Shown here one piece after another: positions 1 to 64,000 of a DNA stretch of 64,000 nucleotides. Every line of letters begins with the position of its first letter. Position 1 is the first letter of the stretch. The position numbers were made by a program, and so were the translations under genes. The notes under the pieces are model-generated. The model was not told where the DNA came from, did not search any database, and was given only the letters and a program-made list of their open reading frames with translations. The DNA comes from Bifidobacterium breve (GTDB lineage: Bacteria; Actinomycetota; Acidimicrobiia; Acidimicrobiales; Acidimicrobilacustridaceae): positions 62,001-126,000 of the forward strand of contig CAMCTY010000005.1 in the NCBI GenBank assembly GCA_945878725.1. The letters run 5' to 3'.

Positions 1-134
1 GCGACGACGTGTTCGTTCATTACTCCAACATCGCAGGCACTGGCTACAAGAGCCTTGACGAAGGCCAGAAGGTGGAGTTCGACGTCACCGCCGGTCAAAA
101 AGGCGATCAGGCAGAAAACGTTCGCGTTATCTGA
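1..134 (+). CDS. Cold-shock protein, C-terminal part
   Basis: The last 43 codons of a CspA-type cold-shock protein, read in the frame that starts at base 3 and ending in TGA at 132-134. The visible residues begin [10 protein letters not shown], which carries the RNP-2-like FVHYS motif of the cold-shock OB-fold. The tail QKVEFDV...[10 protein letters not shown] is the usual final strands. Family members bind single-stranded RNA or DNA and act as RNA chaperones in the cytoplasm. The start lies upstream of the window, so total length and regulation cannot be judged. A strong hairpin follows the stop. Confidence 0.9.
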
Positions 135-162
135 ATCCCTGACTTTCTGCAGTACGTGACAA

Positions 163-184
163 TGCCGACCCGCAAGGGTCGGCA
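163..184 (+). terminator. Hairpin terminator after the cold-shock gene
   Basis: A perfect 9-bp stem (TGCCGACCC with GGGTCGGCA) and a GCAA tetraloop lie 28 bases after the cold-shock stop codon. The following bases are T-rich but broken (GTGTTCGTTTTG). It fits a rho-independent terminator for the upstream gene. Confidence 0.75.
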
Positions 185-256
185 GTGTTCGTTTTGTGGT
201 TCGGTTCGTTTTGTGGCGCGTGTTTTGCCGAGCGATATCCACCGGCCGGAAAAATG

Positions 257-287
257 GAACATCCCCGGCACGAGGCCGGGGATGTTC
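257..287 (-). terminator. Terminator for the heme-barrel gene
   Basis: A perfect 13-bp stem (GAACATCCCCGGC with GCCGGGGATGTTC) and a 5-base loop. Read on the minus strand it is followed by CATTTTTCC, so it has the stem plus T-tract form of an intrinsic terminator. It lies 23 bases beyond the stop of the minus-strand gene at 310-873. Confidence 0.85.
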
Positions 288-309
288 GCAGAACTGCAGA
301 CGACGAGGT

Positions 310-873
310 TCAGCCGACCTTGCGGAGGGTGTTCCTGTCGGTGTGCTGGATCGTGAGGCCCTTGGCCTTGACCTCGTAGGTCGTGGTCTCTTCGTAGCTC
401 CACTCGCCGTCACCAATGGTGAGGGTGCAGACGTACGAAGGGGTGGTGGCATTGGCCTCGAGGTGCTTGTTGGAAAGCACGCCGTAGTCGGTTGAACCGC
501 GATCGGCACGGAGCTCAATGACCTTGGAGTCGGCAGTGGCGGAACCACCGGCGATCACGGTCTGGCCACGCGGCACCATGAAGGAGCGCATGAATTCGCC
601 GTTGGCGGCATCCCAGAGCCAATAGCCGACCTCGGTGTGGAAGGGCTCGTCTTCGCCTTCCTTGTAAGCGGCCATGCGGTAGTCGAGGCCGAACATCTGC
701 TGAACGCCATTGTCGACGGGGCCGAAGGGCTTGAGTTCGACCTTTTCGCGGTAAGGCGTCTCGATGATTTCGCCTTCGATGTGATGGTAGGAAACGTCGA
801 CTCCCTGGTTGCCCTCCCATGTGCCCGCAAGGGCGGCAAGGGGACCAAGTTCGGCATCGCTAGGTACTGGCAT
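310..873 (-). CDS. Nitrobindin/THAP4-like heme-binding beta-barrel protein
   Basis: A 187-residue soluble protein with the pattern of the nitrobindin (DUF1794/THAP4-like) ten-stranded barrel. An early GTWEGNQG matches the family GxWxGxG motif, HTEVGYW lies in the middle, and the C-terminus has HTDRNTLRKV, the region that supplies the proximal heme histidine in nitrobindins. Known members bind ferric heme and react with NO or peroxynitrite. Whether this divergent copy binds heme is inference. It lies 58 bases downstream of the inositol-phosphate synthase on the same strand, so the two may be co-transcribed. A strong terminator follows. Confidence 0.65.
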   Translation of the reverse strand: MPVPSDAELGPLAALAGTWEGNQGVDVSYHHIEGEIIETPYREKVELKPFGPVDNGVQQMFGLDYRMAAYKEGEDEPFHTEVGYWLWDAANGEFMRSFMVPRGQTVIAGGSATADSKVIELRADRGSTDYGVLSNKHLEANATTPSYVCTLTIGDGEWSYEETTTYEVKAKGLTIQHTDRNTLRKVG

Positions 874-931
874 TGAAAGACTCCTATTTGAGACGGTTGA
901 TTGCTCTCAATGATAGGGGAAAGAAAACGCT

Positions 932-2236
932 TTAGCCCGCCTCGGAGTGAGTGACGGCGTCTTCGCCCATCCATTCGCGCAGTGTGTTCTTGAGTTTGGT
1001 CTGCTGGATGAACAGATCATGCTCGGCGGGGATGGGCGTCGCTGCTTGGGGGGCCTTGAAATAGAAGCTCAGCCATTCCTGAACCCCGCTCTGACCGGCA
1101 CGCTTGGCGAGATCCATGAAGAGGGCGAGGTCGAGAACGATCGGCGCCGCAAGGATGGAATCGCGACACAGGAAGTTGACCTTGATCTGCATCGGGTACC
1201 CCATCCATCCGAAGATGTCGATGTTGTCCCAGCCCTCTTTGTTGTCACCACGCGGCGGGTAGTAGTTGATGCGCACGACGTGGTCGACATTGCCGTAGAG
1301 ATCGGGGTACACCTCGGGCTGGAGGATCGAGTCGATGACGCCGAGCTTCGAGACTTCCTTGGTCTTGAAGTTGTCCGGATCGTCGAGGACCTCGCCATCT
1401 CGGTTGCCGAGGATGTTGGTCGAATACCAACCACGCAGGCCGAGCATGCGGGCCTTCATGCCCGGAGCAAGGAGGGTCTTGAGCCAGGTCTGGCCGGTCT
1501 TGAAATCTTTGCCTGCGATCGGCACGCCCTCGCGAGCGGCAAGTTCGCGCATGCAGGGAAGATCGACGGAGAGGTTCGGGGCGCCGTTCGCGAAGGGAAC
1601 ACCGCTCATGAGGGCGGCGTAGGCGTAGATCTGGCTCGGCGAGATGTTGTCGTCGCCCGCCTTGAGGCCGGCTTCGAAGCTCTCGATGGTCATGTGAACC
1701 GCGCTGGCTTCTTGATAGGCCTCGGTCGAACCACACCACACCATGACGAGACGATCGCAGTCGTTGGCGATGCGGAAGTTCTCGATGTCGGCAATGAGCG
1801 CCTCGGCCTGCTCCCACTTATCGGTGGTGGTCTTCACGCGGGTTCCTTCAAGGCGCTTGACCCAACGCTGGTCAAACACCGCGTCCATGGCGACGATGCC
1901 CTCGAGTTCGGCCGAGATGGGGCCGAGGTCCTTCTCTTCCAGCACGCCAGCGGCGCGGGCGGCTTCGAGTGCGTTGGGGCTGATCGGATCCCAGCCGCCA
2001 AAAACGAGATCGCCGAGATCGGCGAGCGGTACGAACTCGCGCATGAGCGGGTTGCGGTTCTCTTCGCGCTTGCCCAACCGGATGTGGGCGAGCTGGCTGA
2101 GCGAGCCGACCGGCACGGCATGACCGGCGCGGGTGGCGAGAACGCCGGCGATGAAGGTGGAAGCGACGGCGCCCATGCCGGGGGTCAAAACCCCGAGGCG
2201 GCCGGTTGCGGGTGCGATGGTCGTTGGCTTTGTCAT
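932..2236 (-). CDS. ino1: Inositol-3-phosphate synthase
   Basis: A 434-residue NAD-dependent enzyme converting glucose 6-phosphate to 1L-myo-inositol 1-phosphate, the first step to inositol lipids and related thiols and compatible solutes. The N-terminal LGVLTPGMGAVAS is the Rossmann NAD-binding loop. The block GKDFKTGQTWLKT and the stretch GLRGWYSTNILGNRDGEV are hallmarks of the active site. The protein is longer than the roughly 360-residue form familiar from mycobacteria and resembles the bacteroidete/eukaryote-type branch (recalled, not searched). It is divergent from the LysR gene at 2308, with an LTTR-type operator between them. Confidence 0.93.
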   Translation of the reverse strand: MTKPTTIAPATGRLGVLTPGMGAVASTFIAGVLATRAGHAVPVGSLSQLAHIRLGKREENRNPLMREFVPLADLGDLVFGGWDPISPNALEAARAAGVLEEKDLGPISAELEGIVAMDAVFDQRWVKRLEGTRVKTTTDKWEQAEALIADIENFRIANDCDRLVMVWCGSTEAYQEASAVHMTIESFEAGLKAGDDNISPSQIYAYAALMSGVPFANGAPNLSVDLPCMRELAAREGVPIAGKDFKTGQTWLKTLLAPGMKARMLGLRGWYSTNILGNRDGEVLDDPDNFKTKEVSKLGVIDSILQPEVYPDLYGNVDHVVRINYYPPRGDNKEGWDNIDIFGWMGYPMQIKVNFLCRDSILAAPIVLDLALFMDLAKRAGQSGVQEWLSFYFKAPQAATPIPAEHDLFIQQTKLKNTLREWMGEDAVTHSEAG

Positions 2237-2274
2237 GACCGCAAGGGTAGGGGATGCTTGAACGTCATGGGCTT

Positions 2275-2295
2275 CTGTTAAGTAAGACTGAACAG
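2275..2295. promoter_or_regulatory. LysR-type operator (T-N11-A box)
   Basis: CTGTT, then 11 bases, then AACAG: perfect 5-bp inverted arms with the spacing of a classical LTTR box. It lies in the 71-base gap between the divergent ino1 and lysR-type genes, 12 bases before the regulator's ATG and 38 bases upstream of the ino1 start. It is probably the autoregulatory site of the neighbouring LysR protein and might also control ino1. Confidence 0.6.
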
Positions 2296-2307
2296 TATGA
2301 TCCCGGG

Positions 2308-3216
2308 ATGGCGAACCTGAACCAACCGGCCGGCCCTCCGCTTCTGCACCTCACGATCTCGCAATTGAGCTATCTCGTCGCGGTGGCCGATGTCGAAACG
2401 TTCTCGGCGGCCGCCTCGTCGTTGGGAGTTTCGACCTCCGCTCTCTCCCAGGGTCTGGCTGAACTCGAACGGCGCGTCGGTGTTCCGCTTTTCGAACGGT
2501 CGGGGCGGCGGCAGATTTTGCGCGACGAAGCCGCCGACGTGGTGTCGTATGCCCGTCGGGTGGTGGCCGACACCCGGGATCTTTCGCGCTGGGCGGCTGA
2601 TACGGCGGCAGGGCGAACCGGCCGACTACGGGTCGGGATGATTGACGCCGCGGCTGTCGAGCATTTTCCCGAGCACCTGCGGGCGTTCCGTCGCACGAAT
2701 CCCGACGTGGTCTTTCGCCTAATTGTCTCGCCGTCCGGCGAGCTCCTCGAGATGCTTCGTCGCGGCGAGCTCGATGTAGCGGTGCTGGTCGAACCCGCTC
2801 GTGCCGACGATGACATCGACATCGACGTACTCCTTGATGAGCCGATCGTCGTAGTCGCCCCGGAAGGACAGACCATCGGCGAACCCGCGTCATGGGGTCC
2901 GTGGGTGCTGTTCCCGCGCGGATCGCACACGCGGATACTTATCGAGAGCAACCTCCGCGCGCTTGGTGCGACCGTCGAGGTCGTGGCGGAATCCCATCAA
3001 CCCGAGGTCCTCAGGGAAATGGCCCGCCTCGGTGTTGGATGGACGGCGTTACCGCAGGCGCAGGCATCAAGTCGGGGCGACTCTGCTGGAGAGGTTGGAC
3101 CCGTCCTCGGCACCCGGCGATTGGTTGTCGCTCGACGAAGGACACGGACGGCACACCCTGCCGCCGAGACCTTCGTCGAGACACTTCGCGGCGTGTTGGT
3201 CGGAGGGACTAACTAA
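2308..3216 (+). CDS. LysR-family transcriptional regulator
   Basis: A 302-residue LysR-type regulator. The N-terminal winged helix-turn-helix includes LSYLVAVADVETFSAAAS and LGVSTSALSQGLAELERRVG, followed by a periplasmic-binding-protein-like effector domain from about residue 90. The ATG at 2308 is preferred over one 54 bases upstream because family homology begins just after it and because the upstream choice would place the operator at 2275-2295 inside the gene. The effector and targets are unknown. The divergent inositol synthase is the obvious candidate target, but this is inference from position only. Confidence 0.88.
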   Translation: MANLNQPAGPPLLHLTISQLSYLVAVADVETFSAAASSLGVSTSALSQGLAELERRVGVPLFERSGRRQILRDEAADVVSYARRVVADTRDLSRWAADTAAGRTGRLRVGMIDAAAVEHFPEHLRAFRRTNPDVVFRLIVSPSGELLEMLRRGELDVAVLVEPARADDDIDIDVLLDEPIVVVAPEGQTIGEPASWGPWVLFPRGSHTRILIESNLRALGATVEVVAESHQPEVLREMARLGVGWTALPQAQASSRGDSAGEVGPVLGTRRLVVARRRTRTAHPAAETFVETLRGVLVGGTN

Positions 3217-3315
3217 CTCGGGAGAATTGAACTTCCGGGGCGCAGTCGCCACAACGTACGATCCGGGTGTCCCGAAGGCTCGGGATCGACTCGCCGGAAG
3301 GCAGGGAGAATTGCC

Positions 3316-3519
3316 GTGTTCCTTGGAGAGGACATACTTCCGTGGCTCGTCCTCGCTATCGGTGGAGCGCTCGCGGTCGGAACTCTGCTCGCCCTTGTGC
3401 GCCCGCAGAACGATCCTGATGGCGCCGATCTCCCGAGACCACCGCTTGTCCGCAGTCTGGTCATGATCGCCCTGGGATCGGTCGCCTCCATCTGGGGCAT
3501 AGCGTCCCTCCTGAGCTGA
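3316..3519 (+). CDS. Small two-helix membrane protein
   Basis: A 67-residue protein with a GTG start preceded by the purine-rich AGGCAGGGAGAA. Two hydrophobic segments (about residues 8-27 and 45-66) are joined by a short polar loop, PQNDPDGADLPRPP. This predicts a hairpin membrane protein with both ends on the same side. I recognise no family. It sits 23 bases before purU on the same strand and may be co-transcribed with it. The good ribosome-binding site and hydrophobic pattern support a real gene. Confidence 0.55.
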   Translation: MFLGEDILPWLVLAIGGALAVGTLLALVRPQNDPDGADLPRPPLVRSLVMIALGSVASIWGIASLLS

Positions 3520-3542
3520 ACCGGTCCCGGAATGGAAACCCA

Positions 3543-4400
3543 GTGAACCCGAACGCACCCGCTGTCCTCACCCTCAAATGCGCCGACCAACCCGGCATCG
3601 TTGCCGCGGTCGCGAACATGATCGCGGAGACCGGTGGCAACATCGCCAACGCCGATCAGCACACCGATCGGGAGTCGAGCGTTTTCCTGCAGCGCATCGA
3701 GATCGATGGCTCGATCGACTGGGTCGCTTTTGATGCCGCTCTTGCCGGACTCGTCGAATGTTTCGACATGCAATGGGCACTGCATCGCCCGGGCTCGCGG
3801 GCGCGGATCGTGATTGCATGCTCAAGTGACTTGTACTGCGCTGCTGATCTTCTCAACCGAGTGGAACTCGGTGAACTCGACGTCGATGTCGTTGCGATCG
3901 TGTCGGACAAGAACGCAGCCGCCGCACTCGCCGCCCGACACGGAGTCGAGTTCATCCTTGTAGACGGTGGCCTCGCCGGTGCCGATCGCGCCGCTCAGGA
4001 AGCTGCGTTCGCCGAGACGCTCACTGGACTCAACCCAGATCTCGTCGTTCTCGCCCGGTACATGCGCATTCTCCCGGAGTCGATTACGACGGCATGGACG
4101 GGCCGCATGATCAACATTCATCATTCATTCCTGCCGGCATTTCCTGGCGCGAAGCCTTACCACCGCGCCCATCAACGGGGCGTGAAACTCATTGGCGCAA
4201 CTGCGCATTACGTAACGGCGGAACTAGATGCCGGTCCGATCATCGCCCAAGGAGTAGCGACTGTCAGTCACCGCGACGAGGTCGACGATCTTGTCCGTAA
4301 GGGTCGCGATGTCGAGCGCAAAACCCTTGCCGATGCCGTCCGACTTCATCTCGAGCACCGAGTACTGGTCTGGGATAACCGAACCTGCGTGTTCGCCTGA
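3543..4400 (+). CDS. purU: Formyltetrahydrofolate deformylase
   Basis: A 285-residue enzyme that hydrolyses 10-formyl-THF to formate and THF, balancing one-carbon pools and supplying formate to PurT-type purine synthesis. An N-terminal ACT domain (LTLKCADQPGIVAAVANMIA, residues about 8-27) is followed by the formyltransferase fold. The catalytic motif INIHHSFLPAFPGAKPYH and the later ELDAGPIIAQ supply the Asn-His-Asp set. Start is GTG. It is convergent with the glycosyltransferase at 4415, with only 14 bases between, where a weak CTGACG/CGTCAG inverted repeat lies. Confidence 0.93.
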   Translation: MNPNAPAVLTLKCADQPGIVAAVANMIAETGGNIANADQHTDRESSVFLQRIEIDGSIDWVAFDAALAGLVECFDMQWALHRPGSRARIVIACSSDLYCAADLLNRVELGELDVDVVAIVSDKNAAAALAARHGVEFILVDGGLAGADRAAQEAAFAETLTGLNPDLVVLARYMRILPESITTAWTGRMINIHHSFLPAFPGAKPYHRAHQRGVKLIGATAHYVTAELDAGPIIAQGVATVSHRDEVDDLVRKGRDVERKTLADAVRLHLEHRVLVWDNRTCVFA

Positions 4401-4414
4401 CGGTTTGTGATTCG

Positions 4415-6478
4415 TCAGTCCGGGACAAGCGCGACGAGCATCGCCCGGACCTCGTCGGCTGGGATCCGACACAGCCACGCCGAACGATCATGAACACCGA
4501 ACGAGAGAAGTAGATCGCTTCGGTCTCGCGCGAGTCCGGCGCAGAACTCGATGCCCGGTTCGATGAAGTGGAACGGGGCAGTTGTTGCGGAGATCGTCCA
4601 ATTCGCTTCGGTCGGAGTCAGCGCAATGAACCGATGCGCATAGCGTCGCCCTGCTTCGCCGACCGTGACTTCGTGTATGACGAACAGAAAACCGTCGTCG
4701 AACGGGATGCCTTGGGATCCACCGCGGAAACCGGAAACGCCGGGTGGCGCAACAGAGGTCGAGATGGCTTGGACGTGGTCGTCGTCATCGATCGTCATGA
4801 CGGTGACGGGATCACACAAATACAAAATATGGAACTGACCGTCCGAAACGAATGGCATCCAGTTCTTCTCGTGCCGATCCGGATCGGCACCACGGGCGAT
4901 CGTGATGGACATGTCGGACCGATCGAACTCCGATCGCAGGCCGAGGTCACCTATTCCGATCTCACAGCGTTCCCGCGCGTTGCGATCGCGAACCGTTCCT
5001 GTTGATCGCCATCGATCTCCAGACGCGATGATCCGCAGATCTTCGTAGCCGCTGACTCGCGATGGGTGCACCTCAGCGCCGTGCGGGATGGGCGGAAGGA
5101 TCTCGGTGTGAATGATCTCGAGATCGGCATCAAGCGTGAGGAAGTGATTCACCGTCCGCACGATTCGATCGCTATTGCCTTCTGCGAAGTCGTAGCGGCC
5201 ACCTGGGCCGATGCGATAATTCGCCGATCGAACAGTCATTGCGAAACCGCCGGCCGGGTCGGCGGTGATGCTCGGATTGAATGTGCTCCAACCCGCCTCG
5301 GCCTCGATCGTGAACGGCCGGAAATGCGTACCGGCGGCGAAGGTGATCAGCGGGCCGAGTGGATCCTGACTCCGGAGGGCAAGACGCGCGAGATCTGAAG
5401 GTTCATGACGATTGAGGGCCCGGAGGCACCACGCTCGGTTGTATCGGACCCAGAGTTCGATGTCGTCAGGGACACCGTGATCGAGAAGTTGGTCATTCGC
5501 GGCGAGAGCTTCCTCGACACGACCGACATGAAACGCGGCGATGGCGAATTCGAAGAGCAGCGCCCAGTCCCATGCTTCGTTATGAACAAACAACATGTCC
5601 GACGAGCGCGGAATGCCGAGACCCTGCTCGGCGAACAACAACGCATTGACGTACTCGCCTCTGGCGCGATGACCGCGCGCAAGTTCAAGAAGCGGCTCGA
5701 CTCTCGAAGGCCGGTAGTTCCAGGCCCGAAGAAATTCAGGAACAGCTAGGTCCCAGTCGGTGATCCCCAGAATCCGACCGATTTGGAACTGGCTGTAGAA
5801 GACCTCTTGATCCCAGCCGCCCAGTCCCACCCGGCGGCGGAACAGCTCGACGGCGGCATCCGATTCGCCCAGGTTTTGAAGGGTTTGGGCGAGATAGAAG
5901 ATGGTTCGGGGATCATCGGGATGCTCGAGCAACGCGTCCTCAAGCAGTAGGCGGTCTCGCTCGAACTTGTCGAGGCGTGAGCTGCCGTCGCCGTGATGCT
6001 CCAACACAAAGGAGTTGAGGCGCTCTTGTCGATAGGGCGGGGTGCAGGTGAGGTACTCGTGGGTGACGCCTCTATACGACCACGGAAAATCAGACCGGAT
6101 GATTCTCGGTGTCCAGTACGTGAGTCCTCCGTCATGTCGAAGAAGGTACGAGTCCGCGTCGAGCAACGGGAGTTCATCCTCGACTCGAATGGTCATGTCG
6201 GCGTCGAGGAGGAGCAGGTGGGTGCCCTGCCCGCGAGAGAGGTCAAGCAGTTCGTTTCGATTGTGTTCGAAATTGACCCACGGTCGTTCATGAAGTTCGC
6301 CGGGAATGTCGCTGAGCGACTGCTTGATGAGCGTGATGGTCTCGTCGTCGGAACCGGTATCCACGATGACCCAGCCACTGATGAGATCTTTGACCGAGTC
6401 GAGGCAGCGTTCGATGATCGCCGATTCATTGCGCACGATCATCGTGAGAACGAGAGCGTGATCCGAAGATGCAGTCAC
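4415..6478 (-). CDS. Glycosyltransferase family 2 - TPR - GH130-like propeller fusion
   Basis: A 687-residue multidomain protein. Residues about 8-190 are a GT-A glycosyltransferase 2 domain: MIVRNESAIIERCLDSV, VIVDTGSDDET, and LLLDADM as the metal-binding DxD. Residues about 195-390 are TPR-like helices (DPRTIFYLAQTLQNLGESDAA). Residues about 400-687 look like the five-bladed propeller of GH130 glycoside phosphorylases: FNPSI at 400, EDLRII at 479, EKNWMPF at 537, then GFRGGSQGIPF and FCAGLA. GH130 enzymes act on beta-mannosides. Whether this C-terminal part is catalytic or only sugar-binding is unknown. There is no membrane helix, so it is probably a cytoplasmic protein of glycan assembly. 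Confidence 0.75.
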   Translation of the reverse strand: MTASSDHALVLTMIVRNESAIIERCLDSVKDLISGWVIVDTGSDDETITLIKQSLSDIPGELHERPWVNFEHNRNELLDLSRGQGTHLLLLDADMTIRVEDELPLLDADSYLLRHDGGLTYWTPRIIRSDFPWSYRGVTHEYLTCTPPYRQERLNSFVLEHHGDGSSRLDKFERDRLLLEDALLEHPDDPRTIFYLAQTLQNLGESDAAVELFRRRVGLGGWDQEVFYSQFQIGRILGITDWDLAVPEFLRAWNYRPSRVEPLLELARGHRARGEYVNALLFAEQGLGIPRSSDMLFVHNEAWDWALLFEFAIAAFHVGRVEEALAANDQLLDHGVPDDIELWVRYNRAWCLRALNRHEPSDLARLALRSQDPLGPLITFAAGTHFRPFTIEAEAGWSTFNPSITADPAGGFAMTVRSANYRIGPGGRYDFAEGNSDRIVRTVNHFLTLDADLEIIHTEILPPIPHGAEVHPSRVSGYEDLRIIASGDRWRSTGTVRDRNARERCEIGIGDLGLRSEFDRSDMSITIARGADPDRHEKNWMPFVSDGQFHILYLCDPVTVMTIDDDDHVQAISTSVAPPGVSGFRGGSQGIPFDDGFLFVIHEVTVGEAGRRYAHRFIALTPTEANWTISATTAPFHFIEPGIEFCAGLARDRSDLLLSFGVHDRSAWLCRIPADEVRAMLVALVPD

Positions 6479-6509
6479 AGAATGATTCCGTGCAACATCG
6501 GCGCGTGAG

Positions 6510-7862
6510 TTACAGCTTGCGGGCGAAGACGGCTACGAAGTCGCGAGCGTCGTTCGAGAGGTACCGGTTGGCGCCCTTGAACTGCTCGGGCAACAACTTC
6601 CTTCCTTCGACCGAACTTGGATCGAGAAAACGTGTCGACGTGTAGAAGTTGAATGTCATCCAAACCGTATTGATGTCGAGCTGCATGGCGCGGGCGCAGC
6701 CAGTACGCAACATCAGGTTTGCGAGGGAAAGTGACGAGAGTCCGTCGCCGTATCCGTAGACGATGGCACCGTCATTTGTTACGCATACCGCGGATCGCCA
6801 TGCGTAGACCTTGTTGCCGAACGTCGCACCCCACTTGCCGTCGACGTTGTCGACGAGGCCGGGAACAAGTGCGCCGGGAGCTGCAGTTGCGGCGGGAACG
6901 CCACCGGGGTTGGGAGCGCCTCCGCCGTTGTCGACCATCAGATCGAGGTTCTGCCGAACACCGACGACATCGGGAGTCATCGTGACGTCACGGCCCCACT
7001 GGCCAACGGTGGCAGTGCCGTTCTTGTAGGTGACGAACGATGCCGCACCATCGCGCAACGTTCCCTTGGTAACGCGGTTCAGATAGAAACCGCCCTTGGC
7101 GTCGTCCATTCGGAAGCCACCGTTGAACGCGGCGATGAGATCAATGCGTTGCTCCATCGGAACTTGGGAGGGCTTATCGAACTTGCCGCCAGGCTCCTCC
7201 GAGCCGGGGAACAAGTCGAAGATCGCGAGTTTCGGATCCATCCAGACGAGTCCGTCGAGGATGCTGGTGTGCACAGAGTCGGGCCGCACCTGTGTTGTGT
7301 ACATCGACTGCGCGCCGCCGACAATCGGCCCGACCGGTTGCCACACCCCTTCGAGAAAAACGGGTGTTACGCCCTCGGGCACAGCCACGTTCTGAGGCTT
7401 CGGCAGATGGGGAACCACGACCTTCACCGTCGTCGTCGGCCCGGCTGATTCGTTGTCGATGACTTCGATGCCCCGGTCGGGATCTCCGCCCTCTTTCGGC
7501 TGGTTCCGTGAGAGCCACCAGCCCTCGACGGTGTTGAGTACCCCACCAAGATGGTTGGAACGCATCCATTCGGCACCGCGTTCGGTGAACGAAAGATTCG
7601 ACAACGTGGCCATTGAGTAGGTGAACGAAATTGTCGGAATCAGAAGTAGGACAATCAGGACAACGGCGGAAACCTTCATCCACGTTGGTCGGGCCTTGCA
7701 GTGAGTCCACGTCTTACGCTTCAGGCGCGAACCACGAACCTTCTCGACGATCGCGCTGGATTCGACGGATGCGTCTCCGACGATGGGATCAGCTCCGCCC
7801 GGAGTCTCGTCGTCTGGAGTCTCGTGGTCTGGGGGTGTGCCGTTTGGAGTTGTGGAGGACAT
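6510..7862 (-). CDS. Membrane-anchored phosphodiester glycosidase (NAGPA-like), copy 1
   Basis: A 450-residue protein with an acidic, Pro/Thr-rich N-terminus (MSSTTPNGTPP), one transmembrane helix (about residues 65-85) and an extracytoplasmic NAGPA-type phosphodiester glycosidase domain: VAAFNGGFRMDDAKGGFY, VDNGGG and a C-terminal AMQLDINTVW. The family cleaves sugar-1-phosphodiesters; bacterial members are linked to exopolysaccharide and envelope glycans. The ATG at 7862 is chosen because GGAAG lies just upstream; an in-frame ATG 45 bases earlier lacks this. It is a tandem paralogue of the gene at 7985-9256. Confidence 0.8.
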   Translation of the reverse strand: MSSTTPNGTPPDHETPDDETPGGADPIVGDASVESSAIVEKVRGSRLKRKTWTHCKARPTWMKVSAVVLIVLLLIPTISFTYSMATLSNLSFTERGAEWMRSNHLGGVLNTVEGWWLSRNQPKEGGDPDRGIEVIDNESAGPTTTVKVVVPHLPKPQNVAVPEGVTPVFLEGVWQPVGPIVGGAQSMYTTQVRPDSVHTSILDGLVWMDPKLAIFDLFPGSEEPGGKFDKPSQVPMEQRIDLIAAFNGGFRMDDAKGGFYLNRVTKGTLRDGAASFVTYKNGTATVGQWGRDVTMTPDVVGVRQNLDLMVDNGGGAPNPGGVPAATAAPGALVPGLVDNVDGKWGATFGNKVYAWRSAVCVTNDGAIVYGYGDGLSSLSLANLMLRTGCARAMQLDINTVWMTFNFYTSTRFLDPSSVEGRKLLPEQFKGANRYLSNDARDFVAVFARKL

Positions 7863-7984
7863 ATCTTCCGCGGTCGTTTGCTTCGAGCAGCCCGTGGCGG
7901 CGCACAAGCGGTCAGATTAGGGCAAGGTTCGCGCGAGTCGAGGCGATCCCGGCGGACAGGACGAAGCCGATCTCTGCAGTCGGG

Positions 7985-9256
7985 TCAGAGCGGCCGGGTG
8001 AAAACCGCGACGAAATCGCGGCTGTCGTTCGACAGATAACGGTTCCCACTCTTTTCGGATTCAGGAAGCAATTTGGTTCCTCTCACCGACGCCGGATCAT
8101 TGAATGCAGTCGCGGCATAGAAGTTGAAGGTGGTCCAGGCCGGATTGATGTCGAGTTCCATGGCACGAACGCAACCGGCCCGCAGTAGCAGTTCGGCCAA
8201 CGAGCGCGCCCCAAGGCCGCTTCCGTAGCCGTAGATCAGTGCCCCGCTGCCGGTTACGCAAACGGCGGAACGCCAGACCAGAACCTTGTTGCCGAGCGTG
8301 TCACCCCAGGCTCCGTTGGCGTTGTTGTCCAGACCCTCGGCAGGCACGCCCGGATTCGCGCTGCCATCGGACGGGAGGTTGCCTCCGGCTTTCGGAAGCC
8401 CACCGCCGTTATCGACGATGAGATCGAGGTTCTGCCGCACAGATTTGATTTCGGGGCTCATGGTGAAGTCGCGGCCCCATTTACCGACGGTGGCCACGCC
8501 ATCGTTGTAGACGACGAGCGACGCGGCTCCGTCGCGCAGCGGGGTGTGAGTGATTCCGTCGAGATAGAAGCCGCCGAGTGCGTCTTGCATCCGGAAACCA
8601 CCGTTGAACGCGGCGACGAGGCTCAGCCGGCCATTCATCGGAACCTGCGAGGGGACTGCCCACTTGCCGCCGGGTTCCTGCGTTCCGGGATGGACCGCGA
8701 ACCTGAGAAGTTTCGGATCCATCCAGACGAGTCCGTCGAGGATGCTTGTGTGAATCGAATCGGGACGAACCTGGGTGGTGTACATCGCTTGCGCGCCGCC
8801 CACGACAGGTCCCACGGGCAACCAGATGCCCTCGTTCTGGACGGGAGTCACGCCCTCGGGAACGGGAACATTCGTCGGTTTCGGCAGGTGAGCAACGATT
8901 GCCGAGGAGGGATCAGCGATCTCGGTGTCCCCGATATCGATTGCCTCGATAGCTCGGGAAGGATCACCGCCCGCTTTGGGCTGCTTGCGGCTGAACCAGA
9001 ACGCCTCGACACGATTGAGGACACCGCCGAGATCGTTGTCCCGCATCCATTCTGCAGTTCGTTCGGCCAGCGTGAGGTTGTTCGCGGCGACGAGGGCCTT
9101 GCCGAGCGAACCGATAGGAAACAGAAGCATGACCCCGACGAAGAGCCCGGCGATCTTGGCCCAACCCGGCAGCGTTCGGCGCGACGACTTCCGCGCGCGG
9201 TCGCGTTCGTCGAGAGGCGTAGGGGGTGGGGGAAGAGGGGGAAGATGCGAGGTCAT
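7985..9256 (-). CDS. Membrane-anchored phosphodiester glycosidase (NAGPA-like), copy 2
   Basis: A 423-residue paralogue of the preceding gene with the same plan: a Pro-rich cytoplasmic tail, one helix (WAKIAGLFVGVMLLFPIG) and the NAGPA-like domain with VAAFNGGFRMQDALGGFY and VDNGGG. Long blocks such as AMYTTQVRPDSIHTSILDGL are nearly identical in both copies, indicating tandem duplication. The start is uncertain: ATG at 9256 makes the N-terminus like copy 1, while ATG at 9304 adds 16 residues; neither has a clear ribosome-binding site. It probably acts on a surface glycan in the same pathway as copy 1. Confidence 0.8.
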   Translation of the reverse strand: MTSHLPPLPPPPTPLDERDRARKSSRRTLPGWAKIAGLFVGVMLLFPIGSLGKALVAANNLTLAERTAEWMRDNDLGGVLNRVEAFWFSRKQPKAGGDPSRAIEAIDIGDTEIADPSSAIVAHLPKPTNVPVPEGVTPVQNEGIWLPVGPVVGGAQAMYTTQVRPDSIHTSILDGLVWMDPKLLRFAVHPGTQEPGGKWAVPSQVPMNGRLSLVAAFNGGFRMQDALGGFYLDGITHTPLRDGAASLVVYNDGVATVGKWGRDFTMSPEIKSVRQNLDLIVDNGGGLPKAGGNLPSDGSANPGVPAEGLDNNANGAWGDTLGNKVLVWRSAVCVTGSGALIYGYGSGLGARSLAELLLRAGCVRAMELDINPAWTTFNFYAATAFNDPASVRGTKLLPESEKSGNRYLSNDSRDFVAVFTRPL

Positions 9257-9407
9257 CGAGGTGGGTGGACCGAATTCGGGCAGTGACGATCGCCTCGGAC
9301 GCATGGCGAGGATACGGCACCAATCGTCATGATTCTTGGCACTCGATGCTCCGATCGGCTTCTGGATCTACGGTGGCACTAGCGAACTCGGGGACTAAGG
9401 GGAATTC

Positions 9408-10388
9408 ATGGCTCTTTTCGGATTGCGATTCGACATGCGCATGGCGCCGGACGCGCCGGGAACACGCGCCGAGCGGTATCGGGCGGCGGTGGATATGGCC
9501 GAGTGGTCCGACAAACTCGGATTCGTCGCGATTGTGTTGTCCGAGCACCACGGTTCGGCTGACGGCTATCTGCCCTCGCCTTTGCCAATGGCGGCGGCAA
9601 TGGCGGCTCGGACCACCAACGTCCGGTTCAACATCGCGGCGATGATTACCTCCTTCCACGATCCACTGCGCCTTGCCGAAGACCTCGCGGTAGTTGATCT
9701 GCTGTCCGATGGTCGAGTCGATGTCGTGTTGGCCAACGGTTACGTCGCATCGGAATTCGAGATGTTCGGCGTGTCGCTTTCGGGCCGCGTCCGCCGCACG
9801 ACCGAACTCGTTGCCACTCTCAAGCAGGCGTGGACCGGTGAACCCTTCGAGTACCAAGGACGCACAGTCCAGGTTCTGCCGATGCCCGCACAACCGGGTG
9901 GTCCGATGATCTCACTGGGTGGTTCCGTCGAAGCGGCGGCGCGTCGGGCGGCGCGGATCGCTGATGGCTACGTGCCGTCGACACCCGACACGTGGCCGTT
10001 CTATGCCGACGAACTCCTGAAGCTCGGAAAGCCCGATCCCGGTCCTCACATGGGTGGCGATACGACAGTCATCCATGTCGCGTCTGATGTCGACGAAGGT
10101 TGGGCTGAACTCGCGCCCTACGCGATGCACGAGGTCAATGCGTATGGCAAGTGGTCGGCTGACGCTGGACTCGGCACGCAGGTCGGCTACGACGAGTACG
10201 ACAACGCCGACGACCTGCGAGCATCCGGCCGTTACCGGGTCGTGACACCGGCGCAACTGGTCGAGGAACTCGGCGCGCAGGGCCCGTTTGCCTTCGTGAT
10301 GTTTCACCCCCTTGTTGGCGGGTTCCCTCCAGAGCTTGCCTGGAAGAGTCTGAAACTGGTCGAGACCGAGGTCATCCCGAACCTCTGA
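9408..10388 (+). CDS. LLM-class flavin-dependent oxidoreductase
   Basis: A 326-residue TIM-barrel protein of the bacterial luciferase-like monooxygenase superfamily. It shows VDMAEWSDKLGFVAIVLSEHH near the N-terminus, FHDPLRLAEDLAVVDLLSDGR in the middle (typical of the LuxA-like branch) and PMISLGGSVEAAARRAAR. The family uses FMN or F420 for oxidations; the substrate cannot be told from sequence. The preceding GGGGAATTC is a likely ribosome-binding site. The 3' end overlaps the convergent FkbM gene by 17 bases. Its link to the flanking glycan genes is only positional. Confidence 0.85.
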   Translation: MALFGLRFDMRMAPDAPGTRAERYRAAVDMAEWSDKLGFVAIVLSEHHGSADGYLPSPLPMAAAMAARTTNVRFNIAAMITSFHDPLRLAEDLAVVDLLSDGRVDVVLANGYVASEFEMFGVSLSGRVRRTTELVATLKQAWTGEPFEYQGRTVQVLPMPAQPGGPMISLGGSVEAAARRAARIADGYVPSTPDTWPFYADELLKLGKPDPGPHMGGDTTVIHVASDVDEGWAELAPYAMHEVNAYGKWSADAGLGTQVGYDEYDNADDLRASGRYRVVTPAQLVEELGAQGPFAFVMFHPLVGGFPPELAWKSLKLVETEVIPNL

Positions 10389-11238
10389 GTTCGTGGAGCG
10401 CAACCTCAAGTTCGCGAATCCGGTCCTGAGCAATCTGCATGTCGACCTTCGTTCGGTCGGCCTGTTCGACGAGTGACAGGGCGTAGGTCTCGGCCCGTTG
10501 CGCTCTCTCAGTCGCGTGAACCGTTGAAGCCGTGACGAAACTGTCGGTCACGTTGGCAGGCGCCGAAAGGCGGGCCGCGAGTTCGGGTTCATCGGATCGC
10601 GCATAGAAGCGATTGAGTCCGTCGAAGAGGGTGAAGACGTAGCCCGCTTCGAGGAGCATGGGTTCCCATTCCTGATGGGACGGTTCGGTGGACTCGGGCA
10701 GGGTGGCCTCGACGACAATGACTCGGGGCCGGAAGGTGGCCCAGTCGGCGCTGGCCAATACGTCGAGTTCGAATCCTTCGACGTCCACCTTGAGAAAGTC
10801 GACGGTTCGTTGAGCATGTTCCTCGACGACAGCGGCGAGGGTGCGGACCTCGACGTCGATCGGCTCGAAGGCCTTTCCCTTGTCGAGATAGCCATCGACG
10901 AACTCTTGGTTCATCGTCGAAAGGCCTCGCGATTCGGGCGGACCGGCGAAGAGTCGGGCCGTGCCGGCCACGGTGCCGATGGCGATGTTGAGATTGATGT
11001 CATCGGCTCGCGCCTCAGTGATCAGCGCGAACTCCTCGGGGAGTGGCTCGATGTTGATTCCGGTCCAGCCTCGGACCGAAAAGGCCCGAGTAACGGAGTC
11101 GATGTCGGGATGTCCGGCTCCGACGTCAATGAAGAACCCCGGATGGAGATTCGGTTGTAGAGCCCGGGCGAGCACGACGTCCTCGGCGTTCTGTGCGTAG
11201 GAGAGGAAAGGTTCGGGCGAAGTGTCGGGTTCAGACAT
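10372..11238 (-). CDS. FkbM-family methyltransferase with coiled-coil tail
   Basis: A 288-residue class I SAM methyltransferase of the FkbM type. GFFIDVGAGHPDIDSVT (about residue 35) is the SAM-binding loop and DFLKVDVEGFELDVLAS (about residue 145) is the diagnostic FkbM motif. FkbM enzymes O-methylate sugars or polyketides. Residues about 235-285 are charged and heptad-like (ERAQRAETYALSLVEQADRT), predicting a coiled coil that may mediate oligomers. Its ATG overlaps the stop of the upstream methyltransferase gene by one base (TGATG), implying translational coupling. The target is probably a surface glycan. Confidence 0.82.
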   Translation of the reverse strand: MSEPDTSPEPFLSYAQNAEDVVLARALQPNLHPGFFIDVGAGHPDIDSVTRAFSVRGWTGINIEPLPEEFALITEARADDINLNIAIGTVAGTARLFAGPPESRGLSTMNQEFVDGYLDKGKAFEPIDVEVRTLAAVVEEHAQRTVDFLKVDVEGFELDVLASADWATFRPRVIVVEATLPESTEPSHQEWEPMLLEAGYVFTLFDGLNRFYARSDEPELAARLSAPANVTDSFVTASTVHATERAQRAETYALSLVEQADRTKVDMQIAQDRIRELEVALHELRGSG

Positions 11239-13136
11239 CAGAATTCCTGTTCCACAAAGTCAAGATAGGTAGTGCGCCACGACGAACCATGGCGATCGTC
11301 GAACCGCCCGAGTACCCACGCCGCATAGTCGTAGGCGTTGTAGAGATCGTGCATAACCCAGCAGAGCGACATCGTTTCGGAGAGATCAAGTGTGTCGATT
11401 CGATTGGGGGTGGGAACGAAGATCGAATCAGTCCAGATAAGTCGTGAGGTTGGCCACGCACGCGTGTCGGACGCGATTCGATCGTTGCAGTAGTAGCGGA
11501 ACTGGTCGCTGAACGAGAAGAACTCGAATCCGTTTCCGCTCAAAAAGGCATCGATGTCGCGAAAGAGGGGTTGATCCTTATACATCGGGAAGAACTCGGT
11601 CTCCACGTGCACGACGAGCGTTCCTTCCAGCGTCCGCACCGCCGATTCCAGAACGAGCAACTCGCCACCCTGAACATCGAGTTTCAGAAGTGCAGGTGAA
11701 CTCACCTCGTCGATGTCGTCGAGGCGCCGCGTCGAAAGGCTCTCCTCGCGAACCGTGACCATCCAATTGCTGAGCCCGACGAGTTCGTCGAGTCGTTCGG
11801 TGTCGGATTCAAGGAGCGATGAGGTCGCCACACCTTGATTGATGTGGAGCGTTGCCGCGTTGCCGTCGCCCAGCGCATCGGGAATGACGCACTGTTCGGG
11901 ATGCCGCTCCTGCCGGATGAGGGCCTCGGCGCGATTTGGTTCGAAGCCCACGACATCCCACTTGCCAGAGGTCACCAGCGGTTCGTACACGTCAGTTTCG
12001 AAATCGAGAACCATGGCGCCGACATCGACGATCTGAGCGCGCTCGACTGCGGCAACACCCGAGGTGAACCGACTGAAACCCGGCGCGGGGTCCCATTTGT
12101 CGAGAAGCGGTGTGAAATACGGGTTGCGATTGAACTTGCTTCGGCCCTCAGGGGTGAGGAGGAAGTGGGCGAAGAGTTCGGCCTTGGTGAACTCCGCGGT
12201 TTGGAGTTTCGTGACCCAATGCTGCACTGCGGGTGCATCAACGTCTGTCCGGTCGAGCACAACCTCGTAAAGGAAGCGAACAAACTCTTCTGTTACGTCG
12301 GCAGGCGGGACGTCGTGCGCGACTGCGGTCGGCGAAAGAAAGTCAGCAACGGGTTCGTAGAGTTGTCCGTTACGAAGCAGCACGATGTCTTGATAGCTGA
12401 GCCCGGCTCGCGGGAAGTATCCGCCGATCTCAAAGTACCGGCCCCAATGCTGGATCACGTACGCCGGAGAGTGGAACGTGGAGTGGTACCAGTCGGGATA
12501 CGTGGAACCGACCCAGGAGTCGCTCTCGATATACAGGAAGCCGCGGTCGCGCATGGTCTCGAGCATCGGTGTCGGATCGCGCGGCCAGTCGAGCCAGGTC
12601 TGCACGAGTTCATTGAAACCGTGGAGACCGTTGACGGTCAGCAGGATGACGGCGTCGTCGGTGCTCACTCGGGCGAGTTCTGCGAGCCACGCGTCCTGAA
12701 ACGATTCCGGGAGATGGGTGAAAACCGAAAAATTGACGATCAGGTCGAAGGTGTTGTCGGCATAGGGCAGCGGAGGAAGGGCGTTGGTGTGCTCGAACTG
12801 GGCAAACGGAAGGTTGGCCTCGCACCAGGCGATGACCTCGGGATCGGTGTCGCAACCATGAACTGTTGCAGCGTCGGCGACACCGCTGAAATGCCGGAGG
12901 ATCCGACCTGATCCGCACCCAAACTCGAGAATATTCTCGAAGTCGGCAATGGACTTCCCGACCGTCGCGAGTACCGCCTCGAAATCTGAGACCGTTTGCC
13001 GGCCGGACTCGCGGAACTCGAGTTCTGTTGGAGAACGGCCCGTCACGCGATTTCGCAGGTCGGCGGGTGGGAGCCCGAACGCGTCGTCACCGAGATCGAG
13101 CAGTCGATTGTTCGGTGGCCACAAGCGTTCACTCAT
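11238..13136 (-). CDS. Bifunctional methyltransferase: class I MTase - DUF4214-like - FkbM
   Basis: A 632-residue protein with two SAM-dependent domains. The first has ILEFGCGSGRILRHFSG at about residue 69 and FDLIVNFSVFTHLPE as its post-III strand. A middle helical part (about 280-335, EEFVRFLYEVVLDRTDVDA and FLLTPEGRSKF) resembles DUF4214, found in glycan-related and secreted proteins. The C-terminal FkbM domain (about 370-590) has IVDVGAMVLDFETDVYEPL and LLKLDVQGGELLVLESA. The next gene is a second FkbM methyltransferase overlapping by one base, so two or three methylations of one glycan are plausible. Acceptors are unknown. Confidence 0.78.
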   Translation of the reverse strand: MSERLWPPNNRLLDLGDDAFGLPPADLRNRVTGRSPTELEFRESGRQTVSDFEAVLATVGKSIADFENILEFGCGSGRILRHFSGVADAATVHGCDTDPEVIAWCEANLPFAQFEHTNALPPLPYADNTFDLIVNFSVFTHLPESFQDAWLAELARVSTDDAVILLTVNGLHGFNELVQTWLDWPRDPTPMLETMRDRGFLYIESDSWVGSTYPDWYHSTFHSPAYVIQHWGRYFEIGGYFPRAGLSYQDIVLLRNGQLYEPVADFLSPTAVAHDVPPADVTEEFVRFLYEVVLDRTDVDAPAVQHWVTKLQTAEFTKAELFAHFLLTPEGRSKFNRNPYFTPLLDKWDPAPGFSRFTSGVAAVERAQIVDVGAMVLDFETDVYEPLVTSGKWDVVGFEPNRAEALIRQERHPEQCVIPDALGDGNAATLHINQGVATSSLLESDTERLDELVGLSNWMVTVREESLSTRRLDDIDEVSSPALLKLDVQGGELLVLESAVRTLEGTLVVHVETEFFPMYKDQPLFRDIDAFLSGNGFEFFSFSDQFRYYCNDRIASDTRAWPTSRLIWTDSIFVPTPNRIDTLDLSETMSLCWVMHDLYNAYDYAAWVLGRFDDRHGSSWRTTYLDFVEQEF

Positions 13137-13177
13137 GGCCGGAGTCTCCCACCCTGAGGTGGCTGCCGTAGCTCGTG

Positions 13178-13462
13178 TTAGACGATCTCAGAGATCTGAA
13201 TGATCGGCGTGATCGTCGTGTAGTTGGGAACGTCGGCAGTCACTGCTGCACTGGCCTCGGCACCAAGCGCGGCCCCGAGTGCTTCCATCGACTCGAACTT
13301 GAAGTGGACGGCGGCCTCGTTCGGGCCATCGATTCCCTTATCAATCTCGGCGCCAGCGAGGCCCCAGGTGGCAAGTGCCAACGGAACATGCTTCGTGCGG
13401 TAGTACTCGTGATCGAAGCTCGCGCCGTCGGTCTTCGGGTAAAGCACGCTAAGTCGGATCAT
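13178..13462 (-). CDS. EthD-family reductase-like protein
   Basis: A 94-residue dimeric alpha+beta barrel protein of the EthD family. IRLSVLYPKTDGASFDHEYY and the central KHVPLALATWGLAG match the family FDxxYxxxHxPL signature. EthD was first named from an ether-degradation operon, but most homologues have no known reaction. It lies just upstream of the tRNA-derived repeats and downstream of nothing obviously related. The short length is normal for the family. Confidence 0.82.
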   Translation of the reverse strand: MIRLSVLYPKTDGASFDHEYYRTKHVPLALATWGLAGAEIDKGIDGPNEAAVHFKFESMEALGAALGAEASAAVTADVPNYTTITPIIQISEIV

Positions 13463-13490
13463 TGGATTCCCCCTGTTAGTTATGTGGTGA

Positions 13491-13598
13491 GAGCGGGTGA
13501 CGAGATCCGTCGCTTCGCTCCTCCGGATTCTGTCATTTCTAGTGGAGCGGGTGACGAGATCCGTCGCTTCGCTCCTCCCGATTCTCTCGTTCTTATTT
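13491..13598. repeat. Two tandem 54-bp repeats carrying the tRNA-Gly 3' end
   Basis: Units at 13491-13544 and 13545-13598 begin with GAGCGGGTGACGAGA, the complement of the 3' end of the adjacent tRNA-Gly (acceptor plus part of the T arm). The next unit boundary, at exactly the same 54-base spacing, is the real tRNA. The units share 41 of their first 43 bases, including ATCCGTCGCTTCGCTCCTCC; the last 11 bases diverge. They lie 3' of the tRNA in its direction of transcription and contain no gene. They could be remnants of repeated attachment-site recombination or a small tRNA-derived repeat. Confidence 0.85.
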
Positions 13599-13599
13599 G

Positions 13600-13670
13600 A
13601 GCGGGTGACGAGAATCGAACTCGCGTTCTCAGCTTGGGAAGCTGATGTTCTACCTCTGAACTACACCCGC
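13600..13670 (-). tRNA. tRNA-Gly (anticodon CCC)
   Basis: On the minus strand the sequence folds as a 71-nt cloverleaf: acceptor GCGGGTG/CACCCGC, D arm GTTCAGAGGTAGAAC, anticodon stem TCAGC/GCTGA with loop TTCCCAA (anticodon CCC), and T arm with GTTCGATTC. The discriminator base is T and CCA is not encoded. It is followed downstream by two tandem copies of its own 3' end. Upstream of it, at 13675-13686, is the perfect palindrome GCCCCGCGGGGC, which may help end the preceding surface-protein transcript. Confidence 0.95.
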
Positions 13671-13744
13671 AGTTGCCCCGCGGGGCGATCCCGGAACTCT
13701 ACTCAGCAGTCCCGGGGCCGATTCCATCGGCAGTGACCGCAGGA

Positions 13745-15595
13745 TTAGGCGGTACGGCGGCGTGCTGCGAATGCGGCACCGGCAGCGCCGAGGGCGAGAA
13801 GGCCGGCTCCGGCAGCGACAAGAGGCGTTTCGTTGGTGCCAGTGGCCGGAAGTCCGCTGGCAGAGTTCTCGTTACCGACGCTTGTCTCGGAGGTGTCAGA
13901 GCCGTCGGCGGGGAGAGTCGTGGGAGCACCGGTGGTCGGTGTTGACGTCGTTGTCGACGATGGAGTTGTCGTGCTGGTCGTGCTCGTACTGGTGGTGGGA
14001 GCGACCGAGCCGTACTCAAAGGCACCGGCGTCGGCGAATGAACCGTTAACGCGGTCGTAGCCAGGCCCGCGCTGGTCGTAGGCAAGGCCCGGGAACTGTG
14101 TTGGATTTTGCGAAATTTGATCGACACGATCGACAGCCACCGAGTTGGCGTTGAGTGCCATCGTCCGAGTGGGGCCGCCGTTGTCGGCGAGAACGCCAAG
14201 TCCGGCATCTGCTACGTCAAGGACGTCGGTCGCATCGGTGCTGATGGAGCTGGCAGTGAACGGGCCGAGTACCGACCGGGTGATGGTGGCGGTGGTGTTG
14301 TAGTTCTTGATGTTGTTTGTGTTGTCGCCGTTGTCCACGATGATGGACCCGTTGATATCCCACGTTCCGCCGTGCAGGTAGAGCCCAGCGGTGGTCCCGG
14401 CGCCGGCGGTAGTCGAGTTCGACGCAATGGTCACGAAGGCCATGTTGGTATCGCCGGTCACGTAGGCGCCGCCGCCGCCGAAGTTGCCGATCGCGTTGTC
14501 GGCGATCGTGGTGTTGAAGATGTTGTTGGTGTCGTTTCGGAGCAGCATTCCAGCACCCTTGTAAGTGGTGGAGTTTCCGCTGACTGACGAGGAACTGATG
14601 GTGAAGGTGGTGAAGTCCTCCGCGTAAATCCCGCCGCCCATGTAGCCGGTGTTGGCGTCGAAACTCGAGTTCGAAATAGTGGCCGAGCTGGTCTGGCCCC
14701 TCGAAGACATATAGACGCCTACTCCGCTACCGCTGTTGACGGAAGCAGTGTTGAGCGAGAAATCGGAGCCGTCAATCATGACGGTCTGCGCTTTCACAAA
14801 GGCACCGGCGCCGGTGTAGAAGGCGTCATTGTTGGTGAACGAGGAATCGTTGATGTCGACGGTGTACGTGCTCACCCAGAGGCCGCCGCCTGAGGAGTAG
14901 TAGTAGTTGGAACTCTGCGTGGTGACGGTGTTGCCATCGAACGTCGAACCGGTGATGGTCACGGTGTTGACCTCAATATTGGACGTCTTGATGTATGCAC
15001 CTCCGCCGCTGTAAAGGCTTTCGTTATTGTTGAACTCGCTGTCGACGATCTCAACCGATCCGCAACCGTCGGCGCTTAACCCGGCGCCGCTTTTGTTGCC
15101 AGATGCCTTTGCGTTGCCGCTGACGACGACGGTGTCGAGTTTGATGTCGATACTTGGTTTGCTGGCGCAGTTCACAGCACTTCCATCAACGACGCCCGAG
15201 ATCGTGACATCGCTGAACGTTGTGAGTCCGGAACCGCCATAGACCGTGAAGAGGTTCTGGCCCGATGCGAGATTAAGACCGGAGATAGTGAGGGCATCGA
15301 CGCCAGGACCAGTGATGGTCACGTTGGTGGGAATCGCAATCTCCTGGAGCACAGAGATGGTCCCGCTCAGGCCGGTCAGATCGATGGTGTCACCGGGCTG
15401 AGCGTTGTTGATCGCGTCTCGGAGAGATCCGGCACCACCGTTGTCGGTATTCGACACGACGATCGTGGAAGCGCTGGCGGGTGCGGCGGCCATGAGGGCG
15501 ATGGCAGGACCGACGCCTACAAGCAGCGCGCCCGAGCCGAGGTGAAGGGCTTTGCGGGCGGTGCTCCGGTGGGTTGATGTTGAAGAATCAGTCAT
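13745..15595 (-). CDS. LPATG-anchored beta-helix surface protein
   Basis: A 616-residue secreted protein. A twin-positive N-terminus and hydrophobic stretch ending APASAS form the signal peptide. Residues about 45-500 are a right-handed parallel beta-helix rich in Asn, Ser and Gly (short repeats such as GGGLWVSTYTVDINDSSFTN), of the kind annotated as CSLREA/choice-of-anchor Q or polymorphic outer-membrane-like repeats; GPTRTMALNANSVAVDR is the typical end block. A Thr/Ser linker follows, then LPATG, a hydrophobic helix and RRR: a sortase signal. It would be covalently cell-wall linked. No sortase gene is visible here. Ligand unknown. Confidence 0.85.
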   Translation of the reverse strand: MTDSSTSTHRSTARKALHLGSGALLVGVGPAIALMAAAPASASTIVVSNTDNGGAGSLRDAINNAQPGDTIDLTGLSGTISVLQEIAIPTNVTITGPGVDALTISGLNLASGQNLFTVYGGSGLTTFSDVTISGVVDGSAVNCASKPSIDIKLDTVVVSGNAKASGNKSGAGLSADGCGSVEIVDSEFNNNESLYSGGGAYIKTSNIEVNTVTITGSTFDGNTVTTQSSNYYYSSGGGLWVSTYTVDINDSSFTNNDAFYTGAGAFVKAQTVMIDGSDFSLNTASVNSGSGVGVYMSSRGQTSSATISNSSFDANTGYMGGGIYAEDFTTFTISSSSVSGNSTTYKGAGMLLRNDTNNIFNTTIADNAIGNFGGGGAYVTGDTNMAFVTIASNSTTAGAGTTAGLYLHGGTWDINGSIIVDNGDNTNNIKNYNTTATITRSVLGPFTASSISTDATDVLDVADAGLGVLADNGGPTRTMALNANSVAVDRVDQISQNPTQFPGLAYDQRGPGYDRVNGSFADAGAFEYGSVAPTTSTSTTSTTTPSSTTTSTPTTGAPTTLPADGSDTSETSVGNENSASGLPATGTNETPLVAAGAGLLALGAAGAAFAARRRTA

Positions 15596-15712
15596 TCTCT
15601 TAACACTACAAGAACTAGAGACTTTCAGGCCATCCCCGGGCTGCCGGCACCGGAAAGGACGCCGGGGTCGATGGTTGTCGTAGATTCGGAAGATTCAACC
15701 AAGGGGGCCCAC

Positions 15713-16174
15713 ATGACCATGACACTCCAAGAGATCTCCGACCGTATGGAGATCCAGGATCTGCTCGTTCGCTATTGCTACGCCGTCGATTCGCGCAATT
15801 TCGACGATTTCGTCAACGTCTTCACTCCTGATGCCGTGATCGATTACTCGGTCTTCGGCGGCAGCGTCGGGGGCGTCACCGACACCATCGCGTATCTGAA
15901 GGAAGCGATGCCGATGTTCTCGTCCTTCCAGCACATGATCGCCACCAGTCAGGTCACGGTTACGGGCGATACCGCTCACACCAAGACGATTTGCCATAAC
16001 CCGATGGTCATGCCGATGGGTGACGAGGTTGCCGTGTTCACCTGCGGCCTCTGGTACATCGACGATCTTGTGCGCACCGCAGACGGCTGGCGCATCGCTA
16101 AGCGCGTCGAAGAGAAGTCGTACATGAAGGACATGCCGGGTATGCCGGCTTCCGGTCCCGGTCTCGTCAGCTGA
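15713..16174 (+). CDS. NTF2-like/SnoaL-like protein
   Basis: A 153-residue cone-shaped alpha+beta fold protein. It has MEIQDLLVRYCYAVDSRNFD, FTPDAVIDYS and a C-terminal DGWRIAKRVEEKSYM, the standard pattern of the SnoaL_4/nuclear transport factor 2 superfamily, which includes ring hydroxylase small subunits, dehydratases and isomerases. The ATG at 15713 is chosen because AAGGGGG precedes it by 7 bases; an in-frame GTG/ATG upstream would add 14 non-homologous residues. It is 17 bases upstream of a crotonase-like gene and probably in the same transcript. Specific activity unknown. Confidence 0.8.
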   Translation: MTMTLQEISDRMEIQDLLVRYCYAVDSRNFDDFVNVFTPDAVIDYSVFGGSVGGVTDTIAYLKEAMPMFSSFQHMIATSQVTVTGDTAHTKTICHNPMVMPMGDEVAVFTCGLWYIDDLVRTADGWRIAKRVEEKSYMKDMPGMPASGPGLVS

Positions 16175-16191
16175 GGCTCTTCTGACGCTCG

Positions 16192-16989
16192 ATGACTGAA
16201 CAACTTGGCGACGATCCAGTTGTCGTGACGCGCGCCGAAGCCGTCGCGACGATCTGGCTCAACCGTCCCGACAAGCGCAATGCAATGTCCTACGAGATGT
16301 GGTCGGCATTGGCGCAAGCCTGTGAACGACTGGCCCGTGACCGAACGTTGCGCGTGCTGGTCGTTCGCGGCGCAGGAGGACACTTCTGCGCGGGTGCTGA
16401 CATCAGCGGTTTCGCCGACGGAATGAGTGCCGAGTACCAGTCGCGCAACCGTGAGGCCGAAGAGGCGCTGGCCGCATTTCCGCGCCCAACCATTGCCCAC
16501 ATCACTGGGTCATGCGTGGGTGGTGGCGTGCAGATAGCGGGGGCCTGCGATCTGCGTTTCGCCGACACCACCGCTCGGTTCGGCATCACTCCGGCCCGGC
16601 TCGGAATCGCGTACCCGTCATTTGCGCTTGAGCGCGCCGTGCGGCTCATTGGTCCGTCGGCAGCCAAGCATCTGCTGTTCTCGGCAGAACTGATCGATGT
16701 TGATCGCGCGCTGCGCATCGGCTTAGTTGACGAGGTGGCCGAACCGGAAGCCGCCGTCGAGCGGCTGGAATCGTTCACTTCGCTTCTCGCCACTGAGCGG
16801 TCGCTGCTGTCACAGACCATCGCCAAAGAGATGATCAACGAGGTGACAACCAGCGGTGCCGTCTCCGCAGCGACGATCGAACGGTGGGCTCCCGTGCTGG
16901 CCGACAACCCCGACATGGCCGAAGGGGTAGCGGCGTTCGGCGAGCGGCGTTCGCCCAATTTCGTATGGGTCCCCGGAGAATCGTCGTAG
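16192..16989 (+). CDS. Enoyl-CoA hydratase/isomerase-family protein
   Basis: A 265-residue crotonase-fold protein. NRPDKRNAMSYEMW, the oxyanion-hole segment GAGGHFCAGADISGF and SCVGGGVQIAGACDLRFA are clear. The two catalytic glutamates of true hydratases are not evident: the first site reads FGITPARLGI (Ala for Glu) and the second lies in YPSFALERAVR. So it may be an isomerase, hydrolase or decarboxylase of the superfamily rather than a beta-oxidation hydratase. It lies 17 bases after an NTF2-like gene, a pairing often seen in small-molecule catabolism; that link is inference. Confidence 0.85.
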   Translation: MTEQLGDDPVVVTRAEAVATIWLNRPDKRNAMSYEMWSALAQACERLARDRTLRVLVVRGAGGHFCAGADISGFADGMSAEYQSRNREAEEALAAFPRPTIAHITGSCVGGGVQIAGACDLRFADTTARFGITPARLGIAYPSFALERAVRLIGPSAAKHLLFSAELIDVDRALRIGLVDEVAEPEAAVERLESFTSLLATERSLLSQTIAKEMINEVTTSGAVSAATIERWAPVLADNPDMAEGVAAFGERRSPNFVWVPGESS

Positions 16990-17054
16990 GCGAGCACGCT
17001 GCCGATCATCCGATCGACTGACGTTCCTCCGGGCGACGGCTAGCCTGCGCAACC

Positions 17055-17618
17055 GTGATCCTCTCTGACCGAACAATCCGTGAAGAGCTCGCCGCCGGGC
17101 GCATCATCATCGAACCGCTCGACGAGTCGTGCATCCAGCCCTCGTCGGTTGATCTTCACATTGACCGCTTCTTCCGTGTCTTCCGCAATCACACGATGGG
17201 CCACATCGACGTGAAGCAGAACCTCGAAGATCTGACCGAACTGGTCGAGATCGGGCAGGACGACACCTTCATGCTTCACCCGGGTGAGTTCGTGCTCGGG
17301 TCGACCAGCGAGCGCGTGGCCCTTCCGGCTGATCTCGTGGCCCGCCTCGAAGGAAAGTCGAGCCTCGGCCGACTTGGTCTGCTGATCCATTCCACCGCCG
17401 GATTCGTCGACGCCGGTTGGGACGGACAGCTCACGCTCGAGCTGTCCAACGTTGCGTCGCTGCCGATCACGCTTTATCCGGGCATGAAGATCGGGCAGAT
17501 CTCGTTCATCCGCATGACGACGCCGGCCGACAATCCCTACGGGTCGAGCGCAGTCGGTTCGAAGTATCAGGGTCAGATCGGACCCCGACCCAGTCGCTAC
17601 TGGGAGAATTTCACCTGA
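17055..17618 (+). CDS. dcd: dCTP deaminase
   Basis: A 187-residue trimeric dUTPase-fold enzyme of thymidylate supply. It starts at GTG with [70 protein letters not shown] and [10 protein letters not shown] are family blocks; KSSLGRLG includes the active-site Arg. The sequence closely follows the mycobacterial form, which is bifunctional (dCTP to dUMP), so bifunctionality is plausible but unproven. A strong two-way hairpin follows the gene. Confidence 0.95.
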
Positions 17619-17649
17619 GCGACTCGCTCGGTACGTAACTGCAACGACG

Positions 17650-17676
17650 AACGCCCGGCCGCATCGGCCGGGCGTT
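17650..17676. terminator. Bidirectional terminator between dcd and the EtfD-like gene
   Basis: A perfect 11-bp stem (AACGCCCGGCC with GGCCGGGCGTT) and a 5-base loop GCATC lie between two convergent genes, 31 bases after dcd and 36 bases after the minus-strand gene. There is no long T-tract on either side. Position and strength suggest it serves both transcripts. Confidence 0.8.
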
Positions 17677-17712
17677 GTCAGTTACCGAATCAGTTGCGGG
17701 TGAAGTCGAAGC

Positions 17713-19923
17713 TCAGTTACTGAGACCGGGGATCGAGACGCTGACTTCGGCGCCTTTCTCTCCACGTTCGATGGCATCGAGAATGTGCATCGAGATGTCG
17801 GCGACCTTGACTTCGTCCTCGCCGACGCCTTCGCCCTTCACACCATCGTCGATCATGATGTAGCAGAACGGGCAGGCAACAGCGATCTTGGTGGCGCCGG
17901 TTGCGAGCAACTCCTGCGAGCGCTCAACGTTGATCTGCTTGCCGGTGCTCTCCTCCATCCACATGCGTGCGCCGCCTGCGCCACAGCACATGCCCTTGGT
18001 TCCGTTGCGGCCAGCTTCGACCACTTCGATACCACCGAGCGAAGCGATGACATTACGCGGTGCCATGTAGACGTCGTTGTGACGACCGAGATAACACGAG
18101 TCGTGGTACACGACGCGCTCTTCGAGACGAGCGTTGGAGAGATCGAGCTTGCCCTGATCAATGAGCCACTCGAGGAACTGGCTGTGATGCACGACCTCGT
18201 AGTTGCCGCCGAGCTGCGGATACTCGTTGGCCAGCGTGTTGAAGCAATGCGGGCACTGCGTGATGATCTTCTTGACGCCCATACCGTTGAGGGTCTCGAC
18301 GTTCTGCATGGCGAGCATCTGGAAGATGTACTCGTTGCCGGAACGGCGGGCCGGATCGCCGGTGCACATCTCGGACGGGCCGAGGATCGCGAAGGACACA
18401 TCTGCTCGCTTGAGCAACTGCGACATTGCTTGCGTGACCTTCTTGTTCTTGTCGTCGAACGAACCTGCGCAACCCACCCAGTAGAGGTAGTCGGCTTCGA
18501 GGGGGCTGGTTCCGTCGAGGATCTCGATGCCCTCGATGTCGTTGGCCCAATCAGCGCGTTCGGCTTGGCTCATGCCCCAGGGATTGCCCGAGTTCTCCAT
18601 CGACCGATAGGCGTTGCCAAGTTCGGTCGGGAAGTTGGATTCCATGAGCGAGAGGTACCGGCGCATGTCGAGGATCTTGTCGAGGATCTCGATGTTGACC
18701 GGGCAGTTCTCGTCACAGGCCTTACACGAGGTGCAGGCCCAGATCTCTTCCGGCGTGATGCGTTCGAAGAGCAAGTTGGCGCTGACCTTGATGTCGCCGT
18801 CGACACCAATGGGAGGCGAGACGACCGGTGAACCGGTGGCGGCCATGACCTCGCCGGACTTCAGGACGATCTCGCGCGGGTCGAGTGACTTGCCTGTCGC
18901 GTTCGCGGGGCAGACCGAGGTGCAACGACCGCACATTGTGCAGGAGTCGAGATCGAGAAGCTGCTTCCAGGTGAAGTCTTCGATGGTCGAAGCGCCGAAG
19001 CTTTCGAGTTCGGTCTCCATGAGGTTTGGCATCGGCTTCATCGCGCCCTTGGGACGCTCGCGATCGCGCAGGTACATGTTCAGCGGTGAGGTGAACATGT
19101 GGCGGAGCATCGTGACCGGGAGGATGACAAGGAATCCGACGAAGCTCAGGATGTGGAGGATCCACCACACCTGATGTCCACCGGCAAGGTTCGAGTTGTC
19201 CTTGATGAGATTGGCGATCGGCCAACTCACGAACGACCACTTCTCGAAGTACGGCATACCGGTTTCGGCAATGCGCCACACTTCGGTTCCGAAACCGGTG
19301 ACGGTGATGGCGAGGAACACGCCGAGGATCACGGCATGTTCGGGCTTCGATTTCGCACGGATGCGATAGGGGCGCTGCACATAGCGGCGGATGATCGCCC
19401 ACATCACGCCGATGAACAGACACAGGCCGGCGAAATCACCGACGAACGAATACGCCATGTACACGTTGCCGTTGAGGAACTTCCAGCCCTCGGGGATCTG
19501 ATGGTTGATCTCAAGGATCGTCGTGACGGCCAGCAGCACGATGAACGAGAAGTAGATGAGCGAGTGCATGATGCCGGCGGCGGGATCGCGCATCAGCGTC
19601 TGCATGTACACGCCGGCGCGGAAGTCACCGAGACGACGCTTCACGTTCTTTGTTGTCGTGGCCCGGTTGTCGGGCTTGCCCCGCGACCAGTTCTTGACCC
19701 GCTGGGAGAACAGCACTGCGCCGTAGATGAGCAGCACCGGAATGAGCGCGTAGAACGCGATCATGAGCGAACTCGGTATGCCGCCGAATACTTCGCGGGT
19801 GGTCGGCGAGTCGTCGTGTTGTTGGAAAACCGTCGCAGCGACGCCCGAAAGAGCGGTCACGATCGCGAAGGCGATTCCGATGGTCAGGACGATGTGTGGG
19901 GCCTTGATTCTCTTGCGATCCAT
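17713..19923 (-). CDS. Membrane Fe-S oxidoreductase, EtfD/HdrDE-like
   Basis: A 736-residue membrane electron carrier. Residues about 1-290 hold several helices resembling the b-type cytochrome (NarI/HdrE-like) part. Two 4Fe-4S motifs follow (CTMCGRCTSVCP and CTSCKACDENCP), then two cysteine-rich CCG domains (WVGCAGSFDDKN with CTGDPARRSGNEY and CPHCFN; then HDSCYLGRHND with MCCGAGGARMWME). This architecture is that of mycobacterial EtfD (Rv0338c), which passes electrons from ETF in fatty-acid beta-oxidation to menaquinone. ETF genes are not in this window, so the role is inferred from architecture. The chain ends next to a shared terminator. Confidence 0.8.
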   Translation of the reverse strand: MDRKRIKAPHIVLTIGIAFAIVTALSGVAATVFQQHDDSPTTREVFGGIPSSLMIAFYALIPVLLIYGAVLFSQRVKNWSRGKPDNRATTTKNVKRRLGDFRAGVYMQTLMRDPAAGIMHSLIYFSFIVLLAVTTILEINHQIPEGWKFLNGNVYMAYSFVGDFAGLCLFIGVMWAIIRRYVQRPYRIRAKSKPEHAVILGVFLAITVTGFGTEVWRIAETGMPYFEKWSFVSWPIANLIKDNSNLAGGHQVWWILHILSFVGFLVILPVTMLRHMFTSPLNMYLRDRERPKGAMKPMPNLMETELESFGASTIEDFTWKQLLDLDSCTMCGRCTSVCPANATGKSLDPREIVLKSGEVMAATGSPVVSPPIGVDGDIKVSANLLFERITPEEIWACTSCKACDENCPVNIEILDKILDMRRYLSLMESNFPTELGNAYRSMENSGNPWGMSQAERADWANDIEGIEILDGTSPLEADYLYWVGCAGSFDDKNKKVTQAMSQLLKRADVSFAILGPSEMCTGDPARRSGNEYIFQMLAMQNVETLNGMGVKKIITQCPHCFNTLANEYPQLGGNYEVVHHSQFLEWLIDQGKLDLSNARLEERVVYHDSCYLGRHNDVYMAPRNVIASLGGIEVVEAGRNGTKGMCCGAGGARMWMEESTGKQINVERSQELLATGATKIAVACPFCYIMIDDGVKGEGVGEDEVKVADISMHILDAIERGEKGAEVSVSIPGLSN

Positions 19924-20007
19924 AGCGTTGGCAAAGCTACTCGCGTCACAAGGCGCGTACCCTCACTCGGGCGTTCAGAGGAGCGGCCGGTTTTCGAGGG
20001 GGTTGGC

Positions 20008-20430
20008 TTACTTGAAAGCCAGTTCCTCGAGCTCAACCATGCGATGCGCCAGGTTCTGGAGAACCCGGACAGCCAGACCCGGCACCTCGTCGAGCAGACC
20101 GGCGAACTCGCGCTGTCCGATGACGAGAACTTCCATGGCGGTTTCGGCGGTGACGGTCGCGGTGCGGTTGCCGCCGGTAAGCGGGGCGAGTTCACCCACG
20201 ACGTCGCCGGCACCGAGCGTGGCGATGTTCTCGCCTTTGCGGTTCACCGAGGCGGTGCCTTCGAGGATGACGAAGCACTCGTGGCCGGGATCGCCTTCAC
20301 GCACGAGAACCTTGCCTGCGTCGATGTTCACTTCAATAGTGGCGGCCGCCACTTGTTGGAGTTGCTTCTTGTCGCACTCGGCGAAGAGCGGGACCTGAGC
20401 GAGATGATTTAGCCATGCGTCACGTGCCAT
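20008..20430 (-). CDS. Cyclic-nucleotide-binding-domain protein
   Basis: A 140-residue stand-alone cNMP-binding domain with no DNA-binding helix-turn-helix. PLFAECDKKQLQQVAAA, VLVREGDPGHECFVILEG and the phosphate-binding cassette LGAGDVVGELAPLTGGNRTATV are present; the cassette keeps the GE...R-T pattern used to bind the cyclic phosphate. Such small proteins usually regulate a partner. The neighbour downstream on the same strand is the EtfD-like oxidoreductase, 84 bases away, which might be co-transcribed. Whether it binds cAMP or cGMP cannot be told. Confidence 0.8.
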   Translation of the reverse strand: MARDAWLNHLAQVPLFAECDKKQLQQVAAATIEVNIDAGKVLVREGDPGHECFVILEGTASVNRKGENIATLGAGDVVGELAPLTGGNRTATVTAETAMEVLVIGQREFAGLLDEVPGLAVRVLQNLAHRMVELEELAFK

Positions 20431-20569
20431 GTCCGAAGCATAGGGAAGTCGGAGCCGATGCGCTCAGGATCTTCCGGAATCGATTCAGACCGACCAGACG
20501 ATTCCTTCCGGGAATCTCTTCACACCCACGAAACAGTCGGGAAACAGCACTCCTTTATGGTCCCGATTC

Positions 20570-21082
20570 GTGGATATCGCACTTCTTCGTTGGCCCCTTG
20601 AACAGGAACGTCGTCAGGAGCTGGCCCTCGCCGAACTCGGCCGGGTTCTCCTCGTCGACGAAGATCAGCCTGCACCTGTCGTGACCGACTGCCTCGAGGA
20701 CTGGGTCCGAATGCCGGCTAGTCAGGCCGATATCGATGCCCGCTGTCGCTCGGTGCTCGGCCGGGCTCAGGTGCATGCGCCCGAGCGGCCGGCCCTCGAT
20801 CCCGATGGGGTACTTCGCTCCGGGACGGAGTGGGTCTCGCTCCCGCCGGTGGAAGCCCGATTGATGGCGGTGCTCCTCGACCGGTTTGGTGCGGTGGTAA
20901 GCCGGGATCAACTCGCCCGCTCGGGTTGGCCCAAGGGCGCCCCGGGCCGCAATGCGCTGGACGTGCACATGCTTCGACTGCGCCGCCGAATTGCCCAGCT
21001 CAACCTTTCGATCAAGACCGTGCGCTCACGTGGCTATCTGCTCGAACTCGAACTGGATGACCGCGCCGTGGTCTCGGCCTGA
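20570..21082 (+). CDS. Orphan OmpR/PhoB-type winged-helix regulator
   Basis: A 170-residue protein starting at GTG. The C-terminal half (about 80-165) is an OmpR/PhoB winged helix: LPPVEARLMAVLLDRFGAVVSRDQL, then NALDVHMLRLRRRI and IKTVRSRGYLLEL. The N-terminal 70 residues resemble a shrunken receiver domain (RVLLVDEDQPAP) but lack a recognisable phospho-acceptor Asp and conserved Lys, and no kinase gene is adjacent. So it is likely a phosphorylation-independent regulator. Targets are unknown. It is convergent with gpmA, 35 bases away. Confidence 0.72.
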   Translation: MDIALLRWPLEQERRQELALAELGRVLLVDEDQPAPVVTDCLEDWVRMPASQADIDARCRSVLGRAQVHAPERPALDPDGVLRSGTEWVSLPPVEARLMAVLLDRFGAVVSRDQLARSGWPKGAPGRNALDVHMLRLRRRIAQLNLSIKTVRSRGYLLELELDDRAVVSA

Positions 21083-21117
21083 CGGCCTGACCAGCTGATA
21101 CCGCCGATTCAGTTAAT

Positions 21118-21876
21118 TCAGCCGGCCTGACGGGCAACGGCTTCGGCGGCCGCCTTTGCCGCTTCGACGTCGCCCAGAAAGCGGTCGGTAAGCGCCATCG
21201 CCGTCGCTGGACGCATGTCGTCGCCGAGTTCGAAGCGAATGGGCACACCGGTGGGCAGGTTGACGTCGGCAATGTCGGCATCTGAGATGCCTTCGAGGTG
21301 CTTAATGAGAGCCCGGAGACTGTTGCCGTGGGCCACGACGAGCACGGTATTGCCGGCCTGGAGATCGGGAATGATCGAGTCGAACCAGTAGGGGAGCATG
21401 CGATCGACCACGTCGGCGAGACATTCCGCGGCGGGCAGGATGTCGATCGGCAGATGGGCGTAGCGGGGATCGAATCGGGGATGGCGCGCGTCGTCGAGGT
21501 CAAGCGCGGGCGGCGGGATGTCGTAGCTGCGTCGCCATTCGAAGACCTGGTCCTTGCCGTACTTCTCGGTGGTCTCCTTTTTGTCCATTCCCTCAAGAGC
21601 GCCGTAATGGCGCTCGTTGAGGCGCCACGAGCGACGGACGGGAACCCAGAGACGGCCCATCTGGTCGAGGGCGAGGTTGGCGGTGCGGATGGCCCGGGTC
21701 TGACACGAGGTGTGCAGCAGATCGGGGGCAACCCCCGCATCGGCGAGGGCGGCTCCGGCCGCTGAGGCCTCGGCCCGGCCTTGGTCGGTGAGATCGGCGT
21801 CGTACCAGCCGGTGAAGAGGTTTTCGAGGTTCCAGGTGCTCTGGCCGTGGCGGAGCAGGACGAGTGTGGAGGTCAT
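21118..21876 (-). CDS. gpmA: 2,3-bisphosphoglycerate-dependent phosphoglycerate mutase
   Basis: A 252-residue glycolytic enzyme interconverting 3- and 2-phosphoglycerate. [20 protein letters not shown] holds the phospho-accepting His, [14 protein letters not shown] the substrate-binding residues and [17 protein letters not shown] the second catalytic His. The ATG at 21876 is chosen because the family starts two residues before LVLLRHG and TGGGAAA lies just upstream; an earlier in-frame ATG adds six residues. It is divergent from the dnaK operon, with about 260 bases between starts. Confidence 0.95.
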
Positions 21877-21986
21877 TTTCCCAGTCTGCCCCACAGGAAT
21901 CGAGCGACGGTGACGGAAGGGGCGGAGACGACATCAGAAAGTTTCGGAAAATCGTCCATATCGGGAATGAATCGGCGCTGACCAAA

Positions 21987-22007
21987 GTTGTCAATGTCAT
22001 GCTCAAC
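21987..22007 (+). promoter_or_regulatory. HAIR-like HspR operator upstream of dnaK
   Basis: GTTGTCA, 7 bases, GCTCAAC matches the 7-7-7 geometry of the HspR-associated inverted repeat (consensus CTTGAGT-N7-ACTCAAG). The outer arms extend to AAGTTG/CAACTT as a perfect 6-bp inverted repeat. The right half keeps CTCAA and the left half only TTG of the consensus. It lies 130 bases before the dnaK ATG. Because hspR is in this operon, autoregulation is expected, which supports the call despite the degenerate left half. Confidence 0.5.
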
Positions 22008-22043
22008 TTATCTGGCTCTAATTAGTCAGCCCGACGAGACATC

Positions 22044-22073
22044 CTCCCGGACAGCTGTAAGACTGCCCGGGAG
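22044..22073 (+). other. Hairpin in the dnaK leader
   Basis: CTCCCGG at 22044 pairs with CCGGGAG at 22067, and after one A-C mismatch CAG pairs with CTG, leaving an 8-base loop. It sits in the presumed 5' untranslated region, about 64 bases before the dnaK start and well clear of the AGGAG ribosome-binding site at 22123-22127. It may stabilise the leader or attenuate; no thermometer function is shown. Confidence 0.4.
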
Positions 22074-22136
22074 CAACCGGTCCGAACGGACCACACCAGA
22101 ACTCAAAAGCAAACCCCCAAACAGGAGCAACACGTC

Positions 22137-23969
22137 ATGGCCAAAGCAGTAGGTATCGATCTCGGTACAACCAACTCCGTCGTTTCGGTCCTTGAGGCCG
22201 GCGACCCTGTCGTCATTCCCAACGCTGAAGGCAGCCGCACCACCCCGTCGGTGGTCGCCTTCGCCAAGAACGGCGAAGTTCTCGTCGGTGAGGTCGCCAA
22301 GCGTCAGTCCATCACCAACCCCGATCGCACAATCCGTTCCGTCAAGCGCCACATGGGCACCAACTGGACGATCGACATCGACGGCAAGGCCTACACCTCG
22401 CAGGAGATCTCGGCCCGCACACTCATGAAGCTGAAGCGTGACGCCGAGGCCTATCTCGGTGACACCGTCACCCAAGCCGTCATCACCGTGCCGGCCTACT
22501 TCGACGATGCCCAGCGCACCGCCACGAAAGAAGCCGGCCAGATCGCCGGCCTCGAGGTGCTCCGCATCATCAACGAGCCCACCGCCGCAGCGTTGGCCTA
22601 CGGCCTCGACAAGGAAGGCGAGGATCAGACGATCCTCGTGTTCGACCTCGGCGGCGGCACCTTCGACGTGTCGGTTCTCGAGATCGGCGACGGTGTCTTC
22701 GAAGTGAAGTCGACCCATGGCGACACCAAACTTGGTGGCGACGATTGGGACGAGCGGATCATCGACTGGATGACCGACCTGTTCAAGGCCGCGCATGGCG
22801 TCGACTTGAGCAAGGACAACATGGCCACGCAGCGCCTGAAGGAAGCGGCCGAGAAGGCCAAGATCGAGCTTTCGCAGGTGCAGCAAACCCAGATCAACCT
22901 GCCGTTCATCACCGCCACGCCCGAAGGTCCGTTGCATCTCGACGAACAACTGACACGCGCCAAGTTCCAGGAGCTCACCGCCGATCTCCTCGAGCGCTGC
23001 CGCAAGCCGTTCGAGCAGGCCATCGTCGACGCCGGCCTCACCAAGGGCGATGTCGACCACGTGGTTCTCGTCGGTGGATCGACCCGCATGCCCGCCGTCG
23101 TCGAACTCGTCAAGGAAATGACCGGCAGCGATCCGCACAAGGGCGTGAATCCCGATGAGGTCGTCGCGATCGGCGCTGCGGTTCAGGCCGGCGTGCTCAA
23201 GGGTGAGGTCAAGGACGTACTCCTTCTCGACGTGACGCCGCTTTCGCTCGGTATCGAGACGAAGGGTTCGGTCATGACCAAGCTCATCGAACGCAACACC
23301 ACCATCCCGACTCGTCGCACCGAGGTCTTCACGACCGCGGAGGACAACCAGTCATCGGTTGAGATCCATGTGCTGCAGGGTGAACGCGAGATGGCCAATT
23401 ACAACAAGACGCTCGGCAAGTTCCAGCTCGTCGATCTTCCTCCGGCCCCGCGCGGCATCCCGCAGATCGAAGTCACGTTCGACATCGATGCGAACGGCAT
23501 CGTGCATGTGTCGGCAAAGGATCGTGCGACGAACAAGGAACAGTCGATGACGATCACCGGTCAGTCGTCGCTGTCGAAGGATGCCATCGACCAGATGGTC
23601 AAGGACGCCGAAGCGCACGCTGAAGAAGATCGTCAGCGTCGCGAGGAAGCCGACATCCGCAACTCGGCCGACACGCTCGTTTACCAAACGGAGAAACTGC
23701 TCAAAGAACAGGGCGACAAGATCTCCGACGAGGAGCGTTCAAGCGTCGAAGGCAAGCTTGCCGATCTCAAGACGGCCATCGCCGGCAACGATCTTGAGAC
23801 GATCAAGACGGCCACGGAGTCGCTCATGACTGCGAGCCAGGAGTTCACCCAGAAGCTTTATGAGCAGGCCGCAGCTAACGAGTCAGCCGGTGCGGCCGGC
23901 GGTACGAGCTCGGCTCCCGACGACGACGAAGTTGTCGACGCCGAAATCGTCGAAGACGAAGGAAACTGA
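22137..23969 (+). CDS. dnaK: Chaperone DnaK (Hsp70)
   Basis: A 610-residue ATP-dependent chaperone. The ATPase domain opens with [17 protein letters not shown] and contains [19 protein letters not shown] and [17 protein letters not shown]. The linker [15 protein letters not shown] leads to the substrate-binding domain and an acidic C-terminal tail ending [18 protein letters not shown] lies 9 bases before the ATG. It is the first gene of the dnaK-grpE-dnaJ-hspR-clpB operon, with grpE 2 bases downstream. Regulation is probably by HspR through the HAIR-like site at 21987. Confidence 0.98.
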
Positions 23970-23971
23970 TC

Positions 23972-24511
23972 ATGTCCGAGGAGAGCGACGCCGCCGGGTC
24001 CGACCCGGCGGCCGAGCCCGTCGAAGAGGAATTCCTTGACGCGGGCATCATCGACGAAGCCGAATTGATCGATCTCGAAGCACAGTTTGCCGATACCGAT
24101 CCAGTCGCACTTGTCGCAGAACGCGACGAGTACCGCGACACGATGCTGCGGGTCAAAGCCGAGTTCGACAATTACAAGAAGCGCGTGGCGCGTGACGAGA
24201 TCACGTTGCGCGAGCGCGCCAACGAGAACCTGGTCGAGAAGATGCTCGTGATCTTCGATGCCTGTGAAGCAGCGATTGGCCACGGCGCAACCGATGTTGA
24301 ACCGATCGCGAAGATGCTGGTCGACATGCTCGAACGCGAAGGCCTTGTTCGCCTCACGCCGGCCGGCGAGGCATTCGATCCGAATCAGCACGATGCGGTA
24401 ATGCACGAAGAGGGCGACGGTGGCGAGGCAATCGTCGTCGAGACTCTCCGCACTGGTTACCAATGGAAATCGCGCGTGCTGCGTCCGGCGATGGTCAAGG
24501 TGCGGGGCTAG
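23972..24511 (+). CDS. grpE: Nucleotide exchange factor GrpE
   Basis: A 179-residue homodimeric co-chaperone that releases ADP from DnaK. An acidic N-terminus (EESDAAGSDPAAEPVEEEF) precedes the long coiled-coil helix (EYRDTMLRVKAEFDNYKKR) and the C-terminal beta wing with the family block NPNQHDAVMHEE-like residues FDPNQHDAVMHEE. Length is normal. It lies 2 bases after dnaK and 3 bases before dnaJ, in one operon. Confidence 0.95.
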   Translation: MSEESDAAGSDPAAEPVEEEFLDAGIIDEAELIDLEAQFADTDPVALVAERDEYRDTMLRVKAEFDNYKKRVARDEITLRERANENLVEKMLVIFDACEAAIGHGATDVEPIAKMLVDMLEREGLVRLTPAGEAFDPNQHDAVMHEEGDGGEAIVVETLRTGYQWKSRVLRPAMVKVRG

Positions 24512-24514
24512 TCA

Positions 24515-25645
24515 ATGGCCCCGCAGCGCGAATGGTTCGAGAAGGACTATTACAAAGTCCTGGGCGTGGCCGACAAGGACGAGTCCAAGGAAATCACGCG
24601 CGCGTATCGCAAGCTGGCCCGAGAGTTTCATCCCGATGCGAATCCTGGCAACGACGCCGCTGAGGAGCGTTTCAAAGAAGTGTCAGCGGCGTATGACGTC
24701 GTCGGCGATGAGACCAAACGCAAGGAGTACGACGAGGTCCGCCACATGGGCCCCGCGGCTGGCGGCTTCGGCCCATCCCGCGGCGGTCCTGGTGCAGGTG
24801 GTTTCAATTACGAAGGTGGCGACATCTCCGACCTGCTCGGCGGATTTTTCGGCGGGGGTCGGGGCGCACGCGGAGGTCGCGGCGCACAACGCGGACGCGG
24901 CCCGCAGCGGGGCGCCGATCTTGAGGCGGAACTCCACCTTCCGTTCCGCGAGGCCTTCGCCGGTGTGACGACATCGCTACACATCACGAGCGACATGCCG
25001 TGCGAAACATGTCGGGGCTCAGGCGCGAAGCCGGGCACGGCCCCGAGCGCGTGTTCGCGTTGCGGTGGTCGTGGTGCTGTCGACGACAACCAGGGCATGT
25101 TCTCGTTCTCGACCCCCTGCGCCGCGTGTGGCGGTGCCGGATCAGTCATCACCGATCCCTGTCCGACTTGTCGCGGTGCTGGTATTGAGCGACGACCGCG
25201 CGAAGTCAAAGTCCGCATTCCCGCTGGCGTCGACGACGGTCAACGAATTCGATTGAAAGGTCGCGGCGGCGCTGGCCGTAACGGCGGTCCTATCGGCGAC
25301 CTGTTCGTCATCGTTCATGTCAGTCCAGATCCGGTTTTCGGCCGCAGTGGGCGCAACCTCACGATGACGGTTCCGGTCTCTTTTGCTGAAGCGACACTCG
25401 GCACGAAACTCACGGTTCCGACTCTCGACGGCGCCAACGTCACGCTCAAGATCCCGCCGGGCACCCCGAGTGGTCAAGTGTTCCGAGTCAAGGGTCGTGG
25501 CGTCGCGGAGAAGAAAGCAACTGGCGATCTCCTGGTGACTGTTCAGGTCGTCGTTCCGACGACATTGACCGACGAACAACGCGAGGCGGTCGAGACACTC
25601 GAAGCTGCTATGCCGGCCGTCTCCCGCGAGCATCTCGGAGTCTGA
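24515..25645 (+). CDS. dnaJ: Co-chaperone DnaJ (Hsp40)
   Basis: A 376-residue type I DnaJ. The J domain (residues about 9-72) has DYYKVLGVADKDE and the HPD triad in REFHPDANPG. A Gly/Arg-rich linker follows. The zinc-binding domain has four motifs: CETCRGSG, CSRCGGRG, CAACGGAG and CPTCRGAG. The C-terminal substrate-binding domains contain the GRGVAEKKATGDLLVTVQV block. It stimulates DnaK ATPase and delivers clients. It follows grpE by 3 bases and precedes hspR by 2. Confidence 0.97.
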   Translation: MAPQREWFEKDYYKVLGVADKDESKEITRAYRKLAREFHPDANPGNDAAEERFKEVSAAYDVVGDETKRKEYDEVRHMGPAAGGFGPSRGGPGAGGFNYEGGDISDLLGGFFGGGRGARGGRGAQRGRGPQRGADLEAELHLPFREAFAGVTTSLHITSDMPCETCRGSGAKPGTAPSACSRCGGRGAVDDNQGMFSFSTPCAACGGAGSVITDPCPTCRGAGIERRPREVKVRIPAGVDDGQRIRLKGRGGAGRNGGPIGDLFVIVHVSPDPVFGRSGRNLTMTVPVSFAEATLGTKLTVPTLDGANVTLKIPPGTPSGQVFRVKGRGVAEKKATGDLLVTVQVVVPTTLTDEQREAVETLEAAMPAVSREHLGV

Positions 25646-25647
25646 TC

Positions 25648-26067
25648 ATGACGGACGCAAACGATCCCCGATCCACTCATCGACGTGCCGTCTACATCAT
25701 CTCGGTGGCGGCCGAACTCGCCGGAGTGCATCCGCAGACACTGCGGATTTACGAGCGCAAGGGTTTGCTTGAGCCGGCTCGCACCCAAGGTGGAAGTCGC
25801 CGCTACAGCGAGGCCGACATCCGACTTCTCCAGAGGATTCAGCAACTGACAGACGAGGGACTCAACCTCGCCGGCGTGAAGCGTGTGCTTGAACTTGAAC
25901 TGCGCACCGCTGCGCTTGAGGCCGAACTGAACGCGGCACGAGCGGAGACGATCGCAGCGGTCGATGAAGCGCATCGTTCCTATCGCCGTGATCTTGTTCC
26001 GGTGCGGCAAGCCGTCGTCCGATTCGATGAGGCATCACAGGTTCTACGACGACTGTCGGGTCGCTGA
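25648..26067 (+). CDS. hspR: Heat-shock repressor HspR (MerR family)
   Basis: A 139-residue MerR-type repressor. YIISVAAELAGVHPQTLRIY is the helix-turn-helix and YERKGLLEPARTQGGSRRYS the wing, followed by a coiled coil used for dimerisation (LEAELNAARAETIAAVDEAH). In actinobacteria HspR binds HAIR sites and needs DnaK as co-repressor, forming a feedback loop. Its place inside the dnaK operon between dnaJ and clpB is the standard arrangement. Confidence 0.94.
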   Translation: MTDANDPRSTHRRAVYIISVAAELAGVHPQTLRIYERKGLLEPARTQGGSRRYSEADIRLLQRIQQLTDEGLNLAGVKRVLELELRTAALEAELNAARAETIAAVDEAHRSYRRDLVPVRQAVVRFDEASQVLRRLSGR

Positions 26068-26112
26068 AGACAATGCCGGAATTCCCCGATCAGTAAGGAG
26101 GTCGCCCCGATC

Positions 26113-28593
<2,481 letters not shown>

Positions 28594-28693
28594 AAACGCG
28601 TCCGGCCCGGAACCCCGAATCGACGGGAATGTGATGAGGGCGACCGGGTAGTGTTCTCCGGTTCCCGAGCAGTGCCCAGCCAAGGAGTCAGCC

Positions 28694-29974
28694 GTGCCAG
28701 CCACCGTCGTCGTCGGAACCCAATGGGGAGACGAAGGGAAGGGCAAATTCACGGATCTCTTTGCCCGTGATCAGCACCTTGTCGTTCGTTATCAAGGTGG
28801 TCACAACGCCGGCCACACCCTCGTCGTCGATGGTGAGAGCTTCAAGCTGCAATTGGTCCCGAGCGGCATCCTGTATCCGCACATCGTTCCTGTGATCGGC
28901 AACGGCGTCGTCGTCGATCCGCGCGTACTGATCGCCGAACTCGACATGCTCGAGTCCAAGGGTGTCGACACGAGCAAGCTGAAGATCAGCGGTAATGCCC
29001 ATCTGATTTTCCCGTATCACCAGGAACTCGACAAGCTCACCGAACGTCGTCTGGGCAAGAACAAGGTCGGCACCACCAAGCGGGGCATCGGTCCGGCCTA
29101 TGCCGACAAAGCGGCCCGCGTTGGCTTGCGGGTGCAGGACCTCCTTGATCCCAAGATCTTCCGCGAGAAGCTCGACGCGGTACTGAAGGAGAAGAACGCG
29201 ATCTTCGCGAAGGTCTTCAATCAGTTGCCTCTTGATGCCGACGCGATCGCCGAGGAGTACCTCGGTGTTTGTGCACCCCGCCTGGCTCCGATGATCACCG
29301 ATTCGGTGAACCTCATCCACGAATCACTCGAAGCTGGCGAGAACGTTCTCCTTGAAGGCGCGCAGGCGACATTCCTCGATCTCGATCACGGCACGTACCC
29401 GTTCGTGACGTCCTCGAATCCCGTCGCTGGCGGCGCGTGCACCGGTGCGGGCATCGGCCCTCGCTATATCGACTGCGTGATCGGCATCGCCAAGGCGTAC
29501 ACAACTCGCGTCGGCACTGGGCCGTTCCCGACGGAACTGCTTGATGAAACCGGTGATCGTCTGATCGATATCGGTCACGAGTACGGCACCAACACTGGTC
29601 GCCGTCGTCGTACGGGCTGGTTCGATGCCGTGATGTTGCGTCACGCCGTCCGTCTCAACTCCCTGTCGGAACTTGCAGTCACGAAGCTCGATGTTTTCGA
29701 CACGTTCGATTCCGTCAAGATCTGCGTTGCGTACGAACTCGACGGCGAAGTGTTCACGCACATGCCGTATCACCAGTCCGTTCTCCACAAGGTCACGCCG
29801 ATCTACGAAGAGTTCCCCGGTTGGAACTCCGACATCACGTCGGCCACGACTCGGGCGGAACTGCCGGCCGAAGCGTTGGCCTATCTGACCTTCCTCGAGG
29901 CGCAGGTTGGCGTCCCGATCGGTCTCGTTGGCGTCGGCCCGGGCCGCGATCAGTTCCTGCGCTTCGACGCATGA
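28694..29974 (+). CDS. purA: Adenylosuccinate synthase
   Basis: A 426-residue GTP-dependent enzyme joining IMP and aspartate, the first committed step to AMP. It begins at GTG after AAGGAG, with [20 protein letters not shown], whose GDEGKG loop binds GTP and [28 protein letters not shown] and a C-terminal [11 protein letters not shown] are further family blocks. It opens the long purine gene run; purD follows after 31 bases. No obvious terminator separates it from clpB, 100 bases upstream. Confidence 0.97.
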
Positions 29975-30005
29975 ACTCGCTCACGCCAATTCGGGAGTCG
30001 GATCG

Positions 30006-31250
30006 GTGAAGATCTGCGTCGTCGGTTCCGGCGGCCGCGAACACGCGCTCGCTACGGTGCTGCGCCGTCATCACGATGTTGTCGTCACGCCCGGCAATCC
30101 GGGGATTCCCGGTTCAGTCTCGACACCGGCCACTGAAATCGACGCTGACCTTTACGTCATCGGTCCGGAAGCGCCTTTGGTTGCCGGCCTTGCCGACGAA
30201 CTCCGCGCTGCCGGCCGGCTTGTGTTCGGCCCGGGCGCCGATGGTGCCCGACTCGAAGGCTCGAAGGCGTGGATGAAGGACGTGCTCGTCGAAGCGGGCG
30301 TGCCCACGGCGCGTCACGGAACCTTTACCGATGCCGAATCGGCTTTCGCATTCCTCGACACACTTGATGGCCTGTACGTCGTTAAGACCGACGGGCTCGC
30401 CGCTGGCAAAGGTGTAGTTGTCACCACGTCGCTTGATGAAGCGCGGGAGTCCGTGCGCGACTACCTCTCCGGCTCCGCATTCGGCGATGCCGGGCGCACG
30501 CTGGTCATCGAAGAAGGCCTCACTGGTCCCGAGATCTCCGTGCTCGCCATCTGCGACGGACAGCGTGCCGTGGCCCTCGCTCCGGCACAGGATTTCAAAC
30601 GCATTGGCGATGGCGACACCGGTCCGAACACCGGGGGAATGGGCGCATACTCACCAGTCCCAGTTGCGACTGACGATGTCATTGCGATGGTCATGAACGA
30701 CGCAGTTGCTCCGACGCTGGCGACGCTGCGAGCCAAAGGCATTGACTACCGAGGCGTGTTGTATGCCGGTCTGATGCTCACGCCCACCGGCCCAAAGATG
30801 CTCGAGTACAACGTGCGCTTCGGCGATCCTGAGACGCAGGTCGTGCTGCCCCGCCTCACGAGTGATCTTGGGGAGCTCTTGGCTTCGGCGGCGGCTGGCA
30901 ATCTCGGAGCGGCTCCGACGTTCGACGACGGTGCGGCCGTGACTGTGGTGTGTGCCTCGGAGGGTTATCCGCGCGAACTTCGACTCGGTGACCGCATCGA
31001 AGGCCTTGACGCCGCCGCGGCGGTTTTCGGCGTCAGCATCTTCTGTGCCGGTGTGGATGCCGATTCGCAAGGCAAACTGGTAACTGCTGGCGGCCGCGTG
31101 CTGGCAGTGACGGGCCAAGGAGCGACAATCTCCGAAGCGCGAGAACGGGCTTTTGCGGCGGTCGCGCATATCAACTGGCCAGGGATGCAGAATCGATCAG
31201 ACATCGCTTCGGCGGCTGTCACGGAAACTAAACAAGGCGAAGTCCGATGA
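30006..31250 (+). CDS. purD: Phosphoribosylamine-glycine ligase
   Basis: A 414-residue ATP-grasp enzyme making GAR from phosphoribosylamine, glycine and ATP (step 2). The GTG at 30006 is chosen because the family N-terminus [16 protein letters not shown] starts exactly there; a longer open frame begins inside purA but adds 33 unrelated residues. [27 protein letters not shown] and [13 protein letters not shown] carry ATP and metal ligands. It lies between purA and purB in the same orientation. Confidence 0.96.
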
Positions 31251-31311
31251 AGGGCGCGTCCGACGCACTCACAGCCGATCGCAAACAACGCTCCGGCGCA
31301 TAGGAGAACTC

Positions 31312-32742
31312 ATGGACTCGACGATCATTCCCAACGTCCTCGCTGCTCGTTATGCGAGCGCCGACATGGCCCATCTCTGGTCGCCTGAGAACAAGATCGT
31401 CCTTGAACGTGAGTTGTGGTTGGCAGTGCTCGAAGCACAGAGCGATCTCGGCATTCCAGTACCTGCGGTGGCCATTGCCGATTACCGCGCGGTCATGGAG
31501 CAGGTCGATCTCGATTCGATCAACGAGCGCGAGCGGATCACCCGCCACGACGTGAAGGCCCGGATCGACGAGTTCTGTGCGCTCGCCGGTCACGAGCACA
31601 TTCACAAGGGAATGACTTCGCGCGATCTCACCGAGAACGTCGAACAACTGCAGGTTCGGCGTGCGCTCGTTCTCATCCGGGGGCGGATGCTCGCATCCCT
31701 CGCCCGTCTCGCCGAGCGCGCCGCCGAGTCGGCAGAACTTGTGATGACCGGTCGCAGTCACAACGTGCCGGCTCAGGCCACGACGCTTGGCAAACGTTTC
31801 GCTAATGCCGGCGAGGAACTTCTCCAAGCGCTGTATCGGGTCGATGACCTTCTCAAGCGCTATCCGCTGCGTGGCATCAAGGGCCCGGTCGGCACGCAGC
31901 AAGACATGCTCGACCTTCTCGACGGTGATGTCGATCGACTCGACCAACTTGAAGAGCGCATCGCCGTGCATCTTGGTTTCGACGCAACGCTGTCGAACGT
32001 CGGTCAGGTCTACCCGCGTTCACTCGATCTCGACGTGGTATCCGCGCTGGTTCAAGCCGCCGCTGGCCCCGCCGATCTCGCCATCACGATCCGACTTATG
32101 GCTGGTCAGGAACTCGCCACCGAGGGATTCCGCCCCGGGCAGGTCGGTTCATCGGCGATGCCGCACAAGATGAACAGCCGCAGCTGCGAACGCATCGGCG
32201 GTTTCCTTGCCATCCTGCGCGGTCATCTCACGATGGTTGCGTCGCTTGCAGGTGACCAGTGGAACGAGGGTGACGTGAGTTGCTCGGTCGTTCGTCGGGT
32301 CGCCCTTCCCGACGCGTTCTTCGCCATCGACGGACTGTTCGAGACATTCCTCACAGTGCTCGACGACTTTGGTGCTTACCCGGCTGTCATCGAACGCGAA
32401 CTTGATCGATACCTGCCGTTCCTGGCCACGACGAAAGTTCTCGTTGCTGCGGTTCGTCATGGCGTCGGACGCGAGCAGGCTCACGAAGCGATCAAAGAAC
32501 ACGCGGTGGCTGCCGCGCTGCGCCTGCGCGAACAGGGCGCCGAGGGCAACGATCTGCTCGAGCGTCTTGGGTCTGATCCCCGTCTCGGCCTCGCTCCCGA
32601 CGAACTCGCCGGCATCCTGGCCGAGCCACTCGATTTCGTGGGCACCGCTCCGCAGCAAGTCGCAGCGTTTGTCGCAACCGTTGCCGAACTCGTGGCCGCC
32701 GATCCGGTGGCCGCCGGATATCGTCCCGACGACATTCTTTAA
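31312..32742 (+). CDS. purB: Adenylosuccinate lyase
   Basis: A 476-residue member of the aspartase/fumarase superfamily. It cleaves SAICAR to AICAR and adenylosuccinate to AMP, each time releasing fumarate. The flexible active-site loop VGSSAMPHKMNSRSCER and the TSRDLTENVEQLQ segment are diagnostic. The start is ATG at 31312 after TAGGAG, not the longer frame that overlaps purD, because conserved sequence (IIPNVLAARYAS) begins here. purC follows after 34 bases. Confidence 0.96.
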   Translation: MDSTIIPNVLAARYASADMAHLWSPENKIVLERELWLAVLEAQSDLGIPVPAVAIADYRAVMEQVDLDSINERERITRHDVKARIDEFCALAGHEHIHKGMTSRDLTENVEQLQVRRALVLIRGRMLASLARLAERAAESAELVMTGRSHNVPAQATTLGKRFANAGEELLQALYRVDDLLKRYPLRGIKGPVGTQQDMLDLLDGDVDRLDQLEERIAVHLGFDATLSNVGQVYPRSLDLDVVSALVQAAAGPADLAITIRLMAGQELATEGFRPGQVGSSAMPHKMNSRSCERIGGFLAILRGHLTMVASLAGDQWNEGDVSCSVVRRVALPDAFFAIDGLFETFLTVLDDFGAYPAVIERELDRYLPFLATTKVLVAAVRHGVGREQAHEAIKEHAVAAALRLREQGAEGNDLLERLGSDPRLGLAPDELAGILAEPLDFVGTAPQQVAAFVATVAELVAADPVAAGYRPDDIL

Positions 32743-32776
32743 CCCTGACGTCCTATTTCAAGGAGACAGCGACACC

Positions 32777-33655
32777 GTGAGCACCGCTTCGCTGCCCCAC
32801 ATCTACTCGGGCAAGGTCCGCGACATCTACGACGCCGGGGACGATCGCCTGTTGATGGTCACGTCCGATCGCCTTTCGGCGTTTGACGTTGTGATGGCCG
32901 AGTCGATTCCCGACAAGGGCCGCGTGCTCACCGCCATGTCGGCGTTCTGGTTCGAAAAGTTCGAAGGCATCGTCGGAAGCCATCTGCTCTCCACGAAACT
33001 CGCCGACGCCCCCGCTGCCGGCCAGCGTCCCGAGTGGGCGGGCCGTGTGATGTTGTGTCGCCGGGCCGAGATGCTGCCGATCGAATGCATCGTGCGCGGC
33101 TATCTCACGGGCTCGGCCTGGAAGGAATACCGCACGTCGGGAACCATGCACGGGCAGGAACTTCCGGCCGGTCTGCTCGAGTCGGCACAGTTGCCCGAAC
33201 CGGTCTTCACGCCGTCGACGAAGGCCGCCGAAGGCCACGACGAGAACGTCTCGTTCGAGGCGGCTGTCGATCTCATCGGCTCCGACCTCGCTGAGCGGGC
33301 ACGGTCGGTCTCGATCGAGCTGTACTCCCGCGCTGCGAAATGGGCGGCCGAGCGGGGCATCCTGATTGCCGACACCAAGTTCGAACTCGGCATCATCGAC
33401 GGCGAACTGGTTCTGGCCGATGAGGTCCTGACCCCCGATTCGTCTCGATTCTGGGCCGCCGATCAGTGGAAGCCCGGAAGCACGCCTCCGTCGTTCGACA
33501 AGCAGCCGGTGCGCGACTTCCTCGACGGGCTCGACTGGAACAAGCAGCCCCCGCCGCCGGCCCTTCCCGATGAGGTCGTCGAGACCACCAGCTCCCGTTA
33601 CATCGACGCGTATGAGCGGATCACCGGTCGTTCGTTCGCGGAATGGAACGGTTGA
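32777..33655 (+). CDS. purC: SAICAR synthase
   Basis: A 292-residue ATP-dependent ligase adding aspartate to CAIR. It starts at GTG after AAGGAGACAG, with SLPHIYSGKVRDIYDAGDDR, the family N-terminus. IECIVRGYLTGSAWKEY, IADTKFELGI and LTPDSSRFW are conserved substrate and ATP motifs. The length suits the longer form common in actinobacteria and eukaryote-like enzymes. purS starts 57 bases downstream. Confidence 0.96.
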   Translation: MSTASLPHIYSGKVRDIYDAGDDRLLMVTSDRLSAFDVVMAESIPDKGRVLTAMSAFWFEKFEGIVGSHLLSTKLADAPAAGQRPEWAGRVMLCRRAEMLPIECIVRGYLTGSAWKEYRTSGTMHGQELPAGLLESAQLPEPVFTPSTKAAEGHDENVSFEAAVDLIGSDLAERARSVSIELYSRAAKWAAERGILIADTKFELGIIDGELVLADEVLTPDSSRFWAADQWKPGSTPPSFDKQPVRDFLDGLDWNKQPPPPALPDEVVETTSSRYIDAYERITGRSFAEWNG

Positions 33656-33712
33656 TTTCAGGTCGGCATTCTGTGCGCTCCGGGCCACCGGTGAGCGTGC
33701 GAGACTAAGCGC

Positions 33713-33985
33713 ATGATTTTCTCGGTCCACGTCGAAGTTCGCCTTCGCCCCGGTATCGCTGATCCGCAGGGCTCCACCATCGAGAGGGCGCTGCCCACTC
33801 TCGGATTTGATGGCGTGAAGGGCGTGCGCGTGGGCAAAAGCATTCGATTCGATATCGATGCTGCTGACGAGTCTGCGGCCCGTGCCGAAGCCGATGATCT
33901 CTGTCGTCGCTTCCTGACCAATCCGGTCATCGAAGACGCCGTCATCCACGTCGAGGCGGGCGCTGCAGCCGGGGCAACTTCGTGA
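33713..33985 (+). CDS. purS: FGAM synthase subunit PurS
   Basis: A 90-residue small subunit of phosphoribosylformylglycinamidine synthase. It forms a dimer that joins PurL and PurQ. FSVHVEVRLRPGIADPQGST and the central VGKSIRFDIDA match the family, with the typical LGFDGVKGVRVGK region. Its stop overlaps the purQ GTG start by 4 bases (GTGA), implying coupled translation of the two subunits. Confidence 0.93.
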   Translation: MIFSVHVEVRLRPGIADPQGSTIERALPTLGFDGVKGVRVGKSIRFDIDAADESAARAEADDLCRRFLTNPVIEDAVIHVEAGAAAGATS

Positions 33986-34638
33986 GCCGACGGGTCGGGG
34001 TTGTTGTCTTCCCCGGTTCGAATTGCGAGCAGGACATGCTTGAGGCGATGGCGCTCGTGGGCGCCGAACCCGAATTGCTGTGGCACGGCGACGAAACCAC
34101 CAACGGCGTCGATGCCGTCATCATTCCCGGTGGCTTTGCTCACGGTGACTATCTGCGCCCCGGTGCAATCGCCCGTTTCTCTCCCGTCATGGCCGCAGTT
34201 GCTGAATTCGCCGCTGCCGGTGGCCCGGTCGTCGGCATTTGTAACGGCTTTCAGGTTCTCACCGAAGCCGGCCTGTTGCCGGGTGCGCTGCAGAAGAACC
34301 GAGGGCTCAAGTTTCTCTGTGCTCCGGCCGAGTTGCGGGTCGAGTCCACCGATTCGATCCTCACCCGATCGGCGGAAGCCGGCGCGGTTCTGCAGGTTCC
34401 GATCAATCATTTCGAAGGTAATTACACGTGCGATGCCGAGACTCTGGCGCAACTGCGCGACGAGAATCGCATCGTGCTGCGTTACGTCGACAATCCCAAC
34501 GGTTCTGTCGACGACATTGCCGGCGTCTGCAATGCCGGTCGCAACGTCGTGGGGCTGATGCCCCATCCGGAGCGGGCCACGAGCGAGCTGCTCGGCAGTA
34601 CTGACGGGCTCGCGCTACTGCGTTCCATCGTCGCTTGA
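33982..34638 (+). CDS. purQ: FGAM synthase glutaminase subunit PurQ
   Basis: A 218-residue class I glutamine amidotransferase that supplies ammonia to PurL. RVGVVVFPGSNCEQDM starts the fold, VVGICNGFQVLTEAGLLPG contains the nucleophile Cys and the late GLMPHPERA contains the catalytic His and Glu. GTG start overlaps purS by 4 bases. purL begins 76 bases downstream. Confidence 0.96.
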   Translation: MSRRVGVVVFPGSNCEQDMLEAMALVGAEPELLWHGDETTNGVDAVIIPGGFAHGDYLRPGAIARFSPVMAAVAEFAAAGGPVVGICNGFQVLTEAGLLPGALQKNRGLKFLCAPAELRVESTDSILTRSAEAGAVLQVPINHFEGNYTCDAETLAQLRDENRIVLRYVDNPNGSVDDIAGVCNAGRNVVGLMPHPERATSELLGSTDGLALLRSIVA

Positions 34639-34714
34639 CGCGTCACCAGTCATTCCCGATTGTCACTGTTGGTCCCGTACTTTCCCGAGCATCACGAGAA
34701 GTAGGTTGAACGAA

Positions 34715-36952
34715 ATGGACGACGCGATCCACCGCTCGCTCGGTCTGACCGACGAGGAATACGGCGACATCTGCCGCATCATCGGACGCGATCCGAATCA
34801 TCTCGAGCTCGCCATGTACGCAGTTATGTGGTCGGAGCACTGCTCGTACAAGTCGTCGCGTATCCATCTCAAGCGACTGCCGACCGAAGCCCCGTGGGTG
34901 CTCGTTGGTCCCGGCGAGAACGCCGGTGTCGTCGATGTTGGTGACGGCATCGCTGCCGCCCTTCGCATCGAGAGTCACAACCACCCGTCAGCGATCGAGC
35001 CCTATCAAGGTGCGGCTACGGGAGTCGGTGGCATCTTGCGCGACATCTTCACGATGGGCGCGCGACCGATCGCGATTATGGATCCGCTCCGGTTTGGCCC
35101 GCTCGATGATCCGCGCAGCCGCTGGATCGCCGAAGGCGTCGTGAGTGGCGTTTCCGGTTACGGCAACTCCGTTGGCGTCCCGACGATCGGCGGCGAAACC
35201 GTTTTCGACGAGACCTATAAGGGAAATCCGCTGGTCAACGTGCTGTGCCTCGGCCTTCTGCCCACCGATCGCCTCGTGCTCGGACAGGCCACCGGCGTGG
35301 GCAACCTCGCCGTGCTGCTCGGTTCAAGCACCGGCCGCGACGGCATCGGTGGCGTGAGCGTGTTGGCGTCGGCAGGTTTCTCGGACGAGGAATCTGACGC
35401 CGAGAAGCGCCCTTCGGTGCAGGTCGGCGATCCATTCGAAGAGAAGCGTCTGATCGAAGCGTGCCTCGAGTTGCTCGATGCCCGCCTTGTCGTCGGCATC
35501 CAGGATCTCGGCGGCGCCGGTCTTGCGTGTGCCACCAGCGAAACCGCGAGCCGCGGTGGCATGGGCATGGACGTCGATGTCAATGCCATCCCGCGTCGCG
35601 AGCAGGGCATGGAGCCGTTCGAGGTCATGACCTCGGAGAGCCAAGAGCGCATGCTTGCGATCGTTGAGCCCGCCGATCTCGAACGCGTCCTCGCCATCTG
35701 CGAGCGTTGGGAAGTTCGCGCCGCGATGATCGGCATCGTCACTCCCGGCCCCGCCACCGGCGACGCCGACGGCGGCCGTCTGCGAATCCTTGATGGATTC
35801 GACGGCGATGTGCTGTGTGACATCCCGGCCGCATCGCTGCATGAAGACGCCCCGCTCTACAACCGACCGTGTATCGCTCCGGCCAGTTTCGACGAAGCAA
35901 CGAGAACACTTGGCACTGAGCCGATGCCGGAAAGTACCGATGTTGCGGCCGAACTCCTCGAACTTCTGGCCGATAATCGTTGGGTTTTTTCGCAGTACGA
36001 TCACCAGTTGTTCCTCAATACAGTCGAGGGTCCGGGTGGCGATGCCGCGGTGTTGCGCCTGAAGCATCCGGTGACCGGCGTCGACACCGGGCGCGGCATG
36101 GCGCTGACGACCGACGGCAACCATCGCTGGTGTGCGGTCGATCCTCGTCAGGGCACGGCACTAACCGTCGCTGAATCTCTGCTCAATCTCGCATGTGTCG
36201 GAGCCCGACCGCTCGCTGTCGTGAACTGTCTGAATTTCGGCAACCCCGAACATCCCGAAGTGATGTGGCAACTGTCTGAAGCGATCGATGGCATGGCCGA
36301 GGCCTGTGTCGCGTTTGAGTCGCCGGTGATTGGTGGCAACGTCAGCCTCTACAACGAGTCGCTTGGCTCCGACATTGATCCGACACCGGTTGTTGGCATG
36401 TTCGGACTCATCGATTCGCTCGACCGGCGGCCCCCCGGCGTTGGCTTGGTGAACGGTGGTCGCTTGCTGCTTCTCGGAACCACGCAACCCGAACTCGCCG
36501 GTTCGCGTTGGGCCCGTGCCCGCGGCCATCGCGGGGGCCGGTTGCCGTCCATCGATTTCGCCGAGCACCTTCGCGTCGCCGGGGTCACGAGGTCGCTCGT
36601 CGCCAGTGGATTGCTGGCCGGTGTGCACGACGTTTCGAATGGCGGACTCGCCGTCGCTCTTACCGAGATGGCTGTTCGATCAAATCTCGGAATCTCCGCC
36701 GCCCGCATCGCCACTGTCGCGGAACTGTTCTCGGAGAGTCCGTCAAGAGTGATTCTGTGCGTCCCGCCAGAGAACATCGCTGCTGTCGAAAACGTGTGTT
36801 CCGGCGCGGGCGTTCCCGTCAGCCGGATCGGCGTGGCCGGCGGTGATCGGATCTCGGTCAAGGGTCTTCTCGACATCCCACTGGCCGACGCGGTCTCCGC
36901 ATGGACCGATCGCATCCCGTCGGCGCTTGGCGCCGGCACCGCCCAGGACTGA
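34715..36952 (+). CDS. purL: FGAM synthase large subunit PurL
   Basis: A 745-residue small-type PurL, which needs PurS and PurQ encoded just upstream. It converts FGAR, glutamine-derived ammonia and ATP to FGAM. MYAVMWSEHCSYKSSRIHLK, VGPGENAGVVDVGDG and IESHNHPSAIEPYQGAATGV are conserved ATP/FGAR sites, repeated in the pseudo-symmetric second half (VIGGNVSLYNE). The ATG at 34715 is preferred over an in-frame TTG nine bases upstream. purF begins 43 bases downstream. Confidence 0.96.
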   Translation: MDDAIHRSLGLTDEEYGDICRIIGRDPNHLELAMYAVMWSEHCSYKSSRIHLKRLPTEAPWVLVGPGENAGVVDVGDGIAAALRIESHNHPSAIEPYQGAATGVGGILRDIFTMGARPIAIMDPLRFGPLDDPRSRWIAEGVVSGVSGYGNSVGVPTIGGETVFDETYKGNPLVNVLCLGLLPTDRLVLGQATGVGNLAVLLGSSTGRDGIGGVSVLASAGFSDEESDAEKRPSVQVGDPFEEKRLIEACLELLDARLVVGIQDLGGAGLACATSETASRGGMGMDVDVNAIPRREQGMEPFEVMTSESQERMLAIVEPADLERVLAICERWEVRAAMIGIVTPGPATGDADGGRLRILDGFDGDVLCDIPAASLHEDAPLYNRPCIAPASFDEATRTLGTEPMPESTDVAAELLELLADNRWVFSQYDHQLFLNTVEGPGGDAAVLRLKHPVTGVDTGRGMALTTDGNHRWCAVDPRQGTALTVAESLLNLACVGARPLAVVNCLNFGNPEHPEVMWQLSEAIDGMAEACVAFESPVIGGNVSLYNESLGSDIDPTPVVGMFGLIDSLDRRPPGVGLVNGGRLLLLGTTQPELAGSRWARARGHRGGRLPSIDFAEHLRVAGVTRSLVASGLLAGVHDVSNGGLAVALTEMAVRSNLGISAARIATVAELFSESPSRVILCVPPENIAAVENVCSGAGVPVSRIGVAGGDRISVKGLLDIPLADAVSAWTDRIPSALGAGTAQD

Positions 36953-36995
36953 ATGGGAATCGGAAACCATCACCTTGCACCGTTACGATGACTTT

Positions 36996-38621
36996 GTGAC
37001 CGACTCGGGCTCAGGCCGCCGTCTCACTGTGCACGCTGAACCAGTTTCGTCCGATGTCGGTTTCACACCCGATGCCGGCGCCGACGACGACACCCCAAAA
37101 GAAGCCTGCGGCGTCTTCGGTGTGTACGCCCCGGGCCAGCCTGCGTCGCATCTCACCTATCTCGGCCTGTACGCCCTGCAACATCGCGGACAAGAAGCGG
37201 CCGGTATGGCGGTCAGTGACGGATCGATGATCACCGTCGTGAAAGAGACTGGTCTCGTCTCCAATGCATTCGACGATCGCACGCTGGTCGCGCTCAATGG
37301 TCATCTCGCGATCGGACACACCCGCTACTCGACCACCGGTTCGAGTGTCTGGCACAACGCGCAACCCGTGTACCGCGATGTCGGCGCACACACGGTCGCG
37401 ATCGCTCACAACGGCAATCTCGTCAATACCGAAGAACTCGCCGAAGAGCTCGGAATGCTTCCGGGCACGGTGAGTTCGGACAGCGATGTCATGGCCGAAC
37501 TCATCGCATCGGAACTGGCCAAGTCGCCGGAGGAAAGCGCCGACCGACGTGCGCTCGAGCGTGCGGTTCTCGCCACACTTCCCCGACTGCGCGGGGCCTT
37601 CTCAGTTGTGGCGATGGACGAAGGCCATGTCATCGGAGTCCGTGATCCCAACGGATTCCGTCCCCTGTGCCTCGGCAAACTGCCGAACGGCTGGGTGCTT
37701 GCCTCCGAGAGTCCGGCCCTCGACGTCGTTGGCGCCCATCTCGTACGCGAGCTCGAACCCGGCGAGATGATCATCATCGACGCCACCGGATATCGATCGG
37801 TGCGGGCCTTCGAACCTGAACTTGTCGATCCCAAACTCTGTCTCTTCGAGTTCGTCTACTTCGCCCGGCCCGACACGCGGCTTTACGGCCAGAGCGTGCA
37901 CCAGGCCCGCGTCCGCATGGGCGAGAGCCTCGCCGAACAGGCTCCGGTCGATGCCGATCTCGTGATGGGTGTCCCCGAGTCGGGCATCCCTGCGGCCGAA
38001 GGTTTCGCCCGACGGTCCGGCATTCCGTTCGGTCAGGGTCTCGTCAAGAATCGATACATCGGCCGCACGTTCATTGCTCCGAACCAGGAGATGCGCGCAC
38101 TCGGCGTGCGCATGAAGCTCAACCCGTTGCGCGACAACATCGCCGGCCGACGTCTGATCGTCGTCGACGACTCGATCGTTCGTGGCACAACAACGCGAGC
38201 GATGGTGTCGATGCTTCGCGAAGCAGGTGCCCTCGAGGTCCACATGCGCATCTCATCGCCGCCCTACAAGTGGCCGTGCTTTTACGGAATGGATACCGGA
38301 AGTCGCGGCGAGTTGCTTGCCGCCAACATGAGCGTTGATGAGATTCGCGAGTATCTCAACGTCGACTCACTTTCGTATCTCACGCTCGATCGCCTGCTCA
38401 CCGCGACAGGCGCGGTCGGAGCCGGTTTCTGCGATGCCTGTCTGACCGGCTCGTACCCGGTGCCGATTCCCGAATCGCTGTCGAAGGACGTGCTCGAACT
38501 TCCTTCTGACAAGCCGGTGCACGTTTCCGGATTCGCGTCGTTGCTCGACACGAATGGGAGTCATCCAGGACAGAGCGCTCTCGACCTCATGAACACGGAA
38601 GAGTCACTTGATGGCAACTGA
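36996..38621 (+). CDS. purF: Amidophosphoribosyltransferase
   Basis: A 541-residue enzyme catalysing the first committed purine step, PRPP plus glutamine to phosphoribosylamine. The N-terminal nucleophile is Cys38 in EACGVFGVYAPG, so a 37-residue propeptide would have to be removed; this is longer than in the Bacillus enzyme. The PRPP motif IVVDDSIVRGTTTR and the CDACLTGSYPVP region, which contributes Fe-S cluster ligands, are present. Start is uncertain: GTG at 36996 or an in-frame TTG at 36975. It overlaps purM by 11 bases. Confidence 0.94.
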   Translation: MTDSGSGRRLTVHAEPVSSDVGFTPDAGADDDTPKEACGVFGVYAPGQPASHLTYLGLYALQHRGQEAAGMAVSDGSMITVVKETGLVSNAFDDRTLVALNGHLAIGHTRYSTTGSSVWHNAQPVYRDVGAHTVAIAHNGNLVNTEELAEELGMLPGTVSSDSDVMAELIASELAKSPEESADRRALERAVLATLPRLRGAFSVVAMDEGHVIGVRDPNGFRPLCLGKLPNGWVLASESPALDVVGAHLVRELEPGEMIIIDATGYRSVRAFEPELVDPKLCLFEFVYFARPDTRLYGQSVHQARVRMGESLAEQAPVDADLVMGVPESGIPAAEGFARRSGIPFGQGLVKNRYIGRTFIAPNQEMRALGVRMKLNPLRDNIAGRRLIVVDDSIVRGTTTRAMVSMLREAGALEVHMRISSPPYKWPCFYGMDTGSRGELLAANMSVDEIREYLNVDSLSYLTLDRLLTATGAVGAGFCDACLTGSYPVPIPESLSKDVLELPSDKPVHVSGFASLLDTNGSHPGQSALDLMNTEESLDGN

Positions 38622-39657
38622 TCCGAAGGGCGAAACCTACGCCGGAGCCGGCGTGAGCATCGACGCAGGCGAGCAGGCAGTCGAACGGATCAAGAGCAAA
38701 GTGCGCTCAACGTTCCGGCCCGAGGTGATCGGCGACATCGGTGGATTCGGTGGGCTGTTCGCAATCGATCTCGAGCGCTATCGCAAGCCCGTGTTGGTCT
38801 CATCGACCGACGGTGTCGGAACGAAGGCGCTTGTAGCGCAAGCAGCGAACCAGTTCACGACGATCGGTGTCGACCTCGTAGCGATGTGCGTCGACGATCT
38901 CGTCTGTCAGGGTGCTGAGCCGCTCTTCTTCCTCGATTACATCGCCGTGGGCCGACTCGATCCGGATCACATCGAACAACTTGTTGAAGGTGTCGCCGAA
39001 GGTTGCCGTCAGGCCGGTTGCGCGCTGATCGGTGGCGAGATGGCCGAACATCCGGGCGCAATGGAACCGGGTGAGTTCGACCTCGTCGGTTTCGCCGTAG
39101 GTGTCGCCGACCGCGATGCATTGATTACCGGCGAGACGATTGTTCCCGGGGATGTCCTGATCGGTCTCCCGTCGACAAATCTCCGCTCGAACGGCTACTC
39201 GTTGGCTCGCCGCGTTCTGCTTGAGCGGGCGGGCAAGCCACTCGATGGTCCGGCGTGGGACGGGGCGCATCACACGTTGGCCGATGAACTGCTCGCCCCG
39301 TCAGTGATCTTCGCTCCGGCGATCGCCGCGCTTCAGCGGGCAGTCGATGTCCGAGGTGTTGCGCACATCACCGGTGGTGGGATTCCCGGAAACCTCAATC
39401 GAGTGTTGCCCTCGGGAACCGCGGCGGAGGTTGTCCGCGGCTCGTGGGAGATTCCGCCGATCTTCACCGAGATCCAACGTCTCGGCGACGTCGATGAGGC
39501 TGAGATGGACAAGGTCTTCAACATGGGTCTCGGCATGATCGTCGTAGTTCCGGAATCCGACGTCTTCAAAACGCTCGATGTCGCCCGGGCACAGGGTCAC
39601 CGTGCGACTGAGGTTGGTCGCATCGTTGCCGGCGACGGCACCGTTCGTTACGCCTGA
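38611..39657 (+). CDS. purM: AIR synthase
   Basis: A 348-residue ATP-dependent cyclo-ligase converting FGAM to AIR. TYAGAGVSIDAGEQAVERIK and VLVSSTDGVGTKALVAQ are the family ATP/substrate motifs, and MCVDDLVCQGAEPLFFLDY is highly conserved. The ATG at 38611 overlaps purF by 11 bases and has GGAAGAG upstream inside purF. It is the last purine gene of the run; pyrE follows after 71 bases. Confidence 0.96.
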   Translation: MATDPKGETYAGAGVSIDAGEQAVERIKSKVRSTFRPEVIGDIGGFGGLFAIDLERYRKPVLVSSTDGVGTKALVAQAANQFTTIGVDLVAMCVDDLVCQGAEPLFFLDYIAVGRLDPDHIEQLVEGVAEGCRQAGCALIGGEMAEHPGAMEPGEFDLVGFAVGVADRDALITGETIVPGDVLIGLPSTNLRSNGYSLARRVLLERAGKPLDGPAWDGAHHTLADELLAPSVIFAPAIAALQRAVDVRGVAHITGGGIPGNLNRVLPSGTAAEVVRGSWEIPPIFTEIQRLGDVDEAEMDKVFNMGLGMIVVVPESDVFKTLDVARAQGHRATEVGRIVAGDGTVRYA

Positions 39658-39728
39658 ACCGCCCTACGTCTGAACCGCTCGGAGCAGTTCGACAATCGAA
39701 CAGGCTGTTGACCGGTAGTTTCGTGTTC

Positions 39729-40283
39729 ATGGACCAGACCAAGCAGAAGCTGATCGATCATCTGCTCGAGCACTCTGTGCGCACGGGTGACTTCACGCTG
39801 AAGTCAGGTCGCAAAAGTTCCTGGTTCATCGACTCGAAGCAGACGGCCTGCCGACCCGAGGGGCTTCTCCTGATTGCCGACCTTGCGCTTGACATCATTC
39901 CCGCCGGTATCACCGCGATCGGCGGGCTTACCGTCGGTGCCGATCCGGTCGCGTACGGAATCGCCGGAGTGGCCGCTACCCGCGGACGCGATCTCCGATC
40001 GTTCACGATCCGGAAGGAAGCCAAGGACCACGGCGTGGCCGGTCGACTGGCCGGCCCGCTGCTTGCCGGGGACAAAGTTGTCATCACCGAGGACACGGTC
40101 ACCCGAGGCACGTCTCCGATGGAAGCGGTTCAGGTGGTCCGGGAACTCGGTGCCGAGCCGGTGATGATTCTCGTGGTCGTAGACCGCGGCGGATCATGCG
40201 CCGCTTTGGCCGAAGCCGCCGGGATCGAGTTCAGGGCACTGGTGACCGCTCCGGAGCTGGGTTTCAACTACGAAGGCGCCTGA
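39729..40283 (+). CDS. pyrE: Orotate phosphoribosyltransferase
   Basis: A 184-residue type I phosphoribosyltransferase making OMP from orotate and PRPP. FTLKSGRKSSWFIDSKQT is the N-terminal substrate hood, FTIRKEAKDHG carries the catalytic loop residues and VVITEDTVTRGTSPMEA is the PRPP motif. The start is probably ATG at 39729; in-frame alternatives a few codons upstream lack support. It links pyrimidine synthesis to the purine block by position. No good ribosome-binding site is visible. Confidence 0.9.
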   Translation: MDQTKQKLIDHLLEHSVRTGDFTLKSGRKSSWFIDSKQTACRPEGLLLIADLALDIIPAGITAIGGLTVGADPVAYGIAGVAATRGRDLRSFTIRKEAKDHGVAGRLAGPLLAGDKVVITEDTVTRGTSPMEAVQVVRELGAEPVMILVVVDRGGSCAALAEAAGIEFRALVTAPELGFNYEGA

Positions 40284-40358
40284 GAACGGCCTTCGTCAAC
40301 TGGTCCCGATTGGCGGACTGTGGCGAGGCCCTGCGCGACTACTAGCGTTTGTGACCCT

Positions 40359-41765
40359 ATGGCCGATACAACTACCGCCGCATTCAGCATCCGTCTCCGC
40401 GTCCGTCTGGGCAACACCCCCGGTGCTCTTGGTCACCTGGCTACCGCCATTGGATCCGTAGGCGGCAACATCTGGTCACTCGAAGGTTTTGAGGCGAAGC
40501 AGTCGTCGCTCGACGAGGACGTCGTCGTCAATTGTTCGAGCGAAGCGCATCAGCAGGAAGTTCTTGCGGCGGTGCGTGCACTCGATGACATCGAACTGCT
40601 CGAGTGGGAAGACCGCACGTTCGCCGTTCATCAGGGCGGCAAGATTGACGTCGTCAGCCGAATCGCCGTGAATGACACCGACGACTTGTCAATGGCCTAC
40701 ACGCCAGGTGTCGCACGCGTTTGTCTTGCGATCGCGAAGGATCCGTCACTCGCTCACGAACTGACGATCCGCAAGAACACCGTCGCCATCGTGAGCGACG
40801 GAACCGCCGTACTCGGCCTCGGCGACATCGGTCCCCTCGGAGCGATGCCGGTCATGGAAGGCAAAGCTCTCCTGTTCAAGGAATTCGCCGGCGTTGACGG
40901 CTTCCCGATCTGTCTCGACACAAAAGATCCGCAGGAAATCATCGACACGGTCGTGCGCATCGCCCCGAGTTTCGGCGGCATCAATCTCGAAGACATCGCC
41001 GCACCGGCCTGTTTCGTCGTAGAAGAGGCCCTGAAGGAACTGCTCGACATCCCGGTCTTCCATGACGACCAGCACGGCACCGCCGTTGTGGTTCTCGCCG
41101 CTCTCATGAACTCGCTCAAGATCGTGGACAAGAAGATGAGCGATCTCACCGTCGTGATCGCCGGTGTCGGCGCAGCTGGCGTGGCCATCTCGAAGATCCT
41201 CATGGAGGCCGGTGTCCAAAACATCATCGGCGTCGATCGCACGGGTGCTGTCTACAACGGTCGTAGCGATCTCAACGTGGCTAAGCAGTGGTTCGCAGAG
41301 AACACCAACCCTCAGGGGCTGAAGGGTGATCTTGCGTCGACCATGCCCGGTTCGGATCTGTTCATCGGCGTGAGTGGTCCCAACCTGATCGGGCGCGACG
41401 ACGTCCTGTCGATGGCGAAGAACCCGATTGTCTTTGCGCTGGCCAACCCCGATCCGGAAATCCGCCCCGAAGAGGCCAAGGGAGCGGTTGCTGTCATGGC
41501 GACGGGTCGCAGCGATTTCCCGAACCAGATCAACAACGTCCTGTGTTTCCCGGGCATCTTCCGTGGCGCGCTTGATGCAGGTGCGACGACGATCACCGAA
41601 GGCATGAAACTCGCAGCGGCAAACGCGATTGCTTCTGCAATCACTGATGCTGAACTCACACCTGAGTACATCATCCCGTCGGTCTTCGACCTCCGGATTG
41701 CCCCGCTTGTCGCCGCTGCTGCCGCCGAGGCCGCAGTTCGTGACGGAGTGATCCGTAAGAAGTGA
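40359..41765 (+). CDS. NAD(P)-dependent malic enzyme with ACT domain
   Basis: A 468-residue oxidative decarboxylase converting malate to pyruvate and CO2. Residues about 8-90 form an ACT-like regulatory domain (RLRVRLGNTPGALGHLATAI), suggesting allosteric control by an amino acid or similar ligand. The malic-enzyme core has DLSMAYTPGVARVC, the catalytic-Lys region MPVMEGKALLFKEFAG, VFHDDQHGTAVVVLAAL (metal ligands) and VVIAGVGAAGVAI (NAD(P) loop). It overlaps the HAD gene by 4 bases. ACT fusions of this kind are known in some Gram-positive malic enzymes. Confidence 0.92.
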   Translation: MADTTTAAFSIRLRVRLGNTPGALGHLATAIGSVGGNIWSLEGFEAKQSSLDEDVVVNCSSEAHQQEVLAAVRALDDIELLEWEDRTFAVHQGGKIDVVSRIAVNDTDDLSMAYTPGVARVCLAIAKDPSLAHELTIRKNTVAIVSDGTAVLGLGDIGPLGAMPVMEGKALLFKEFAGVDGFPICLDTKDPQEIIDTVVRIAPSFGGINLEDIAAPACFVVEEALKELLDIPVFHDDQHGTAVVVLAALMNSLKIVDKKMSDLTVVIAGVGAAGVAISKILMEAGVQNIIGVDRTGAVYNGRSDLNVAKQWFAENTNPQGLKGDLASTMPGSDLFIGVSGPNLIGRDDVLSMAKNPIVFALANPDPEIRPEEAKGAVAVMATGRSDFPNQINNVLCFPGIFRGALDAGATTITEGMKLAAANAIASAITDAELTPEYIIPSVFDLRIAPLVAAAAAEAAVRDGVIRKK

Positions 41766-42520
41766 CCCTGATGTCCCCGGCCCGCGGCGCCATCACGGCG
41801 ATCACCTTCGATTTCTGGGACACCCTTGTTCGTTCGGACACCCCGGCATTCCGTCTCGAACGGCGTATTGCCGTCGCCGAGGTTCTGGCCCGTCACGGGC
41901 TTCCGGCCGAACACGACAACATCGAAGCCGCGTTCGACCATGCCTGGAAGCGCTTCGACGAGTCGTGGGCACTCAACGAACAGTTCACCGGTCACCACGC
42001 CGCCGAGGCGATGCTCGAGATCCTCGGCCACAAACCTGATGCTGTTGTTCGTCAGCAGATAATCGACGCGTACCTCTCGGCTGGCCGCGACATTGAGATC
42101 GAGCTCGCGCCGAATGTTGCCGACGCACTTCGAGCTCTCAAGGCCGGTGGCTTGCGGCTGGGCATCATCTGCGATGTCGGCCTCACCCCCTCAACGACCC
42201 TGCGCCACATTCTCGACCGTCACGGCGTTCTCAATCTGTTCGACCATTGGTCGTTCTCCGACGATGTCGGCGTCTACAAACCGGACCCGGTGATCTTTGA
42301 ACACGCGCTGGCCGGACTCGGCGGTGTGGATCCGTCGACTACCGCACATATCGGTGACCTTCGACGCACGGATATCGCAGGCGCTCGGGGGATGGGCATC
42401 CTTGCGCTGCGCTACAGCGGGGTGAACGACGATGACCCGTCGCATGGCGACGAGGGCGACTTCGTTGTCGAGGATCACGCCGACCTCCCGGCACTGCTCG
42501 GAGTCGCGTCTCCGTCGTAA
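41762..42520 (+). CDS. HAD-family hydrolase
   Basis: A 252-residue haloacid dehalogenase-type phosphatase. [12 protein letters not shown] provides the nucleophile Asp and general-acid Asp; [11 protein letters not shown] supplies motif II (with S/T) and the later [15 protein letters not shown] motif III Lys; [17 protein letters not shown] is motif IV. The cap domain (about 20-100) is helical, class C1. The start is GTG at 41762 overlapping the malic-enzyme stop (GTGA), or ATG at 41771. The substrate is unknown. Confidence 0.85.
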
Positions 42521-42576
42521 TCGCGACGACTTTGTGCAACAGTGGCCCCTTCAGGAACGAAAACCCAGGGGGAAAA

Positions 42577-43497
42577 GTGCCACTCGATCCGCAAGCTCAG
42601 GTCATCGTCGATTTCATGGCGAGTATCGGATTCACGTTCGACGGCACAACGCCGGAGGAACTCCGTGCCGGCATGGGCGCCGGCGCAACGCCGAGCCCCA
42701 TTGCGATGGCAAGCATCACCGATCGCACGATCCCCGGCCCAGGTGGGGCGATCCCGATCCGCATCTATCGCCCGTCGGACGAAACGGGCCTTCCTGTCGT
42801 GACGTTCTTTCACGGCGGTGGCTGGGTCGTGGGCGATCTCGAATCACACGATCACTGCTGCCGCGTCATTGCAAGCAAGGCCGAGTGTGTCGTTGTGGCC
42901 GTCGACTATCGGCTTGCGCCGGAGGCGAAGTTTCCGGCGGCGATCGACGACGCGTGGGCTGCGACCGAGTGGGTGGCAACCAATGCCGACGAACTCGGCG
43001 TCGATGCGTCGCGTCTTGCTGTGGCCGGCGACAGCGCCGGTGGCAATCTCGCTGCGGTCGTCGCGAACATGTCGCGCGATCACGAACATGTCGAGATCAT
43101 CCAGCAGGTGCTCATCTATCCGGTAACTGACGGCGCGTGTGATCGCCCGTCAATGACGGAAAACGCGGAGGGGTACTTCCTGACCCGCAGCGCCATGGAC
43201 TGGTTCCACGATCACTACACGGTCACCGTCGCCGATCTCGACGACCCGCGGTATTCGCCGATCCTTTCGGATCTCGCCGGTGCTCCCTCGGCAGTGGTCG
43301 TGACCGCAGGGTTTGATCCGCTGCGCGATCAGGGCAATGCCTACGCGGCCAAGCTGGTTGAGGCCGGTGTGGATGTCGACCATGTCGAGTACGAGGGCAT
43401 GATCCATGGGTTCTTCTCAATGGACGAAGCGATCGACGTGGCGGCTGATGCCCAGGACCAAGTTGCCGCTGCCCTGAAGGCCGCTTTCGCTTCCTAA
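42577..43497 (+). CDS. Alpha/beta hydrolase, HSL-type esterase
   Basis: A 306-residue esterase or lipase of the hormone-sensitive-lipase family. [13 protein letters not shown] is the HGGG oxyanion motif, [13 protein letters not shown] has the nucleophile Ser, [14 protein letters not shown] the catalytic Asp and [11 protein letters not shown] the catalytic His. The GTG at 42577 is chosen because CAGGGGG precedes it; an upstream in-frame start adds 15 unrelated residues. The physiological ester is unknown. A strong terminator follows. Confidence 0.9.
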
Positions 43498-43548
43498 CTA
43501 CCCGGCCGATCTGTCAGTGACATTCGACATTTACATTCGGCAATGACG

Positions 43549-43575
43549 AAGGCCCCGGGGGAACCCCGGGGCCTT
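43549..43575. terminator. Strong hairpin terminator after the esterase gene
   Basis: A perfect 12-bp stem (AAGGCCCCGGGG with CCCCGGGGCCTT) and a GAA triloop, 51 bases after the esterase stop and 9 bases beyond the 3' end of the minus-strand tRNA-Phe gene. It could stop transcription from both sides. Confidence 0.85.
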
Positions 43576-43584
43576 CGTACGTTC

Positions 43585-43660
43585 TGGTGGTCGGGACCGG
43601 CGTCGATCCGGTGACCTACCGCTTTTCAGGCGGCCGCTCTGCCTACTGAGCTACCCGACC
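43585..43660 (-). tRNA. tRNA-Phe (anticodon GAA)
   Basis: A cloverleaf on the minus strand: acceptor GGTCGGG/CCCGACC, D arm GCTCAGTAGGCAGAGC, anticodon stem GCCGC/GCGGT with loop CTGAAAA (anticodon GAA), and T stem ACCGG/CCGGT. CCA is encoded at the 3' end. It is the last of three tRNA genes transcribed in the order Glu-Asp-Phe. Confidence 0.95.
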
Positions 43661-43722
43661 GTGGGTACTGCGATTCGTTTGCAGATCCACGCGAATTTAA
43701 CCATGTGGTTCTGCGGCATTGA

Positions 43723-43800
43723 TGGCGGTCCCGACGGGATTTGAACCCGCGACCTCCGGCTTGACAGGCCGGCGTGCACTCCAAACTGCACCACGGGACC
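43723..43800 (-). tRNA. tRNA-Asp (anticodon GTC)
   Basis: A minus-strand cloverleaf: acceptor GGTCCCG/CGGGACC, anticodon stem CCGGC/GCCGG with loop CTGTCAA (anticodon GTC), T loop TTCAAAT, discriminator G and encoded CCA. It lies 62 bases upstream of tRNA-Phe in the direction of transcription. Confidence 0.95.
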
Positions 43801-43939
43801 ACGTACATGTCTTGTCTTTTCCTACTGCCGAGCGCTGCGTTGTCACCGCAAGGCTCGTTACTGCTTGTTGCTCTGCGAACTGCTTGGTGTTGCTGGTGCT
43901 TGGTGTTGCTGTTACTGCGTGTACTGCACGACTGCTGCG

Positions 43940-44012
43940 TACCCCCAACGGGATTCGAACCCGTGTTACCTGCGTGAAAGGCAGGCGTCCTAGGCCGCTG
44001 GACGATGGGGGC
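43940..44012 (-). tRNA. tRNA-Glu (anticodon TTC)
   Basis: A minus-strand cloverleaf: acceptor GCCCCCA/TGGGGGT, D arm GTCCAGCGGCCTAGGAC, anticodon stem CCTGC/GCAGG with loop CTTTCAC (anticodon TTC), T loop TTCGAAT. Unlike its two neighbours it does not encode CCA. The 139 bases between it and tRNA-Asp hold nothing I recognise. Confidence 0.95.
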
Positions 44013-44075
44013 TCTCCTGCCGCTGAGGCTTAGTGACCTTAGCAGCAGGCCCTACCGCCACCGCCAATGCGGATC

Positions 44076-44564
44076 TCAGCGACCTGCGGTTGGGGCGGTA
44101 CCGCTTAGGGCCTGAATCACCATTTCGAGAAGCCAGCCGAGGAATTCGTACAACGCCCAAGCCGGAAGATCGGGATCGTCGTGATCGATCTCGGGCATGT
44201 GGTTCTCGATGACGTCGAGCCGGGTGCCGAGAACGAGGCGAACCGTGTTGATTCCGATCATCCACTTGTCGAGCGTGGCGCGGTCGAGTTCGGCATCGAA
44301 CGCGGACTCGCCGACGCGGGTGAGGATTTCCCTGCGCGTGCGCAGCAGGTCGCTGTGCACGAGTGCGCGGTACTGGGCTTCGATCTCGGGATCCGACGCA
44401 TGACCAACTGGGAACACGCGGCGCAGGAGCGGATTCGCATCATCGTCAAGCGCGGCGACGACGTCTTCGCAAACGGCGCGCAGTACCGACCGCTCTTCCT
44501 CCCCGAGGTTGACCACGAATCGGTCGGGACCCTTCGCTTGGATCGTGCGACGGAAACCAAACAT
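44076..44564 (-). CDS. DUF2017-family protein
   Basis: A 162-residue mainly helical protein of the actinobacterial DUF2017 family. FVVNLGEEERSVLRAVCEDV starts the domain and LDKWMIGINTVRLVLGTRLDV is its most conserved segment, followed by YEFLGWLLEMVIQAL. It starts 3 bases after the clpS stop, and this clpS-DUF2017 pairing is a regular actinobacterial arrangement. This suggests a link to Clp-dependent proteolysis, but the function is unknown. Confidence 0.85.
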   Translation of the reverse strand: MFGFRRTIQAKGPDRFVVNLGEEERSVLRAVCEDVVAALDDDANPLLRRVFPVGHASDPEIEAQYRALVHSDLLRTRREILTRVGESAFDAELDRATLDKWMIGINTVRLVLGTRLDVIENHMPEIDHDDPDLPAWALYEFLGWLLEMVIQALSGTAPTAGR

Positions 44565-44567
44565 CGA

Positions 44568-44879
44568 TCAGTCCTGTTGCATCGTGGCCCAGAGGCCATG
44601 TTCGTGAAGACGGAACACGTCGAGCTCGGCCTTCTCCTTCGAACCGCTGGAGACGACGGCACGGCCCTTCTCGTGCACGTCGAGCATCATCCCCTGCGCC
44701 TTTTCGAGGCTGTAACCAAAGAGCTTCTGGAGTACGAAGGTCACGTAACTCATGAGATTGATTGGGTCATTCCAAACGAGAACAACCCAAGGCGTCTCCG
44801 TCTCGGACTCGTGTCCGATGTCGGGTTTGTCGACCTCGACCGGCGCGGTCGATGACGCGCGCGTAGACGAACGCTTCAT
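44568..44879 (-). CDS. clpS: ClpS, Clp protease adaptor
   Basis: A 103-residue N-end-rule adaptor that delivers substrates to ClpA/ClpC with ClpP. After a flexible N-terminal tail, [20 protein letters not shown] and the helix with [16 protein letters not shown] are the ClpS fold; the ND pair in WNDPIN and the later MLDVHEKG bind the N-degron. The ATG at 44879 overlaps the ctaA stop by 4 bases (ATGA), so translation is probably coupled. A longer frame extends upstream antisense of nothing conserved and was not used. Confidence 0.93.
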
Positions 44880-45796
44880 ACCGAAGCCGCCGCTTTGATC
44901 AGTGAGTCGTTCGGTGATTCGAGAGGTCGGGCCCGGAGGCTGAGATGGAATCCGAGCACCGTCATCCAGATCACAACACTCCCGAAGACGTGCAGGATGA
45001 CTAGCCAAGGAGGAACGCCTGTGAAGTACTGGATGTAGCCGATCGCGCCTTGCACGACGATCGCGCCGACGAGGAGGCGCGCGTGGCGATCGACGGACGC
45101 CGGCGCGCCGGTCCTGCGCAGTATGACCAACGTGACGATGGTGAGTGCGAGGAAAATCCAAACAGTCGCGCTGTGTACGCGGGCGACGGCTTCGAGTGAG
45201 AACGAAAGGCGATCGACTTTTTCGTCACCACCGTGGGGGCCGGTGCCAGTCACGATCGTGCCGGTGAGGATGACGGCTGATGCGGCCACGATGAGCACGC
45301 GACTCAGGGCCCGGACATTCGGAGTTACGACGGGCAAGGACGCAACGGAGGCATATCGACCACGTTGGTGGAGTACGACGGCGTTCCAGACGAGCACCAT
45401 CGACAGAACGAAGTGGGCGATCACGAACGGCGGGCGCAGTTCAAACAGAACAGTGAGGCCGCCAAGAATGATCTGACCGATGACGCCGGCGACCAACCCG
45501 AGAGACCACCAGGTGAGGTCCCGGCGCCGGGGCTGGCGAACAAGGGAACCAAGCACGGCCACAATGACGGCGGCGGAGACCAGTCCGGTGATCAGGCGGT
45601 TCACGAATTCGATCATGGCGTGGTACTCGAGCGGGGCGACGAGGCTGTTTTCCTCGCAGGTCGGCCAATCCGAGCAGCCGAGGCCTGATCCGGTCAGCCG
45701 AACGGCCGCGCCAGTCACGATGATGAACACAAGGGCTACCAGCGCGACGAGCGTGATGCGCTGGTAGGCCCGGGGGGAAAGGCGAGGCAGGCGCAC
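44876..45796 (-). CDS. ctaA: Heme A synthase (CtaA/COX15)
   Basis: An approximately 306-residue eight-helix membrane enzyme oxidising heme O to heme A for the aa3-type oxidase. [20 protein letters not shown] has the characteristic extracytoplasmic Cys pair; heme-ligand histidines lie in [22 protein letters not shown] and [10 protein letters not shown]. The start is uncertain: GTG at 45796 places the N-terminus just before the first helix and leaves 77 bases for promoters shared with divergent ctaB; TTG at 45868 would leave only 5 bases. No ribosome-binding site decides it. Confidence 0.9.
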
Positions 45797-45873
45797 GAGT
45801 TGGATCGTACGGGATCGGAGGATCCGGGCCACGATTGTCCGGCTGATGGGGAGCGGCTCTACGATCAAAAGCG

Positions 45874-46770
45874 ATGGAAACCGTCGCGCAAGCCCCTCTC
45901 CGTGCGCGAATTAGCGGTTACGTGGCACTCACGAAACCCCGAATCATCGAGCTCTTGCTTATAACGACCGTCCCGACCATGGTCGTGGCCGAGCAGGGCT
46001 TGCCGCCGATCTGGCTCATCGTGGCCACGGTTCTTGGCGGAACGCTGGCCGCCGGCGGGGCGAACGCCATCAACATGTACGTCGATCGGGACATCGACGC
46101 GATCATGAAACGGACCCGGAACCGCCCGCTCGTCACCGGGCTGATTAGGCCAAGAAACGCCCTTATTTTCGCTATTTCTCTCGAAATCGTCGCATTCGCC
46201 TGGCTGTGGGCCTTCGTCAATTTCCTGAGCGCGGTTCTGGCCGTGGCCGCGTGCCTCTTTTACGTCTTCATCTACACGCTGTGGCTCAAGAGGACGTCGA
46301 AGAGCAACATCGTGATCGGCGGCGCGGCAGGAGCAGCGCCGGTGCTGATCGGTTGGTCGGCGGTCACCAATTCGCTGGCGTGGGCGCCGATTGTGCTTTT
46401 CGCCATCATCTTTTACTGGACGCCGCCGCATTTCTGGGCCCTCGCCATCCGCTACAAGGACGATTATGCGGCCGCTGATGTGCCGATGTTGCCGTCGGTG
46501 GTCTCGCTTCATGAAACGGCCGTGCGAATCCTGATTTACACGGTTTGGCTGTGGTTTCTCACCCTCGTTTTTGCCCCGATTGGGAACATGGGTTGGATCT
46601 ACTGGGTCGCAGCTGGCCTACTGGGCGCGGTTTTCACGGCGTTCGCGGTGCAGCTCCTCCGGGATCCGACCACGAAGCGTGCGATGCGCCTCTTCACGTG
46701 GTCCATCACGTACATCACGCTCCTTTTCGGAGCGATGGCACTCGACCAGCTCGTTCGGTCGGGCCTGTGA
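45874..46770 (+). CDS. ctaB: Protoheme IX farnesyltransferase
   Basis: A 298-residue UbiA-family prenyltransferase making heme O from heme B and farnesyl diphosphate. NMYVDRDIDAIMKRTRNRPL is the first Asp-rich motif that binds the diphosphate through Mg2+, and DDYAAADVPMLPSV is in the second. About nine membrane helices. It is divergent from ctaA and upstream of the oxidase genes, forming the heme A supply for the caa3 enzyme. Confidence 0.95.
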   Translation: METVAQAPLRARISGYVALTKPRIIELLLITTVPTMVVAEQGLPPIWLIVATVLGGTLAAGGANAINMYVDRDIDAIMKRTRNRPLVTGLIRPRNALIFAISLEIVAFAWLWAFVNFLSAVLAVAACLFYVFIYTLWLKRTSKSNIVIGGAAGAAPVLIGWSAVTNSLAWAPIVLFAIIFYWTPPHFWALAIRYKDDYAAADVPMLPSVVSLHETAVRILIYTVWLWFLTLVFAPIGNMGWIYWVAAGLLGAVFTAFAVQLLRDPTTKRAMRLFTWSITYITLLFGAMALDQLVRSGL

Positions 46771-46933
46771 CGCCGAAATCGGTCGATCAAACCTTCCGAT
46801 GGTTTTCTGCGACGCCAGCGCCCATGTGTAAAGTCGAAAGTTGTACTTCCGTCTCCCCGGAGCCGGTCACTCCATGGTCCGCTCCGACGTCTGTCGGCCC
46901 GAGTGCGGTTGTTCGAATGAGGTCCCTTCAAAC

Positions 46934-48505
46934 ATGGCGCTAACCGATACGAGAACCGAGTCCGGCACTGAGGCCACCGAGGCCGCGCACAGTGCCGTTC
47001 CGGCCCCCGTTTCCCTTCTTGGATCCGGCGATCACAAGGCCCTCGGGCTCGTGTATGTCGTCGCTGCATTGCTGTTCGGTGCGGTGGGCTGGATCATTTC
47101 CGCTCTTATCGGCGCCCACTCGCTTGGTTCCGGGACGTTCCTTTCGGAATCAACGGCCGACGGGTTCCTCTCCGGTAGCCGGATCGGCCTCGTTCTGCTT
47201 GTCGGCGTGCCGGTCATGCTCGGTCTCGCGACGTACATCGTCCCGCTTCAGGTCGGTGCCAACACTGTCGCTTTCCCCCGTGCCGCCGCCGCCGCCCTCT
47301 GGACGTGGGTCCTCTCGGGTGGCCTGCTTATCGTGGCCAACGCCATCGACGGAGGCCTCGACGGTGGTCGCGAGCGTGCGGTCGATCTCGGACTTCTTGC
47401 CATTGCTGGCCTTTGTGTGGCGCTTGTGCTTGGTGCGGTTTGCGTGATCACCACGGCGATCGCTCTGCGCACGCCGGGCATGCGGCTTGATCGTGTACCG
47501 CTGTTCACTTGGGCGTTCATTGTCGGCGGTTCGGTGTGGGTCCTCACCCTCCCGATCCTCTTGGGCAACGTCGTTCTGATTTATGTCGATCATCATTACG
47601 GCGCCGGAACATCATTCGGCTCTGCCGGTTCCCAGTGGGCGCAGGTCTCCTGGATTGCCTCGCAACCGCAGGTCTATGCCCTTCTCATCCCAGTCCTCGG
47701 CCTCGTCGCCGACGTGATCGCCACCATCGCTGGCGTGCGGCAACCGAATCGCAACGTGCTGCTCGTCGGCATTGGTGCCTTCGGTGTCCTCAGCATCGGC
47801 GCTTGGGCACAGACGGCCTTCTACCCCGAAGCCCGCAATGAACCGCTTTGGGCCGGGATGGTGCTGCTTATCGTTCTGCCGACACTCGCTGTCGCTGGCG
47901 GCGTCGGAGCGGTCCTCCGTTCCGGAAAGCCCCCGATCAAGAGCCCCTTCCTCCTGTCGATCGTGGCGCTCCTGTTCGTTCTCCTTGCGGTTCTGGTCGG
48001 CGCCCTGGCTGTACTAACCCCGCTCGAACTGCGCGATTCGAGTGCGTTCAACACCGGTCAGTTCGCCGCTGTTCTGGCGGCAGTGATCGCCGGCGCTGCC
48101 GCCGGTGTCACCTACTGGGCCCCAAAGATGACGGGCCGAATCGGTACGGATGCACCAGCGAAACTCAATGTCCTCGTGATCCTCGGTGGCGGAGCGCTTG
48201 CCAGCCTCCCGCTGTTGGTCCTCGGATTCTCGAGCCGCTTCACGGTTCTCGCTGATGCCGGTGATGCCCTTGAGGTGGTCGCCATCCTCGGTGACGGCCT
48301 TCTCGCCCTCGGCGTCATCCTGACCTTGCTCACGCTTCTCGCCGCAACCCGCGGAACGCCGGCCGGCGAGGATCCCTGGGGCACCGGTCAGAGTCTTGAA
48401 TGGGCTTGCGCATCACCGCCGCCGCTCGCCAATTTCGGTGAGCTTCCGGCCATCGTTTCTCCTCAGCCGCTGCTTGATGCAGCCGATTCCTCGAAGGGAG
48501 CCTGA
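46934..48505 (+). CDS. Heme-copper oxidase subunit I homologue lacking all metal ligands
   Basis: A 523-residue polytopic protein related to CtaD. It keeps framework motifs (GDHKALGLVYVVAALLFG, YIVPLQVGANTVAFPR, GMRLDRVPLFTW, QPQVYALLIPVLG, WAPKMTG). Aligned by eye to the intact CtaD at 51412, all six histidines are replaced: His94 to Ser82, His272 to Gln244, His321/322 to Gln293/Thr294, His407 to Gly375 and His409 to Phe377. The cross-link Tyr276 is kept as Tyr248. It cannot bind heme a, heme a3 or CuB in the usual way. The ATG at 46934 removes 31 unconserved residues. It may be a structural, assembly or proton-conducting partner. Confidence 0.85.
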   Translation: MALTDTRTESGTEATEAAHSAVPAPVSLLGSGDHKALGLVYVVAALLFGAVGWIISALIGAHSLGSGTFLSESTADGFLSGSRIGLVLLVGVPVMLGLATYIVPLQVGANTVAFPRAAAAALWTWVLSGGLLIVANAIDGGLDGGRERAVDLGLLAIAGLCVALVLGAVCVITTAIALRTPGMRLDRVPLFTWAFIVGGSVWVLTLPILLGNVVLIYVDHHYGAGTSFGSAGSQWAQVSWIASQPQVYALLIPVLGLVADVIATIAGVRQPNRNVLLVGIGAFGVLSIGAWAQTAFYPEARNEPLWAGMVLLIVLPTLAVAGGVGAVLRSGKPPIKSPFLLSIVALLFVLLAVLVGALAVLTPLELRDSSAFNTGQFAAVLAAVIAGAAAGVTYWAPKMTGRIGTDAPAKLNVLVILGGGALASLPLLVLGFSSRFTVLADAGDALEVVAILGDGLLALGVILTLLTLLAATRGTPAGEDPWGTGQSLEWACASPPPLANFGELPAIVSPQPLLDAADSSKGA

Positions 48506-48507
48506 TC

Positions 48508-49098
48508 ATGTCGTCGGCTCACGCCCTTCCGGCCCCTCCGCTGCAGCGCCCGCGGGTTCTCATGGTCGGCACTGCATTCATGGCGGCCGCGTCGATCATG
48601 GCCATTGTCGGCATGCTCGGCGTTTATCTCGCCCAGCGCGCTGATTTCCTCAGCTCGGGTTCAGTCTGGTTGCCGACCGGGGCCTCGGTTCCGCTGCAGC
48701 AGCCCAACACCATGATGATCACACTGATCATGTCGGTGATCACGATGCAATGGGCCGTCAACGCCATCTCCCGCAACGACCGTGGCCACGCCTACATGGC
48801 GCTCGGACTCACGCTCGTCTTGGGTGCTGCCACGATCGTGATGACGAGCTACCTCTTCACCCTCATGGAACTCGATATCTCGTCGGGACTCCAAGGTGTC
48901 CTCATCTTTTCCATCACCGGGGCACACCTACTGATGCTGATTGTGGCGATGATCTTTGTCGCCCTCATGGCCTTCCGGGCCCTTGGTGGTCAGTTCGCTG
49001 CCCGCCAGCACGACGGCATCTCCGCCGCTGCCCTCTACTGGGACGCAATGGTTGCCGTGTATTCCATCCTCTGGTTCTCCATCTACATCACGAAGTAG
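48508..49098 (+). CDS. Cytochrome c oxidase subunit III-like protein (divergent)
   Basis: A 196-residue five-helix membrane protein resembling heme-copper oxidase subunit III. SITGAHLLMLIVAMIF parallels the TGFHGVHVTIGIIM block of the intact subunit III at 53450, and the C-terminal ALYWDAMVAVYSILWF parallels GLYWHFVDVVWIFIF, but the conserved YWHFVD is YWDAMV. AAGGGAG precedes the ATG and only 2 bases separate it from the ligand-less subunit I homologue, so the two are co-translated partners. Role unknown; it likely forms a complex with that protein. Confidence 0.8.
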   Translation: MSSAHALPAPPLQRPRVLMVGTAFMAAASIMAIVGMLGVYLAQRADFLSSGSVWLPTGASVPLQQPNTMMITLIMSVITMQWAVNAISRNDRGHAYMALGLTLVLGAATIVMTSYLFTLMELDISSGLQGVLIFSITGAHLLMLIVAMIFVALMAFRALGGQFAARQHDGISAAALYWDAMVAVYSILWFSIYITK

Positions 49099-49104
49099 GC
49101 CGCC

Positions 49105-49944
49105 ATGCTCCAATCGCGCATGTTCACTACGGCCTTCCGGTTCTTCGCCGGCATGGCCGTCTTCGCTCTCCTCGCAGCATTCGTGCTGGGTGTCACCAGC
49201 CAGTCCTCCGCACTCGTAGACCGCATTGTCGGTCCGCTCACGCTCGGCTGGAAGGGTGGCATCGGCAACCACCTCGGATACACGTTCTTCGTGGGCCTTT
49301 TCGGTGTTGCCGCTGGCCTCGCCGGTGTGCTCGTGGCCTTCCGCGACGCCGATCCGGAAGCCGAAGCCCAGGTCGTACACACCGAGTCAGTTCCGCTCAC
49401 CCGGGCTCCGTCTGGGGCGAACTTTCTGCCGTCATTGGCCGCCTTCACGTTGATCCTCATGTTCATCGGCATGGGCACCCGTAGCTCAGGCATCACGCTG
49501 GCCAGCCTCGCTGTCATCATCGCCACTGGCTTCATCTGGACTCTTCGCACCTGGGCCGAGCGGGCCACCGGCGACGACACCGTCAACGCCGAGCTCTACC
49601 ACCGCTTCGTCGACCCGCTCCGCACCCCTGTCGTCGCCATCGTGTCGATTGCCGTGGTTGCCATTGGTCTCTCCCGTGTTCTCCTGGCCGTCTCGAAGAC
49701 CGGTTCGACCATCGTGTTCGGTGTCGTCGCACTGCTCTTCTTCGGTGTGGCCACGCTGCTGGCGCTGCGTCCGAAGTCGGGTCGATCCGTCGCCACGGTC
49801 CTCGTGGTCATCGGAGCGATCGCCGTCATAGCGGCCGGTATCGCCGGAGCCGTTGTCGGCGAGCGGGACATCGAGCATCACGAGCCCACTCACGAGGGCG
49901 CGTCGGTTTCGACTGCGGTTCCCGGGACCACGGATCGGGCATGA
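49105..49944 (+). CDS. Polytopic membrane protein of the oxidase-like module
   Basis: A 279-residue protein with about seven hydrophobic helices (roughly 10-30, 57-78, 105-120, 123-142, 173-193, 200-218, 224-250) and a polar C-terminus with HH at the membrane exit (ERDIEHHEPTHEG). A soluble loop around 80-105 lies between helices 2 and 3. I recognise no family. It follows the subunit III-like gene by 6 bases and ends 188 bases before ctaC, so it completes a three-gene unit inserted between ctaB and the true oxidase. It might supply quinol, heme or assembly functions; nothing in sequence proves any. Confidence 0.7.
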   Translation: MLQSRMFTTAFRFFAGMAVFALLAAFVLGVTSQSSALVDRIVGPLTLGWKGGIGNHLGYTFFVGLFGVAAGLAGVLVAFRDADPEAEAQVVHTESVPLTRAPSGANFLPSLAAFTLILMFIGMGTRSSGITLASLAVIIATGFIWTLRTWAERATGDDTVNAELYHRFVDPLRTPVVAIVSIAVVAIGLSRVLLAVSKTGSTIVFGVVALLFFGVATLLALRPKSGRSVATVLVVIGAIAVIAAGIAGAVVGERDIEHHEPTHEGASVSTAVPGTTDRA

Positions 49945-50132
49945 CCAACGTCACTCGCCCCTGTCCCCGTTCCGCTGGGCTGAGGTGGCCACAAGTGGCG
50001 CGGTCCGAGCAGACTGGGAGACACTTCGGTTCCCTCGTTCAGCAGTGTTGTAACCCCGTTGCTTCCAGAGGCTTCTCTGCAGCAACTCGTTCGCCCAGTG
50101 GTGGGTCAAACCCCGCCTCTCGAGGAGAGTAA

Positions 50133-51359
50133 ATGCCCCGCCGTTCACTCACAGTGCGCATCTTGCAGGTCGTGACACTTGTTGTCGTCACGTTCTTATT
50201 TGCTGCGCTGATCGCTGCCGCCTTCTTCAATGACGGCAGGCCGCTCACAACACTTTCGCCGTCGGGTCCTTCGTCCGCCAGCATCCAGAAACTCGTCCTC
50301 CCCGTATTCGCAATTGCGGGCGTGGTGTTCGTCCTTGTCTTGGGCGCCGTGCTCACGGTCGCTTGGAAGTTCCGGTCGAAGGACGAAGACGATCCTGAAG
50401 AATTCCCGGAACAGGTGCACGGTCGCACGTTTCTTGAGATCGGCTGGACGATCCTTCCCGCCCTCATTCTCGCCGGCGTCGCCGTTGGCACCGTCACGAC
50501 AATCATCGACCTGAACCGCAAGGAACCCGACTCCATCAACGTTCAGGTCACCGGCCAGCAATGGTGGTGGCAGTACAAGTACGACGTAAACAACGACGGC
50601 AACTTCGATGGCCCCGAAGACATCATCACGGCCACCGAAATGGTTGTTCCTGCCGGACGCCCGATTCAGGTCACGACGACCTCAAACGATGTCATTCACT
50701 CGTACTGGATCCCCGGCCTCAACGGCAAGCGCGATGCGGTTCCCGGTCTCCGGAACCCGCTCAAACTTCAGGCCGACGAACCCGGCATCTATCGCGGCCA
50801 GTGCACCGAGTACTGCGGTCTCTCCCACGCGAATATGCGCATGCTCGTCAGGGCGGTTCCGGCCGGCGATTACGACGCGTGGGTTCGGAACCAGTTGAAG
50901 GATCACGCCGCCGAACCGACCGATCCGAAAGCGATCGAAGGCAAGAAAACATGGCTCGCCCTTTGCGGCCAGTGCCATGTGATCAAGGGCGTCAATGATG
51001 TCAAGGCAAAGACCACCCCGGTCCCCCTCGTTGCCGGTGTGGCTCCGGATCTCACGCATCTCATGACTCGCGGAACGTTCGCGGGTTCAATCTTCAACCT
51101 CTATAACCCGACCGATCCGAACGATCCGAATGTGCTTCTGTCTGCGGGCGATGTCGCCTCGGCGGGTAATCCAGGTGCGGCGCTGACGGGCGGAACAGTT
51201 GCGACCGCCAACGTCAACCGGGTCACTCTTGAGGCTTGGCTGCGCAATGCACCGGCGATGAAGCCGATGTACCCGCAAGGTGGGCGGGGCATGCCCAACC
51301 TGGCACTCACCGAAGATCAAATCGACCAATTGGTCGCCTATCTCGAGACCTTGAACTAG
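50133..51359 (+). CDS. ctaC: Cytochrome c oxidase subunit II with fused cytochrome c (caa3 type)
   Basis: A 408-residue electron-entry subunit. Two N-terminal helices (about 8-30 and 50-72) anchor a CuA cupredoxin domain whose ligands include His in VIHSYWIPG and the CTEYCGLSHANM cluster (Cys224, Cys228, His232, Met235). A C-terminal class I cytochrome c domain has CGQCH at 278-282 and a likely Met ligand in GRGMPNLAL. The fusion defines a caa3-type oxidase. GAGGAGAG precedes the ATG. The 188-base gap upstream holds no gene but probably the promoter. Confidence 0.96.
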   Translation: MPRRSLTVRILQVVTLVVVTFLFAALIAAAFFNDGRPLTTLSPSGPSSASIQKLVLPVFAIAGVVFVLVLGAVLTVAWKFRSKDEDDPEEFPEQVHGRTFLEIGWTILPALILAGVAVGTVTTIIDLNRKEPDSINVQVTGQQWWWQYKYDVNNDGNFDGPEDIITATEMVVPAGRPIQVTTTSNDVIHSYWIPGLNGKRDAVPGLRNPLKLQADEPGIYRGQCTEYCGLSHANMRMLVRAVPAGDYDAWVRNQLKDHAAEPTDPKAIEGKKTWLALCGQCHVIKGVNDVKAKTTPVPLVAGVAPDLTHLMTRGTFAGSIFNLYNPTDPNDPNVLLSAGDVASAGNPGAALTGGTVATANVNRVTLEAWLRNAPAMKPMYPQGGRGMPNLALTEDQIDQLVAYLETLN

Positions 51360-51411
51360 ATCCAAATGTCCACGTCTGTACACGCCGACCTCGCCCTCCT
51401 GGGAGCATCTC

Positions 51412-53457
51412 ATGGCACTCACTGAATCCCGACCTCTCGCCCTTACATCTGGCGATGTCGACACCGTTTACAAGCCGGCCGGAGTCTTCACCCGGCCGAA
51501 GTCCGGTGCCACCGGTTGGAAGTCGTGGTTGACAACTGTCGATCACAAAAAGATCGGCATCATGTACGGCGCCGCGGCCATTTTCTTCTTCGTCATCGGC
51601 GGCATTGAGGCCCTCCTCATCCGTGTTCAGTTGTGGGCACCGCGTGGCACGCTGCTTAGCGCCAACCTGTACAACCAGGTCTTCACGATGCATGGCACCA
51701 CGATGATTTTCCTCGTGGTCATGCCGATTGGTGCGGCGTTCGCTAACTATCTGATGCCGTTGCAGATCGGTGCCCGCGACGTCGCCTATCCCCGGATCAA
51801 CGCCTTCAGCTTCTGGGCGTTTCTCTTCGGCGGCGTTTTCCTGAACTCCAGCTGGTTGCTCGGCGGCGGTGCTGATGGTGGCTGGTTCAACTACGCACCG
51901 AACAACGGCGTCATCTTCTCGCCAACGAACGGCATCGACTTCTGGAACCTCGGTCTGATCATCACGGGCGTTGCGTCATTGGCGGGCGCAGTCAACCTCA
52001 TCGTGACGGTCTTGAACATGCGTGCGCCCGGAATGACGCTCATGAAGATGCCGATCTTCACGTGGATGACGCTCGTGACGCAGTTCCTCTTGCTATTCGC
52101 CATCCCGGTCCTTACCGCCGCGCAGATCCTGCTCATGATGGATCGCCTCTTTGACGCCAACTTCTTCAATGTCGCAAAGGGAGCCAACCCGCTTCTTTGG
52201 CAGCACCTCTTCTGGATCTTCGGTCACCCTGAGGTGTACCTGATGATTCTCCCGGCATTCGGAATCGTGTCGGAAATTCTCCCGACCTTCGCCCGCAAGC
52301 CGATCTTCGGTTACCCCTTCATCGTGTTTTCTGGCATCGCCATCGGTTTCATGGGCTGGGGCGTGTGGGCCCATCACATGTTCGTTTCCGGCATCGGCCC
52401 GATCACGGTAACGACCTTCGCTCTCACCACGATGTTCATTGCGGTTCCGACCGGCGTGAAGATTCTGAACTGGGTCGCCACGATGTGGGGCGGAAAACTC
52501 CAATTCACGAGCCCGATGCTGTTCTCAATCGGTCTCGTCACGATGTTCACCATCGGTGGCCTGTCCGGCGTGACGCACTCCGTCGCACCTGCCGACACGC
52601 AGCAGACTGACACCTATTACATCGTGGCGCATTTCCATTATGTGCTCTTCGGTGGAGCGTTCTTCGGCTTCATGGCCGGCTTCTACTTCTACTGGCCGAA
52701 GGTGTTCGGTTACCTGCTCAACGAGAAGTTGGGCAAGGCCAACTTCTGGTTGATGCTGTTGGGCTTTAACCTCACGTTCGCCCCGATGCACATCCTCGGA
52801 CTCCAAGGCATGAGCCGTCGTATCTACACGTACGACGCTGGCTACGGCTTTGAAGTTTGGAACAAGGTCGCCACCATTGGTGCCTTCATCCTGGCGTCCA
52901 GCATCGCGTTGTTCATCTTCAACATGTTCTACAGCAAGTCGAAAGCCAAGAATCTTCCGGCTCCCGGCGCCGATCCGTGGGATGCGCGCACGATCGAGTG
53001 GATGATCCCGTCGCCAACTCCCGAGTACAACTTCGATCCGATCCCGACCGTCTCGCGCGTCGATGACTTCTGGTATCGCAAGTACGGCGAGACGAAGGAC
53101 GGCAAGCTCGTCCGCATCGCAGCGACTGACGACGTTGTGCAGAAACTCAGTGATGGCAAGCACATCCATCTGCCGTCGCCTTCGTACTGGCCAATCGTCC
53201 TCGCTTTTGGCATGCCAATCGCCGCCTATGGGCTGATCTTCAACATGTGGCTCTGTCTCGTCGGCGGGATCATCATCGTCGGAGGTCTTTACGGATGGGT
53301 TCTTGAGCCGCCGGATGATCCCGAAGCGTCACACGACGATGACGGAACCGACACCCATGCCTCCGATGGCGGCGATGCCGCCGTGACCGAAATATCGGGA
53401 TCAGTCGATCAGCCGAACGAACTGGACCCAGCGAAGGAGGCCGAGACCGTTGGCTGA
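51412..53457 (+). CDS. ctaD: Cytochrome c oxidase subunit I
   Basis: A 681-residue catalytic subunit reducing O2 to water and pumping protons. Heme a ligands His94 (FTMHGTTMIF) and His409, heme a3 ligand His407 (AHFHYVLFGG), CuB ligands His272 (GHPEVY) and His321/322 (WAHHMF) and the cross-linked Tyr276 are all present, so it is an A-type enzyme. The 12-helix core is followed by extra helices and an acidic C-terminal tail (about 630-681), perhaps a fused part of subunit III or an actinobacterial extension. It overlaps ctaE by 8 bases. Confidence 0.97.
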   Translation: MALTESRPLALTSGDVDTVYKPAGVFTRPKSGATGWKSWLTTVDHKKIGIMYGAAAIFFFVIGGIEALLIRVQLWAPRGTLLSANLYNQVFTMHGTTMIFLVVMPIGAAFANYLMPLQIGARDVAYPRINAFSFWAFLFGGVFLNSSWLLGGGADGGWFNYAPNNGVIFSPTNGIDFWNLGLIITGVASLAGAVNLIVTVLNMRAPGMTLMKMPIFTWMTLVTQFLLLFAIPVLTAAQILLMMDRLFDANFFNVAKGANPLLWQHLFWIFGHPEVYLMILPAFGIVSEILPTFARKPIFGYPFIVFSGIAIGFMGWGVWAHHMFVSGIGPITVTTFALTTMFIAVPTGVKILNWVATMWGGKLQFTSPMLFSIGLVTMFTIGGLSGVTHSVAPADTQQTDTYYIVAHFHYVLFGGAFFGFMAGFYFYWPKVFGYLLNEKLGKANFWLMLLGFNLTFAPMHILGLQGMSRRIYTYDAGYGFEVWNKVATIGAFILASSIALFIFNMFYSKSKAKNLPAPGADPWDARTIEWMIPSPTPEYNFDPIPTVSRVDDFWYRKYGETKDGKLVRIAATDDVVQKLSDGKHIHLPSPSYWPIVLAFGMPIAAYGLIFNMWLCLVGGIIIVGGLYGWVLEPPDDPEASHDDDGTDTHASDGGDAAVTEISGSVDQPNELDPAKEAETVG

Positions 53458-54082
53458 AGCACTCACGGCCCGCGAGAGCATTAAGGCAGCTGACGCCCAT
53501 GCTCCTTCGGCGCATATTGAACACGACACCAACACCGGCATCTCCAACACCAAGTTGGGCATGTGGCTCTTTCTCGCCTCAGAATGCCTGCTCTTCGGTG
53601 GACTAATCACGACGTACCTGCTTTACAAGCGTCCGCTTGAAGGTCCGACTCCGGAGGAAATCTTCGACATTCCGTTCACGTCGACGTCTTCGTTCGTGCT
53701 CCTCATGAGCTCGCTCACGATGGTGCTCGCAGTGTCGGCGATTGAGCGCGGCGACCATGAGCGTCTCCGCATCTGGATCGGCGCCACTGCTCTGCTCGGC
53801 GCAACATTCATCGCCGGCCAGATCTACGAGTTCACGGTGTTCGTTCGTGAAGGTCTCGGTTTCACCACGAGCCGCTTCAGCTCGGCGTTCTACACGCTGA
53901 CCGGATTCCACGGAGTCCACGTCACCATCGGCATCATCATGCTGATGTCGCTCGTGCTGCTTTCTCTGCGTGGCAAGCTTCCCGAGCACCGTTCCGAAAC
54001 CGTCGAGATCGTCGGCCTTTACTGGCACTTCGTCGACGTTGTCTGGATCTTCATCTTCGCTGTCGTCTACCTGGTTCCGTAG
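53450..54082 (+). CDS. ctaE: Cytochrome c oxidase subunit III
   Basis: A 210-residue five-helix subunit III. GMWLFLASECLLFGGL, TGFHGVHVTIGIIML and GLYWHFVDVVWIFIF are family motifs. The start is TTG at 53450 inside the end of ctaD, with a perfect AAGGAGG at 53434-53440 upstream, so a strong Shine-Dalgarno compensates for the weak start codon. It is translated right after ctaD and before ctaF, in the true oxidase operon. Confidence 0.96.
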   Translation: MAEALTARESIKAADAHAPSAHIEHDTNTGISNTKLGMWLFLASECLLFGGLITTYLLYKRPLEGPTPEEIFDIPFTSTSSFVLLMSSLTMVLAVSAIERGDHERLRIWIGATALLGATFIAGQIYEFTVFVREGLGFTTSRFSSAFYTLTGFHGVHVTIGIIMLMSLVLLSLRGKLPEHRSETVEIVGLYWHFVDVVWIFIFAVVYLVP

Positions 54083-54090
54083 GAGTCCCG

Positions 54091-54447
54091 ATGACCCTCA
54101 CTTCGCACGATCCAATTCCCGCATCAAATCTCGACGGAGCTGTCGAGGACTACTCGCGCGACAAGGTGTACGTCCTTACGGCGTTGTTCCTTGCCGCCGT
54201 GACTGTTCTCGAGGTTCTCACCTACGCCTATCCGGACTTCCCGGTCTGGGCGGACAACCTGTTGATCCCGGTTCTGATGATCATGATGGCCGTGAAGTTC
54301 TTCACCGTTCTCTACATCTTCATGCATCTCAAGTTCGACAAGCCCATTCTCACCTGGGTCTTCTACGCGGGTCTTGTACTTGCGGTGCTCGTCTATCTGG
54401 CCATGCTTTCGACCTTCCGCATCTGGTGGCCCGAGAGTCACAGCTGA
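54091..54447 (+). CDS. ctaF: Cytochrome c oxidase subunit IV, prokaryotic type
   Basis: A 118-residue three-helix protein of the prokaryotic cytochrome c oxidase subunit IV (COX4_pro) family. LTALFLAAVTVLEVLTYAYP, MMAVKFFTVLYIFMHLKFD and FYAGLVLAVLVYLAML are the helices; KFFTVLYIFMHLKFD is the usual conserved block. It follows ctaE by 8 bases. It stabilises the oxidase complex in the membrane. Confidence 0.88.
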   Translation: MTLTSHDPIPASNLDGAVEDYSRDKVYVLTALFLAAVTVLEVLTYAYPDFPVWADNLLIPVLMIMMAVKFFTVLYIFMHLKFDKPILTWVFYAGLVLAVLVYLAMLSTFRIWWPESHS

Positions 54448-54473
54448 TAATTCCGAGCCCGGTCTGAGCCCGC

Positions 54474-54512
54474 TGCAGTTCGACGGGTTGCAGTTCGACA
54501 GGTTGCAGTTCG
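54474..54512 (+). repeat. 15-bp direct repeat before ctaG
   Basis: TGCAGTTCGACGGGT, TGCAGTTCGACAGGT and a third partial copy TGCAGTTCGA lie head to tail with a 15-base period between ctaF and ctaG. The 75-base gap has no gene. The repeat may be a regulatory or slippage-prone element; the third copy ends 10 bases before the ctaG start. Confidence 0.8.
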
Positions 54513-54522
54513 AAAGAATGGT

Positions 54523-55443
54523 GTGAGCTCGATGATCGCCAGCGCTATGCCAGAGTTCGCTGCCCATTGGGAAGTGTGGGCATTGTCGCTCGCCATTGTG
54601 CTTGGCGGTCTGTACGTAACTCGCGCGATCGGGCCAAAGGTTGTGGCGCCGGGCGAGCAGGTCGTATCGAGGCGCCAGATTTTCTCGTTCTCCCTTGCGG
54701 TGGTGTTCATGACTGCGGTCGCGATTTGGCCTCTGCATGACATCTCCGAACAGCGTCTCTACAGCGCGCACATGTTCCAGCATCTGGTGCTGACCCTCAT
54801 TGTCCCTCCGCTGTTTTTGCTCTCCTGCCCGAAGTGGCTCGCCGATCTCGTCGTTGGTTCCGATGGGCGGGTCTGGCACATCACGAAGCGACTCGCCGCT
54901 CCGCTCGTGGCGTGGGCGATCTTCAACGCGTACAACCTCCTCAGCCACATGCAACCCTTCGTGAATACCGCAGCGTCGAATGGGCCGTTCCACTTCGGGG
55001 CGCATGTCCTCTTCGTTCTCACTGCTTTACTCATGTGGGTCCCGGTGTGTGGTCCATGGCCGGAACTGCGGCTTTCGCTACCCGGTCAGATGATCTATTT
55101 GTTCGCGCAATCGATCATCCCCACTCTTCCGGCGGCGTGGCTCGCCAATTCCTCAAACGTGGTTTACGACTCCTACGACCAACCGATTCGGTTGTTCGGC
55201 ATCTCCGCCCTCAACGATCAGACGGCCGCCGGTCTCATCATGAAGGTGGCCGAAGTCGCGTATCTCTGGGTCCTGATCACCGTGATGTTCTTCAAGTGGG
55301 CGGCACGTCACCAGGAAGCGGAACGACAGGGCCTGTTTCTGACTGAATCCGAGATCCGCGATTGGGAAGCTGGCGGCAAAGGCGGGCTCTCCGGATCCCC
55401 GGTCGCCGATGCCAGCGCCGAACCTCCGTCTACCCGGAACTAG
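54523..55443 (+). CDS. ctaG: Cytochrome c oxidase assembly protein CtaG (Caa3_CtaG family)
   Basis: A 306-residue membrane protein with about seven helices of the Caa3_CtaG family, which helps insert copper or assemble caa3 oxidases. SAHMFQHLVLTLIVPPLFLL, HMQPFVNTAASNGPFHFGAH and QSIIPTLPAAWLANSS are conserved, with several His suited to metal binding. The likely start is GTG at 54523. The 3' end abuts the stop of the convergent ABC permease gene directly. Its place behind ctaCDEF matches the role. Confidence 0.9.
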   Translation: MSSMIASAMPEFAAHWEVWALSLAIVLGGLYVTRAIGPKVVAPGEQVVSRRQIFSFSLAVVFMTAVAIWPLHDISEQRLYSAHMFQHLVLTLIVPPLFLLSCPKWLADLVVGSDGRVWHITKRLAAPLVAWAIFNAYNLLSHMQPFVNTAASNGPFHFGAHVLFVLTALLMWVPVCGPWPELRLSLPGQMIYLFAQSIIPTLPAAWLANSSNVVYDSYDQPIRLFGISALNDQTAAGLIMKVAEVAYLWVLITVMFFKWAARHQEAERQGLFLTESEIRDWEAGGKGGLSGSPVADASAEPPSTRN

Positions 55444-56172
55444 TTACTCCCAGCGGAAGAATCGGATCGCGGCGCAAGGTGCCGCGACAGCCCAAACGGC
55501 GAGGATGATCCATGCCGATCCGGCCGGAGCAGCATCGGCCCGGAGCGTGGCCTGCAGCACTCGGCTGAGGGCGCCCGACGGAAGCAACTTGCCGAACGCC
55601 CCGATCGGACCGGGCATGGTGTCGAACGGGATGATCATGCCCCCGAGGAGCAACAGGGCCAGATAGAGGCCGTTGGCGAGGGCGAGTGTCAGGGTGCCGC
55701 GGAGGGTTCCGGCCATGAGCAGACCGATCCCCGCGAACGCTGCAGCGCCGAGGAGCATCGCAACCGGCGCGAGTGCCGGACTGCCGGCGGGATTCCAGCC
55801 CAGGGCGAATGCGGCACTAACCAGAACAATCGACTGGATCACGAGGAGGCAAAGGACCATGGCGATCTTGGCGCTGACCCAGCGCGGCCGGCCGAGCGGT
55901 GTTGAGCCCAGTCGCTTGAGCACCTTGTACTGACGCTCGAAACCGGTGCCAATACCGAGGCTGACCATGGCGCTGGACATGACGGCGAGAGCGAGAATCC
56001 CAGGGGTGAGAAAGTCGACGCCGTTATCGACACCATCAGGAAGCGGAAGAACGTCGACGAGCGAGAAGAACACGAGCAGAAGAAGCGGAATGGCGATGCT
56101 CACCAGCAACTGTTCGCCGTTGCGGAGGCTCAACATCAACTCGGTGCGGGTCTGAGCGAGGAATGCCTTCAT
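55444..56172 (-). CDS. ABC-2 type transporter permease
   Basis: A 242-residue membrane permease with six helices. ELMLSLRNGEQLLVSIAIPL near the N-terminus and LLLGGMIIPFDTMPGPIGAF near the end are typical of ABC-2/DrrB-like exporters. It overlaps the ATPase gene by 4 bases on the same strand, so the two form one exporter. In several actinobacteria an ABC exporter sits near cta genes, but the substrate (lipid, drug or heme-related) is not known. Confidence 0.87.
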   Translation of the reverse strand: MKAFLAQTRTELMLSLRNGEQLLVSIAIPLLLLVFFSLVDVLPLPDGVDNGVDFLTPGILALAVMSSAMVSLGIGTGFERQYKVLKRLGSTPLGRPRWVSAKIAMVLCLLVIQSIVLVSAAFALGWNPAGSPALAPVAMLLGAAAFAGIGLLMAGTLRGTLTLALANGLYLALLLLGGMIIPFDTMPGPIGAFGKLLPSGALSRVLQATLRADAAPAGSAWIILAVWAVAAPCAAIRFFRWE

Positions 56173-57164
56173 TTCGTACCCCGCCCCCGTCGGCCCCGAG
56201 ATGATCGTCGTGCGGAATCGGCGGTGGGTTGTTCCCGGGCAGCGTCGGCGCTCTCGGTGAGACGGAGGAACACGTCCTCAAGACTTTGGCGTCCGGCTCG
56301 GAGATCGGCGAGTGGTTCGTTGCGTTCGGCGAGCCATGCGGTGAGTGCGGCCACGGTGGCGGGCGTGGCCGAAGCGGCAACCCGGTACTCCCCGGGCGCT
56401 TCCTCGGTCACGCTGGCGTGAATGTGCTCGCCAAGGGAAACACAATCGAGCCCGCTTGTGGCGCCGAAGCGGATGTCGTCACCTTGTCCGGCGCTCATGA
56501 GTTCGGCCGGAGTCGCATCGGCGAGCAGGGTTCCGTGGTCGATGATGACGACTCGGTCGGCGAGTTTCTCGGCTTCATCGAGATCGTGGGTCGTCAACAA
56601 AACGGCGACGCCGGAATCGCGCAGGTCGGCGACGATACGACGGATGACTTGGCGACCGGCCGGGTCGATGCCGGCGGTGGGCTCGTCGAGAAAGGCGACC
56701 TCGGGGCGGCCGATCAGGGCGAGCGCAAGGGACAACCGTTGTTGTTCGCCGCCGGAAAGCGATCGCCATGTGGAGCGTTGGCGATCAGCGAGCCCGACCA
56801 TGTCAAGGAGTTCGACTGGTTCGACGGGGTTGTCGTAGTAGCTGGCGAAGAGGCGGAGGATCTCAAGTGGCCGAATGCCGGTGTAGATACCGCCCGACTG
56901 CAGCATCACTCCGATCCGGGGGGCGAGCAGCGAGTGCTGTGAACCGGGATCAAGACCCAACACCCGGACCCGGCCCGATGTCGGCGATCGATATCCCTCA
57001 AGGGTTTCGACCGTTGATGTCTTGCCGGCGCCGTTGGGTCCGAGCAAGGCGGTGATCTGGCCTCGTCGGGCCTCGAACGACAATCCCGCGACCGCGACAT
57101 GATCGCCGTAACGGATCACGAGGTCATCGACCTGAATTGCGGGGGTGTCGGCGGGAGAAACCAC
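56169..57164 (-). CDS. ABC transporter ATP-binding protein
   Basis: A 331-residue ATPase of the DrrA/CcmA-like type. Walker A is GPNGAGKTSTVETLEGY, the Q-loop region IGVMLQSGGIYTGI, the signature SLSGGEQQRLSLALALIGR, and Walker B VAFLDEPTAGIDP, followed by the switch His in TTHDLDEAEKL. A C-terminal extension of about 90 residues lies beyond the ATPase core, as in DrrA-type proteins. It starts at GTG and is co-transcribed with the permease gene. Confidence 0.93.
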   Translation of the reverse strand: MVSPADTPAIQVDDLVIRYGDHVAVAGLSFEARRGQITALLGPNGAGKTSTVETLEGYRSPTSGRVRVLGLDPGSQHSLLAPRIGVMLQSGGIYTGIRPLEILRLFASYYDNPVEPVELLDMVGLADRQRSTWRSLSGGEQQRLSLALALIGRPEVAFLDEPTAGIDPAGRQVIRRIVADLRDSGVAVLLTTHDLDEAEKLADRVVIIDHGTLLADATPAELMSAGQGDDIRFGATSGLDCVSLGEHIHASVTEEAPGEYRVAASATPATVAALTAWLAERNEPLADLRAGRQSLEDVFLRLTESADAAREQPTADSARRSSRGRRGRGTK

Positions 57165-57203
57165 GATCGGACGCTATCGGGCGGACGACTACGGTTCAGC
57201 ACT

Positions 57204-58490
57204 GTGATTGACGTTCGCCGGATACGCACCGAGTACGAAGCCGTCCGCACCGCTCTTGGCCGCCGGGGCGATGGAACCGGCGAACTGGCCCGCGTTCTCG
57301 AACTCGACGAGCAGATGCGCCAAGTGATGCAGGAGCGCGACGACATCCGCTCCCACGTAAACGCATTGTCGAAGGAAGTTGGGCAACTCCGGCGGGACGG
57401 CGATGTTGCCGCCGCTGAAGCCAAGCAGGAGGAAAGCCGCGAACTCGGTGAACGGGAACGAGCAATCGCCGGCGTTGTCGACCAGATCGGCGAGCAGGTC
57501 CGCGAACTGCTCCTTCACATCCCGAATCTCCCGTCGCCCGACGCGCCCGACGGCGCCCATGCTGACGACAACGTCGAGATCAAGCGAGTCGGACCAGGTG
57601 ACGATCCTGCGGCATGGGCTGATCATCAGCGTGTTCCGCATTGGGATATCGGAACCGAACTCGGGATCCTTGATCTCGAACGCGCCGTCAAGATGTCCGG
57701 TGCGATGTTCACGATGTTCCGCAAACAAGGAGCGACACTGGCTCGTGCTCTTTGTCAGCTCGCGCTCGATCGGAACAGCGACGCATTCGAAGAGGTTCGT
57801 CCGCCCACAGTGGTGCTGACCGAAACGATGATCAGCACCGGTCACCTTCCGAAGTTCGCTGATGATGCGTATCACCTCGAACGCGATGGTCTCTGGGCGA
57901 TCCCCACCGCCGAAGTTCCGTTGACGTCACTGGCCCGTGACGAGATCCTCGACGAGTCCGATCTTCCGATGCGTCTCATGGCACAAACGGCGTGTTTCCG
58001 TCGTGAAGCCGGATCAGCTGGGCGCGATACGCGCGGCCTGTTGCGCGTGCACGAGTTCGACAAGGTTGAGATCCTCGCCTATGCGACTCCGGCGCAGGCG
58101 GCCGAACTTCACGCTGATCTGCTGGCTCGCGCCGAGAGCCTGATCGCCGCACTCGGTCTCACGTACCGCGTTCTCGATTTGTGCGCCGGTGATCTCGGGA
58201 ACTCCTCGGCCCGCACGTTTGACATCGAGGTGTATTCGCCCGGCGTCGACCAGTGGCTCGAGGTTTCTTCGGTCTCGTGGTTCAGCGACTATCAGGCTCG
58301 GCGGGCGAACATCCGTTATCGCTCAGCGGGAGCAAAGGGAACCGAAACGGCGCACACGCTGAACGGTTCGGCGCTGGCCGTGCCACGCGTCTGGGCCGCT
58401 GTCGTCGAGACCCATCGCCAACCCGATGGCTCGATTCGAATCCCCGACGTTCTTCTGCCGTATTTCCGCGGTCACACCGAGATTCGCTGA
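57204..58490 (+). CDS. serS: Seryl-tRNA synthetase
   Basis: A 428-residue class II synthetase charging tRNA-Ser. The N-terminal tRNA-binding coiled coil (about 25-100, EQMRQVMQERDDIRSHVNAL) precedes the catalytic core with motif 2 CFRREAGSAGRDTRGLLRVH and motif 3 NGSALAVPRVWAAVVE. The GTG at 57204 is used because family sequence VIDVRRIRTEYEAV starts there; an earlier in-frame start lies within the divergent ABC gene. The two divergent starts are 39 bases apart. Confidence 0.96.
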   Translation: MIDVRRIRTEYEAVRTALGRRGDGTGELARVLELDEQMRQVMQERDDIRSHVNALSKEVGQLRRDGDVAAAEAKQEESRELGERERAIAGVVDQIGEQVRELLLHIPNLPSPDAPDGAHADDNVEIKRVGPGDDPAAWADHQRVPHWDIGTELGILDLERAVKMSGAMFTMFRKQGATLARALCQLALDRNSDAFEEVRPPTVVLTETMISTGHLPKFADDAYHLERDGLWAIPTAEVPLTSLARDEILDESDLPMRLMAQTACFRREAGSAGRDTRGLLRVHEFDKVEILAYATPAQAAELHADLLARAESLIAALGLTYRVLDLCAGDLGNSSARTFDIEVYSPGVDQWLEVSSVSWFSDYQARRANIRYRSAGAKGTETAHTLNGSALAVPRVWAAVVETHRQPDGSIRIPDVLLPYFRGHTEIR

Positions 58491-58505
58491 TCCCCGACCG
58501 CGGAT

Positions 58506-59834
58506 TTAGTTACTCGGTGCCGCTGGCGAACCGCGTCTGATCAAACCTCGCGTGGCGTCGGCCAGCCTGACTTTCCAGGACTGTGTCGACCCGCCCGTTC
58601 GACCTGACGTGTAGATGCTGCGGTGCGAACTGAAGACGTACGCCGCCGAGCAAACGATCGCCGCCGGCACGAGTGCCTCGAAACCGAAGAGTTCGGCCGC
58701 CATGATCGTGCATGCGAGGGGAACGCTGGCCGCCCCGGCGAACACGGCGACGTAACCGACCGCAGCGACAAGCGCGATCGGTAGCCCGAAAAGCGGCGCG
58801 AGTGCCGCGCCCAGCGTTGCCCCAATCACGAGCAAGGGGGTGACCTCGCCGCCGTAGAAACCAAATCCGAGTGTGATGACGGTGAAGAGCAGTTTGAGAG
58901 CAAAGACCGACGCGCTGGTGTCGTTGCCGCCAAGAGCGCTCTCGGCCAGAGGGAGCGAGAGTCCGAGGTACTCGCGAGTTCCGAACGCAATCATCATGGC
59001 GAGGACGAGCGTGCCGCCGATGAGAGGTCGGGCGGGTGGCCAGCTCGCGGTGCGCGCGCCGAATGCTTTCACCAGTCGCGTGGACGAAACGAAAATCGCA
59101 CTCACGAGTCCAAAGATGATGCCGGCCGCAGCCAGTTTCAGGATCACACTGATGCTCAGATTGATCGCTGCGAGTTCAGGAATCGGCATGTGAGTGACTC
59201 CGAGCCCCCGCACCACGAGATCGCCGACGAGTGCGCCAGTGAGTGACGGGACCACCGCCTCGTACTTGATCCGACCGATGCGTTGGATCTCAATGCCAAA
59301 CACCGCGCCTGCCAATGGCACACCGAAGAGCGCACCAAAGCCCGCCGAGATTCCCGCGATCATCAGGATCCGGCGTTGATCACGAGTGAGCGGCAGGAGC
59401 CTGGCAACGGCATCGCTAAGGCTCACCGAAAGTTGGATGCCGGTTCCTTCGCGTCCGGCGGAACCGCCGAACAGTTGGGTGACGAACGTCGACACGAAAA
59501 TCAGCGGAGCCATGCGACGGGGAACGCCGGCATCGGGTTCATGGATCTCATCGATGATGAGGTTGTTGCCCTCCGCCGATCGACCGCCGGTGTAATGGTA
59601 GAGACAGCCCATTGCGAGACCGGCAACAGGAAGGAACCAGACGATCCAACTGTTTCCGACGCGAGTTTCGGTGGCCCATTCGAGTGCCGTGAGAAGCGCG
59701 GCGGACGAGAGTCCGGCGATGACACCGATACCGCTGCCGAGGACGATCCAACGAAGAAGTCGGGACGGAAGAGGTGAACTGTCGCCCTCGCCTCCGACCA
59801 GGCGGGACACCAATCGCCGCCGAGCCGTGGACAT
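58506..59834 (-). CDS. CLC-family anion channel/antiporter, possibly fluoride type
   Basis: A 442-residue polytopic CLC protein. GSAGREGTGIQLSVSLSDAV holds the gating Glu region, GISAGFGALFGVPLAGAVFG and GFYGGEVTPLLVIGATLG the other pore motifs. The segment that is GSGIP in chloride CLCs reads SAEGNNLIIDE here. Loss of GSGIP with a GNNLI-like stretch is, as I recall, a trait of fluoride-type CLCs, so fluoride/proton antiport is possible. No fluoride riboswitch is seen in the short upstream gap. Chloride transport remains an alternative. Confidence 0.85.
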   Translation of the reverse strand: MSTARRRLVSRLVGGEGDSSPLPSRLLRWIVLGSGIGVIAGLSSAALLTALEWATETRVGNSWIVWFLPVAGLAMGCLYHYTGGRSAEGNNLIIDEIHEPDAGVPRRMAPLIFVSTFVTQLFGGSAGREGTGIQLSVSLSDAVARLLPLTRDQRRILMIAGISAGFGALFGVPLAGAVFGIEIQRIGRIKYEAVVPSLTGALVGDLVVRGLGVTHMPIPELAAINLSISVILKLAAAGIIFGLVSAIFVSSTRLVKAFGARTASWPPARPLIGGTLVLAMMIAFGTREYLGLSLPLAESALGGNDTSASVFALKLLFTVITLGFGFYGGEVTPLLVIGATLGAALAPLFGLPIALVAAVGYVAVFAGAASVPLACTIMAAELFGFEALVPAAIVCSAAYVFSSHRSIYTSGRTGGSTQSWKVRLADATRGLIRRGSPAAPSN

Positions 59835-59895
59835 GAATCGAACCTAGCAGTGGCCCGGGCTGGCAATCGGGGTGACAACAGGCTGGACTTGGACA

Positions 59896-60549
59896 ATGAG
59901 CCAGCATCCGCAACTCGACAAACTCCGACTCGAACTTCAGGCTCGTGGTGTGCGCCGCGACGAACTTGATGCCGATCCGATCGTGCAGTTCAGTCAATGG
60001 TTCGATATCTCGACTGATGCCGGAATCCACGAACCGGAGGCGATGATCGTGTCGTCGGTGGATGCAGAAGGAATGCCGTCGTCGCGCCATGTACTTCTGA
60101 AGGGTGTCGATCACGGTTTCGTGTTCTTCACGAACTACGAGAGTCAGAAGGGGCGTGAACTCATCGCCAACCCAAAGGCGGCGATCTGCTTTCCGTGGAA
60201 CATCCTGTCGAGGCAGATCAGGATCATTGGTGCGGTCGAGAAAGTAAGCGCAGCCGAGAGCGACGAGTACTTCGCCACCCGGCCGCGTGGAAGTCGAGTC
60301 GGCGCGTGGGCCTCGCTGCAGAGTGAAGTGATCGACGGCCGACACGTCCTCGAGGAGCGGCTTGCGGAAACCGAAGCGCGCTTCGGTGATGGAGACATTC
60401 CGCGCCCTCCGCATTGGGGTGGATTCCGTGTCCTACCGCAGCAGATCGAGTTCTGGCAGGCGCGGCCCATGCGATTGCACGATCGGTTCCGCTACACGGC
60501 TGATCCATCGGTAGACGGCGGATGGCGGATCGAGCGTCTCAGCCCTTGA
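59896..60549 (+). CDS. pdxH: Pyridoxamine 5'-phosphate oxidase
   Basis: A 217-residue FMN enzyme making pyridoxal phosphate. EAMIVSSVDAEGMPSSRHVLL, FFTNYESQKGRELIANP and the C-terminal FWQARPMRLHDRFRY are family signatures, with RPMRLHDR binding the substrate phosphate and FMN. The ATG at 59896 fits homologues better than an upstream in-frame ATG. It is convergent with an LLM oxidoreductase gene, separated by a hairpin. Confidence 0.95.
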   Translation: MSQHPQLDKLRLELQARGVRRDELDADPIVQFSQWFDISTDAGIHEPEAMIVSSVDAEGMPSSRHVLLKGVDHGFVFFTNYESQKGRELIANPKAAICFPWNILSRQIRIIGAVEKVSAAESDEYFATRPRGSRVGAWASLQSEVIDGRHVLEERLAETEARFGDGDIPRPPHWGGFRVLPQQIEFWQARPMRLHDRFRYTADPSVDGGWRIERLSP

Positions 60550-60559
60550 GTTGGTGACT

Positions 60560-60583
60560 CCCTGATCGCGAAAGCGATTAGGG
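60560..60583. terminator. Hairpin between convergent pdxH and LLM genes
   Basis: CCCTGATCGC and GCGATTAGGG pair as a 10-bp stem with one G-T pair and a GAAA tetraloop. It starts 11 bases after the pdxH stop and overlaps the stop codon of the minus-strand LLM gene. There is no T-tract, so termination strength is uncertain. Confidence 0.5.
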
Positions 60584-61510
60584 GAGAACCTTCATGACCT
60601 CTTCGCCCAACAGGTGAATGTGGTCGAGATCGTCCATGTCGAGCACCTGCAGGTACATGCGTGTCGCGCCGGCTTCGGCGAACGAGGCAATCTTGTCGAG
60701 CACCTGTGCGGGCGATCCAGCCGCGCCATTCTGAATGAGTTCATCGACGTCACGCCCGATGTTCTGTGCCCGTCGAGCGATTTCGACATCATTCGCGCCT
60801 ACACACAACACCTGCGCGACCGAGTAGGTCATCGACTCGGGATCGCGACCGCGTGCTTCACAAGCGGCGCGCACGATGTCGCACGATGAGCGATAGATCT
60901 CGACGGGAGGGAACGGAAGGTTGAACTCGTTCGCGTACTTTGCCGCGAGTTTCGGAGTGCGCTTGGGGCCGTAACCGCCCATGACGATCGGTGGTCCGCC
61001 AGGCTGAACGGGCTTGGGGATAGCGGGCGATCCGACGATGGTGTGATGCTGACCTTCAAACGAATACTGCGAATCGAGCGGCGTGTTCCACATACCGGTG
61101 ATGATCTCAAGCTGTTCTTCGAGAATGTCGAAACGTTGACCAAGCGTCGGAAACGGAATGCCGTATGCGGTGTGCTCGGCATCAAACCAACCGGCACCGA
61201 GGCCGAGTTCGATGCGGCCATCGCTCATGTCGTCGATCTGTGCGACGGCTACCGCAAGTTGGCCAGGCAGGCGAAATGTTGCCGATGCCACCAGGGTGCC
61301 GAGGCGAATGGTGCTGGTCTCTCGTGCAATCGCACCGAGGGTGACCCACGAATCGGTCGGGCCGGGAAGCGGATCTCCGGCACCCATACGCAGGTAGTGA
61401 TCGGAACGGAAGAAGGCGTCGAAACCGAGCTTCTCGGCGGTCTGGGCGACGGCAAGTTGCTGACGATACGAAGCACCCTGCTGGGGTTCGACGAAGATGC
61501 GGAGTTCCAT
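60578..61510 (-). CDS. LLM-class F420-dependent oxidoreductase
   Basis: A 310-residue luciferase-like TIM barrel. MELRIFVEPQQGASYRQQLA, the block SDHYLRMGAGDPLPGPTDSW and GELG-like LGLGAGWFDAEHTAYGIPFP are typical of the F420-dependent (TIGR03560-like) branch common in actinobacteria. MGGYGPKRTPKLAAKYAN is the cofactor-phosphate site. Substrate unknown. It lies 29 bases downstream of a TetR regulator on the same strand, which may control it. Confidence 0.87.
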   Translation of the reverse strand: MELRIFVEPQQGASYRQQLAVAQTAEKLGFDAFFRSDHYLRMGAGDPLPGPTDSWVTLGAIARETSTIRLGTLVASATFRLPGQLAVAVAQIDDMSDGRIELGLGAGWFDAEHTAYGIPFPTLGQRFDILEEQLEIITGMWNTPLDSQYSFEGQHHTIVGSPAIPKPVQPGGPPIVMGGYGPKRTPKLAAKYANEFNLPFPPVEIYRSSCDIVRAACEARGRDPESMTYSVAQVLCVGANDVEIARRAQNIGRDVDELIQNGAAGSPAQVLDKIASFAEAGATRMYLQVLDMDDLDHIHLLGEEVMKVLP

Positions 61511-61539
61511 GCGCCGAGGCTATCGGCGGTACCGAACGG

Positions 61540-62166
61540 CTAGTTGCTGTCGTTTGACCAGCCGAGCTTGGTCTCGATGATTTTGTAATTTTGCGTCTCG
61601 GCAAGTACGAGCGCCTCAACGTCGATGACATCCTCGGCTGTGATGTTGGTGAGTTTTGCTGCCGTGTCCCGAGCGAGGTTGAGTGCAAGCCATTTGAGCG
61701 CGAGCGTTTGGGCCATCCGTGGGGACATTCCCGAGGACTCGAACAGTCTGATCCACACGTCGTTGATCTTGGTGAAGCACTCCTTGACCCGATCCGACTC
61801 GTAGTTCGCTGCGGTGAGGTAGTTGCCGATCCCAAACAACTTGGCGCCGAGACGCAGGAAGGGAGTGCCAAAGTCCAGATCCAGCCGCGGGAAACCGGAC
61901 TGAACCGGCATTGCGGAGAGATCCTCGGCCCTGGTCAGCCATCGACCGGTGAGTTCAACGATCACGGCGTCAAGGAGATCGTTTCGGGTTCCGAAATGGC
62001 GATAGATCGTGGCCCGATTGATGCCGGCGGTATCGGCAATGAGCTGGTCGGAGATATCAGCGATCGGCTGGGTTTCGAGGAGGGTGATGACAGCCTCGAT
62101 AAAGAGGGTCGTGGCTCGGGCCTTGGGGATCTGTGGTGCCCGCGGGGATCTGGTGTTTTCAGCCAT
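61540..62166 (-). CDS. TetR-family transcriptional regulator
   Basis: A 208-residue TetR-type repressor. The N-terminal helix-turn-helix (about 30-75) is DISDQLIADTAGINRATIYR and HFGTRNDLLDAVIVEL. The C-terminal ligand domain is helical and unrecognised. The LLM oxidoreductase gene is 29 bases downstream, so the pair may be one operon responding to a substrate of that enzyme. Upstream lie G-rich direct repeats and the divergent surface-protein promoter. Confidence 0.85.
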   Translation of the reverse strand: MAENTRSPRAPQIPKARATTLFIEAVITLLETQPIADISDQLIADTAGINRATIYRHFGTRNDLLDAVIVELTGRWLTRAEDLSAMPVQSGFPRLDLDFGTPFLRLGAKLFGIGNYLTAANYESDRVKECFTKINDVWIRLFESSGMSPRMAQTLALKWLALNLARDTAAKLTNITAEDVIDVEALVLAETQNYKIIETKLGWSNDSN

Positions 62167-62195
62167 GGCCTAAACCTACCTAGAGAAGCGGCACT

Positions 62196-62228
62196 GGGCA
62201 GAGGGCACTAGGCAGGGGGCAGAGGGCA
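62196..62228 (+). repeat. G-rich direct repeat, possible G-quadruplex
   Basis: GGGCAGAGGGCA occurs twice, at 62196 and 62217, with a 21-base period. The four G-runs (GGG, GGG, GGGGG, GGG) are separated by 4, 9 and 4 bases, close to a G-quadruplex pattern. It lies between the divergent TetR gene and the surface-protein gene and contains no gene. Confidence 0.7.
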
Positions 62229-62288
62229 GCTGAGGGACAACTTTGCTACTAATTGGGGTATAACAGCTATAGTACGGGGTATGGTTGC

Positions 62289-62294
62289 TATAAT
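62289..62294 (+). promoter_or_regulatory. Consensus -10 element for the repeat protein gene
   Basis: A perfect TATAAT lies 39 bases before the ATG at 62334, in an unusually AT-rich stretch (about 62240-62330) that also has TATAAC at 62259 and TATAGT at 62268. No good -35 hexamer is seen at the usual distance, so the promoter assignment is tentative. Confidence 0.4.
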
Positions 62295-62333
62295 TTGTCA
62301 GTTACTTCAGAGTCCTCTCAGAAAGAGTTCGTA

Positions 62334-64000
62334 ATGATTCGAAGGTTTGCTCTCGTTGTTCTTGCCGTGCTTGTCGTGGCCTTGGGTTCATTTGCTGGTT
62401 CGACATCGGTGGGTGCGGTGGTTGATACGGCGACGGTTGTGTCGAGCCCCGACGACAGCACATTTTCCCAAAAGCTGACGTCGGTTTCGTGTGTGAGTGC
62501 CTCAAACTGTGTCGCGGTTGGTGGCGCGGGCTCGTTTCAGGTGAGAACGACGTTGGCAATGGCGTGGAATGGAACGGCGTGGTCGACCATGTCGACCCCC
62601 AACAACGGCTCAAACGAGCTGCAGTCAGTGTCGTGTGCGTCGGCATCTTCATGTGTCGCGGTTGGTAGCGCGGGCTCGCCATTTTCAGGTACGACATTGG
62701 CGATGGTGTGGGATGGATCGACGTGGTCGGCTGTGTCGAGCCCCAGCCCCAGCCCCGGCTCCAACAACAAGCTGATGTCGGTGTCGTGTACAAGTGCGTC
62801 GAACTGCGTTGCGGTTGGATTCTCCGGCACGATGAACGAAGAGACGACATTGGCGATGGTGTGGGATGGATCGGCGTGGTCGATTGTGTCGAGCCCCAAT
62901 GTCGGCACTGAATTCGTCGGCAACAAGCTGAATTCGGTGACGTGTTTGTCGGCATCATCATGTGTTGCCGTCGGTTCCACCTCCCAAGGCGGTATCGGTC
63001 AGACATTGGTGATGGTGTGGGATGGATCGGCGTGGTCGGTTGTGTCGAGCCCCAATAGCGGACAAAGCAGTAATGCGCTGAATTCGGTGACGTGTGTGAG
63101 TGCAACTAATTGTGTTGCTGCTGGAAAAGCCGGATCTAGAGAGTTGGTGATGTCTTGGGATGGTTCGGCGTGGTCGGTTGTGTCGAGCCCCAATGCCAGC
63201 GGCTCAAGCGATGAACTGATGTCGGTGTCGTGTGCGAGTGCGTCAGATTGTGTTGCTGTCGGATATACCCGCACTACCCCCGTTTCCACGTTGGTGATGG
63301 CGTGGAATGGAACGACGTGGTCGATTGTGTCGAGCCCAAATGTCGGGACTCAAGGCGATTATCTGAATTCGGCGGCGTGTGTAAGTGCAACTGAGTGTGT
63401 CGCAGTCGGCTATTCGACCTTCGATGGCTTCTCAAACAAGACGTTGGTTCAATCGTTGACCCTCTACGTGCCTCCGTCAACAACGACAACAACTGCAACA
63501 ACTACGACAACAGTGGCTCCGACCACGACAACAACATCAGCTCCGGTGACGACAACAACAAGCACTGTGGCTCCATCAACAACGACGACAAGCACGGTTC
63601 CACCGTCAACAACAACGACGACAGCTCCAGTGTCGACAACAACAAGCACAGTGGCTCCGTCAACAACGACGACAAGCACGGTTCCGCCGTCAACAACAAC
63701 GACGACAGCGGCGGTGTCGACAACAACAAGCACAGTGGCTCCGTCAACAACGACGTCGACTGTGGCTCCGACCACTTCAACAACGTTCGTGGTCACTGCG
63801 GCCAAGATCCGGCAGCTTCCCGTCGCCGTCCTCGCCCCAAATCTCACAAAGATTGGGCGTGGTCAGCGGGTGCGCTTGTCGAGTCGGGGATTCCGTCCGC
63901 GTAAATCCGTCAACCTCTATGTGGCTTCCGACCCGGTTTACCTTGGTTCGGGCGTTGCCGATGACGATGGTGTCGTCACCATCGAAGGTGTGATTCCTGA
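62334..64000 (+). CDS. Secreted seven-repeat propeller protein with Thr-rich stalk (partial, 3' end beyond window)
   Basis: An open frame of 555 complete codons with no stop before the window ends. MIRRFALVVLAVLVVALGS...SVGA is a signal peptide cut near residue 28. From residue 48 there are seven repeats of about 46-52 residues with the pattern SVSCxSASxCVAVG...TLAMVWDGSAWSxVSSPN; each has two Cys. The last repeat lacks the WDGSAWS half, and a VVSSPD strand stands before the first, so a velcro-closed seven-bladed beta-propeller is predicted. A Thr/Ser/Pro/Val stalk follows (about 382-482), then an Ig-like domain (GQRVRLSSRGFRPRKSVNLY). It is a cell-surface protein, perhaps ending in a sortase signal outside the window. 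Confidence 0.85.
   Translation, partial: MIRRFALVVLAVLVVALGSFAGSTSVGAVVDTATVVSSPDDSTFSQKLTSVSCVSASNCVAVGGAGSFQVRTTLAMAWNGTAWSTMSTPNNGSNELQSVSCASASSCVAVGSAGSPFSGTTLAMVWDGSTWSAVSSPSPSPGSNNKLMSVSCTSASNCVAVGFSGTMNEETTLAMVWDGSAWSIVSSPNVGTEFVGNKLNSVTCLSASSCVAVGSTSQGGIGQTLVMVWDGSAWSVVSSPNSGQSSNALNSVTCVSATNCVAAGKAGSRELVMSWDGSAWSVVSSPNASGSSDELMSVSCASASDCVAVGYTRTTPVSTLVMAWNGTTWSIVSSPNVGTQGDYLNSAACVSATECVAVGYSTFDGFSNKTLVQSLTLYVPPSTTTTTATTTTTVAPTTTTTSAPVTTTTSTVAPSTTTTSTVPPSTTTTTAPVSTTTSTVAPSTTTTSTVPPSTTTTTAAVSTTTSTVAPSTTTSTVAPTTSTTFVVTAAKIRQLPVAVLAPNLTKIGRGQRVRLSSRGFRPRKSVNLYVASDPVYLGSGVADDDGVVTIEGVIP
63477..63780 (+). repeat. Low-complexity repeat coding for the Thr-rich stalk
   Basis: Repeated ACAACAACAA-type units with near-identical longer copies such as GTGGCTCCGTCAACAACGAC encode STTTTSTVAPS-type stretches of the surface protein. 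The longer units recur at about 60-130-base intervals and could expand or contract by slippage. It resembles, at protein level, the STSTTSTTTPSSTTT linker of the LPATG protein at 13745-15595. Confidence 0.9.

Follow-up and report, generated by a model that had tools for sequence, protein, structure and literature searches.

The window, meaning the whole 64,000-nucleotide stretch of DNA analyzed, carries a cytochrome oxidase locus with the heme A synthase gene ctaA (44876–45868, minus strand) and, oriented divergently from it, a conserved operon on the plus strand that starts with the heme O synthase gene ctaB (45874–46770). A caa3 oxidase is encoded by ctaC (50133–51359, plus strand; CuA domain and fused cytochrome c), ctaD (51412–53457, plus strand; intact subunit I with all six histidines), ctaE (53450–54082, plus strand; subunit III), and ctaF (54091–54447, plus strand; subunit IV, COX4_pro), followed by ctaG (54523–55443, plus strand) of the CuB assembly factor family. 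Between ctaB and ctaC, three further plus-strand genes were found. The first encodes a protein of 523 aa with the heme-copper oxidase fold and no heme or CuB ligand (46934–48505), hereafter the inert subunit I. The second encodes a subunit III of 196 aa (48508–49098), which matches the COX3 family (PF00510, 56.8 bits against a cut-off of 23.8, E 4e-15) and groups with aa3 CtaE. The third gene product, X (49105–49944; 279 aa), combines a CtaF-like N-terminal half with the three-helix half of a membrane cupredoxin of caa3 operons. No dedicated CuA subunit II was encoded in this I-III-X block; the operon has a single subunit II gene, ctaC, which lies immediately before the caa3 ctaD.

The two COX1 and two COX3 genes of this locus are the only ones found in the genome to which the window belongs (93% complete). 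The genome also encodes SURF1; a replacement of SURF1 was therefore rejected. A partnership with alternative complex III was rejected as well: no member of its NrfD family was found in the genome, which instead encodes a bc complex. The latter (contig C7, 3482–7065) differs from the usual actinobacterial QcrCAB: its cytochrome b is split, and it further comprises a Rieske protein and a cytochrome c that is diheme, with two CxxCH motifs.

The open reading frame of the inert subunit I is intact. It spans 46841–48505 when started from TTG; an ATG at 46934 opens MALTDTR..., and this start position is conserved in homologues. The protein scored 137.5 bits on the COX1 profile (PF00115), whose cut-off is 34.8 (E 7.6e-40), and its best PDB match was the mycobacterial aa3 CtaD (6hwh_V, E 5e-53). 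The NCBIfam model of the aa3-type subunit I of actinobacteria (NF050116) scored 196.9 bits, 880 being required. A preliminary description of this DNA had recognized an oxidase subunit I homologue in an open frame and had proposed structure prediction as a check. Both identifications held, and the AlphaFold model (40 sequences) showed the twelve-helix COX1 fold with high confidence (pLDDT 90.3, pTM 0.91; query TM-score 0.78–0.86 against COX1 chains). The top Foldseek matches were CtaD of C. glutamicum and of mycobacteria (TM-score 0.83–0.86); the closest structures are thus CtaD of the actinobacterial bcc-aa3 supercomplex. No extra domain was present in the protein.

The ligand positions were read from the alignment to 6hwh_V and from a MAFFT alignment with the intact CtaD. 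Ser82 (codon 47177–47179, plus strand) occupies the low-spin heme a histidine position of TM2, and Gln244 (47663–47665, plus strand) the CuB histidine position of TM6, where SQPQVY replaces GHPEVY. Gln293 and Thr294 (47810–47815, plus strand) stand at the CuB His-His positions of TM7. The HFH motif of TM10 is replaced by Gln376-Phe377-Ala378 (48059–48067, plus strand), Gln376 being the heme a3 position and Ala378 the heme a position. The six positions thus read S, Q, Q, T, Q, and A. The preliminary description had likewise stated that all six metal-binding histidines were replaced, and had allowed that a proper alignment might restore them; neither alignment placed a histidine at any of these positions. 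Its assignment of Gly375 and Phe377 as the TM10 positions has to be corrected to Gln376 and Ala378, a one-residue register shift that is immaterial because neither register yields a histidine. Glu286 (now Gln246), the propionate arginine pair, and the D- and K-channel residues were also missing, and the active-site tyrosine was retained as Tyr248.

This pattern is widely shared. None of the six histidines was present in 76 of 105 distinct homologues. The CuB histidine of TM6 and the first one of TM7 were absent from all 105, and a histidine aligned with the second CuB position of TM7 in three. All three heme histidines were kept in seven copies and the low-spin pair in six. The D-channel aspartate position was occupied across the 105 homologues by T, S, A, R, G, N, or Q, and the K-channel lysine position by L, V, F, I, or A. 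Since 76 of the homologues have lost every ligand while the CuB histidines are kept in a comparison set of 118 active neighbor proteins, the ligand loss, as judged from these alignments, is beyond chance.

Most of 60 relatives carry a homologue of the inert subunit I in this operon position, as do 80 loci from named records, which include an isolate, Acidimicrobiia bacterium EGI L10123 at locus L142, and a single-cell genome. The titles of these records are mostly Acidimicrobiia, Acidimicrobiales, Microthrix, or just actinobacteria, and the few titles from other groups look misassigned; contigs of the window's genus recur among them under Microthrix or Microthrixaceae titles. The order ctaB-[I-III-X]-ctaC-ctaD-ctaE-ctaF-ctaG was conserved across Acidimicrobiales wherever the contig allows, with one exception. 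In that genome (G021, 72% complete; loci L254 on contig C279 and L041 on contig C362) ctaB is followed directly by the genes of subunit III and X, and subunit I sits on another contig, which reflects either relocation or an assembly mixture. Among 40 genomes of the order searched, the module was present in all 20 with a caa3 CtaD (61–79% identity): 17 were found via the X search, and G225, G205, and G209 were added separately. When X was searched in 10 of the 20 genomes without a caa3 CtaD, no match was better than E 6e-5. Most of these genomes are metagenome assemblies, and the co-occurrence counts are not phylogenetically independent. A deep-branching copy in G225 (locus L231, 10054–13427) has its own ligand pattern, HYMWSEQH, and lies about 5 kb from the caa3 operon rather than adjoining it.

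The dN/dS values of the inert subunit I, calculated by the Nei–Gojobori method for fifteen pairs, were 0.06–0.35, compared with 0.05–0.24 for CtaD; within the same genome pairs they were about 1.1–2.4 times those of CtaD. For the window copy and its closest homologue, the value was 0.15. The inert subunit I evolves faster than CtaD (mean corrected distance 1.23 versus 0.34), and this is the one observation in favor of a pseudogene or an alignment error. We nevertheless rejected that explanation and consider it hardly credible: the frames of the homologues are intact, without internal stops in the operon slot, dN/dS is well below 1, the alignment and the AlphaFold fold are sound, and the gene is present both in a cultured isolate and in a single-cell genome. 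To judge from these substitution patterns, the inert subunit I is clearly constrained in spite of its rate. The preliminary description had argued for selection on a non-catalytic membrane protein rather than decay, and had suggested a survey of other Acidimicrobiia and dN/dS estimates. Open homologues occupy the same slot across Acidimicrobiales with dN/dS in the range of purifying selection, so its reading is supported and the gene is not in decay; ligand loss is shared among them, and scattered, frameshifted homologues, which would have pointed to pseudogenes, were not found.

In the tree of subunit I, with CyoB of E. coli and Azospirillum as the outgroup, the inert proteins formed one clade (100/100) on the aa3 side (99/97), apart from caa3 (99/100); their exact position as sister to the actinobacterial aa3 proteins was weakly supported (95/38). 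Duplication of the neighboring caa3 ctaD was thus rejected as the origin. In an independent tree, subunit III likewise fell into a single clade with full support on the aa3 side, and its internal branching nearly matched that of subunit I; the complex was therefore inherited as a unit. The ancestor of the I-III-X unit is an aa3-type oxidase, and the unit was taken over by the caa3 operon.

The N-terminal half of X resembles both CtaF and the C-terminal extension of the caa3 CtaD. A profile of X matched CtaF proteins of aa3 clusters at 47–84 bits, and Pfam PF12270 (CtaF/Cyt_c_ox_IV) did not match the X protein of the window. AlphaFold modeled X with modest confidence (pLDDT 75, pTM 0.50), and the structure matches of this model are only a hint: the top two, 7q21_F and 8hcr_H, were weak (E 0.3–0.6) and were taken as CtaF from chain length. 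For the C-terminal half, the match is a protein with predicted membrane helices and a type-1 copper cupredoxin domain, whose gene follows ctaG in the caa3 operons of other actinobacterial classes. Such genes occur at loci L218 (5518–6213), L221 (6845–7831), L219 (3954–5045), and L220 (158–1957); some of their products carry a tandem pair of cupredoxin domains, and the protein is possibly an electron or copper donor of the caa3 oxidase. By its two halves, the X fusion would link the aa3-like and caa3 complexes.

The type-1 copper cupredoxin domain was absent from X of the window and present in early-branching X proteins. In five early-branching loci (L044, L048, L049, L052, and L053), X ends in a cupredoxin with His-Cys-His-Met ligands, and subunit I keeps the TM2 histidine and the TM10 HxH and has no CuB histidine. 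At L231, X contains a cupredoxin and subunit I only the two heme a histidines; at L134, the heme ligands are kept and the cupredoxin is gone. Because heme histidines persist in the early-branching and in some other copies, and X of the earliest ones carries a cupredoxin with type-1 copper, the cofactors were lost stepwise, CuB first. The X proteins of L172 (4428–5546), L174 (8020–9138), and L054 (6737–7861) carry an extra C-terminal domain without copper ligands, possibly a dead cupredoxin. A TlpA/thioredoxin-like gene (WCxPC) lies between X and ctaC at L052 (7634–8250), L053 (7524–8180), and L049 (7500–8060) and is missing from the operon of the window.

Evolutionary distances were compared over 54 operons with correction for ctaA and ctaB. 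The distances of the inert subunit I correlated with those of X (0.71), CtaD (0.70), CtaC (0.69), and subunit III (0.66), the CtaC–CtaD reference being 0.73, and less with those of CtaB (0.47) and CtaA (0.25). The module thus seems to track CtaC and CtaD rather than heme synthesis, which is supportive only, because operon neighbors share history and the correction by two control genes may be incomplete. The best-kept regions of the inert subunit I include the cytoplasmic termini and loops 2–3, 4–5, and 10–11; the least-kept are most periplasmic loops and TM8–12. Conserved cytoplasmic loops alone identify no binding face, since they are also among the best-conserved parts of active oxidases. 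Because cytochrome c and subunit II attach to the periplasmic face of the oxidase, the conserved parts can be read as not being those of electron entry.

Taken at the level of sequence, the data show an oxidase fold, aa3-type descent, loss of all ligands, purifying selection, and strict linkage to caa3. We propose that I-III-X is probably what remains, without cofactors, of an aa3-type oxidase, and that it serves the caa3 oxidase as a permanent membrane annex with no redox role, with which the enzyme would be physically associated. Subunits I, III, and X would form one subcomplex that binds the caa3 enzyme, and perhaps the bc complex as well, and would hold, position, or stabilize it, in a pairing like that of heme-free CydB with CydA. 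In the proposed course of events, an aa3 complex would have lost its CuA subunit II and the CuB site, while the heme sites persisted for a time together with a membrane cupredoxin that had become joined to the CtaF subunit; these would then have been lost, leaving the scaffold. As a general statement, it is quite possible, if still tentative, that in Acidimicrobiales a complete aa3-like complex without cofactors is a stable structural partner of the caa3 oxidase, and that the steps by which its heme and copper were lost are preserved in living relatives. The three-gene inactive complex, its aa3-side descent, and the stepwise loss of ligands had been missed in the preliminary description.

An unlikely alternative is that I-III-X acts as a transient template or chaperone of caa3 assembly, for example by holding CtaE or CtaC or by acting at heme A insertion, and is absent from the mature enzyme. 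The location of the module between ctaA/ctaB and ctaC–ctaG and its occurrence only with caa3 would fit such a factor; however, the usual factors SURF1, CtaA, CtaB, and CtaG are available, a complete set of subunits I, III, and IV under strong selection would be a costly chaperone, and the distances fit those of CtaA and CtaB less well than those of CtaC and CtaD. We consider it rather improbable that the module has a separate function, such as carrying ions or small molecules or sensing at the membrane, and is merely co-expressed with respiration. Polar residues do recur at former ligand sites (glutamine at the first CuB position of TM7 in 77 of 105 homologues and at another former ligand position in 62 of 105), so the pocket may bind something; yet the strict linkage to caa3, the X fusion, and the covarying distances point to the caa3 enzyme, the protein has gained no domain, and the channel aspartate and lysine are lost. 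Electron transfer by a module that is still redox-active through other cofactors is very improbable. The heme histidines of early-branching copies and the type-1 copper cupredoxin mostly found in their X proteins make this reading plausible for those copies only, and it is opposed by the loss of all six histidines in the window and in most homologues and by an X protein of the window without cupredoxin.

Few enzymes have been studied as thoroughly as the heme-copper oxidases, whose subunit I counts as the catalytic core by definition. No description of a protein like the inert subunit I was found in the open papers searched. The actinobacterial bcc-aa3 oxidase (CtaD, CtaE, and CtaF) resembles the module in structure (TM-score 0.86 to C. 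glutamicum CtaD), in aa3-side phylogeny, in the C-terminal DPWG...LEW..SPPP..NF tail, and in the CtaF-like partner X. In contrast to it, the module lacks heme and CuB ligands, the D and K channels, and a CuA subunit II of its own; it is located in a caa3 operon, and its X has an extra three-helix half. The adjoining caa3 oxidase (CtaC–CtaG) shares the operon and the superfamily with the module, whereas its CtaD has the full set of ligands and falls into a different clade. The membrane cupredoxin encoded after ctaG is homologous to the C-terminal half of X, and early-branching X proteins share its copper domain; unlike X, it is not fused to CtaF and has no link to a dead subunit I, and X of the window has lost the copper domain. 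CydB of cytochrome bd (PMC8413341) sets a precedent, as a protein without heme that is paired with a catalytic subunit; it differs in its unrelated fold and in that its association with the active enzyme is proved, while that of I-III-X is inferred.

A conserved lineage of metal-free subunits I, III, and IV shows that a scaffold role is selectable apart from catalysis, and the graded loss of ligands among living organisms makes the separation of catalysis and scaffold testable there. COX1 searches count these inert genes as oxidases, and annotations based on them call for caution.
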